Source of the DNA: Chthoniobacter flavus
GTDB taxonomy: Bacteria; Verrucomicrobiota; Verrucomicrobiia; Chthoniobacterales; JACTMZ01
Assembly (NCBI GenBank): GCA_945871065.1
Contig: CAMBUL010000022.1
Span: forward strand, 1-35,931
Length of the DNA: 35,931 nt
Direction: 5' to 3'
Shown here: positions 1 through 35,931 of the stretch, in pieces
Layout: each line of letters opens with the position of its first letter
Numbering within the stretch: position 1 is the stretch's first letter
The notes under the pieces: model-generated
What the model saw: the letters and a program-made list of their open reading frames with translations, nothing else
Database searches by the model: none
What the model was told of the DNA's origin: nothing
Position numbers and translations under genes: made by a program

Positions 1-2306
1 GCTTCGGCGTATTCGGGATTCACCGTGATAGCACGGCGCAGGGATTGTTCAGCCTTGCCGAACTGGCCGAGTTGGCTGGCGGCAACCCCCAGATAATTGA
101 GGGTGACCGGATCATCGGGGACGACCTCGCTCGCGCGCTCGAGGTAAGCGAGCGAATCTTCGATGCGGTTTTGCTCGATCATCACCGCGCCCAAGGTGGT
201 GAGGGTGAACGCGTCGTTGGGGTCGGCCGCAATCGCCTTTTCGAGGGCCAACTGCGCCGCGGTCAGCTTGCCTTGCCGGAATTGGGTGACACCGAGGTTG
301 GCCAGCGCAACCACGCTGTTGGGCTGCAGTTCGACAAATTGCTGGTAGAGCTTTTCCGCGGCGGAAAAATTGCCACGGACGAACTGCTCGCGCGCCTCGG
401 CAATCAGCGCGAGTACCTCGGGGGGGATGTCCGCTTCCGGTGGAGAGGCCCCGGCTTCATCCGGCGAACCGGTCGGTTGCGCTTCCTCCTCGGCATCAGC
501 ATCCCCTGCCGTCTCGGGGGGCAGCGTGTCCGCGGCCACCGCCTCGCTCTCGACCTCGGCCACCGGGGCGGCGACGTCCTCGGCGACAACCTCTACTTCG
601 ACCTGCGGCGCGTCTTCGGCGACAACCTCCGCTGTAATCTGCGGTGCGGCCGCCGGCCCCTCACCGCCTGGTGCGGCCGCCAAGTCTTCGACCTTCGGCT
701 TGAAGATCTCCACCTGGGCAGTGATGGTGTCATCGCTGGCATGGAGCACCGTAACCACGGGGCTTTTGAGCATTTCCTGCTCGGCCTTCGACAATTCGAG
801 CGTCGGTTTGGCCAGCTGGATAATTTTGTCGTTCAGGGTGTCGGACTTGATTTCCAGACGGTCCATCTCTTCCTGCGCCAGACGGTAGGCTTGTTCCCGG
901 CGTGCCTGTTCCTTGATTTGCCGCATGATGATGCCGCGCAAAACCTCGTTCTCCTGCTGGATGAGCTTGGCCTCGACCGCGGTAACATCGCCGAGTTGCA
1001 CCGCAGCCAACGCCCCGCTGACCTCGTCATACTCCTTGAGCAGTTGGTCGTTGACCAGCTGTAGCTTGTCGAAACGCTCCCGGTCATCGCGCAGCTTGCT
1101 TTGCGCATCGGCAAGTTCCTCGCGCACGCTGTCCAGGCTGGACTGGAGGCCGGCAATCACCTGTTCCTTTTCCTTGGCATCGCTCGCCATGCCCTCGACC
1201 TGCATGGCGGCCTCGGCCAGCTTGCCCTCGAGTTGGCGATTGGCTTCGATCAGGTCCGCCGACTTTTCCAAGGCGGTCTTGGCTTCAGCCGCTTCTTTCC
1301 GGGCCTCGTCACGGGCCGCGACGAGTTGCATGCGCTCCTCCTCGAGTTCGGTCACACGAACGGTGAGCGTCTGCGTTTCGGCTTTGGCTGTCTCGGCATC
1401 CTTGACCGCTTGGTCGCGAGAGGCGGCCAGGGTGTCACGCTCGACCTCCAGTTCCTTGCTGCGCGCCTCGGCTTGCTCGGCCCGCGCAGCCAGATCCTCG
1501 ACTTGCTTGGCGCTTTCGGCGATGCGGCCGCTGAGTTCGTCTTTCTCGCTGTTGGCCGCCGTGACCGCGGCCTCCAAATCCCGGACCGCGGCACTGAGCT
1601 TGTCGATTTCTTCCTTGGCTGACGCCGAAATCTCGGCGGAGGCAGCGCCCGACTCCTCGACTTGGCGCAACTTGGTCGTCAGGTCCACAACAAGCACTTT
1701 GGTCTTTTCCAATTCCATGCCCGCCGCAGAAAGGTCCGCCTCGCCCTGCTGCAAACTCTTTTCCAGATCCGCGGTGCGACCCCGCTCGACGCGCAATTGC
1801 TCGCGCAGGCGCACGACGTCATCGCTTTCGGCAGCGACGGCGGCGACCGAGGGAGGGGAAGCGGATGAACCAGTGGAACCCTCATCACCCGGCGAAATGG
1901 AAATGGTCGGGGGGGCGGCGGCGCCGGGGCGGCGGGGCGACTCCAAAGGCGGAAGAATATCCTCGGGACCGTCGAGCATCGGCAAATCGGGCGGCGGACC
2001 CAGGGTGGGCGACTCGAGCGACCCCTCAAGACGGACGATCGCCTCCTTGGTCTTGCCCAGGCGGAAGTCGATGACGATGGGCTGCCAGTCTGGCGACTGC
2101 GATTTGATCTGGCTTAATTGGGTGGCGACGAACCGGAATTTGGCAATGGCATCGTCGGTGCGACCCTCGCGCTCCAACCGCTCGGCTCGTTGGAATTCTT
2201 GATAGGCAGAGAAATACTCGCGCGCCGAGTCGTCCTGCGCCACGACCAAACCGGTGGACCCCACCGCGAAGACAGCGCAAAAAAGGAATAACCGCACAAG
2301 ATTCAT
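1..2306 (-). CDS. Secreted coiled-coil protein with C-terminal TPR repeats (partial, 3' end outside window)
   Basis: Reading the minus strand from ATG at 2306 gives about 768 codons without a stop before the window edge, so the C-terminus is missing. Residues 1-23 form a signal peptide (MNLVRLFLFC start, hydrophobic core, ending near VVAQ). Residues 25-90 are a charged helical segment rich in YQEFQRAERLEREG-type sequence. A Pro-rich linker follows, then a very long Ala/Glu/Lys/Leu heptad-type coiled coil from about 165 to 500. An acidic Ala/Val/Pro/Glu-rich linker covers about 535-625. From about 630 to the edge there are tetratricopeptide repeats (AREQFVRGNFSAAEKLYQQF, then ALANLGVTQFRQGKLTAAQ and two more units). 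The layout suggests an extracytoplasmic scaffold or envelope-organising protein that binds partners through its TPRs; no enzymatic motif is visible. Function is not recognised; the architecture is clear. Confidence 0.85.
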   Translation of the reverse strand, partial: MNLVRLFLFCAVFAVGSTGLVVAQDDSAREYFSAYQEFQRAERLEREGRTDDAIAKFRFVATQLSQIKSQSPDWQPIVIDFRLGKTKEAIVRLEGSLESPTLGPPPDLPMLDGPEDILPPLESPRRPGAAAPPTISISPGDEGSTGSSASPPSVAAVAAESDDVVRLREQLRVERGRTADLEKSLQQGEADLSAAGMELEKTKVLVVDLTTKLRQVEESGAASAEISASAKEEIDKLSAAVRDLEAAVTAANSEKDELSGRIAESAKQVEDLAARAEQAEARSKELEVERDTLAASRDQAVKDAETAKAETQTLTVRVTELEEERMQLVAARDEARKEAAEAKTALEKSADLIEANRQLEGKLAEAAMQVEGMASDAKEKEQVIAGLQSSLDSVREELADAQSKLRDDRERFDKLQLVNDQLLKEYDEVSGALAAVQLGDVTAVEAKLIQQENEVLRGIIMRQIKEQARREQAYRLAQEEMDRLEIKSDTLNDKIIQLAKPTLELSKAEQEMLKSPVVTVLHASDDTITAQVEIFKPKVEDLAAAPGGEGPAAAPQITAEVVAEDAPQVEVEVVAEDVAAPVAEVESEAVAADTLPPETAGDADAEEEAQPTGSPDEAGASPPEADIPPEVLALIAEAREQFVRGNFSAAEKLYQQFVELQPNSVVALANLGVTQFRQGKLTAAQLALEKAIAADPNDAFTLTTLGAVMIEQNRIEDSLAYLERASEVVPDDPVTLNYLGVAASQLGQFGKAEQSLRRAITVNPEYAE

Positions 2307-2376
2307 CGGGAGGCCGATCTTAGGTTTCCCGGCGCCAAAAAGCAATGACGCCCCGCAGATCCGCCCGGCCATCGAT

Positions 2377-2405
2377 TTGACAGAGGGTGGGCCCTTGGTT
2401 ATTTT
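2377..2405 (+). promoter_or_regulatory. Sigma-70-type promoter of the HNH gene
   Basis: TTGACA (2377-2382), a 17-base spacer, then TATTTT (2400-2405): a perfect -35 and 4/6 -10 at ideal spacing. Transcription would start near 2412, about 29 bases before the ATG at 2441. It lies in the divergent gap between the coiled-coil/TPR gene and the HNH gene and points toward the latter. Confidence 0.6.
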
Positions 2406-2440
2406 CCGCCTGTTCGTCAACCTTGCGAACCACCCATCCC

Positions 2441-3052
2441 ATGGAGTCGCTGCTCGACCGGCACGTCTTAGTGCTCAACCGATTGTGGCAGGCTGTCAAT
2501 GTCTGCAGCGTCCGCCGTGCCTTCACGCTTCTCTACCAAGACCATGCCAATGTTGTCTGGCGCGACGAGGAGGACAACTATTCGACCCACGACTTTCCGA
2601 GTTGGTATGACTTCTCCCAGCGAGAACCGGGGGACGAAATGGTCCACTCCGTCCGCTTCAACATCCGCGTTCCGACCGTTGTCGTCCTGCGCCTTTTCGA
2701 CCGCCTGCCGAGCAAAGAGGTCAAATTCACCCGACAGAACATTTACGAGCGCGACAACCACACCTGCCAATACTGTGCCCGCAGCCTCGACCGGCAGGAG
2801 TTGAACCTTGACCACGTCATGCCGCGCCAGCGCGGGGGGGAGACTTCGTGGGAAAACGTGGTCTGTTCTTGCATCCCCTGCAATACGCGGAAAGGGAATC
2901 GCCTCCCCCACGAAGCCAAGATGCAACTGCTCAAGGAACCGAAGCGTCCCCGCTGGCGCCCCTTTATTCACCTCACCTACTCGTCCTCGGTCCACGACAG
3001 CTGGCGCCACTTCGTCGATGTCGGTTGCTGGAGCGTGGAATTGGGGGATTAA
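2441..3052 (+). CDS. HNH endonuclease family protein (203 aa)
   Basis: The protein has a beta-rich N-terminal part (HVLVLNRLWQAVNVCSVRRA, residues 8-27) followed by a zinc-finger-type HNH (ββα-metal) fold. Cys109-x2-Cys112 and Cys144-x2-Cys147 would hold a structural zinc. The catalytic core is LDHV (Asp124-His125), Asn139 in SWENV and Asn148/Asn152 in CNTRKGNR. This stand-alone form is common in Verrucomicrobia, Planctomycetes and cyanobacteria, normally outside restriction or phage loci; its substrate is unknown. Start ATG 2441 was chosen because it begins the conserved segment; the open frame upstream overlaps the promoter. No clear Shine-Dalgarno is visible. The next gene, for a TIGR04073 protein, follows after 44 bases on the same strand. 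Family assignment is firm; nuclease activity is inferred. Confidence 0.85.
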   Translation: MESLLDRHVLVLNRLWQAVNVCSVRRAFTLLYQDHANVVWRDEEDNYSTHDFPSWYDFSQREPGDEMVHSVRFNIRVPTVVVLRLFDRLPSKEVKFTRQNIYERDNHTCQYCARSLDRQELNLDHVMPRQRGGETSWENVVCSCIPCNTRKGNRLPHEAKMQLLKEPKRPRWRPFIHLTYSSSVHDSWRHFVDVGCWSVELGD

Positions 3053-3096
3053 GCGCGGGGACTTGCCAAGGGCCTTCCGCCAGTGGTAAAAAACCA

Positions 3097-3516
3097 ATGA
3101 TGAAAGTCCTCCTTCCAGTCGCCGGCCTCTTGCTGACCATTTGCTTGGCCAGCGCCGACATCCAACAGCCCCCCTCCTCGGAATGGGGTCCGACCCGCAA
3201 GCTCGGCCGCGGTTTGGGTAATATCGCCTACGGTATCACCGAATTGCCCACCTCCATGATGTCGGTCAACTACTTCGAAGGCAACTCGGCCGCTTTCAGC
3301 TATGGCATCGTGCGCGGGGTCGGGCGGGTCTTCGCCCGGCTCGGTTACGGCCTCTACGACACCTTCCTCTTTCCCGTCCCGACCTACAAAGGAACCTACG
3401 CACCGCCCTACAAGAGCAACGTGCAATGGATCTGGAGCGGTTACTCCGAGTTCCCGCCCGAACTGCTTTTCGAAACGCGTTACCCTTACGTGCGCGACAA
3501 CCAGCAAGATCCCTGA
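3097..3516 (+). CDS. Exosortase-system-associated protein, TIGR04073 family (139 aa)
   Basis: A small exported protein with an N-terminal signal peptide (MMKVLLPVAGLLLTICLASA) and a mature domain of about 115 residues. The mature part carries the family pattern RKLGRGLGNIAYGITELP, then a Gly-rich GIVRGVGRVFARLGYGLYD stretch and an aromatic-rich tail. The TIGR04073 family occurs in genomes with exosortase/PEP-CTERM-type sorting, notably Verrucomicrobia; its biochemical role is unknown. No exosortase or sorting-signal protein is encoded in this window. Two adjacent ATGs (3097, 3100) can start it. The gene faces tgt tail to tail with only 9 bases between stop codons. Family call rests on recognised motifs, not a search. 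Confidence 0.75.
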   Translation: MMKVLLPVAGLLLTICLASADIQQPPSSEWGPTRKLGRGLGNIAYGITELPTSMMSVNYFEGNSAAFSYGIVRGVGRVFARLGYGLYDTFLFPVPTYKGTYAPPYKSNVQWIWSGYSEFPPELLFETRYPYVRDNQQDP

Positions 3517-3525
3517 GCTGAAAGG

Positions 3526-4662
3526 TTAGTCCTGCTTGTGCGGCCGGTAGCCGCCGACGAATTCGCGACGGAAATCCGCGAAAGTTCCCGCCTCCAAGGC
3601 CGAACGCATTGTGGCCATCAGGTTGAGGTAAAAGTGCAGGTTGTGCAGCGTGATGAGCCGGAGCCCCAGAATTTCCTCCGCTTTGACCAGGTGGCGGAGG
3701 TAAGCCCGGGAAAAGTTCGCGCAAGCGTAACATTGACAGCCGTCTTCGATCGGCCCCGCGTCAAGCGTGAAGCAGGCGTTTTTCAAGTTGAGCGTTCCTG
3801 CCGCGGTGAATGCCGTCCCATTGCGCGCCACCCGCGTCGGCAAGACACAATCGAACATGTCGATCCCCCGCGCCACCATTTCAACCAGCTGCGGCGGGGT
3901 ACCCAGGCCCATGGCGTAGCGCGGACGGTCCTCCGGCAAATGCGGGACGGCGGATTCCACCGCCTGCATCATTTCGCGTTCCGGTTCGCCCACGCTGACC
4001 CCGCCCACCGCGTAGCCGTCCCATCCCATCGCAACCAACTCGCGCGCCGACTTTGCGCGGAGATCGGCGTGGGATGAACCCTGCACAATACCGAAAAGCA
4101 ATGGCCGCTCGCCCTCGCCGTTCTGCCGCGTCCACCAATCGAGGCACCGTCGCTCCCAAGCGAGCGTCAGCTCCAGACTTTTAGCCGCTGCCTCGTGCGT
4201 GCAGGGATGGGGCGGGCATTCGTCGAAGGCCATGACGATATCCGAACCCAGCACCTGCTGGATCTCCATCGATGTCTCCGGACCGATAAAGCACGGCATG
4301 CCATCGAGATGATTTTGGAAATGCACACCCTCCGGCGTGATCTTGCGCAGCTTGGCCAGCGAGAAGACCTGGAACCCCCCGCTGTCCGTGAGGATCGGAC
4401 CATCCCAGCCCATGAATTTGTGCAGCCCGCCGAGCTTGCGGATGACATCCAAACCCGGCCTGACAAAAAGATGGTAGGTGTTGCCGAGGATGACCTGGGC
4501 GCGCAATTCGTGCAGTTCGCGCGGACTGACCGCTTTGACCGTGCCCTGCGTCCCCACCGGCATGAAGACCGGTGTCTCGATCGGCCCGCGCCGGGTTTGC
4601 AGGGTGCCTCGGCGGGCACCCGAAGAGGGGTCGCGTCCCGTGACCTTGAAGTTTGCGCTCAC
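3526..4662 (-). CDS. tgt: tRNA-guanine transglycosylase (queuine tRNA-ribosyltransferase)
   Basis: Exchanges guanine-34 in GUN-anticodon tRNAs (Asp, Asn, His, Tyr) for the queuosine precursor preQ1. Length (378 aa) is normal. The whole protein aligns by eye: NTYHLFVRPG (61-70), TDSGGFQVFSL with catalytic Asp93, LGSDIVMAFDECPP, YAVGGVSVGEP, and nucleophile Asp271 in FDCVLPTRVARNG. The C-terminal zinc site is Cys309, Cys311, Cys314 and His340 (CQCYACANFSRAYL...ITLHN). The start is GTG at 4662 (reads MSANFKV). It lies downstream of the 75-aa protein gene and mrp on the same strand, 52 bases after the former. None of the queuosine precursor genes (queC-F) is present in the window. Confidence 0.97.
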   Translation of the reverse strand: MSANFKVTGRDPSSGARRGTLQTRRGPIETPVFMPVGTQGTVKAVSPRELHELRAQVILGNTYHLFVRPGLDVIRKLGGLHKFMGWDGPILTDSGGFQVFSLAKLRKITPEGVHFQNHLDGMPCFIGPETSMEIQQVLGSDIVMAFDECPPHPCTHEAAAKSLELTLAWERRCLDWWTRQNGEGERPLLFGIVQGSSHADLRAKSARELVAMGWDGYAVGGVSVGEPEREMMQAVESAVPHLPEDRPRYAMGLGTPPQLVEMVARGIDMFDCVLPTRVARNGTAFTAAGTLNLKNACFTLDAGPIEDGCQCYACANFSRAYLRHLVKAEEILGLRLITLHNLHFYLNLMATMRSALEAGTFADFRREFVGGYRPHKQD

Positions 4663-4714
4663 TTTGCGCGACGAAAAATGGCCGGGCTTTTTGCTCCGGC
4701 CCGGTGCAGGAACC

Positions 4715-4942
4715 TCAATTGACTCCGGTCGCCGGTCGGGGCCGGGGCGTCCGGTTGTCGCGCCACCCGCCCCGGTGGCGCATCACCCAATCAAGCAGCG
4801 CCCTCTCGAAACCGATGTCATGGCCGACTTTTTCGCTCTCGATCCACTTGTGACGCAGAATCTCCTCCCGCTCGGCGATAAACTCGCGATACAGCATGGA
4901 GTTGCGAACGAGGCTGGTACCCTCGTCAGGAGCGGCAGTCAT
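4715..4942 (-). CDS. Conserved small protein of unknown function (75 aa)
   Basis: A 75-residue, Trp/Arg/Glu-rich soluble protein. The conserved-looking core is LYREFIAEREEILRHKW then IESEKVGHDIGFERALLDWV. I recognise this as a pattern shared by short hypothetical proteins in several phyla, but no function is known to me. The pattern HKW-x3-E-x3-G-x-D-x-G-x3-A-x2-D-W vaguely recalls the motif of DUF4032 proteins, which may be chance. ATG 4942 was chosen over an upstream TTG (4978) because a good promoter overlaps the longer version. No Shine-Dalgarno precedes the ATG. It lies between mrp and tgt, all on the minus strand. Confidence 0.7.
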   Translation of the reverse strand: MTAAPDEGTSLVRNSMLYREFIAEREEILRHKWIESEKVGHDIGFERALLDWVMRHRGGWRDNRTPRPRPATGVN

Positions 4943-4949
4943 GGAATAA

Positions 4950-4978
4950 AAATTAAGCACCACGGCGCCAAGAGTCAA
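4950..4978 (-). promoter_or_regulatory. Sigma-70-type promoter, probably giving a leaderless mRNA
   Basis: On the minus strand TTGACT (4978-4973), a 17-base spacer, then TAATTT (4955-4950). The -10 ends only 7 bases before the ATG at 4942, so transcription should begin at or next to the start codon. That agrees with the absence of a Shine-Dalgarno in front of this gene. It would also drive tgt downstream. Confidence 0.5.
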
Positions 4979-5026
4979 GGTGGAGCGGTCTTTCGGGGCG
5001 AAAGATCAAGGAGATGCCCGTCCGGT

Positions 5027-6091
5027 TCATGCAGCGCCGGCTGCCGCCGGTGCACCTTCAAGCTCCGCGCGCAAAGCGCGGGCCATTTTCATGAATTCCC
5101 GGCCAACCGCACTTTCCTGCGCGCGCGCCACGACCGGCATGCCCGTGTCGCCGGCTTCGCGCGTGGGCATATCGATCGGCACCTCGCCAAGCAGCGGCAC
5201 CCCCAATCGGTCGGCCTCGCGCCGCCCACCACCCGAACCAAAGATGTCATAGCGCACGCCGTCGCTCGGACAGACAAAGTGGCTCATGTTCTCCACGATG
5301 CCGAGCACGCGCACATTGGTCTTGGCGAACATGGCCACCGCTTTGCGCGCGTCGATCAAAGCCACTTCCTGCGGCGTGGTCACGACAATCGCACCGGCCA
5401 GAGCCACGGTTTGCACGACCGTGAGCTGGATGTCACCGGTGCCCGGCGGAAGGTCGAGAATCAAATAGTCGAGCGCGCCCCAGTCCACCTGACGCAGAAA
5501 TTGCTGGGTATAACGCGTCACCATGGGCCCGCGCAGCACGGCCGGGGTATCGGCATCGGTGAGAAATCCCATCGACATCAACTTCAACCCGTAGCGCTCC
5601 ACCGGCACAATACGGTTATCCTCCGTCGCCGCCGGTTGTTCGGTCGTGCCGAACATCAGGGCAATACTCGGCCCGTAAAGATCGCAATCGCACAAACCGG
5701 TGCGCGCGCCGTCCAAGCTGAGGGCTTGGGCCAAATTCGAGGCCACTGTGCTCTTGCCCACCCCGCCTTTGCCGCTGGCCACCGCCACAACATGTTTCAC
5801 CCCGTTGATCTTCGTCGCTCCGGGGGAGGATGCAGCGGGCGGCTTTTTTAGATCGATGAGCACATGCGGGGTCCGCACGCCGGGCAAAGCGGCCAGCGCG
5901 CCCATGCACTCACGATGGATCTGTTGAGCAACCTTCGGATCCTCCACGGCGAGTGAAAGTTTCACAAAGACTTCATCTCCGCGCACCTCGGCAGATTCCA
6001 CCAGTCCGAATGACACAATATCGCGGCTGAATCCGGGATACTTCACCGCGCGCAGGGCTTCGCGCACATTTTCCGCATTAACGTCCGGCAT
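5027..6091 (-). CDS. mrp: Mrp/ApbC (NBP35-type) P-loop ATPase, Fe-S cluster carrier
   Basis: Residues 6-80 form a MIP18/DUF59-type domain (VREALRAVKYPGFSRDIVSF). Residues 98-335 form a SIMIBI ATPase with a deviant Walker A GKGGVGKST (107-115), DCDLYGPS (135-142), DLPPGTGD (213-220) and the family block NMSHFVCPSDG...IFGSGGG (268-289). Family members carry and deliver Fe-S clusters in the cytosol, held between subunits by a CxxC pair. Here that pair is C274-P-S-D277, so the second Cys is missing. Start ATG 6091 follows GGGGA at normal spacing; an alternative in-frame start 36 bases upstream would overlap rpoN by four bases. It is cotranscribed behind rpoN (32-base gap). The family is certain; cluster binding is doubtful. 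Confidence 0.93.
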   Translation of the reverse strand: MPDVNAENVREALRAVKYPGFSRDIVSFGLVESAEVRGDEVFVKLSLAVEDPKVAQQIHRECMGALAALPGVRTPHVLIDLKKPPAASSPGATKINGVKHVVAVASGKGGVGKSTVASNLAQALSLDGARTGLCDCDLYGPSIALMFGTTEQPAATEDNRIVPVERYGLKLMSMGFLTDADTPAVLRGPMVTRYTQQFLRQVDWGALDYLILDLPPGTGDIQLTVVQTVALAGAIVVTTPQEVALIDARKAVAMFAKTNVRVLGIVENMSHFVCPSDGVRYDIFGSGGGRREADRLGVPLLGEVPIDMPTREAGDTGMPVVARAQESAVGREFMKMARALRAELEGAPAAAGAA

Positions 6092-6123
6092 AAGTTCCCC
6101 ATCTTGTGGACCGCCCCCGCCGC

Positions 6124-7518
6124 TCAAAAGGATTTTCTCAAGTGGCTCGGCAGGATGCCAAGCATTTCCCGGTATTTCGCCACCGTGCGGCGCGCCACGG
6201 CGAGCCCGTCCGCCTGGAGCCGTCCCGCGAGCTGCTGGTCGCTTAATGGCTTGTGCGGATCCTCTCCACGGATGAGCGCCGCAAGGGCATCTTTCACACT
6301 GGTGCTGCTCACCTCCGCCCCGTTGGCCGCTCGGTATCCCGAGGTGAAAAAGAACTTCATTTCGAAAATACCCTGCGGCGTGGCAATGGTCTTGCCGGCA
6401 ATGGCCCGGCTCACCGTCGTCTCGTGCACCCCCACGACCCCGGCCACCTGCGCCATGGTCATGGGGGCAAGCGCAGCCACCCCCTCCTCGAGAAAAGCCC
6501 CCTGCCGCACGGCGATCTCGCGGGCGATAGCCAGGATCGTCTGCTGACGCTGCTGGATGCTCTTGATCAGGAATTTGCCTCCCCGGATTTTGTCGCGCAG
6601 ATAACTCCGCACCTCGGGCACCCCCGCAGCTTCACCCAACAAATCGCGGTAAGTCCTGCTGATGCGGAGCCGGGGGACGCTGTCACGCACCAAAGAAACT
6701 ACGAAATCTTCGCCGACCTTTTCGATGACTACATCCGGCGAGAAAACCTGAGCCTCTTCCCCGCTGAAGGCTCGGCCCGGCTTGGGGTTCAGCGCGGCAA
6801 TGAGAGTTCCGGCCTCGCGAACGGACTCCTGGGGCACTCCCAGGGCCGAGGCGATCTCGGGAAATTTCTTGCGGGCGAGCAAATCCAGATGGCCGGACAC
6901 CACCCGGACCGCCGTCCCGCAATTCCCGCCGCGCCGCGCGAGTTGCAGTCGAAGGCACTCGGACAAATCACGCGCCCCGACGCCCGGCGGGTCAAGCGTC
7001 TGCAACAAATGAAGCATCTCAATCACCTCGGCCGTTTCCGCGCCCGCTTCGTCGGCCACTTCCTCGGGCGTGGCCGCCAGATAGCCGTCCTCGTTCAGGT
7101 TTCCGACCAGCAAGGTGGCAATACGCCGCTGCACGCCATCAAGAGCCAGCCGTCCCAATTGTTTCTCCAGGTGGTGGGCCAAGGTTTCCGCGGGGCTGAC
7201 CCCTTCCAAAAAATGGCGCCGACGAGCTTCGGCCTCCGGATCACCATTCTGCGCACCCTCGCCCGAAAATGCCCCCCAGTCTTCCTCCAGACGGCTCAAC
7301 TCGTCCGGTTCGTCCTGGGCCCCATCTTCCTCCTGCTCTTCCGCCGGCGTCTCGTCCTCGGGCGCTTCTTCTTCCAGCACCGGATTGGTCTCGATCTCCT
7401 GCCGCACCATGTGTTGCAGCTCCAGAGCGGTCGCTTGCAGGATGGCCAGACTCTCACGCATCTGGGGCGACAGCATTTGCTGCTGCCCGAGTTGGACCCC
7501 TTGTTGCAGACCTGACAT
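6124..7518 (-). CDS. rpoN: RNA polymerase sigma-54 factor
   Basis: 464 aa with all three regions of sigma-54. The N-terminal Gln/Leu-rich activator-interaction segment starts at residue 3 (LQQGVQLGQQQMLSPQMRES). An acidic region II covers about 48-90 and a core-binding domain is centred on 120-300. The DNA-binding part contains an HTH (MAQVAGVVGVHETTVSRAIAG) and the RpoN box ARRTVAKYRE (442-451). It directs core polymerase to -24/-12 promoters and needs AAA+ activators, none of which are in this window. ATG 7518 is the natural start. It follows tsaD (55-base gap) and precedes mrp (32 bases) on the same strand. I saw no convincing -24/-12 promoter in the intergenic regions examined. Confidence 0.97.
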   Translation of the reverse strand: MSGLQQGVQLGQQQMLSPQMRESLAILQATALELQHMVRQEIETNPVLEEEAPEDETPAEEQEEDGAQDEPDELSRLEEDWGAFSGEGAQNGDPEAEARRRHFLEGVSPAETLAHHLEKQLGRLALDGVQRRIATLLVGNLNEDGYLAATPEEVADEAGAETAEVIEMLHLLQTLDPPGVGARDLSECLRLQLARRGGNCGTAVRVVSGHLDLLARKKFPEIASALGVPQESVREAGTLIAALNPKPGRAFSGEEAQVFSPDVVIEKVGEDFVVSLVRDSVPRLRISRTYRDLLGEAAGVPEVRSYLRDKIRGGKFLIKSIQQRQQTILAIAREIAVRQGAFLEEGVAALAPMTMAQVAGVVGVHETTVSRAIAGKTIATPQGIFEMKFFFTSGYRAANGAEVSSTSVKDALAALIRGEDPHKPLSDQQLAGRLQADGLAVARRTVAKYREMLGILPSHLRKSF

Positions 7519-7573
7519 GACGGCAAGGACGCCCGCCTTTGCCTGTTACTGCAAGCAATTTCCGAGCCAATAT

Positions 7574-8587
7574 TCAGTTTGCCCTGAATAAATCCGCGCC
7601 CAACGCGGGGAAAATGTCCTGGTCGAGTCCCGAGGATGGCCCGGACCTCCACTGCTGGGCCGCCACGTAAGCCATCATGGCGGCATTGTCCGTGCACAAA
7701 GCTGACGCAGCGAAACAGACCTCAAGGTCCTCCTCCGCCGCCGCACGCTGCAACCGCTCACGCAACCGGAGGTTGAGCCCCACCCCGCCGCTCACCGCGA
7801 TGAGTCTCCGCCGGGCCAACCGCGCCGCCCGCACCGCCTTGTGCACCAACACGTCGACCACCGCCTCTTGGAAACTGGCACAAAGGTCCGGCCGGTCCGC
7901 GGACCCCGTCTCCGGCAAAAGATAGCGCACAGCTGTCTTCAACCCGCTGAAGCTGAAATCATGGTCGCCCGAACATTTCATGCTCCGCGGCAGATCGAAA
8001 CGCGCCGGATCACCCGAGCGTGCTTCTTCCTCGATTCGCGGGCCACCCGGATAACCCAGTCCGAGCAGCTTCGCCACCTTGTCGAAGGCCTCCCCTGCCG
8101 CATCGTCGAGCGTTCGTCCGAGCAGACGGTAGCGCCCCGCTCCGGCCACATCGACCAGCAGTGTATGCCCCCCGCTGACCACCAAGCCGACGCATTCCGG
8201 AATGTCATCCGCACCGAAAAACGGCGAAAGCAAATGACCTTCGATGTGGTTCAGCGCCAGAAAAGGTTTGTCCAGTGCGAGGGCAAATCCCTTGGCCGCC
8301 GAAGAGCCGACCAAAAGCGCGCTGGCCAAACCCGGGCCAGTCGTCGCGCCGAAGACGTCGATGTCGGACAACCCCACGCCCGCTTGGCCCAGCGCCTCGT
8401 TCACCACGCCGCGAAGATTCGTCAAGTGCTGCCGCGAAGCCAATTCGGGCACCACCCCGCCGTAAACCGCATGCACGGCCGCCTGCGTCGCCACGGCGCT
8501 TCCCCGCAAGCAGGCAACCCCCTCGATGACCGCGGCCGCCGTCTCGTCGCAGGATGTCTCCAGCGCCAGCACGAGTGGCGCGCTCAA
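7574..8587 (-). CDS. tsaD: tRNA N6-adenosine threonylcarbamoyltransferase TsaD
   Basis: Transfers the threonylcarbamoyl group onto A37 of ANN-decoding tRNAs (t6A), together with TsaB and TsaE in bacteria. Family length (337 aa). Motifs seen: LETSCDETAAAV (9-20), metal ligands His114 and His118 in NHIEGH, VSGGHTLL (137-144), DDAAGEAFDK (161-170), VSGGVGLN (265-272) and metal ligand Asp300 in CTDNAAMMAY. The start is TTG at 8587, overlapping the ctp stop codon as TTGA, which implies coupled translation; GTG six codons in is the alternative. tsaB, tsaC and tsaE are not in this window. Confidence 0.97.
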   Translation of the reverse strand: MSAPLVLALETSCDETAAAVIEGVACLRGSAVATQAAVHAVYGGVVPELASRQHLTNLRGVVNEALGQAGVGLSDIDVFGATTGPGLASALLVGSSAAKGFALALDKPFLALNHIEGHLLSPFFGADDIPECVGLVVSGGHTLLVDVAGAGRYRLLGRTLDDAAGEAFDKVAKLLGLGYPGGPRIEEEARSGDPARFDLPRSMKCSGDHDFSFSGLKTAVRYLLPETGSADRPDLCASFQEAVVDVLVHKAVRAARLARRRLIAVSGGVGLNLRLRERLQRAAAEEDLEVCFAASALCTDNAAMMAYVAAQQWRSGPSSGLDQDIFPALGADLFRAN

Positions 8588-9852
8588 CCCCCTCCGGACG
8601 GCTCCGCCGCCCCCTCCCTCGTCGCCTGCAAGAGCGTCCCGCGCAAGGCGTCCACCGCCCGCTGCAGCGGCACATCGTCCACCGGTTGGATTTCCTCGCG
8701 CTTCGTCCCCGCCGGCAAATCCTCCTGCCGCCGCACCGCAAGCAAGCGCGCCTCATCCCCGGCCGTCATCGTGGCGATAACATGCGGAGCAACCCCCTTT
8801 TCGTGGATCGGTTGCTGACCGGGGGTGAAATATTTTGCCGTGGTCATGCGCAGGGCGGATCCGTCGGGAAGCGAGACCACACTTTGCACCGACCCCTTGC
8901 CGAAAGTCGTTTCGCCGACAATCAATGCACGGCCGGAATCCTTGAGCGCCCCCGCCACAATTTCCGCCCCGCTCGCGCTCGAACCGTTGACCAGCACCGC
9001 GACCGGATAAGCCCGCGCCTCGCGCCCCTTGCCCGGGGCAAGGTAGCGGCGCTGGGCCGAAGCCGAACGGCCCTCGGTGTAGGCGACGAGCGACCCGCCC
9101 GGCAGGAATTCGCCCGCCACCTCAACCGCCCCGGAAAGCAAGCCGCCCGGATTGAAACGCAGATCGATGACCAAGGCGTCAATCCCCTCCTTCTCCAGCT
9201 CGTCGAGCGCGCGCGAGAATTCCCGTCCCGTTGGTTCGCTGAATTGCGTGACCCGGACGTAGCCGACCCGCGGACCGTCACCCGGCAGGACGCGTGCGCC
9301 GCGCACACTCGGAACCTTGATCACCTCGCGCTCGATCTCGAACTTCAAAGGTTCCGGCGACCCCTCGCGCCCGACGGCCAGCTTCACCGCCGTCCCCGCC
9401 TCGCCGCGCAATTTTTCCACCGCATCGCGCAGGGACATCTTGTCGGCCGACTGTCCGTCGATTTCCAACAACACATCGCCCGGAAGCAAACCGGCCCGGA
9501 AACCGGGCGTGCCCTCCATCGGCGCGACAATGGTCAGCCGCTCGTTTTTCAGCCCGACGACAACTCCCAGGCCGCCGAACTCGCTCCTCGTATCCTCCTG
9601 CATGCCCTTGAAATCCTTCGGGTCCATGAAATCACTGTGCGGATCCAAGTCGGCCAGCATTCCACGCAACGCACTGTAGACCAGCTCCTCGTACTCCGTT
9701 TTGTCCTCGTCGACATAGTCCTGACGGATCAACTCGACCGCCCGGGCCAGAGTTTTCATCTCCCGGTAGGGCGAAACGTCCTCCTCCTCCTGCGCGGCCA
9801 CCGCACAAACAAGGCCTAACATGGCGAGGAGCGCGGCAACAAAACGATGCAT
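8584..9852 (-). CDS. C-terminal processing serine protease, S41 family, secreted
   Basis: 422 aa. Residues 1-20 are a signal peptide (MHRFVAALLAMLGLVCAVAA). An N-terminal helical domain (about 30-85) contains the family segment LADLDPHSDFM. A PDZ domain covers about 90-165 (GVVVGL, GLLPGDVLLEIDG). The S41 core follows, with YVRVTQFSE (198-206), DLRFNPGGLL (230-239), the serine motif NGSSASGAE (289-297) and the general-base Lys319 in TFGKGSVQ. Such proteases trim or degrade periplasmic proteins and envelope enzymes; the substrate is unknown here. It is the first gene of a minus-strand unit running into tsaD, with a TTGA overlap. The divergent neighbour is folK. Confidence 0.95.
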   Translation of the reverse strand: MHRFVAALLAMLGLVCAVAAQEEEDVSPYREMKTLARAVELIRQDYVDEDKTEYEELVYSALRGMLADLDPHSDFMDPKDFKGMQEDTRSEFGGLGVVVGLKNERLTIVAPMEGTPGFRAGLLPGDVLLEIDGQSADKMSLRDAVEKLRGEAGTAVKLAVGREGSPEPLKFEIEREVIKVPSVRGARVLPGDGPRVGYVRVTQFSEPTGREFSRALDELEKEGIDALVIDLRFNPGGLLSGAVEVAGEFLPGGSLVAYTEGRSASAQRRYLAPGKGREARAYPVAVLVNGSSASGAEIVAGALKDSGRALIVGETTFGKGSVQSVVSLPDGSALRMTTAKYFTPGQQPIHEKGVAPHVIATMTAGDEARLLAVRRQEDLPAGTKREEIQPVDDVPLQRAVDALRGTLLQATREGAAEPSGGG

Positions 9853-9953
9853 TGACCATCCCTATCATGCCCGCAGGGCCCCGGCAAACCACGGCAGCGC
9901 CTTCAGCCTGTGCGCGCGACACCGCTTGATCTAGCCTATCGCCGAAGCTCGCC

Positions 9954-10475
9954 GTGCCAACCGCCGACCACCAATTCGCCACCGGGCTCGCCCTCGGATC
10001 CAACCTCGGGGATCGGCTGGCGCACCTGCGTCAAGGACGGGATTTGCTCCTCTCCTTGCACGAGGGCCCGGCACCTGCCGCACTCTCGCCGGTCTACGAG
10101 ACCGAACCCGTCGATTGTCCGCCGGGGTCGGCTTCATTTCTCAATGCTGTGGTGGAAATACGCACATCGCTCGATCCCGGCCAACTGCTCCGGCAACTCA
10201 CCCGTCTCGAGTCGGAACTCGGACGCTCCCCCGCACGCGGACGAAACACCCCGCGTTCCCTCGATCTTGACATCCTCTATGCCGGCCAACTGGTCATCGA
10301 CACACCCACCCTCATCCTGCCGCATCCGCGCATGACCGCACGCCGGTTTGTCCTCCAGCCCCTAGCCGATGTGCGTCCCGATTTTGTTCTCCCGGGAAAC
10401 AAGTGCGACATCGCGCAACTGCTGGCCGCTCTTCCTCCTGCGCCGCGCGTGGCATTGTTCCGCGCGGTCTGGTAG
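9954..10475 (+). CDS. folK: 2-amino-4-hydroxy-6-hydroxymethyldihydropteridine diphosphokinase (HPPK)
   Basis: Adds pyrophosphate from ATP to 6-hydroxymethyl-7,8-dihydropterin in folate synthesis. 173 aa, a normal single-domain length. Motifs: LALGSNLGDRLAHL near residues 12-25, SPVYETEPVD followed by FLNAVVEI, and the signature GRSPARGRNTPRSLDLDIL with its Mg-binding DLD. HPRMTARRFVLQPL matches the C-terminal consensus. The start is GTG 9954 because no in-frame ATG exists upstream. It faces the ctp gene across a 101-base divergent gap in which I could not pick a good promoter. panB follows after 53 bases on the same strand, putting two B-vitamin genes together. Confidence 0.95.
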   Translation: MPTADHQFATGLALGSNLGDRLAHLRQGRDLLLSLHEGPAPAALSPVYETEPVDCPPGSASFLNAVVEIRTSLDPGQLLRQLTRLESELGRSPARGRNTPRSLDLDILYAGQLVIDTPTLILPHPRMTARRFVLQPLADVRPDFVLPGNKCDIAQLLAALPPAPRVALFRAVW

Positions 10476-10528
10476 AACAAGCGGGCTTGCCCCTTCTACG
10501 GATCGGCGCGAGATTTCACCCGCCGCTT

Positions 10529-11308
10529 ATGAACGACCTCGACCACCGCTTCCGGCAGCAAAAACAGAGCGGGCAAAAAATTGCGGCCCTCACCGCTTAC
10601 GATTATCCCACGGCCCGTATCGTCGACGAAGCCGGCATTGACTTCATCCTGGTCGGCGACTCGCTCGGCATGGTTATCCTCGGCTACCCCGACACCACAT
10701 CCGTGACGCTCGAGGACATGATCCGCCACACCGGTGCGGTGGCCCGGGGGGCCAAGCTTGCCCCAGTTATCGCCGACCTGCCCATCGGAACTTACGGGTC
10801 TCCCGCGCAAGCCGTGGCCAGCGCCCGGCAACTCCTGGCCGCCGGCGCACGGGGGGTCAAGCTGGAGGGCGGATCGGCTCTGGCACCGCAGATCCGGGCA
10901 CTGGTCGAGGCCGGCATACCTGTCCTCGCCCACATCGGCATGCTCCCGCAACGCGTCCGCGAAGAGGGCGGATATAAGGTGAAGGGCGGCACCCTGGAGG
11001 AGGCCGGCGTCATCCGGGACGACGCCGTGGCCGTGCAAGAAGCCGGTGCTTTCGCCGTAGTTCTGGAAATCATCTCTCCCGGCCTCGCCGCGGAGATTGG
11101 CCCGACCCTGCAAATCCCGACCATCGGCATCGGGAGCGGCGAAGGCTGTGACGGCCAAATTCTGGTCCTGCACGACCTCGTCGGCCTTTACCCGTGGTTC
11201 AAACCAAAATTCGCCAAGCAGCGGGCCGATACTGCATCGGCCATCAGCGGCGCCGTGCGCGATTACGTGGCTGCCGTGCGCGGAGACACGGGAATGACCC
11301 CGCCCTGA
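10529..11308 (+). CDS. panB: 3-methyl-2-oxobutanoate hydroxymethyltransferase
   Basis: First committed step of pantothenate/CoA synthesis: 5,10-methylene-THF plus alpha-ketoisovalerate gives ketopantoate. 259 aa, family length. A TIM-barrel enzyme with ALTAYDYPTARI (19-30), metal-binding VGDSLGMV (42-49), PVIADLPIGTYG, GARGVKLEGG, PVLAHIGMLPQ and catalytic Glu in VVLEIISP, followed by PTIGIGSG and CDGQILVLHDLVGL. The sequence has GIGSG where GIGAG is usual. ATG 10529 was chosen over an open extension upstream because it begins the conserved region. It follows folK. No panC lies in the 118 bases downstream before uvrB. Confidence 0.96.
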   Translation: MNDLDHRFRQQKQSGQKIAALTAYDYPTARIVDEAGIDFILVGDSLGMVILGYPDTTSVTLEDMIRHTGAVARGAKLAPVIADLPIGTYGSPAQAVASARQLLAAGARGVKLEGGSALAPQIRALVEAGIPVLAHIGMLPQRVREEGGYKVKGGTLEEAGVIRDDAVAVQEAGAFAVVLEIISPGLAAEIGPTLQIPTIGIGSGEGCDGQILVLHDLVGLYPWFKPKFAKQRADTASAISGAVRDYVAAVRGDTGMTPP

Positions 11309-11426
11309 ACCCGCTGCGCATCGCGCTGCTCCAACCCCCCGGCCCGGGCAATGGTTCGTCACCAGCGGTCCAAAATGACCAGCTGGCATCTGCCACGCCA
11401 CGCGTTTAGATTGTCAGGTTGCCGCC

Positions 11427-13574
11427 ATGTCTTTCCGTCTCGCCTCCCCCCACGCACCCTGCGGTGACCAAGGACCGGCCATCGACAAACTGACGCGCTC
11501 GCTCGAGGCGGGGAACCGCCACCAAACCCTCCTCGGCGTGACTGGCTCAGGCAAAACCTTCACCGCAGCCAACATCGTCCGCAATCTTGACCGCCCCACG
11601 CTCGTCATCTCACACAACAAAACCTTGGCCGCGCAGCTTTACTCCGAATTCAAGCAGTTCTTCCCCGATAACGCCGTCGAGTATTTTGTCAGCTACTTCG
11701 ACTACTACCAACCCGAGGCCTACATCCCGCGCACCGACACCTACATTGAAAAAGATTCCGCTATCAACGAAGAGATTGAACGGCTCCGGCTTTCCGCCAC
11801 CAGCTCCCTCCTCACCCGCCGCGATGTTCTCGTGGTGGCCAGTGTGTCATGCATCTACGGTTTGGGCTCACCGGAGGACTACCGGAATATGCTCCTGCCG
11901 CTCAAAACCGGCGGGGACATGTCGCGCGAAGCCTTCCTCGGGCGTCTCGTCGACCTGCTCTACGAGCGCAATGATATCGCCTTCGGGCGCGGCAAATTCC
12001 GGGTGCGCGGTGACGTGGTCGAAGTGCATCCCGCCAACCTGGACGAAACCGCGGTGCGGGTGGAATTTTTCGGCGACACCATCGATCGCATCAGCATGTT
12101 CGACCCGCTGACCGGCAATGTTCTGGAAACCTTGCCGGCCCTGACCATTTTCCCGGCCAAACAATTCGTCACCCCACAGGACAAGCTGCGCCGCGCGCTG
12201 GGCACCATCCGGACTGAACTCGACGGACGCCTCACCGAGCTCGAGTCCCAAGGCAAGCTGCTCGAATCCCAACGCCTCAAAATGCGCACCGAGTTTGACC
12301 TCGAAATGATGGAAGAAATGGGCTTCTGCACCGGGATCGAAAATTATTCCCGTCACCTCAGCGGTCGCCCCCCCGGTTCGCGGCCCTATACCCTCCTCGA
12401 CTTTTTCCCCAAAGACTATCTTTGCGTGATCGACGAATCGCACGCCTCCATCCCGCAGATCGGCGGCATGTATGCCGGAGACCGCTCGCGCAAACAGGTC
12501 CTCGTCGACTACGGCTTCCGCCTGCCCAGCGCGATGGACAACCGCCCGCTCAACTTCCCCGAATTCATGGGCATGACCAACCAGCTCCTCTACATGAGCG
12601 CGACCCCCGGCGATTTCGAAATCCGCAACAGCCACGTCGGGAATTCGGAATTCCTGCCGGCCGTCCGCCCCGACAACCGCCTCACCTTGGAGGAAAGCGC
12701 CTCCCTCCTCCAGCGGGCGCGCGACGGATTCGATCTCTCCACTCCCGGCGCCCCGCTCGTCGCCGAACAAATTATCCGCCCCACCGGGCTCCTTGACCCG
12801 CAAATCACCGTCCGTCCGCTCAAAGACCAAATCGACGAAACGATCGAACTCTGCCGCCAGCGGATCGAAAAGAATCAACGCATCCTCGTCACCACCCTGA
12901 CCAAACGCACCGCCGAAGACCTCTCCGACTACCTGCGCGATGTCGGACTCAAAGTCCGCTACCTGCACAGCGATATCGACACGATCGAGCGGGTGGAAAT
13001 CCTCCGCGCCCTCCGCACCGGCGAGTTCGACATCCTGGTCGGCATCAACCTCCTCCGCGAAGGTCTCGACCTCCCCGAAGTCGGACTGGTCTGCATCCTC
13101 GACGCCGACAAGGAAGGCTACCTGCGCAGCCAGACCTCGCTCATCCAGACCGCGGGACGCGCCGCCCGCCACGTCGACGGCGAAGTCGTCCTTTTCGCCG
13201 ACACCATGACCGGCAGCATCCGCGCCCTGATCGAGATCAGCGACTACCGCCGCCGCCGCCAGATGGAATACAACGAGCAGCACGGCATCACCCCGCGCAG
13301 CGTGGTCCGCGCCGTACAAGAAAGCCTCCACGTCATCCTCAAAGGCAAATCCGACACCAGTTCCATGGTCCGCGAGGGCGGCCAGGACCTTTCCCTCTCG
13401 GACCTTCTCGGCGAACTCTCCCAAGAGATGGAAGAAGCCTCCGCCGCCCTCGAATTCGAGCGTGCCGCCCTCCTTCGCGACCAAATCATGGAACTCAAAG
13501 CGGGGACGGGGCTGGAAAAAATCTCCCCGACCCGCCGTCCCGTCACCTACGGCGGAAAAAAACGCCGCCGCTGA
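11427..13574 (+). CDS. uvrB: Excinuclease ABC subunit B
   Basis: Damage-verifying helicase-like subunit of nucleotide excision repair; it receives lesions from UvrA and recruits UvrC. 715 aa. The N-terminus runs [17 protein letters not shown] then Walker A GVTGSGKT (37-44). The lesion-clamping beta-hairpin is [20 protein letters not shown] (90-109). The helicase motif DESH is at 336-339. Helicase domain 2 shows [28 protein letters not shown] and QTAGRAARH. The C-terminal UVR motif ([16 protein letters not shown]) binds UvrC/UvrA. The tail ends in KKRRR. ATG 11427 has CAGG eight bases upstream. I saw no clear LexA box in front. It converges with the small membrane protein gene after 23 bases. 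Confidence 0.98.
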
Positions 13575-13597
13575 ACCGGTACCCCACCGCAAGGACC

Positions 13598-13951
13598 TCA
13601 GCTGGCTTCGCGCGGGCTGAAGATGGTCAGGAGAGTGATGCCGGCCAAGGCGAGGACGATGCCGGCCAACTCCACGGCTGAGAGTTGGCGAAGTTCGCCA
13701 CGGAAGATGATGCCGACGAGGATCGGGCCGATAACCACGAGCGTGTTGGTCAGGCTCGAAGCCTTGGCCAGACCGAAGTGTGAACCGACATAGCCGAAGG
13801 CCAGAAACACGAGGGGGGAAAGGCCCACGATGGCCAGCAGCACCCAAAGTCTTTTCTGTTCCCACCAAACTGTGCCGAGTGTGTCGACCAACGTGCTAAG
13901 GGCGGCGCAGGCCAGAACAGCAGACCACGGAGAGAGAAGGAGAGCTTTCAT
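13598..13951 (-). CDS. Small EamA/SMR-like integral membrane protein (117 aa)
   Basis: About four hydrophobic helices in 117 residues: SPWSAVLACAALSTLVDTL, LWVLLAIVGLSPLVFLAFGY, SLTNTLVVIGPILVGIIF and AVELAGIVLALAGITLLTIF. The last pair resembles the C-terminal half of EamA/drug-metabolite transporters (the I-x-L-A-x-A-G-I-x-L pattern), at a size typical of SMR-type half transporters that dimerise. The substrate cannot be inferred. ATG 13951 was chosen; an earlier start (13993) would add a hydrophilic segment before the first helix. It converges with uvrB and diverges from holA. Fold class is moderately sure. Confidence 0.65.
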   Translation of the reverse strand: MKALLLSPWSAVLACAALSTLVDTLGTVWWEQKRLWVLLAIVGLSPLVFLAFGYVGSHFGLAKASSLTNTLVVIGPILVGIIFRGELRQLSAVELAGIVLALAGITLLTIFSPREAS

Positions 13952-14109
13952 CGAGTCCAGCCTACGGCCATTCGGCCAAGACTGCGACCCCACAACTTCG
14001 CGAAATAGAACACATGGAAAATGCGCAGTGTCGCTCGCCGCTTTTTCCAGTCTGGCGCGGTATGGAGTTCCGCGGCTACAACCTTGTGGAGCGCCGCCGC
14101 TGAACCAGC

Positions 14110-15240
14110 ATGCCTGCCAAGACCAAAAAAGCCGCCCAAGACACTGCGATCCATCTCGTCGCCGGAAATGACGAAATGGCGGTCAAATCCCGCGCCAAAG
14201 AATTGGCCGCGGAACTGGCGCCCGCGGAGGGCGGCGAGTTCGCGGTGGAAGCGCTCGACGCGCACGCCGACAACGCGGACCACGCCGCGTCGATCATCCG
14301 CGAGGCCATTCTCTCGCTCAGCATGTCGGGATTTCTCGCCTCGGAAAAACTTGTCTGGCTCAAAAGCGCGAATTTCCTTTCCGACACCCAGCTCGGCGGA
14401 AGCAAGTCCGTGCTCGAAGCACTCGAGGAATTGCAAAAGGTGCTCGAAGGCGGAATCCCGGAGGGCACGCGGTTCCTCTTCAGCGCGATCAGCCCGGACA
14501 AACGCCGCACCTTTTACAAGTCCCTGACCAAGCTTGCCGCCGCCGATATCCTCGACAAGCCGAGCGGTGGCCCGCGCTTCGACGAAGACGAAGCCGCGCG
14601 GCAGGCCGCCACCGGCGCCGCCCGCGACCGCAAACTGAAATTCCATCCCGACGCCCTCGAACGGTTCGCCGCTTGCGTTGGTTCGGACACCCGTCAAGTC
14701 CTCAACGAACTCGACAAAATCGACACCTACCTCGGCGACGAGCGCCGCGAAATCCTCGATGACGACATCAGCCTCCTCGTCCCCCAGACCCGGCGCGGTA
14801 TCATCTTCGAACTCGGCAATTGCCTCGCCCGTCGCGATCTCCGCAAGGCCAGCAACTGCCTGCAGAAACTCCTCACCCAAGGCGAAGACCCCGTCGGCCT
14901 CCTTTACGCGGCCATCATGCCGACCATCCAGCGCCTGACCGCCGCCGCCGTTCTGATCGAAGAATACGGGCTCCGGGTCCCGCCTAACTATCCCTCCTTC
15001 CAATCGGCCCTCGAGCAACTCCCCGCCGACGCGCAGGAAATCCTTCCCCGCAAAAAAGACGGCACCTTCAATGCCTACGGGTTCTACCTTTCGGCCCAGG
15101 AAGCCAAGCGTTTCAAAGCCGCCGAACTCGCCGAAGCCACCATCGCCTGCGCCGAAGCGACCACTTCCATCATGTCTACCGGCTCCGATCCCGCGCTCAT
15201 TTTGCAGCAGCTTCTCGTCCGCATCCTCGCCCCGCGCTAA
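14110..15240 (+). CDS. holA: DNA polymerase III subunit delta
   Basis: Clamp-loader wrench subunit that opens the beta sliding clamp. 376 aa, slightly longer than E. coli HolA. The N-terminal Rossmann-like AAA+ fold starts TAIHLVAGNDEMAVKSRAKEL (about 12-32), lacking a working Walker A as expected for delta. GFLASEKLVWLKSANFLS corresponds to the beta-strand 'clamp' region. The middle part has FHPDALERFAACVGSDTRQVLNELDKI, matching the family's LxxELxKL pattern, and GIIFELGNCLARRDLRKA. The C-terminal collar domain has FYLSAQEAKRFKAAEL and ends in LLVRILAPR. It stands alone on the plus strand. ATG 14110 is the first start of the conserved region. Confidence 0.9.
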   Translation: MPAKTKKAAQDTAIHLVAGNDEMAVKSRAKELAAELAPAEGGEFAVEALDAHADNADHAASIIREAILSLSMSGFLASEKLVWLKSANFLSDTQLGGSKSVLEALEELQKVLEGGIPEGTRFLFSAISPDKRRTFYKSLTKLAAADILDKPSGGPRFDEDEAARQAATGAARDRKLKFHPDALERFAACVGSDTRQVLNELDKIDTYLGDERREILDDDISLLVPQTRRGIIFELGNCLARRDLRKASNCLQKLLTQGEDPVGLLYAAIMPTIQRLTAAAVLIEEYGLRVPPNYPSFQSALEQLPADAQEILPRKKDGTFNAYGFYLSAQEAKRFKAAELAEATIACAEATTSIMSTGSDPALILQQLLVRILAPR

Positions 15241-15269
15241 TCACCCGCCATTGCGTCGGCCGCGGTGCC

Positions 15270-15656
15270 TTACACCCGGTTGAAATCACCGTAAGCGATG
15301 CATTGCCAGGACGTCCCCTCCCGCTGCCAGACACTCAAACGCGGCGAGAATTCGGTCGCGAGCACCTTGCCTCCGATCGTCTCGGACGCGCTGAGCCAAA
15401 AACTGACGATAAGATTGGCGCCTGCTTGGGTGACCTTGAAATCCTTGAAGCGGACTTCGCCTAAATTCATTTCCTTCATCAGCTGGATCGCTTCGGTGCG
15501 ATTGCAGGAACCCTGAGTGGTGACAAACTGGCAAGCAGGTGACAAAAGCTGCTCGAGAGCCTGCCAGTTGTTGTCTTGGATGAGGGCCACGGACAATTCC
15601 TCGAGGCGTTTTGCCTCTTCTTCAAGCGAGGATCCCGGGAGTATTGCGCTCATCAT
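15270..15656 (-). CDS. NTF2-like (SnoaL/DUF4440-type) protein, 128 aa
   Basis: A short alpha+beta protein with an N-terminal helix (EEEAKRLEELSVALIQDNNW) followed by LEQLLSPACQFVTTQGSCNR, a turn, and strands FKDFKVTQAGANLIVSFWLSA and SVWQREGTSWQCIAYGDFNR. This helix plus curved-sheet pattern, ending in 'W-x-C-I-A-Y', is that of NTF2-like small proteins, often called DUF4440. Such folds bind small molecules or act as enzymes; no catalytic residues can be assigned. Two adjacent ATGs (15656, 15653) serve as start; the frame is open to 15788 but that extension looks non-coding. It lies 153 bases downstream of rlpA on the same strand and converges on holA. Confidence 0.65.
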   Translation of the reverse strand: MMSAILPGSSLEEEAKRLEELSVALIQDNNWQALEQLLSPACQFVTTQGSCNRTEAIQLMKEMNLGEVRFKDFKVTQAGANLIVSFWLSASETIGGKVLATEFSPRLSVWQREGTSWQCIAYGDFNRV

Positions 15657-15809
15657 GCGACCATAATCGCCGGCCAAGACCCGCCGCAACGCCCATCTTG
15701 CACCGGTGGACGCCGCGTTGATTTTGTCCCGCGGGACCAGCCCTCCGGGGGGCGCGGACGCCAACCACTCCCGCACAGGCCCGACCAAAGCGCGATGGCA
15801 ACCTGCGGG

Positions 15810-16397
15810 CTATGGCGCAGACCGAAGAAACGAAAACACCCCGCCGATTCCGGAGCGGGTGTCCGGTTTTTCCTTCCCGGCCTTCTCTGCCGCACGCTTT
15901 TCCGCCGTCCGCTTCTCCCGCGCGGTCAATTGGCGGTTCGGCTTCGGCAATACTTCGATCTTCCGCAGCACCTCGACCCGCACCGGTACCACCCCCGCCT
16001 TGGTCATCTCGATGCGCTGCGCGGCGACCAGACTCAGGTCGATGATCCGCCCCTTGACGTAAGGACCGCGGTTGTTGATCCGCACTATGACCGACTTGCC
16101 ATTCTTCAAGTTGGTCACGCGGACCATGGTATGGAACGGAAGCGTCTTGTGCGCCGCCGTGACATCCGCCGCCCGGTAGATTTCGCCGTTCGCCGTTTTC
16201 CGTCCGATCCAGCGCCCGAAATAATACGAGGCTTTCCCCTGCAGCACGGCCGCCGGCTTCACATCGTACACCGTCTCCGGCTTACCCGGTTCGACGATCA
16301 ATCCCTGCCTCGCCGCGCAGCCCGCTAAAACGGATACCGCGCCAAGGAGAACCATGACCCTGAGTCTTAGCATCGCAGAGGGCATTGATCGAATCAT
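15810..16397 (-). CDS. rlpA: RlpA-family septal-ring lipoprotein, double-psi beta-barrel, without SPOR domain
   Basis: 195 aa. Lipoprotein signal with lipobox LAG-Cys27. A double-psi beta-barrel covers about 50-135: GKASYYFGRWIGRKTANGEIY, AAHKTLPFHTMVRVTNLKNG, VIVRINNRGPYVKGRIIDLS. RlpA enzymes cut peptidoglycan glycan strands lacking stem peptides. His83 matches the conserved His, but the position normally Asp in NDRGP is Asn109 here, so activity is in doubt. The C-terminus is a Lys/Glu/Arg-rich tail rather than a SPOR domain. ATG 16397 overlaps the stop of the upstream gene as ATGA, which decides the start and implies coupled translation. RlpA acts in the periplasm at the outer membrane. 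Confidence 0.88.
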   Translation of the reverse strand: MIRSMPSAMLRLRVMVLLGAVSVLAGCAARQGLIVEPGKPETVYDVKPAAVLQGKASYYFGRWIGRKTANGEIYRAADVTAAHKTLPFHTMVRVTNLKNGKSVIVRINNRGPYVKGRIIDLSLVAAQRIEMTKAGVVPVRVEVLRKIEVLPKPNRQLTAREKRTAEKRAAEKAGKEKPDTRSGIGGVFSFLRSAP

Positions 16398-17704
16398 CCG
16401 GCCAGCACCGGGGCCAAAATGGCATCCCGCATTCCGTGCAGCAGTTTCTTGTCCGCCGGACAAATCGTGGCGAGCACTCCGCCGAGCTTCGTCTCCCGCT
16501 CCCCGCAGAAAAAATACGGACACAATCGCACCCGGCCCTTCATTTTTCGGAGCAAGGGCTGGTGACCACCGGTGCCGGCCTCCGCATAATCCATCTCCAC
16601 CACCCGGGAATGATGGAACTTCTGCAAAATCCACGGCCGCACCTCCCAGTCGCCCAACGCGTTGTCCACCGCCCGGGCCCAGTCCTCCTGCGACAAATCC
16701 TGGCCGACTTTCACACTGCGGGATCCCCAAGCCAATTCGGAGAACCCGCTGACCTTCAAGACCAACTCGCGCTCCCGCTGGCTGAACTTCTTCAGTTCCT
16801 CCCAACTCTGGATCTCCAACCCCGGGTAAACCCCCGTCGGGGGCAACGGCCGAGGGTCCATCAGCCAAGTGCGCGGAATCACTTTTTGCAGCGCCACGAA
16901 ATGTTTTTCACCCAGCTCCCGGATCCAAAAGTCGGCCAGCGGACGCAGCCAAAAAAGCGCGAACCACAACTTTTCCTCGATCCACGGCTTGGGCGGGGGC
17001 GTCATGGCACGCTGGCCTTCCGCCACTTCGCGCAGAAGTTCCATTGAACCCGGAATGTTCGGCAGGTCGAAGAGTTCGAAGAACCGGTAGAGGTTGTTCC
17101 GCAAATCAGCCGGCGGGTCCTCCGCCTTGACCACCCGCGACCCGAGGCGCGCTGCCATCCACTCCATTTCCGGCCGGTAATCCGCCGCCTCGCCCGAGAT
17201 CACAATGTCGCCTCCACCGGCCAGCGCCCGGAAACCCTCATCCATCCCCCGACCGCCAACCACCGCGAATCCCTCGGCCGCATAAACCTCGTTCAGCCAC
17301 GCGGTCAGGCCGATCCCGCCCGGCACATTGTCCAATTCGGCCATGATAAAACCGCCCTCTGTGAGGATCATATCCGGACGGATTATCCGAGGAATCGCAT
17401 CGGCCAGCGGCTTCGCCCGCGCCAGCTCGATTAACTCCCGCGGCTTCCCGCGATCGAGCAACTCCGCGATCCACGCCGGACGCTTCCCCGCCACACTCAG
17501 CCGGTAGAGCCGATTGCCCGCTTCGACAAATTTGCGCAGCCGAAACCCGAGTTTCTCCAACTCTTCGTCCATCCCCGGCGGCAAGCGGAACGGCTCCGCC
17601 GCCACCCGCCATTCCTTTCCGGCAAACAAACCGCCCGGCGGCAGAGCCGCCCGGATACGCGCAGCCCGCACACCGCGCTCATCTCCTGCCGCCGTCGCGC
17701 TCAC
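16394..17704 (-). CDS. Unknown protein, probably of the circularly permuted ATP-grasp type (436 aa)
   Basis: I recognise no named family, but the layout resembles permuted ATP-grasp ligases such as glutathionylspermidine-synthase-like proteins. The segment IIRPDMILTEGGFIMAELDN then VPGGIGLTAWL (107-137) looks like the substrate/ATP 'RPD-x-T-x-G-x-x-x-E-x-D' block. LVLKVSGFSELAWGSRSV (314-331) looks like the nucleotide-binding strand with Lys317 and a Gly/Ser loop. WILQKF (358-363) and GRVRLCPYFFCG (390-401) match the late strand pair. No signal peptide or membrane helix is seen, so it is probably cytosolic. Start GTG 17704 overlaps the ruvA stop (GTGA), and its own stop overlaps rlpA (ATGA), so it is locked in a three-gene unit. 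A peptide- or polyamine-ligase role is inference only. Confidence 0.6.
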   Translation of the reverse strand: MSATAAGDERGVRAARIRAALPPGGLFAGKEWRVAAEPFRLPPGMDEELEKLGFRLRKFVEAGNRLYRLSVAGKRPAWIAELLDRGKPRELIELARAKPLADAIPRIIRPDMILTEGGFIMAELDNVPGGIGLTAWLNEVYAAEGFAVVGGRGMDEGFRALAGGGDIVISGEAADYRPEMEWMAARLGSRVVKAEDPPADLRNNLYRFFELFDLPNIPGSMELLREVAEGQRAMTPPPKPWIEEKLWFALFWLRPLADFWIRELGEKHFVALQKVIPRTWLMDPRPLPPTGVYPGLEIQSWEELKKFSQRERELVLKVSGFSELAWGSRSVKVGQDLSQEDWARAVDNALGDWEVRPWILQKFHHSRVVEMDYAEAGTGGHQPLLRKMKGRVRLCPYFFCGERETKLGGVLATICPADKKLLHGMRDAILAPVLAG

Positions 17705-18303
17705 ACCAGTCCCTTCAAAGCCAACCGGACCAATTCCTCCGTCCCCGCTTCTTTGTTCTTCAAGGAAACTTCCCGCACTGACTTCGCCGCATCGACCTGC
17801 CTGTAGCCCAGGGCAATCAGGGCCAGCACCGCATCATTGGCCGCCCGCGCCTCCGCGCTCGGCGCCTTGTCCGCACTGGCTGCTTCCCAAGCCGCCGCCA
17901 CCCCGAGCTTGTCCTTCAGCTCGAGCACGATCCGCTCAGCCGTTTTTTTGCCCAGACCGCTGATCTTGGCGATCGACGCGGTATCCGAATCGACTACCGC
18001 CGCTTTGAAACGCATGACATCCATCCCGCTGAGCACAGCCAGCGCCAATTTCGGTCCCACCCCGCTGACCCGTGTGACGAGCAAGCGGAACAAGTCCCGC
18101 TCCTCCGGCGAGGCGAAGCCAAATAAAATATGGGCGTCCTCCCGCACCTGCAGGTGGGTGAGCAGCCGGACCGGTTGTCCCGGCTGCGGCAAGCGATCGT
18201 AGCTGGAGAGCGGGATCAAAACCTCGTAACCTACCCCGTGAACCTCCACCACGACCTGCGTCGGCCAGACCTCGCGCAGAGTGCCATCGAGATAAGTAAT
18301 CAT
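17701..18303 (-). CDS. ruvA: Holliday junction branch migration protein RuvA
   Basis: Binds four-way junctions as a tetramer and loads the RuvB motor. 200 aa, family length. Domain I is an OB fold (MITYLDGTLREVWPTQVVVE, VHGVGYEVLIPLSSY). Domain II has two helix-hairpin-helix motifs: RVSGVGPKLALAVLSG (about 78-93) and KISGLGKKTAERIVLELKDKL (about 113-133). Domain III (about 155-200) is the RuvB-binding three-helix part, ALIALGYRQVDAAKSV. ATG 18303 is canonical. It heads the unit with the ATP-grasp-like gene and rlpA. ruvC lies about 15 kb away on the other strand and ruvB is not in the window. Its start codon is only five bases from that of the divergent gene at 18309. Confidence 0.98.
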   Translation of the reverse strand: MITYLDGTLREVWPTQVVVEVHGVGYEVLIPLSSYDRLPQPGQPVRLLTHLQVREDAHILFGFASPEERDLFRLLVTRVSGVGPKLALAVLSGMDVMRFKAAVVDSDTASIAKISGLGKKTAERIVLELKDKLGVAAAWEAASADKAPSAEARAANDAVLALIALGYRQVDAAKSVREVSLKNKEAGTEELVRLALKGLV

Positions 18304-18308
18304 CGCCC

Positions 18309-18914
18309 ATGACCGCTACCAGACCACGCCGCCGCGGCAAGCGCGCTTTTCTTGGGTTCCTCCTTGCCGCCTCGTCGGCCCTGGGAAATGACTCCCCCGA
18401 CCCCGGCTGGCGCGTGGTTCTCGTGCCAGCCTTTGAACGCCCCCCGCTTCACGAAAACATCGCCGGGTCAGACACCGCCATCCTTGCCGTCGCCCGCCCG
18501 GGGGAACTGGGCCTCTTGGAATATGCGACCACACGCGGAGCCATGCGCTGGGCCCGGGAGCGGGCCGAGAAGGATGGCGAAGCATGGTTGGACGCCGCCA
18601 ATGTCGACATTCGCCGGGGCAGCGGACGGGTCATCGACCGCATCCTGATCACCGGCGAAGATCCCATCCTCACCTCCCTCGTCTTGAGCCCCGCCTTCTA
18701 CCGCCGCTTCGAACCGCTCCTTGGCGAGGGATTCCACGTCATCGTGCCGCACCGCAATACCATCGCCCTTTACCCGCGCCTGGCCGGACGCATCCCGCCA
18801 CCGGAAGCCGGAGCCCTTTTCCAGAGCCATCTCACCGCCTCCCATCCGGTCAGCCCGGAGGTCTTCCGCGCCACCCTCGGCGGCCTTCAGGCCGACGGAA
18901 TCCTGAGCGAATAG
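18309..18914 (+). CDS. Secreted protein of unknown function (201 aa)
   Basis: An Arg-rich N-region (MTATRPRRRGKR) and hydrophobic core (AFLGFLLAASSALG) form a signal peptide, with cleavage probably before or near NDSPD; the twin Arg run is not a proper Tat motif. The mature part is about 170 aa. It alternates LLEYATTRGAMRWARERAEK with RVIDRILITGEDPILTSLVL and FHVIVPHRNTIALYPRL. I do not recognise the family. The R-N-T-x-x-L-Y-P segment recalls conserved strands of DUF1444-like proteins, but that is weak. An in-frame TAA at 18297 fixes ATG 18309 as the first possible start. It diverges from ruvA almost without a gap and precedes rpoA by 148 bases. Confidence 0.7.
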   Translation: MTATRPRRRGKRAFLGFLLAASSALGNDSPDPGWRVVLVPAFERPPLHENIAGSDTAILAVARPGELGLLEYATTRGAMRWARERAEKDGEAWLDAANVDIRRGSGRVIDRILITGEDPILTSLVLSPAFYRRFEPLLGEGFHVIVPHRNTIALYPRLAGRIPPPEAGALFQSHLTASHPVSPEVFRATLGGLQADGILSE

Positions 18915-19062
18915 CAAATTTTCCTTGTCCTCTGATCGGGACTGGATACCTTGACCGGTTGCGCGTCATCAATCGCGCCGTAGGTCCTTGGGCCCCAGAG
19001 CCTCGTCTCCTGGGTCAAACGCGCCAAGGGAAACCCGGCGACACATCATACCAACCAACATT

Positions 19063-20109
19063 ATGCCAGTTCGTCTTGGACGTTTCGAAATGCCCAAGTC
19101 TCTCATCAAGGATGAGAAGACTTCCACCGACACCTACGCGAAATTCACCGCGGAGCCCTTTGAGGCCGGCTACGGCCACACCGTCGGCAACTCGCTCCGC
19201 CGCGTGCTCCTCTCCTCGCTCGAAGGTGCCGCCGTCACCTCAATCCAGATCGAGGGAGTCAATCACGAGTTCCAGACCATTCCCGGCGTCGTCGAGGACG
19301 TGGTGGAAATCATCCTCAATCTCAAACAGGTCAAGTTCAATACCCACGACCACGACACGCATCGCGTCGTGCTCAGCGTGAACAAAGAAGGCGCGGTCAC
19401 CGCTGCCGATATCGCTTCGACCAACCAGTGCGAAGTCCTCAACCCCAAGCAGCACATCGCCACGCTCGACAAGAAAATGAAGTTTTCCATCGAGATGAAC
19501 GTGCGCAAAGGGCGCGGCTTCTCCACCGGCGATGAAAACAAAACAGCTGACCAAGCCATCGGGGTCATCGCCATCGACTCTATTTTCTCGCCCGTCACCC
19601 GCGTGAAATACGCCATCGAGGCCACCCGCGTCGGACAACGCACCGACTACGACAAACTCGTACTCGAGGTCTGGACCGACGGACGCATCACGCCCGACGA
19701 ATCATTGCTCCAGTCCGCGGCTATCCTCCGTCACCACCTCGATGTCTTCGTCGGCAACGATGACGCACAAGTCGAGTTCGACCAGACCCCGGAAGCCGTC
19801 AGCCAAGAAAATGCTAAACTCAAGAAACTGCTCAACATGTCGGTCAACGAGATCGAGCTGAGTGTCCGCGCGGCCAACTGCCTCAACAACGCCAATATCA
19901 CCACCGTCGGCCAACTGGCCTTGAAGTCCGAAGCCGAGATGCTCAAATACCGCAACTTCGGCAAGAAGTCGCTCAACGAGATCAAGGACAAACTCGAAGA
20001 ACTCCAACTCGGCCTCGGCCTGAAGTTCGAGCCCGGCCTCATCGAGGTCCAGCCCGAAGCGGAAAAAGCCGCCGACGAAGAAGACGAGACAAAAGCCAAA
20101 AAGAAGTAA
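19063..20109 (+). CDS. rpoA: DNA-directed RNA polymerase subunit alpha
   Basis: Scaffold of the RNA polymerase core; the N-terminal domain dimerises and binds beta/beta', and the C-terminal domain contacts UP elements and activators. 348 aa. NTD motifs: FEAGYGHTVGNSLRRVLLSS (about 32-51), VNHEFQTIPGVVEDVVEIILNLK, MNVRKGRGF, and GQRTDYDKLVLEVWTDG. The CTD (about 262-325) has ELSVRAANCLNNANI, then YRNFGKKSLNEIKDKLEEL. An acidic/Lys tail ends the protein. ATG 19063 begins the conserved MPVRLGRFEMPKS. rplQ follows after 3 bases. The genes normally upstream in the ribosomal operon (rpsM, rpsK, rpsD) are absent; a secreted-protein gene stands there instead. Confidence 0.98.
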   Translation: MPVRLGRFEMPKSLIKDEKTSTDTYAKFTAEPFEAGYGHTVGNSLRRVLLSSLEGAAVTSIQIEGVNHEFQTIPGVVEDVVEIILNLKQVKFNTHDHDTHRVVLSVNKEGAVTAADIASTNQCEVLNPKQHIATLDKKMKFSIEMNVRKGRGFSTGDENKTADQAIGVIAIDSIFSPVTRVKYAIEATRVGQRTDYDKLVLEVWTDGRITPDESLLQSAAILRHHLDVFVGNDDAQVEFDQTPEAVSQENAKLKKLLNMSVNEIELSVRAANCLNNANITTVGQLALKSEAEMLKYRNFGKKSLNEIKDKLEELQLGLGLKFEPGLIEVQPEAEKAADEEDETKAKKK

Positions 20110-20112
20110 GCC

Positions 20113-20553
20113 ATGAGGCACCAAAATAAGACCGTCAAACTCGGCCGCTCGCAGGCTCACCGCGACTCCCTGCTGGCCAACCAGGTCTGCAGCCTAATCA
20201 TTCATCAGCGGATCCGTACCACCCTGGCCAAAGCCAAGGCGACACGCCCGCTTGCGGAAAAAATGGTAACTCTCGGGAAAAAGGGCACCCTGCACGCGCG
20301 CCGCACCGCGACCGCGTATCTGCACCAAGAGGTCGCGGTGAAGAAATTGTTCGAGGAAATCGCCCCCCGCTCGGCCTCCCGAGCCGGCGGATACACCCGC
20401 ATTACCAAACTCGGGCCCCGCAAAAGTGACAGTGCCCCCATGGCTGTCCTGGAATGGGTGGACACCACCACGGTGGAAACCGTAACCGAGCCCGCGGCCG
20501 AAAAGCCGAAGGCGACCAAGAAAAAGTCTGCCCCAAAGAAGGACGCTGAGTAA
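20113..20553 (+). CDS. rplQ: 50S ribosomal protein L17
   Basis: 146 aa. The conserved domain starts at the N-terminus: MRHQNKTVKLGRSQAHRDSL, then LLANQVCSLIIHQRIRTTLAKAKATRPLAEK is the standard L17 block (positions about 20-50), followed by KLFEEIAPR and GGYTRITKLGPRKSDSAPMAVLEWV. A C-terminal extension of about 35 residues rich in Thr, Lys, Ala and Pro is typical of phyla with longer L17. It is translated with rpoA (3-base spacing), and a strong intrinsic terminator follows, ending the operon. Confidence 0.98.
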   Translation: MRHQNKTVKLGRSQAHRDSLLANQVCSLIIHQRIRTTLAKAKATRPLAEKMVTLGKKGTLHARRTATAYLHQEVAVKKLFEEIAPRSASRAGGYTRITKLGPRKSDSAPMAVLEWVDTTTVETVTEPAAEKPKATKKKSAPKKDAE

Positions 20554-20578
20554 CATTCGCGGCCCTGCCGCAATTCAC

Positions 20579-20621
20579 AACACGCCGCCGCGGCCCGACA
20601 GCCCGGCGGCGTGTTTTTTTT
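20579..20621 (+). terminator. Rho-independent terminator of rpoA-rplQ
   Basis: CACGCCGCCG (20581-20590) pairs perfectly with CGGCGGCGTG (20604-20613), extended by AA/TT to a 12-bp stem with a 13-base loop. It is followed directly by a run of T residues. It lies 26 bases after the rplQ stop. Confidence 0.93.
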
Positions 20622-20718
20622 CTCCCCTCTCCAGCCAAACCAGCTGCCGCACTACGTCCCGCCCCACCGCGTCGCCCCTTTGGCAAAAGCGCGGGTATCC
20701 CTCCTTGGCCGAGAGGCG

Positions 20719-20937
20719 CTACCGCTCCAAAATCGTCACGGGCAACGAGGCCTCGAACCGGCTGTTCCCCGGCGCACTGACTGCGGAACCGGCAATCTGC
20801 ACAATGTTGACGTCAGTGACCTGTGCACTGCTTTGCGCATGGGCGGAGGGAACTACCGTGATATCCCGCCCGACCATGAAAAGCAGGCAGCCGGCGATCA
20901 CGGTGAGGACAATTTTCGTGTAAGCGTCGATATTCAT
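20719..20937 (-). CDS. Small single-pass membrane or exported protein (72 aa)
   Basis: MNIDAYTKIVLTVIAGCLLF forms a short hydrophilic start and one hydrophobic helix (about 8-24). A polar tail follows, with PSAHAQSSAQVTDVNIVQIA and ending LPVTILER. This matches a widespread type of small hypothetical protein (MNID-x-YTK-x-VLT-x-IAGCL) whose job is unknown; the helix could be an uncleaved anchor, or AHAQ could be a signal-peptidase site. It is the last gene of a minus-strand group, 34 bases after the nucleosidase. No Shine-Dalgarno is seen at ATG 20937. Confidence 0.65.
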   Translation of the reverse strand: MNIDAYTKIVLTVIAGCLLFMVGRDITVVPSAHAQSSAQVTDVNIVQIAGSAVSAPGNSRFEASLPVTILER

Positions 20938-20971
20938 AAGGAGCCCAGCCTCCACAACCCGCCGCGGACCG

Positions 20972-21562
20972 TCAAGACCCGCGCAATTCGCGATGGAGCC
21001 ATTCGCCCAGACGCTCGGCACAATCGTCGATCGATTCCCGCCACGTCTTTGCCGCCCCCTCGTCCGCGGGATCACTGATTTCTTTGACCAAGGTCACCGG
21101 CAGACCGAACTGGTGCGCGGTGAAGGCGATGGCATAACCCTCCATGTCGACCAAATCGATCCCGCGGGCAGCCAACCCCGCCCTCGTCGCCGCGCTGTCG
21201 ACAAAGGAATCACCGGACCCAAGCACCGGCCCACTCACCCCCAACTCGATGGCCGCGCCGAAGTGTTCCCCGGTCAGCCCGAAAATCTTCTCGTCTTCGA
21301 AATCATGTTGCTCGACCCGTCCCACCACCTGCGTGCCTCTCATCCCCTCGCGCAAGCCACCTGCGGTACCCAGATTGATCACCCGCGAAGGACGCTGCCG
21401 CGCCAGCACCGAGGCCAGAGCCGCGGCGGCACGCACTTTGCCCACCCCCGTGACCAAGACCGGTAGATCGGACACATGCAAATGCTGCGCCTCTTCTTCC
21501 AGCGCCACGACGAGCAAAGGACGGTCCAACGAAATGGTCTGATGCAGCTTCACCCCGCGCAT
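20972..21562 (-). CDS. Nucleosidase of the PNP/MTAN (purine nucleoside phosphorylase-like) superfamily
   Basis: 196 aa. RPLLVVALEEEAQHL (14-28) is the family N-terminal strand with the acidic EEE. VLVTGVGKVRAAAAL (35-49), VINLGTAGGLREGMRG (61-76), VEQHDFED (83-90), the substrate/ribose motif VDMEGYAIA (138-146) and KEISDPADEGAAKTW (160-174) complete the fold. These enzymes cleave or phosphorolyse N-glycosidic bonds; the closest pattern known to me is the short 'nucleosidase' group related to MTA/SAH nucleosidase. Substrate (methylthioadenosine, SAH, futalosine or other) cannot be settled here. ATG 21562 begins eight bases after the stop of the upstream gene, so the two are surely one operon. 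Confidence 0.82.
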   Translation of the reverse strand: MRGVKLHQTISLDRPLLVVALEEEAQHLHVSDLPVLVTGVGKVRAAAALASVLARQRPSRVINLGTAGGLREGMRGTQVVGRVEQHDFEDEKIFGLTGEHFGAAIELGVSGPVLGSGDSFVDSAATRAGLAARGIDLVDMEGYAIAFTAHQFGLPVTLVKEISDPADEGAAKTWRESIDDCAERLGEWLHRELRGS

Positions 21563-21569
21563 TACATCC

Positions 21570-22400
21570 TCAACCCGCGACCAGATCAATCCCGTGGAAA
21601 ATCCGCGCGAGGATTTCCACGCCACGGGCCAGAGACGGCGACGGCCGCACGAAAAAACGGTCCGCATCGACCGCAACCACCGGACAACCGGGATCGATCA
21701 AGGCGGCTTCCCGCGCGGCCCGATCCTGATCGAACCCGCACGGTGCGGCGATAACCAATTCCGGACGGGCCGCACGCACCGTCTCCCACGTCGTGCGGAC
21801 CGAGCGCTCGCCGGCCCGACCCAAAACCTCGAGACCCCCGGCGGCATCAACCATCTCCGGAATCCAATGACCGCTGGCAAACGGCGGATCCATCCACTCG
21901 GCCAGGAAAACCCGGGGACGAGTCCGACCGGCCACCGCCTGACGGACCCGGTCGATCCTCCGAAGCATCTCCTCCGCCCAAAACTCGCCCTTCCCGGCCA
22001 CGCCCAACTCCCGCCCGAGATATCGCACCGACTCCGCCACCTCCCCCAAGGTCCGCGGCCCGACCGAAATCACGCGAGCACCCACCGAGGCAAAGTCTCC
22101 GTCCGCGACGGCACAAACGCGGCAAAGATCTTGGGTTATTATGACATCCGGACGCAGTGACGCGAGCATCTCCGCATCGACCGCGTAAAGCGCCTCCCCG
22201 CCCTCCACCGCCGCCCGTACCGCCGCGTCGATTTGCCGACTGTCCCATGCCGCCGGATCAATCCGGCTGGCCGAAACCACCGGCACCTCCCGCACTTCCT
22301 CCGGCCATTGGCACTCATGCGACCGCCCGACCAAATCCCCCACCAGCCCGAGATCCGCCACGATTTCCGTCGCGCTGGGCAGCAAAGAAACGATCCGCAT
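21570..22400 (-). CDS. BtuF/FhuD-like substrate-binding protein without signal peptide
   Basis: 276 aa with the class III periplasmic-binding fold. It starts RIVSLLPSATEIVADLGLVG then LVGRSHECQWP (2-34), and continues with LRPDVIITQDLCRVCAVADG (about 86-105). A long linking helix follows (RYLGRELGVAGKGEFWAEEM). The second lobe has RVFLAEWMDPPFASGHWIPE and RPELVIAAPCGFDQDRA. Relatives bind cobalamin or ferric chelates and feed ABC importers. The protein starts directly at the first strand with no signal peptide or lipobox, as in a known subgroup of cytoplasmic 'cobalamin-binding' homologues with a C-R-V-C motif. No permease or ATPase is adjacent; it is coupled to a nucleosidase gene instead. 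No cobalamin riboswitch is visible upstream. Confidence 0.85.
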   Translation of the reverse strand: MRIVSLLPSATEIVADLGLVGDLVGRSHECQWPEEVREVPVVSASRIDPAAWDSRQIDAAVRAAVEGGEALYAVDAEMLASLRPDVIITQDLCRVCAVADGDFASVGARVISVGPRTLGEVAESVRYLGRELGVAGKGEFWAEEMLRRIDRVRQAVAGRTRPRVFLAEWMDPPFASGHWIPEMVDAAGGLEVLGRAGERSVRTTWETVRAARPELVIAAPCGFDQDRAAREAALIDPGCPVVAVDADRFFVRPSPSLARGVEILARIFHGIDLVAG

Positions 22401-22456
22401 CCGAGCAGCCTACCGAGGAAGGGACCGCTTGGAAACGGGTTGCTTAAAAAAATTGG

Positions 22457-22528
22457 TCAGTCTGGGTTGTTACCATAACCAAAAAGGTCGGCGCCTTCGA
22501 CCGCATCCAAGTGATCCAAGTTCGCCAT
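22457..22528 (-). CDS. Possible 23-aa small protein directly after tatC
   Basis: ATG 22528 starts 16 bases after the tatC stop and reads MANLDHLDAVEGADLFGYGN then NPD and TGA. GGAG lies 12 bases and GAG 6 bases before the ATG. The same frame stays open upstream through the tatC end, giving a sensible acidic sequence (ITIENLITTTEEIEPA) but no standard start codon there. A T-run follows the stop (at 22450-22444 on the minus strand). It may be a real small gene, a relic, or chance. Confidence 0.3.
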   Translation of the reverse strand: MANLDHLDAVEGADLFGYGNNPD

Positions 22529-22544
22529 CGCGGGCTCGATCTCC

Positions 22545-23360
22545 TCAGTCGTCGTGATCAGGTTTTCGATCGTGATGGCCTGTGCCCTTGGTGGTCAGCG
22601 CGTCCCGCCTCTCCATCCACCGCGCAATCCAAATGCAGGCCTCGTAGAGCAGCACCATCGGAGCCCCCATCAGAATCAGAGTAAAAATATCGGGCGTCGG
22701 CGTGATCACCGCGGCCAGCAAAAAAATGACCACAATCGCGTAAGGCCGCGTGGACTGCATTTGTCCGTGCTCGAGCAGGCCGACCTTGACCAAGGCAAGC
22801 ACCACGACCGGAAGTTCGAAGGCCAGGCCGAAGGCCAGGACAAATTGCGTGGTGAAGCTGTAATACTCCCCCACCGTCCAGGTCGGACGCCACTGCATCA
22901 TTTGGGCGTCTTGGAAAAAGAATTCCAACGCCGCCGGGAGCACGGCGTAAAAGGCGAAGGCCGCCCCGCCGAGAAAAAGACCGAAACCGACGATCGAAGC
23001 CAAGAGCACGACTCGGCGCTCCTTTTTGCTCAGGGCCGGGAGGACGAACTCCGCGAGAAAATAGAGCAAGACCGGAAAGGAAACGACCAACCCGGCATAG
23101 AAGGCCAACTTGAACGAGATGGTCATCGAATCGGCCACCCCGAGCGATTGCAGGTTGTCGACCCGGCCCGGATCCACCGCAAGCAAAGGCGCCTGGACAA
23201 AAGACGCCAATTGTCCCCGGAAAACGAAGGCCAAGATCATGCAGATCCCGAGAGCGATGGCCATGCGCACCACCATGCCCCGCAAGTCTTCGACATGCTC
23301 GAGGAAAGGCTTGGGCGTATCCCTTTCGTCGCGGAACTTGAGAAATTTTTGCAGGCTCAC
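22545..23360 (-). CDS. tatC: Sec-independent protein translocase subunit TatC
   Basis: Multi-spanning receptor of the twin-arginine translocase; it recognises RR signal peptides at the inner membrane. 271 aa. The cytosolic N-terminus has PFLEHVEDLRGMVVRMAIAL, matching the F-x-x-H-x-x-E-L-R consensus. Six hydrophobic helices follow, with FVLPALSKKERRVVLLAS in loop 2 and FGLAFELPVVVLALVKVGLL then AAVITPTPDIFTLILMGAPM. The tail is His/Asp rich. The start is GTG 23360: it overlaps the nudix stop as GTGA, and GGGGAG lies six bases upstream. tatA/tatB are not adjacent. It is the last large gene of the fur-argH-nudix-tatC unit. Confidence 0.96.
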   Translation of the reverse strand: MSLQKFLKFRDERDTPKPFLEHVEDLRGMVVRMAIALGICMILAFVFRGQLASFVQAPLLAVDPGRVDNLQSLGVADSMTISFKLAFYAGLVVSFPVLLYFLAEFVLPALSKKERRVVLLASIVGFGLFLGGAAFAFYAVLPAALEFFFQDAQMMQWRPTWTVGEYYSFTTQFVLAFGLAFELPVVVLALVKVGLLEHGQMQSTRPYAIVVIFLLAAVITPTPDIFTLILMGAPMVLLYEACIWIARWMERRDALTTKGTGHHDRKPDHDD

Positions 23361-23917
23361 ACCCACCTCCCCGCCGCCAAACGTGCATACAATCCCAACG
23401 TGTTGGCATCCTCGATCACCCCGCGCGCAACCATCTCGCGCAATTCGTCGGCCGGGAAAGCCTTGATCTCGAGGATTTGCTCCTCGGCATCATGGCCGGT
23501 GGCCCGCGGATCCCATCGGACCTCGGTAGCAAAAAACTGGTGCGTTGTCTCGTCGGTGAATCCGGGCGAGGTGAAAAACTTGCCCAGATATTCCATTTTT
23601 CCCGTCACCTCGCATCCCGCCTCCTCCTGCAACTCCCGGCGCGCCGCCTGCTCGATGGCAGGCACCGTCGTCTCCCCGTCGACCTGGCCCGCGGGAAATT
23701 GCCAGAATTCCCGCCGCGCCGGAACACGCTCCTCGCGGATCAGGACAAACGAGCCGTCCGGCAGCCGCGGCGCAACCGTCACCCCGACTTTTCTCGTCAC
23801 CTTGGTCCACTCGCGTCCCTCCGGACACGACGGCGTGCGCACGGTTTCTTGAGTCACCCGCAAATGCGGGGTCTCCAGAAGCACCTCTTCGCGCATCAAG
23901 GCCCAGCCGTCGCTCAT
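23357..23917 (-). CDS. NUDIX hydrolase, ADP-ribose-pyrophosphatase-like
   Basis: 186 aa. The N-terminal beta-sheet domain (about 8-45) has the 'W-x-x-L-x-E-E-V-L-L-x-T-P-H-L-R-V' type start of ADPRase-like NUDIX enzymes. The Nudix helix is GQVDGETTVPAIEQAARREL then QEEAG (77-101); the REL-x-EE-x-G core is intact while the first half has a small insertion compared with the strict consensus. It would hydrolyse a nucleoside diphosphate linked to another group, possibly ADP-ribose. ATG 23917 overlaps the argH stop (ATGA), and its own stop overlaps the tatC start (GTGA), so all three are translationally coupled. Confidence 0.88.
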   Translation of the reverse strand: MSDGWALMREEVLLETPHLRVTQETVRTPSCPEGREWTKVTRKVGVTVAPRLPDGSFVLIREERVPARREFWQFPAGQVDGETTVPAIEQAARRELQEEAGCEVTGKMEYLGKFFTSPGFTDETTHQFFATEVRWDPRATGHDAEEQILEIKAFPADELREMVARGVIEDANTLGLYARLAAGRWV

Positions 23918-25290
23918 GACTTGGCGGACGCCAAACGCTTGCCCCACCAAGCCAAACGGGCCGCCACCCGCTTCGGCGAGGGCGCACCCTCCGCGGTGCG
24001 GGCCCGCAACGAACGCGCCGCATCAAGGCACTTCATCGCGCCAGCCTTGAATAATTTGCTCTCCGCTTGCAGGTCGCCGAGCGACAAGTCCCGCAAGGTC
24101 ACACCGCGCTGCACACTCAAGGCAACCAGGGTCCCGACCACCCGGTGCGCCTCGCGGAAAGCCAGCCCTTGGCGGACGAGGTAGTCCGCCCAGTCCGTCG
24201 CCACCAAGAGCGCATCGTCCGCCGCCGCCGCCATGCGCCGTTTGTCCCACCGCGCTGCCCCGAACATTTCGGCCAGAATTTCGAGGGACGCGCCAAGCGT
24301 GTCGGCCGAGTCGAACACCGGCTCTTTGTCCTCCTGCAGGTCGCGGTTGTAAGCCAGCGGCAGTCCCTTCAGCGTGGTGAGCAGGGAAAACAGATTTCCG
24401 TAAAGGCGCCCGGTCTTTCCCCGGGCCAATTCCGCGATATCCGGATTCTTCTTCTGCGGCATCAGACTCGAGCCCGTAGTGTGCGCATCGCTCAAAGCCA
24501 AAAAACCGAACTCGCTCGAAGCCCAAAGGATCGTGTCCTCGCACAACCGCGAGAGATGCATCCCCGTGATGGCACAGGCCGAAAGGAACTCGCAGGCGAA
24601 GTCCCGGTCGGACACCGCATCCATGCTGTTTTGCGAAACGTCATCGAAACCGAGTTGCCGCGCCATGAAACGCCGGTCCAGGGCAATTGTCGATCCGGCC
24701 AGCGCCCCCGATCCGAGAGGCAGCACATTGGCGCGCTGGGCTGCGTCGGCCAGACGCCCCGCGTCGCGTTCGAGCATTTCCACGTAGGCCAACACATGAT
24801 GCGCCGCCAGCACCGGTTGAGCCCGTTGTAGATGGGTGTATCCGGGCATGATGGCGTCACCTCCCCGCACGGCGAGGCCGACGAGCGATTTCTGCAAACC
24901 TCGCACCGCGGAAACAAGATCCGCTGTCGCCTCCCTCATCCAGAGCCGCAGATCCGTGGCCACCTGGTCGTTGCGTGAGCGGGCCGTGTGCAGCTTGGCC
25001 CCGGGCGCGCCGATCTTCCGGGTCAGTGCCGCCTCGATATTCATATGCACGTCCTCGAGTTCCTCGCGCCAGACGAACTTGCCCGCCCGGATTTCCCGCG
25101 CGATGGACTCAAGGCCGCGGTGAATCGACTTCAGCTCATTCGGAGTCAACAACCGCGCCTTGCGCAAGGCCGCCGCGTGCGCCTTCGACCCCGCGATGTC
25201 TTGCAAAGCCAGTCGCTGGTCGAAGGACACCGACTGGCCGTAAGCGCGCAACCGGGCCGAGGGATCTTTGCTGAAGCGTCCGTGCCACAT
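23914..25290 (-). CDS. argH: Argininosuccinate lyase
   Basis: Last step of arginine synthesis: argininosuccinate to arginine plus fumarate. 458 aa, family length. It starts MWHGRFSKDPSARLRAYGQS (1-20), then EDVHMNIEAAL (79-89), LHTARSRNDQVATD (100-113), PGYTHLQRAQPV with catalytic His152 (149-160), LPLGSGALAGS (190-200) and the superfamily signature GSSLMPQKKNPD with catalytic Ser274 (273-284). It lies 3 bases after fur and is overlapped by nudix. No other arginine genes are in the window. Confidence 0.98.
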   Translation of the reverse strand: MWHGRFSKDPSARLRAYGQSVSFDQRLALQDIAGSKAHAAALRKARLLTPNELKSIHRGLESIAREIRAGKFVWREELEDVHMNIEAALTRKIGAPGAKLHTARSRNDQVATDLRLWMREATADLVSAVRGLQKSLVGLAVRGGDAIMPGYTHLQRAQPVLAAHHVLAYVEMLERDAGRLADAAQRANVLPLGSGALAGSTIALDRRFMARQLGFDDVSQNSMDAVSDRDFACEFLSACAITGMHLSRLCEDTILWASSEFGFLALSDAHTTGSSLMPQKKNPDIAELARGKTGRLYGNLFSLLTTLKGLPLAYNRDLQEDKEPVFDSADTLGASLEILAEMFGAARWDKRRMAAAADDALLVATDWADYLVRQGLAFREAHRVVGTLVALSVQRGVTLRDLSLGDLQAESKLFKAGAMKCLDAARSLRARTAEGAPSPKRVAARLAWWGKRLASAKS

Positions 25291-25293
25291 AAA

Positions 25294-25776
25294 TCAGACC
25301 ACCGCGGCAAAGACCTCACGCCCGCTCTTGCGGCAGACGCCATTGATTTTCAACTCGTCGCAACGCGCCTCGATGCGCACCTGCTTGTTGGCCGGAGTGA
25401 AACCCATCCGCTTGGCCATGCAGTTCTCGAGGAGTTCCATGTTGAGGTCCTCGAATTCGAGGATGTTATGGCAATCGAGACAAATGAGATGGTTGTGGTG
25501 CGGGTGGTCGACGAAATTCGGGTCATACACCTTGCGCCCCTGCCCGAGATCCAGTTCGCGCAGCAACCCACTCTCGACCAAAATCGGCAAGGTGCGGTAG
25601 ACCGTCGCCCTGCTCACCGTCCGCTCGATACCCCGCGCCATATCGAGCAACTCGTCCGCCGTGTAGTGACGGTCTGTGCTGAACGCCGCCTCGATGATGG
25701 CGTCACGTTGCGATGTCTTGCGCAGGCCTTTGCCGGCAAGAAACTCGCGGATCTGATTGCGCACGACCTCTTCCAT
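25294..25776 (-). CDS. fur: Fur-family metal-responsive transcriptional repressor
   Basis: 160 aa. An N-terminal winged helix has KTSQRDAIIEAAF (20-32), YTADELLDMA, and the recognition helix TVSRATVYRTLPIL (53-66). The C-terminal dimer/metal domain has DPNFVDHPHHNHLICLDCHN (85-104) with His91, His93, His94, His96 and Cys102, then Cys139 and Cys148. The HHxHLIC pattern suits Fur or a close relative such as PerR or Zur; which metal it senses is not decidable. ATG 25776 was chosen because the open frame upstream overlaps the divergent rpiA gene. I saw no clear Fur box in the 125-base divergent gap. It heads the unit with argH, nudix and tatC. Confidence 0.88.
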   Translation of the reverse strand: MEEVVRNQIREFLAGKGLRKTSQRDAIIEAAFSTDRHYTADELLDMARGIERTVSRATVYRTLPILVESGLLRELDLGQGRKVYDPNFVDHPHHNHLICLDCHNILEFEDLNMELLENCMAKRMGFTPANKQVRIEARCDELKINGVCRKSGREVFAAVV

Positions 25777-25901
25777 GGGTGGCAGCACGCCCTGCGCGCC
25801 GCTCGGGGGATACTCCGTCCCGCCCCGCGGCAGGTCAAGGCCGGCGGGGCCCGGGGTGGAAAATCCTCCCGCCCCTCCCGCCATTCGGTCATAGTCCCCC
25901 G

Positions 25902-26642
25902 ATGCCCGCTCCCGCCGCCGCACGCGACGCACTCAAAAAAGCAGCCGCCATCCATGCCGTCCGCTTCGTTGAACCCGGCATGACCGTCGGCCTCGGCACC
26001 GGCTCGACTGCCATTCATGCCGTCCGCGAAATCGCCCGCCGCTACGAGGCCGGAGAATTGCCCGGTATCACGACCTTCGCCACCTCCGCGGAAGTGGCCC
26101 GCACCGCCCGCGAGGCCGGCCTCCCCCTGCTCGACCAGGCCGGCCCGGCCTTGATCGACCTGACGATCGACGGCGCCGACGAGGTCGACCCGCAACTCAA
26201 CTTGATCAAGGGCGGCGGCGGTGCCCTCTTCCACGAGAAGATCGTGGCCCAGGCAACCAAGCGGCAAATCATCATTGTCGACGAAGCCAAAATGTCACCG
26301 CAGCTGGGCACACGGCATTCTCTGCCCGTCGAAGTCGTCCCGTTTGGCGCGGAATCCCAGCGGCTTTTCCTCGAACAACTCGGCGGCCGCCCGGTTCTCC
26401 GCGTCAAGGAGGACCGCACGGCTTTCATCACCGACGAAGGCAACATCATCTACGACTGTACCTTCGGACCCATCGCCGATCCCGGAGAACTGGCGGCCGA
26501 ACTCCGCGCCCGCACGGGCATCGTCGAACACGGGCTTTTCCTTGGTATGACCCATGATCTGATCATCGGCACCCCAAGCGGATTGCGCCACCTGCAGCGC
26601 AATCCCCTGACCGGGGAGATCCGCGATCTCGCGTCAGTTTAA
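25902..26642 (+). CDS. rpiA: Ribose-5-phosphate isomerase A
   Basis: Interconverts ribose-5-phosphate and ribulose-5-phosphate in the non-oxidative pentose-phosphate pathway. 246 aa, slightly over the usual length. Motifs: AVRFVEPGMTVGLGTGSTAI (19-38), the substrate loop TIDGADEVDP (89-98), LIKGGGGALFHEKIVA (102-117), the VDEAK strand, LPVEVVPFG and ITDEGNIIYDC. GIVEHGLFLGM is the typical C-terminal block. ATG 25902 was chosen because it immediately precedes the conserved region; the frame extends upstream into the fur promoter region. A terminator follows the stop codon. Confidence 0.97.
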   Translation: MPAPAAARDALKKAAAIHAVRFVEPGMTVGLGTGSTAIHAVREIARRYEAGELPGITTFATSAEVARTAREAGLPLLDQAGPALIDLTIDGADEVDPQLNLIKGGGGALFHEKIVAQATKRQIIIVDEAKMSPQLGTRHSLPVEVVPFGAESQRLFLEQLGGRPVLRVKEDRTAFITDEGNIIYDCTFGPIADPGELAAELRARTGIVEHGLFLGMTHDLIIGTPSGLRHLQRNPLTGEIRDLASV

Positions 26643-26649
26643 ACGCATT

Positions 26650-26686
26650 GCCCCCTCCGCCGGCAGAGGCTGGGGATTTATTTTTT
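26650..26686 (+). terminator. Probable rho-independent terminator of rpiA
   Basis: CCCCCTC (26651-26657) can pair with GAGGCTGGGG (26666-26675) through a stem with a small bulge around an 8-base loop. ATTTATTTTTT follows at once. It begins 8 bases after the rpiA stop and overlaps the last codons of the convergent phosphatase gene. Confidence 0.6.
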
Positions 26687-27361
26687 CCCGTCCCCCCAGA
26701 ATTTGGACAACCGCCCGCCCGGCACCGGCGGAATGGCCAAGCCGTCAGCCGCATAGTGCGCGACATCGTTGTACAAGGTGAGCCGCGCCTCCATGGCATC
26801 GCGGAAATCAAGGATAGTCAGCGAGGCCGGATTCAAATCGAGATGGTCACGATACCGCCGCGGATCGAATCCGAGGATCGCCCCGAGGAGCAAACGAATC
26901 GTCGCCTTGTGCGAAACGACACAAATCATTTCGCCAGCATGCTCGCCCACCGCATGGAGCAAGGCCGGCATGGCCCGTGCGGCCACGGCCAACCCGGTCT
27001 CCCCGCCATCCGGGGCGAAGTTGTAGGGGTCGGACTCCCATTTCAGATACATGTCGCCGAACTTCGTCTCGGCCTCCCGCCGGGTGAGTCCCTCCCACAC
27101 CCCGTGGTTGATCTCGAGAAAACCGGCCACGGGTTGCACCGGCAAATCGTGCGGCTTGGCCAGAATCCGCGCGGTCTCCATCGTCCGGTCCAAAGGCGAG
27201 GCATAACATGCCGCGATCGGTTGATCCGCCAAGCGCTTCGCCAACGCGGCCGCCTGCTGCCGGCCGACATCGCTCAGTTCCACATTCGTGGCCCCCGCGA
27301 ACCGGTCTTCCGCGGAAAGCACGGTGGCCCCGTGACGGACCAAAAACACCCGTGTCTTCAT
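26678..27361 (-). CDS. Histidine phosphatase family protein (phosphoglycerate-mutase-like)
   Basis: 227 aa. The catalytic RHG is Arg9-His10-Gly11 in VFLVRHGATVLSAEDRF, followed by LSDVGRQQAAALAKRL (29-44). The second Arg (59) is in YASPLDRTMETA. The acid/base Glu is in LEINHGVWEGL (82-92), and the second His (151) is in VVSHKATIRLLLGAIL. This is a complete active site of the cofactor-independent dPGM/SixA/CobC-like branch 1. The substrate is unknown: alpha-ribazole phosphatase (CobC), sugar phosphatase or others are possible. ATG 27361 has GAGAGG just upstream. It converges on rpiA and diverges from nrdR. Confidence 0.9.
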   Translation of the reverse strand: MKTRVFLVRHGATVLSAEDRFAGATNVELSDVGRQQAAALAKRLADQPIAACYASPLDRTMETARILAKPHDLPVQPVAGFLEINHGVWEGLTRREAETKFGDMYLKWESDPYNFAPDGGETGLAVAARAMPALLHAVGEHAGEMICVVSHKATIRLLLGAILGFDPRRYRDHLDLNPASLTILDFRDAMEARLTLYNDVAHYAADGLAIPPVPGGRLSKFWGDGKK

Positions 27362-27415
27362 GCCTCTCTTGTAACCACTAACCGACCTCGACGAAAGGAA
27401 ACACCGCCAAGGCTC

Positions 27416-27445
27416 TTGACACCACAACCTATTGTGTTGTTTGCT
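27416..27445 (+). promoter_or_regulatory. nrdR promoter with NrdR-box-like operator
   Basis: TTGACA (27416-27421), an 18-base spacer and TTTGCT (27440-27445) form a promoter with a perfect -35 and weak -10. The spacer holds an inverted repeat: ACACCACAA (27419-27427), four bases, TTGTGTTGT (27432-27440), 8 of 9 pairs matching. Its central 16 bases match the published NrdR-box consensus acaCwAtATaTwGtgt at 13 of 16 positions (consensus from memory). The position between -35 and -10 suits repression. Confidence 0.5.
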
Positions 27446-27468
27446 CCGGCCAGTCAGGTAAAACCACT

Positions 27469-27984
27469 ATGCGTTGCCCCCGTTGCGGAGACATGCGTGA
27501 TCGCGTCATCGACTCGCGGTTGATTCAGGATGGCGAGCGGATCCGTCGGCGCCGCCAGTGCCTCGCCTGCGCCACCCGCTACACGACCTACGAAACCATC
27601 GAGCAGATCGAATTGCGCGTCCTCAAGCGGGGCGGGCGGATCGAACCATTCCACCGCTACAAATTGGTCAGCAGTCTTTCCAAGGCCTGCGAGAAACGCC
27701 CGATCAAGTTGGAAATCCTTGAGCGCCTCGTCGACGAAATCGTCACCGAGCTTGGCGTCGAAACCGGACGAGAAGTGCCGAGCCGCCTGATCGGCCTGCG
27801 CGCCATGGAAAAACTCCAAACCATTGATCCCGTAGCCTACGTGCGCTTCGCCTCGATCTACCGGCAATTCCAGGAAGCCGGCGAATTCGTCGACGAAGTC
27901 GAACAAATGAAAAAACGCACCCCGCGGCGGGCCGACCAACCCGAACTCTTCACCGCGCCGGCCAAAGCTCCTGCCACCGCCTGA
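27469..27984 (+). CDS. nrdR: Transcriptional repressor NrdR
   Basis: Nucleotide-sensing repressor of ribonucleotide reductase genes. 171 aa. An N-terminal zinc ribbon starts MRCPRCGDMRDRVIDSRLIQ with Cys3, Cys6, Cys31 and Cys34. RIRRRRQCLACATRYTTYE holds the second Cys pair and the basic DNA-contact residues. The ATP-cone domain (about 50-135) has VLKRGGRIEPFHRYKLVSSL and DPVAYVRFASIYRQF. A C-terminal tail of about 25 residues is extra. No nrd genes are in the window. The gene starts an operon with an unknown gene (23-base gap) and a HIT protein, and has an NrdR-box-like site in its own promoter. Confidence 0.97.
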   Translation: MRCPRCGDMRDRVIDSRLIQDGERIRRRRQCLACATRYTTYETIEQIELRVLKRGGRIEPFHRYKLVSSLSKACEKRPIKLEILERLVDEIVTELGVETGREVPSRLIGLRAMEKLQTIDPVAYVRFASIYRQFQEAGEFVDEVEQMKKRTPRRADQPELFTAPAKAPATA

Positions 27985-28007
27985 CGCTCTCACGCCCCTC
28001 AAACTCC

Positions 28008-28568
28008 ATGATCGCTTTCGCCGACAATCTTCCGCTCGTCCGACTCGCCGACCGGCGTGCCGTCAAATACGAGCGCGTCTGGCTCGAGCGTGCCGTGGCC
28101 GAGGCCGCGGAGGGTGCGGGATACATCCGTTGGTGGCTCGCCCCGCACGTGGCCGAGAGCGTGACGGCCTACCTTGAACGCGAATTCGAAGAAAACGTCA
28201 TCGCCAGCCAGTGCCTGCGCACCCTCGTCTCCAGCGTGCTCCAAGTGATCGGCTACCCCGAAATCGCCCGCGGCTTCCAGCTTCGCGAACCACCCGTGCG
28301 CATCTCCCTCGCCGCGCTGGCCGAGTCCGCCGGTGCCGGGTACGAACTCGCTTTCTTCCACGAACTCGACCTCACCCTGCACCGCGTCCTCGCCTCCCGC
28401 ACCTCCCGCATCGAATTCTGCGACCTCGCCGCCTGCGTCAAACGTCTCCGCCGCGCGCGCAGCTGGCGCAAGGACTGCGCCGCGCTGCGCAATGAAATCG
28501 TCGCGCATGTCCGCGGGCAGGCCGTGCGCCTCCGCCGCAAACGCGGGGTGGAATTGGAGCTGTCATGA
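28008..28568 (+). CDS. Unknown protein with an ATP-cone-like helical layout (186 aa)
   Basis: I do not recognise a named family. Residues 18-92 (AVKYERVWLERAVAEAAEGA, then WWLAPHVAESVTAYLEREFE, NVIASQCLRTLVSSVLQVIG, YPEIARGF) show the spacing of an ATP-cone: a short strand start, helix, helix with V-x3-L, and a helix of the type L-x2-V-x2-V-L-x2-x-G-Y-x-E-I-A. The rest (about 93-186) is helical, with RIEFCDLAACVKRLRRARSW and a strongly basic end (RGQAVRLRRKRG). There is no signal peptide or membrane helix. It sits 23 bases after nrdR and overlaps the HIT gene by ATGA. An accessory nucleotide-sensing role is inference from position and pattern only. Confidence 0.65.
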   Translation: MIAFADNLPLVRLADRRAVKYERVWLERAVAEAAEGAGYIRWWLAPHVAESVTAYLEREFEENVIASQCLRTLVSSVLQVIGYPEIARGFQLREPPVRISLAALAESAGAGYELAFFHELDLTLHRVLASRTSRIEFCDLAACVKRLRRARSWRKDCAALRNEIVAHVRGQAVRLRRKRGVELELS

Positions 28569-28903
28569 CCCTCTTTGAACGCATCGCGGCCGGGGAGATC
28601 CCGGCCGACATCGTGCGCAACGACGACCAAGTGCTCGCCATCCGCGATATCAACCCGCAGGCCCCGGTCCACATCCTGGTCATCCCGCAACGGGTCATCC
28701 CACGCATCGGCGAAGCCCGGCAAAGCGACAGCGAACTCCTCGGCCGCCTCCTCCTCGCCGCCCGTGACATCGCCAAAGAACAGGGTCTGGACCAAACCGG
28801 TTACCGCCTCGTCATCAACCACGGCCCCCACGCCGGCGAAAGCGTTCCCCATCTCCACATTCACCTCCTCGGCGGACGCCCCCTTGACTGGCCACCGGGC
28901 TGA
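28565..28903 (+). CDS. HIT-family nucleotide phosphoramidase/hydrolase (Hint-like)
   Basis: 112 aa, the usual Hint size. TLFERIAAGEIPADIVRNDD (2-21) is the standard N-terminal block. DINPQAPVHILVIPQRVIP (28-46) is the central strand pair. YRLVINHGPHAGESVPHLHI followed by HLLGGR (80-105) contains the histidine triad His96-x-His98-x-His100. Hint proteins hydrolyse nucleoside phosphoramidates such as AMP-lysine or AMP-NH2. ATG 28565 overlaps the stop of the unknown gene (ATGA). It converges on hemB, 41 bases away. Confidence 0.96.
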   Translation: MTLFERIAAGEIPADIVRNDDQVLAIRDINPQAPVHILVIPQRVIPRIGEARQSDSELLGRLLLAARDIAKEQGLDQTGYRLVINHGPHAGESVPHLHIHLLGGRPLDWPPG

Positions 28904-28944
28904 TCCTCCCGCCCCGGGCCAAGACCCGGCGGACTTGTCGCCCG

Positions 28945-29931
28945 CTATCGGTTGAGTTTTTCCGCCATCTCCCGCGCGAAGTAAGTCAAAATCAGGTCCG
29001 CCCCCGCTCGCCTGATCGCCAGCAGCGACTCATCACGGCATTGGTCATAGTCGAGCCAACCCGCCTGCGCCGCCGCGTGGATTTGGGCGTATTCCCCCGA
29101 CACCTGATAAGCTACCAAGGGCAGCTTCGTCTGCTCCCGCACCGCCCGGATCACGTCCAAATAAGGCCCCGCCGGTTTGACCATGACCATGTCCGCCCCC
29201 TCCCGCTCGTCCAGCTCTACCTCGCGCAAAGCTTCGCGGACGTTGGCCGGATCGAGCTGATAAGTCGCCTTCGAGATCGGAGCGGCCTGCGCACTGCCCA
29301 CCGCATCACGGAACGGACCGTAGTACGCCGAAGCAAATTTTGCGGCGTAAGCCAGAATACAGATATCGGTCCGGCCCGCCACATCGAGCGCTGCCCGGAT
29401 CGCGCCGACGCGCCCATCCATCATGTCCGAAGGTGCTACCATATCCGCCCCCGCCTCCGCTTCCATCACCGCCAAGGCGCAGAGAATTTCCACCGTCGGA
29501 TCATTGTCCACACCTCGTCCGTCCTTGGTCAGCAGGCCATCGTGACCGTGATCCGTGTAGGGATCCAAGGCGACATCGGCCACGAGCACCAATTCGGGCA
29601 CGGCCGCTTTCACCTCGCGCAGGGCGCGGAAAAGCAGATTATCCCGCGAAAGGGCATGTGATCCGCGCGAATCTTTGCCGACTCGATCGATGACCGGAAA
29701 AATGGCCGCCGCGGGAATACCCAGATCAAAAGCCTCGCGGCATTCGCGGACCAAATCCCTCACGCTTCGCCGCTCCACCCCGGGCATCGACGCAACGGGC
29801 TCGTTACCATTCCCGCCATGGACAAAAAGCGGATAAACCAGATTGGCCACATTGAGTCGCGTTTCCCTGGTCATCCGCCGGAGGCTTTCGCTGGCCCGGT
29901 TGCGCCGCAGACGGTTGGTTAGTTCCATCAT
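28945..29931 (-). CDS. hemB: Delta-aminolevulinic acid dehydratase (porphobilinogen synthase)
   Basis: Condenses two 5-aminolevulinate molecules to porphobilinogen in tetrapyrrole synthesis. 328 aa. Active-site lysines are Lys198 in CILAYAAKFASAYYGPFRDA and Lys252 in MVMVKPAGPYLDV. The metal region reads DVALDPYTDHGHDGL (119-133), with Asp/Ala where zinc enzymes have Cys, so this is the Mg-type, zinc-independent form as in Pseudomonas. SDMMDGRVGAIRAALD (168-183) is the family block. Two adjacent ATGs (29931, 29928) start it, with GAGGA 4 and 7 bases upstream respectively. It begins 7 bases after the valS stop and is the last gene of the minus-strand unit. Confidence 0.97.
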   Translation of the reverse strand: MMELTNRLRRNRASESLRRMTRETRLNVANLVYPLFVHGGNGNEPVASMPGVERRSVRDLVRECREAFDLGIPAAAIFPVIDRVGKDSRGSHALSRDNLLFRALREVKAAVPELVLVADVALDPYTDHGHDGLLTKDGRGVDNDPTVEILCALAVMEAEAGADMVAPSDMMDGRVGAIRAALDVAGRTDICILAYAAKFASAYYGPFRDAVGSAQAAPISKATYQLDPANVREALREVELDEREGADMVMVKPAGPYLDVIRAVREQTKLPLVAYQVSGEYAQIHAAAQAGWLDYDQCRDESLLAIRRAGADLILTYFAREMAEKLNR

Positions 29932-29938
29932 CGGATCC

Positions 29939-32560
29939 TCAAAGAGAGTTGAGCACAGTTTCGAGCTTGAGCCGCTTGGCTTGCCAGTCTTCCGCGCGCT
30001 GCTGGAAAGTCCCGAGAACCTGGGCGGGGGCACCGCGGACAAAAGATTCGTCCGAGAGCTTGGCCTTCACCTTGGCGATCTCGGCATCGACCTTGGCGAT
30101 TTCCGAGGCCAGACGCTCGCGCTCCGCGACCACGTCGATTTCCAGATCCAAATAAACCTCGCCGAGCGGCGTCGGCGTGTGCGGCATTTTTTTGGGCGGT
30201 TCATCCGCACCGGGTTCTTCGAGTTGCGAGGCCTTGGCCAGCAAGCGGAAGACCGACAAATCGAGGCCCGCAAAAGCGGGGTCGCGGGCCAGATAAGCGG
30301 CGCATTCGCGGTTGGCGGGCACTTTGAACTCCGCCCGGAGCACACGGACATTCCGCACCGCGTCGTAAACCGCCTGCACGGCGTTGGAGGCGCGGGCCTT
30401 CTCCTCCGCGGCAACCTGCGGCAACGAATCGTCCGGCGGCGGCGCGGCAAAAAGAATCATCCCGGACTTTCCCTCGCCCCGCGCGAAGCCGAGACGCGAC
30501 CACAGTTCCTCCGTGATATGCGGCATGAAAGGATGGAGCAGGCGCAGGTAACCGCTCAAAACATGGTCCATCACGGCGCGGACCCCTTCGGCCGCATCAC
30601 CGCCGGCCGCCAATTCGGCTTTGCTCGACTCGACATACCAATCGCAATACGTGCTCCAGAAAAATTCGTAGAGCAGCGCCGCTGCCTCGTGGAAATGGAA
30701 CTCATCCAAGGCCCGCCGGTAGCCCGCGTGCATCGCGTCAAAAGCGACGAGCAAGGCGACCGAGTAAGGTGAGAGTTTTTGCTCCTCCAGCGTTTTTCCC
30801 GGTGCTGATCCCCCCTGCATTTCGCGGAACCGCGCCGCATTCCACAGTTTGTTGGCAAAGTTGCGGCCCTCCTTGATCTGGTTCTCGTCGAACCGCACAT
30901 CCTGCCCGTGCGGCGCGATGCGCATGAGACCGAAACGCAATCCATCGGCACCGTATTTGGCCATCAGGTCGAGCGGATCGGGGGAATTACCCAGACTCTT
31001 CGACATTTTGCGGCCCTTGAGGTCGCGAATGATGCTGGTGAAAAAGACGTTCTTGAACGGCACCTCACCGGTGAACTCCAGGCCGGCCATGATCATGCGC
31101 GCCACCCAGAAAAAGATGATATCCGGCCCCGTCACCAAATCGTTGGTCGGATAAAATTTCTTCCGCGCCGCCTCGTCCATCGTGGCGAAGGGCCAGAGCC
31201 ACGAACTGAACCAGGTATCGAGCACGTCGTCGTCCTGCCGCCACTGGTCCGCATCGGCCGGGGCATCCATCCCGACGTGCATGACCGACGGATCATCTTT
31301 CCGATACCAGACTGGAATGCGGTGCCCCCACCACAACTGGCGGCTGATGCACCAATCTTGGATGTTCGTCATCCAGTGCTCGTAAATTTTCGCCCAGCGC
31401 CCGGGCACAAAACGGATCCGGCCCGAGACCACGGCATCCAAGGCGGCCGGCACCTGCGGATAACGCAAAAACCACTGCTCGCTCAGCCGCGGCTCGATCG
31501 GCACGTCAGCCCGCTCACTGAAGCCGATATTGTTGTCGTAATCTTCCACCCGCACCAGCAACCCCGTCTCCTCGAGCTTCTGCACCGCCAGATCACGCGC
31601 GGCAAAGCGTTCCATCCCGGCGAACTCCGGACCAGCCAACTCGTTCAACGTGCCATCCGCGTTCATCACGTCGATGACCGGCAAATGGTGACGCAACCCG
31701 ATCTCAAAATCCGCCTTGTCGTGCGCCGGAGTGACTTTCAACACACCCGTGCCGAAGGTCATGTCAATGTGCGTGTCGGCTACGATGGGGATCTCAGCCC
31801 GCGGGAATGGACGCACCGCATGCTTGCCGACCAAGCGCGTGTAGCGCGGATCGTCCGGGTGGACCGCCACCGCCGTGTCCCCCATCAAAGTCTCCGGACG
31901 CGTCGTGGCGATTTCGAGAAACGTCCCGGGTTCTTCCGCCACTTCGTAGCGCATCACATAAAGCTTGCCCTTGGCGGGCTTCATGACGACTTCCTCGTCG
32001 CTCAGCGCCGTTTGCGAAGCCGGGCACCAATTGACCATCCGCTTGCCGCGGTAGATGAGTCCCCGGGCATACAGCTTGACGAAAATTTCCTGCACCTGGC
32101 GGGAATAGTCCGCGTCCATGGTGAAGCGCTCGCGCGCCCAGTCGCACGAGCAGCCGAGGCGCTTCAACTGCTTGATGATGATCCCCCCGTGCTTTTCTTT
32201 CCACGTCCACACCCGTTCGAGAAACGCCTCACGGCCGAGATCACGCCGCGTCTGGCCCTCCTCCTTGCGCAGCTGGCGCTCGACCACCGTCTGCGTGGCG
32301 ATCCCCGCGTGGTCCGTCCCCGGCAACCACAAGACCTCATGGCCCGTCTGGCGCGCCCGCCGCGCCAGAATGTCCTGCAAAGTATTGTTCAAGACATGCC
32401 CGAGGGTGAGCACGCCGGTCACGTTCGGCGGGGGAATGACAATGGAAAAACCCGGCTTGGCTGAAGCGGGATCGGCCGCGAAGCAACCCTCCTTGATCCA
32501 CTCCCCATACCAACGCTCTTCCACGGAGGCGGGTTCGTAAGCTTTGGAAATCTCGGACAT
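29939..32560 (-). CDS. valS: Valyl-tRNA synthetase
   Basis: Class I synthetase charging tRNA-Val. 873 aa. It begins SEISKAYEPASVEERWYGEW. The HIGH motif is PPPNVTGVLTLGHVLN; the CP1 editing domain includes ATTRPETLMGDTAVAVHPDD and TPAHDKADFEIG. KMSKS appears as GRKMSKSLGNSPDP, followed by GADGLRFGLM. The anticodon-binding helical domain follows, and the C-terminal coiled coil of about 65 residues (ERLASEIAKVDAEIAKVKAK) is the usual tRNA-binding arm. ATG 32560 was chosen by similarity; ATGs at 32572 and 32575 are possible and a GGGGGGA stretch would favour 32575. It follows the zinc-ribbon gene and precedes hemB. Confidence 0.97.
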   Translation of the reverse strand: MSEISKAYEPASVEERWYGEWIKEGCFAADPASAKPGFSIVIPPPNVTGVLTLGHVLNNTLQDILARRARQTGHEVLWLPGTDHAGIATQTVVERQLRKEEGQTRRDLGREAFLERVWTWKEKHGGIIIKQLKRLGCSCDWARERFTMDADYSRQVQEIFVKLYARGLIYRGKRMVNWCPASQTALSDEEVVMKPAKGKLYVMRYEVAEEPGTFLEIATTRPETLMGDTAVAVHPDDPRYTRLVGKHAVRPFPRAEIPIVADTHIDMTFGTGVLKVTPAHDKADFEIGLRHHLPVIDVMNADGTLNELAGPEFAGMERFAARDLAVQKLEETGLLVRVEDYDNNIGFSERADVPIEPRLSEQWFLRYPQVPAALDAVVSGRIRFVPGRWAKIYEHWMTNIQDWCISRQLWWGHRIPVWYRKDDPSVMHVGMDAPADADQWRQDDDVLDTWFSSWLWPFATMDEAARKKFYPTNDLVTGPDIIFFWVARMIMAGLEFTGEVPFKNVFFTSIIRDLKGRKMSKSLGNSPDPLDLMAKYGADGLRFGLMRIAPHGQDVRFDENQIKEGRNFANKLWNAARFREMQGGSAPGKTLEEQKLSPYSVALLVAFDAMHAGYRRALDEFHFHEAAALLYEFFWSTYCDWYVESSKAELAAGGDAAEGVRAVMDHVLSGYLRLLHPFMPHITEELWSRLGFARGEGKSGMILFAAPPPDDSLPQVAAEEKARASNAVQAVYDAVRNVRVLRAEFKVPANRECAAYLARDPAFAGLDLSVFRLLAKASQLEEPGADEPPKKMPHTPTPLGEVYLDLEIDVVAERERLASEIAKVDAEIAKVKAKLSDESFVRGAPAQVLGTFQQRAEDWQAKRLKLETVLNSL

Positions 32561-32603
32561 CGAACCAGGCATCATTCCGGATTTCCCCCCGGCCTGCAAA
32601 CCC

Positions 32604-32885
32604 TCAAAAGCCCCGCAAAAACATGGCGGCAAAAGCGAGCAAAGCCGCCACCGCGGCCGCCCACCACGCCCAACCGATTCCTTCCGGCTTGACCTCACGG
32701 TTCCCGAATTCCCGCTGGGCAAAATTGTCGTAGTCGAATTCCTCGTCCGGCAAATCCAGACCATCCGCGGCGGCCGCGCCCTCCCGCCAACCGGAGCGGT
32801 CATCCGCACCACATTCCGGGCAAGCCACCATCCCGCGCGGCACGTCCTCGCCGCACACCGGACATATCTCCGGAGCCGTGCTCAT
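32604..32885 (-). CDS. Zinc-ribbon membrane protein (93 aa)
   Basis: The N-terminal double zinc knuckle is Cys8-x2-Cys11 and Cys22-x2-Cys25 (ICPVCGEDVPRGMVACPECG). An acidic segment GLDLPDEEFDYDNFAQREFG follows. One C-terminal transmembrane helix covers about 71-91 (IGWAWWAAAVAALLAFAAMF). The N-terminus would be cytosolic. This protein type is one I associate with Verrucomicrobia and Planctomycetes; its function is unknown. ATG 32885 overlaps the HAD gene's stop (ATGA). valS starts 28-43 bases downstream, depending on the start used. Confidence 0.8.
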   Translation of the reverse strand: MSTAPEICPVCGEDVPRGMVACPECGADDRSGWREGAAAADGLDLPDEEFDYDNFAQREFGNREVKPEGIGWAWWAAAVAALLAFAAMFLRGF

Positions 32886-33574
32886 GATCCCAGCAGCACT
32901 TGGAGCACATTCTGCGTGTCGGCCAGGTCACCGAACAAAAAATCCGGTTGGTGCGCCGCCAGTTCGTCCTGACTGCAACTCCCCGTGGCGATGGCCACCG
33001 CGACAAAGCCGGCTGCGCGGGCGCAGTCGATGTCCTTCGGCGTGTCGCCGAGGACAAAAACATCCTTGGCTTCGAAACTGATCCCGTGCCTCTCCACCGC
33101 GCGCGAATGTGCCACCGGCCCCAGCTTGTTGCGGTCCACATGGTCGTCGGCGAAGGCACCAAATTCAAAAAAATCCCAAACCCCGTAATGGGACAGTTTG
33201 AGCTCGGCTCCCCGCTCGATATTGCCCGTCAGCAGACCGAGCACAACGTCCTCCCGCCGGTGCAACGCCTCGAGCAAGCCCACAATGCCCGGCAGGACTT
33301 TGCCCTCCCGCCGCGGTAATTCGAGGGCCAGATGATGCGCGTAACCGTCGAACAAATCCGCGATATTCTCCGGCGTCGGCGGGATGGCGTGCGCACCGAA
33401 CATCTGCCGCGCAATGGCTCCGTCCGTCGACCCGGCAAAAGAAATCGACGACAAATCATCTTCCACCCCGAAACGTTCTTGAAAAGCCAGCCGCAAGGCA
33501 TGCTCTCCGGCCCGCCCGGTCAGCAACAAAGTCCCGTCGATATCGAAAAGAAAAAGTTTTTTCACTCCAGCCAT
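32882..33574 (-). CDS. HAD-superfamily phosphatase, phosphoglycolate-phosphatase-like
   Basis: 230 aa. Motif I is FLFDIDGTLLLTG with nucleophile Asp11 and Asp13. A helical cap of the type C1 follows (HALRLAFQERFGVED, FDGYAHHLALELPRREG). Motif II is in LGLLTGNIERGA, motif III Lys is in DRNKLGPVAHSR, and motif IV is FVLGDTPKDIDCARAAG. This is a complete active site. The overall pattern is closest to Gph-type phosphoglycolate phosphatases, but other small phosphates are possible. ATG 33574 was chosen because it precedes motif I; the open frame upstream overlaps the divergent ruvC region. First gene of the unit with the zinc ribbon, valS and hemB. Confidence 0.9.
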   Translation of the reverse strand: MAGVKKLFLFDIDGTLLLTGRAGEHALRLAFQERFGVEDDLSSISFAGSTDGAIARQMFGAHAIPPTPENIADLFDGYAHHLALELPRREGKVLPGIVGLLEALHRREDVVLGLLTGNIERGAELKLSHYGVWDFFEFGAFADDHVDRNKLGPVAHSRAVERHGISFEAKDVFVLGDTPKDIDCARAAGFVAVAIATGSCSQDELAAHQPDFLFGDLADTQNVLQVLLGS

Positions 33575-33731
33575 CCCGCAAAAATAGCGGCCGGTGCGCC
33601 GTAGCGCGAGCATCTCTGCAAGCCAGAACGCTCGGGAACCGCCCGCACTCCGCGGCGACCGGACCCCGGCGCCGGCCAATCCCACCGGCAAGCTTGCACC
33701 GCTCCACCCGTCCGACCGAATCTCTAAGCCC

Positions 33732-34220
33732 ATGCCCACCGAACGAGTTCTCGCCGTCGATCCCTCTCTGCGCGGCACCGGTTTTGCCATCATCGAATCC
33801 TCCGGGGGCAAACTGCGTGCTCTGGCCTACGGCGTGGTCAAAAATCCGCCCAAGCTCGCCGCGCACCAGTGCCTGCGCGAAATCCACGATACCCTCAGCC
33901 GGATTGCCGCGGTCCACCAACCCACCACCTTTGCCATCGAAGGCATCATCTTTGTGCAGAACGTCCGCACGGCGATCATCCTCGGTTCGGCTCGCGGCGC
34001 CGCACTCCTTGTCGCCGCCGGCCACGACCTCGAGGTGCATGAATACGCCCCGCGTCTGGTCAAGCAGGCCGTAGTCGGACGCGGTGGCGCGCAGAAAGAC
34101 CAGGTCGCCTTCATGATCCGCGCCATGCTCGGGCTGACCGAAACACCGCCGCCCGATGCGGCCGATGCCCTGGCCATCGGTGTGACCCATTTCAACCGCC
34201 GCGCCACTGCCATCCGATGA
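33732..34220 (+). CDS. ruvC: Crossover junction endodeoxyribonuclease RuvC
   Basis: Holliday-junction resolvase that cuts junctions held by RuvAB. 162 aa. RNase H fold with catalytic Asp10 (VLAVDPSLRGTGFAI), Glu70 (FAIEGIIFVQNVRTAIILG), and Asp142/Asp145 (PPPDAADALAIGVTHF). EYAPRLVKQAVVGRGGAQKD (104-123) is the DNA-contact block. ATG 33732 begins the conserved domain; upstream frame space belongs to the divergent gap with the HAD gene. It overlaps lipB by ATGA. I saw no LexA-type site in the 157-base gap. Confidence 0.96.
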   Translation: MPTERVLAVDPSLRGTGFAIIESSGGKLRALAYGVVKNPPKLAAHQCLREIHDTLSRIAAVHQPTTFAIEGIIFVQNVRTAIILGSARGAALLVAAGHDLEVHEYAPRLVKQAVVGRGGAQKDQVAFMIRAMLGLTETPPPDAADALAIGVTHFNRRATAIR

Positions 34221-34876
34221 ATTTCCTGCAAACTCGCTGGATCGGACGCCTTGCCTACACTCCCGCCCTGGAGATGCAGGAGAAGACCGCGGCCGCGCGG
34301 GCCAAGGATGAGGTGCCCGACCAATTATTCCTCCTCGAGCACGATCCGGTCTACACCATCGGCCGCCAACGCGACCGCTCCAGCCTCGGCGGCACACCCC
34401 TCCCGCATCCCGTCGCAGAAATCAGCCGTGGTGGACAAGCCACCTTCCACGGACCAGGCCAGCTTGTCGGCTATTTCGTTTTCGACCTGCAAAAACTCAC
34501 TCCCGACCTGCACATCTTTCTCCGCTGGATGGAAGAAGGCCTCATCGCACTGATCGCCGGTTACGGTCTCCGTGCCCAGCGGCGCGATGGCCTCACCGGT
34601 GTCTGGATCGGCGACTGCAAGATCGCCAGCATCGGCGTTGGTGTCCGCAAATGGATCACCATGCACGGCTTCGGCCTCAACGTCGGGTCCGACCTTTCCG
34701 GTTTTGCCTCCATCACCCCTTGCGGCATCTCCGGCGTCACCATGACTTCCCTTTCCCGCGAACTCGGGCACGAAATCCCGGTCGAAGAAGTCGCCACGAA
34801 AGCAGAGGCTATCTTCACCGCCCGCTACCCCCTTCTCTCCACCGCCAACCCTCAGCCCTCAACTCCGCAGTCATGA
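34217..34876 (+). CDS. lipB: Lipoyl(octanoyl) transferase
   Basis: Transfers octanoyl from acyl carrier protein to the lipoyl domains of dehydrogenase complexes. 219 aa. LEHDPVYTIGRQRD (40-53), the signature RGGQATFHGPGQLVGY (71-86), Lys135 in GDCKIASIGVGVRKWITMHG (132-151) and nucleophile Cys169 in ITPCGISGVTMTSL are all present. The last 15 residues ([12 protein letters not shown] type) look like a low-complexity read-through into the gap. Start ATG 34217 overlaps ruvC and its stop overlaps rlmH (both ATGA). lipA is not in the window. Confidence 0.97.
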   Translation: MNFLQTRWIGRLAYTPALEMQEKTAAARAKDEVPDQLFLLEHDPVYTIGRQRDRSSLGGTPLPHPVAEISRGGQATFHGPGQLVGYFVFDLQKLTPDLHIFLRWMEEGLIALIAGYGLRAQRRDGLTGVWIGDCKIASIGVGVRKWITMHGFGLNVGSDLSGFASITPCGISGVTMTSLSRELGHEIPVEEVATKAEAIFTARYPLLSTANPQPSTPQS

Positions 34877-35310
34877 AATGGCTCCTCCTCACCGTGGGCA
34901 AGCCTGCTCTCGCCTACGCCAAGGCCGGACGCGAGGAGTATCTTGGGCGGTTGGCCAAGTTCGCCCCGGTCGAACACCTCACCGTCAAAACGTCTGACAA
35001 AACACGCGAAAGCGCCGACCTTCTCGCCCGTAGCGAAGGATGCCTCCGCGTGGTCCTTGATCAGCGCGGCCACACGCTGAGCAGTCGCGAATTTTCCGCG
35101 AAGATCGCCCAATGGCAAGAAGAGGCACGTGATGTGGCTTTCCTCATCGGTGGGGCCGATGGCCACGACCAAAGCCTCCTCCATCAGGCCGACTTCCGTT
35201 GGTCCCTCGGCCCCTTGACCCTCCAACACGAACTCGCCCTCGTCGTCGCCCTCGAACAACTCTACCGCGCCCGCACCATTCTGGCGGGGCACCCTTACCA
35301 CCGGGATTGA
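34873..35310 (+). CDS. rlmH: 23S rRNA (pseudouridine-1915 N3)-methyltransferase
   Basis: SPOUT-type methyltransferase acting on helix 69 of assembled 70S ribosomes. 145 aa, slightly short of the common 155. [20 protein letters not shown] (1-20), [17 protein letters not shown] (62-78), the SAM-binding knot [10 protein letters not shown] (90-99) and [20 protein letters not shown] then [18 protein letters not shown] match the family; the usual S-x-x-T/H-x-x-x-R-L tract is here [13 protein letters not shown] 34873 overlaps the lipB stop. It ends the ruvC-lipB-rlmH unit. Confidence 0.95.
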
Positions 35311-35319
35311 TTCCGGTCC

Positions 35320-35352
35320 GAAGGTAGGGACAGTCCGCTCGGCCCTACCTTC
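35320..35352. repeat. Perfect 10-bp inverted repeat between rlmH and gnd
   Basis: GAAGGTAGGG (35320-35329) pairs with CCCTACCTTC (35343-35352) around a 13-base loop. No T-run follows, so it is not a standard terminator. The arms and the loop start (acagtccgct) resemble short palindromic repeats I recall from other Verrucomicrobia, but no second copy is in this window. Confidence 0.7.
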
Positions 35353-35401
35353 ACACCCGCAAACCGCTTGGCCCGAGGGTTCGTCTCCCGTTAAGCTTCA
35401 C

Positions 35402-35416
35402 GTCGTTTTTCACGAC
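35402..35416 (+). promoter_or_regulatory. Small hairpin directly before the gnd start codon
   Basis: GTCGT (35402-35406) pairs with ACGAC (35412-35416) around TTTTC, and the ATG of gnd follows without a gap. It occupies the place of a ribosome binding site, and no Shine-Dalgarno is visible. The stem is only 5 bp, so an effect on initiation is a guess. Confidence 0.35.
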
Positions 35417-35931
35417 ATGAGCAAAGAACTTTCCGACATCGGTCTCATCGGCCTCGCCGTCATGGGACAAAACCTCGCCCTGAATATCGCCGACCACGGC
35501 TTCCGTATCTCCGTCTACAACCGCACGACCTCAAAGACCGGGGAATTCGTCAACAAACACCCCGGCACGCCGGGCGGACTTCATGCCGCGCTCACCCTGG
35601 AAGACTTTGTCGCCTCGATCCAACGTCCGCGCAAAATCATCATCCTGGTGCAGGCTGGCAAAGCCACCGATGCGGTCATCGACAGCCTTGTGCCCCTGCT
35701 CGAAAAAAACGACATCATCATCGACGGCGGCAACGCGCTGTGGAGCGACACCATTCGCCGGGAAAAAGACCTCGCGACCAAAAATCTCCGCTTCATCGGC
35801 TCGGGCGTCTCCGGCGGCGAGGAAGGTGCCCGCTTTGGTCCCTCGCTCATGCCCGGTGGCGCCGAGTCTTCCTGGAATGAGCTCGCCCCGATCTGGAATG
35901 CCATCGCGGCCAAAGTGGACGCAACAACCGG
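35417..35931 (+). CDS. gnd: 6-phosphogluconate dehydrogenase, decarboxylating (partial, 3' end outside window)
   Basis: About 171 residues of the N-terminal NADP-binding domain are present. The dinucleotide site reads [20 protein letters not shown] (residues about 8-27), followed by the NADP-selecting [13 protein letters not shown] (39-51) with its NRT motif. [21 protein letters not shown] matches the family, then [14 protein letters not shown] and [20 protein letters not shown], the latter containing the substrate-binding block. It oxidises 6-phosphogluconate to ribulose-5-phosphate, which RpiA (rpiA, 25902) then uses. A weak promoter TTGGCC (35368-35373), 17 bases, TTAAGC precedes it. Confidence 0.97.

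Follow-up and report, generated by a model that had tools for sequence, protein, structure and literature searches.

A predicted tandem NrdR operator at the nrdR gene of Chthoniobacter flavus, with its second box over the start codon

Results

Organization of the nrdR locus

We analyzed a stretch of 35,931 nucleotides (hereafter, the window), which is contig C22 of an assembly of Chthoniobacter flavus comprising 2,529,837 bases in 120 contigs, with an estimated completeness of ~95%. The features considered here are the following.

26678..27361, minus strand: histidine-phosphatase-family gene, divergent, sharing its intergenic region with nrdR
27416..27421, plus strand: -35-like element TTGACA, read directly
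27422..27437, plus strand: NrdR box 1, CCACAACCTATTGTGT, matching the consensus at 13 of 16 positions; key bases C27425 and G27434, nine apart
27438..27463, plus strand: spacer between the boxes, 26 bp, containing a weak -10, TTTGCT
27464..27479, plus strand: putative NrdR box 2, CCACTATGCGTTGCCC, matching the consensus at 9 of 16 positions and at 6 of 6 core positions; key bases C27467 and G27476
27469..27984, plus strand: nrdR, 171 amino acids, with Zn-ribbon and ATP-cone domains
28008..28568, plus strand: ORF2, 186 amino acids, 23 bases after nrdR
28565..28903, plus strand: HIT-family gene, overlapping ORF2 by 4 bases

The product of nrdR scored 173.7 bits against TIGR00244 (cut-off, 124.65) and was the single copy found in the assembly. 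It carries D15 and R17, named in a passage of PMC9110341 as NrdR residues close to DNA bases. In one relative (locus L032 of genome G176), the best NrdR match was to a divergent NrdR-like gene at a contig edge, which starts with GTG and has no accepted box. Two NrdR matches each were also found in G031, G162, and G166.

A 107-bp intergenic region separates nrdR from the histidine-phosphatase gene, and the two genes are similarly close in L004 and L005. The preliminary description of this DNA had placed a palindrome between the -35 and the -10 elements of the nrdR promoter. The -35 half of that claim stands: TTGACA is clear beside the palindrome, and TTGAC was found 6 to 8 bases ahead of the corresponding site in 57 of 83 related regions (exactly 6 in 55 of them). 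The assumed -10 is weak, the best hexamer at a spacing of 16 to 18 from the -35 being TTTGCT (27440-27445), with 3 of 6 matches.

Downstream, ORF2 adjoined nrdR in 39 of 40 loci, and the remaining one, L032, stops at a contig edge. The HIT gene was found in 33 of the 40; it was absent from L013, L016, and L023 despite at least 1.2 kb of downstream sequence. An ORF2 profile matched 98 of 141 genomes of the class. Gene order was compared in 32 hand-picked class genomes, 26 with ORF2 and 6 without, and in all 26 of the former ORF2 immediately followed nrdR, in the same orientation. Because the nrdR-ORF2-HIT string is tightly packed and recurs in relatives, it is plausible that ORF2 and HIT are cotranscribed with nrdR under NrdR control. 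The earlier suggestion that both genes belong to the dNTP regulon is thus plausible from gene order.

A conserved NrdR box upstream of nrdR

The core CACAA-CCTA-TTGTG lies at 27423-27436 within a 22-base inverted repeat (27419-27440) in which 8 of 9 outer pairs match. On rereading, the palindrome, its coordinates, its pairing, and its 13 of 16 matches to the NrdR-box consensus were all as first described. The consensus used, ACACWATATATWGTGT, from which box 1 differs at three positions, is quoted in PMC4009431 as acaCwAtATaTwGtg. Box 1 was the sole site within three mismatches of this consensus in the whole assembly, and the string TTGAC-N1..3-CACAA-N4-TTGTG likewise occurred once.

We collected nrdR upstream regions from 90 of the 176 genomes of the order with an nrdR match, namely the 30 best matches, the members of the same genus, and others hand-picked to cover genera. 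Short regions were excluded (G086, locus L117, from the 90 and G010 from the 89 scored), as was L112, whose coordinates were those of nrdJ. A site like box 1 was accepted in 83 of the 89 regions, which represent 35 genera and 11 families; these counts, like all counts across relatives given here, reflect shared ancestry and are not independent events. No box 1 was accepted in the other six (G003, G123, G089, G176, G165, and G125). In an alignment of the window with nine relatives, the positions TTGACAC-ACAA-C--TTGTG were invariant, whereas most upstream positions were variable.

With a matrix trained on the nrdR sites, box 1 outscored every other single site in the window (20.5, as opposed to 11.3 for the next), although it is itself one of the 83 sites in the matrix that scores it. 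None of 2,000 dinucleotide shuffles of its 136-bp surroundings reached this score. The original observation is confirmed, and by its sequence and conservation we take the palindrome at 27422-27437 to be a genuine NrdR box.

A putative second box in phase with the first

Two boxes an integer number of helical turns apart are described for NrdR in passages of PMC12051234 and PMC4009431, and NrdR tetramers loaded with ATP and dATP are reported to need both, a lone box not being bound (PMC12051234). For this reason, it matters whether box 1 has a partner. It had been described as a single box; a candidate second box was found in phase with it at 27464-27479, covering the nrdR start codon and codons 2 to 4. 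The distance from box to box is 42 bp, or four turns. In both boxes, a C and a G stand nine bases apart (C27425/G27434 and C27467/G27476), the separation of the conserved G-C pairs reported for NrdR boxes (PMC9110341).

Consensus scoring of the nrdR upstream regions also placed a second site downstream of box 1, mostly over the start codon. We then trained a matrix solely on box 1, symmetrized it, and scanned 91 offsets, upstream and downstream of box 1, for a second site. The top-scoring second site lay at +42 in 40 of the 83 genomes, at +32 in 17, at +41 in 5, and at +43 in 3. When the scan was confined to the downstream side, the best partner fell at one of these four offsets in 67 of the 83, whereas 100 rounds of dinucleotide shuffling averaged 7.8 such regions and never exceeded 16; the set of offsets was chosen post hoc from the two-sided scan. 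The window pair scored 24.3, the best of any pair spaced 16 to 60 bp in the 35.9 kb, and the next pair elsewhere scored 13.5.

Sixteen of the 83 regions had no phased downstream partner. They included all seven genomes of family f5 (L017, L020, L027, L028, L038, L041, and L127), where box 1 stands at varying distances from the ATG. In family f4 (L143 and L144), the phased partner at nrdR was mostly missing too. The regions that lack a phased partner count against the paired-box reading.

In the nrdR regions of the class beyond the order, the best pair was spaced 31 to 33 or 41 to 43 bp in 19 of 30, a count made with no shuffle control, and the best pair was out of phase in the other 11. Thirteen of the 19 phased pairs lay wholly upstream of the ATG, five touched it, and one extended into the gene. 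Judging from these sites, many members of the class seem to have paired boxes at nrdR; a predicted box often overlaps the nrdR start codon within the order and occasionally does so elsewhere.

Box 2 follows box 1 rather than the start codon

Across the 67 phased pairs, the start of box 2 relative to the ATG was -5 in 39 genomes, -10 in 11, and -7 in 11, with the remaining six at -9, -11, -13, -15 (two), and -17. Spacing to box 1 was kept at three or four turns while this register varied. In family f9, the register of box 2 is the same as in the genus of the window, and it is box 1 that is shifted, by 10 bp or about one turn. Thus, box 2 keeps phase with box 1 and not with the ATG.

Of 90 nrdR genes, 63 had the motif CAC[AT] near the start; among four other genes, it was found at 2 of 108 starts (nrdJ, 1/29; ORF2, 0/39; HIT, 1/32; phosphatase, 0/8). 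In genomes with the -5 register, the last base of codon 2 is a T required by box 2. In the genus of the window, this codon was CGT in 11 of 11 genes, whereas CGT made up 44 of the 266 other arginine codons of nrdR. The corresponding values in f9 were 11 of 12 and 54 of 258, the lone exception being the divergent NrdR-like gene of G176. In f13, codon 2 was CTT in 9 of 11 genes, as opposed to 26 of 135 leucine codons elsewhere, and both exceptions lacked a phased pair. The f5 genes, with a box 1 but no phased partner, never had CGT as codon 2 (0/7, compared with 22/133 in the rest of the gene). Two f6 genomes in the -5 register (G041 and G157) go against the trend and use CGC at codon 2.

These data bear on the possibility that only box 1 functions, binding NrdR or another protein as a single palindrome, and that the match over the start codon is incidental. 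By itself, box 2 of the window is indeed weak: its score of 3.8 was reached by 18 of 2,000 shuffles at a phased offset and by 178 of 2,000 somewhere. Its right arm is partly coding sequence, with some positions fixed by the conserved Met-x-Cys of NrdR, and f5 has box 1 without a phased partner. An incidental match would nonetheless have to account for a number of phased partners far above that of any shuffle round, for a phase set by box 1 instead of the ATG, and for the near absence of the pattern from the starts of the four other genes. Together with the reported inability of NrdR to bind one box, these points make a lone functional box unlikely.

Paired boxes at reductase genes

Searches of the genome for PF02867 (the class I/II reductase family) and for NrdD (class III) returned one PF02867 match, a 1,050-residue NrdJ, and no NrdD match, making NrdJ the only ribonucleotide reductase found with these two families. 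ATP-cones above threshold were found in this genome only in NrdR.

If the box is an NrdR box, the preliminary description reasoned, the same motif should occur in pairs upstream of nrd genes; a clearly different box there, or loss of the palindrome in relatives, would speak against it. Neither refuting outcome was found. The nrdR-trained matrix found a pair upstream of nrdJ, CCCCCAGCGATTGTGG and CGCCCACATATAGTGG, 31 bp apart and aligned in eight genomes of the genus, with left arms that are degenerate. No other pair in that region or in the 6.2 kb around it scored higher, and none of 500 shuffles reached its score. Of 30 nrdJ loci returned, mostly from f1 and f9, one (L090) was dropped since no nrdJ start was found. 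In the other 29, the best pair was spaced 31 bp in 14, 32 bp in 9, and 27, 29, or 34 bp in 6; the 23 at 31 or 32 bp compare with an average of 1.4, and never more than 6, of 29 in shuffled regions. Upstream of nrdJ in f9 (for example, in L083, L085, and L098), TTATTCACA strings lie between the box pair and the ATG. These strings resemble DnaA boxes.

At class I loci (n = 20), a positive-scoring best pair at 31 or 32 bp was found at nrdA in seven of eight f13 and three of four f4 loci. The other eight loci (f7, f10, and f2), where start calls are doubtful, yielded no credible pair; their best pairs all scored negatively, two of them at a spacing of 31 or 32 bp all the same. Conservation at nrdR, the nrdJ pair in the same genome, and the nrdA pairs in two families together give good support to the reading first proposed, an NrdR box with probable autoregulation.

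The same results weigh on the idea that another regulator, or the divergent histidine-phosphatase gene, is what the palindrome serves. In favor of this idea, CACAA/TTGTG is a simple half-site, and in the window, L004, and L005 the site lies in a short intergenic region shared by both genes. Yet a matrix trained at nrdR finds phased pairs at nrdJ, and at nrdA in f13 and f4. In L006, L008, L009, and L010, moreover, at least 400 bases separate the divergent gene from nrdR, and the 1,500 bases examined in L011 revealed no such gene, while the box is still at nrdR; the sequence of L012 ends too soon to place that gene. We consider this explanation very improbable. Regulation of the divergent gene was rejected as the role of the box, which is kept at nrdR where that gene is distant; an effect of NrdR on the histidine-phosphatase gene is possible, though conservation does not imply one.

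A role of box 1 at the RNA level is disfavored by its position between the -35 and the expected -10. Least probable of all, to the point of being hardly credible, is that CAC[AT] acts as a translation signal ahead of the ATG and not as an operator: it does lie right at the start codon in most genomes, but the box start slides between -5 and -17, the starts of nrdJ, ORF2, HIT, and the phosphatase gene almost never carry it, and most phased pairs outside the order lie wholly upstream of the ATG.

Predicted folds of the ORF2 product

Against PF03477 (ATP-cone), ORF2 of the window scored 15 bits (E = 0.038), below the cut-off of 25.8; among ORF2 relatives, 19 of 33 matched at an E value of 0.1 or less, the best at 2.1e-5. 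A comparison of the ORF2 profile with that of NrdR was weak (30 columns; E = 0.0055; probability, 6.6), and a search of the profile against solved chains gave no convincing match (best, 0.22). The predicted structure had a mean pLDDT of 84. Residues 4-92 of the model superimposed on NrdR (9a6n_B) with a Z score of 11.3 and 2.2 Å over 83 residues, and on a second NrdR ATP-cone with a Z score of 10.8. With Foldseek, the best match of ORF2 was to an ATP-cone NrdB (E = 0.0018; probability, 1.00). The N-terminal half is predicted to adopt the ATP-cone fold.

Residues 94-186, predicted alone, had a pLDDT of 83. In a fold search with this domain, the top 13 of 50 rows were class III ribonucleotide reductases, with Z scores from 9.8 to 6.4, five of them at least 8.0; the best unrelated row scored 6.4. 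All but one of the class III rows named an organism, either Prevotella copri, Streptococcus thermophilus, or Thermotoga maritima, and the same interior segment was matched in each species. Foldseek returned no significant match for the C-terminal domain, PF13597 (NrdD) was listed for none of the 33 ORF2 sequences at an E value of 0.1 or less, and the profile comparison with NrdD was weak (E = 0.12; probability, 0.5). There is thus moderate structural support for a C-terminal half that folds like an interior segment of NrdD.

Since the sequence and profile matches are weak, what we say of ORF2 rests mainly on predicted folds. Each half resembles a known fold, that of the ATP-cone or of NrdD, while the protein falls below the Pfam cut-off of the one family and has no match to the other. 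By predicted fold, we class ORF2 as reductase-like rather than as an NrdD member.

Discussion

We consider it highly probable, from the sites, their phase, and their conservation, that the palindrome forms the first box of a tandem operator through which NrdR would negatively autoregulate nrdR-ORF2-HIT. Box 1 would occupy the sequence that separates the -35 of the nrdR promoter from its expected -10, and box 2 would lie over the start codon. When dATP is plentiful, an NrdR tetramer carrying ATP and dATP would bind the two boxes from the same side of the helix and exclude RNA polymerase, lowering transcription of nrdR, ORF2, and HIT in a negative-feedback loop. The same NrdR would repress nrdJ through its paired, 31-bp-spaced boxes.

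Binding is reported to be best with three turns between the boxes, four being tolerated, and NrdR of S. pneumoniae binds the 16-bp-spaced site of S. thermophilus 13 times more strongly than its own sites with spacers of 25 to 26 bp (PMC12051234). From these spacer data, we infer that the four-turn nrdR pair may be bound more weakly than the three-turn nrdJ pair, so that nrdJ would be turned off first.

This is a known kind of system in a variant layout. The 16-bp palindromes in the promoters of Streptomyces coelicolor nrdRJ, Escherichia coli nrdHIEF, and Listeria nrdDG, as described in passages of PMC9110341 and PMC12051234, likewise come in tandem, with C and G nine bases apart and boxes an integer number of turns apart. 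Here, by contrast, the predicted target is an operon that begins with nrdR and has no reductase gene, box 2 covers the start codon, and the boxes are 42 bp apart instead of the usual 31 to 32 bp. The 26-bp spacer does resemble those of the four-turn pairs of Streptococcus pneumoniae (25 to 26 bp). Those pairs belong to nrdHEF and nrdDG, whose ATG follows box 2 by 68 and 53 bp, respectively (PMC12051234), in contrast to a pair at nrdR with box 2 on the ATG.

Repressor boxes at the repressor's own gene are also familiar, as NrdR often controls its own gene (PMC9110341); by contrast, nrdR of P. aeruginosa is reported to be activated by NarL (PMC4409342). The passages of PMC9110341 on NrdR autocontrol contain no box across the nrdR start, and in the literature covered, which is partial, neither such a box nor ORF2 was found described.

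The role of ORF2 is a more tentative matter. It might be a shrunken, reductase-like second sensor under NrdR control, built from an ATP-cone and part of the class III reductase barrel, that joins NrdR or the reductase and tunes dNTP control. Its operon would then be shut off last, owing to the four-turn spacing of the box on the start codon. We put this forward as possible but somewhat doubtful.

A seemingly single NrdR box could thus be workable, its partner hidden over the start codon, where searches confined to upstream sequence may miss it. One genome apparently carries both a three-turn pair, at nrdJ, and a four-turn pair, at nrdR, for one repressor. Their coexistence would provide a natural test of the helix-phase rule and of a shut-off order set by spacing. 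As a conserved neighbor of nrdR with a reductase-like predicted fold, ORF2 is a candidate for a new component of dNTP control.
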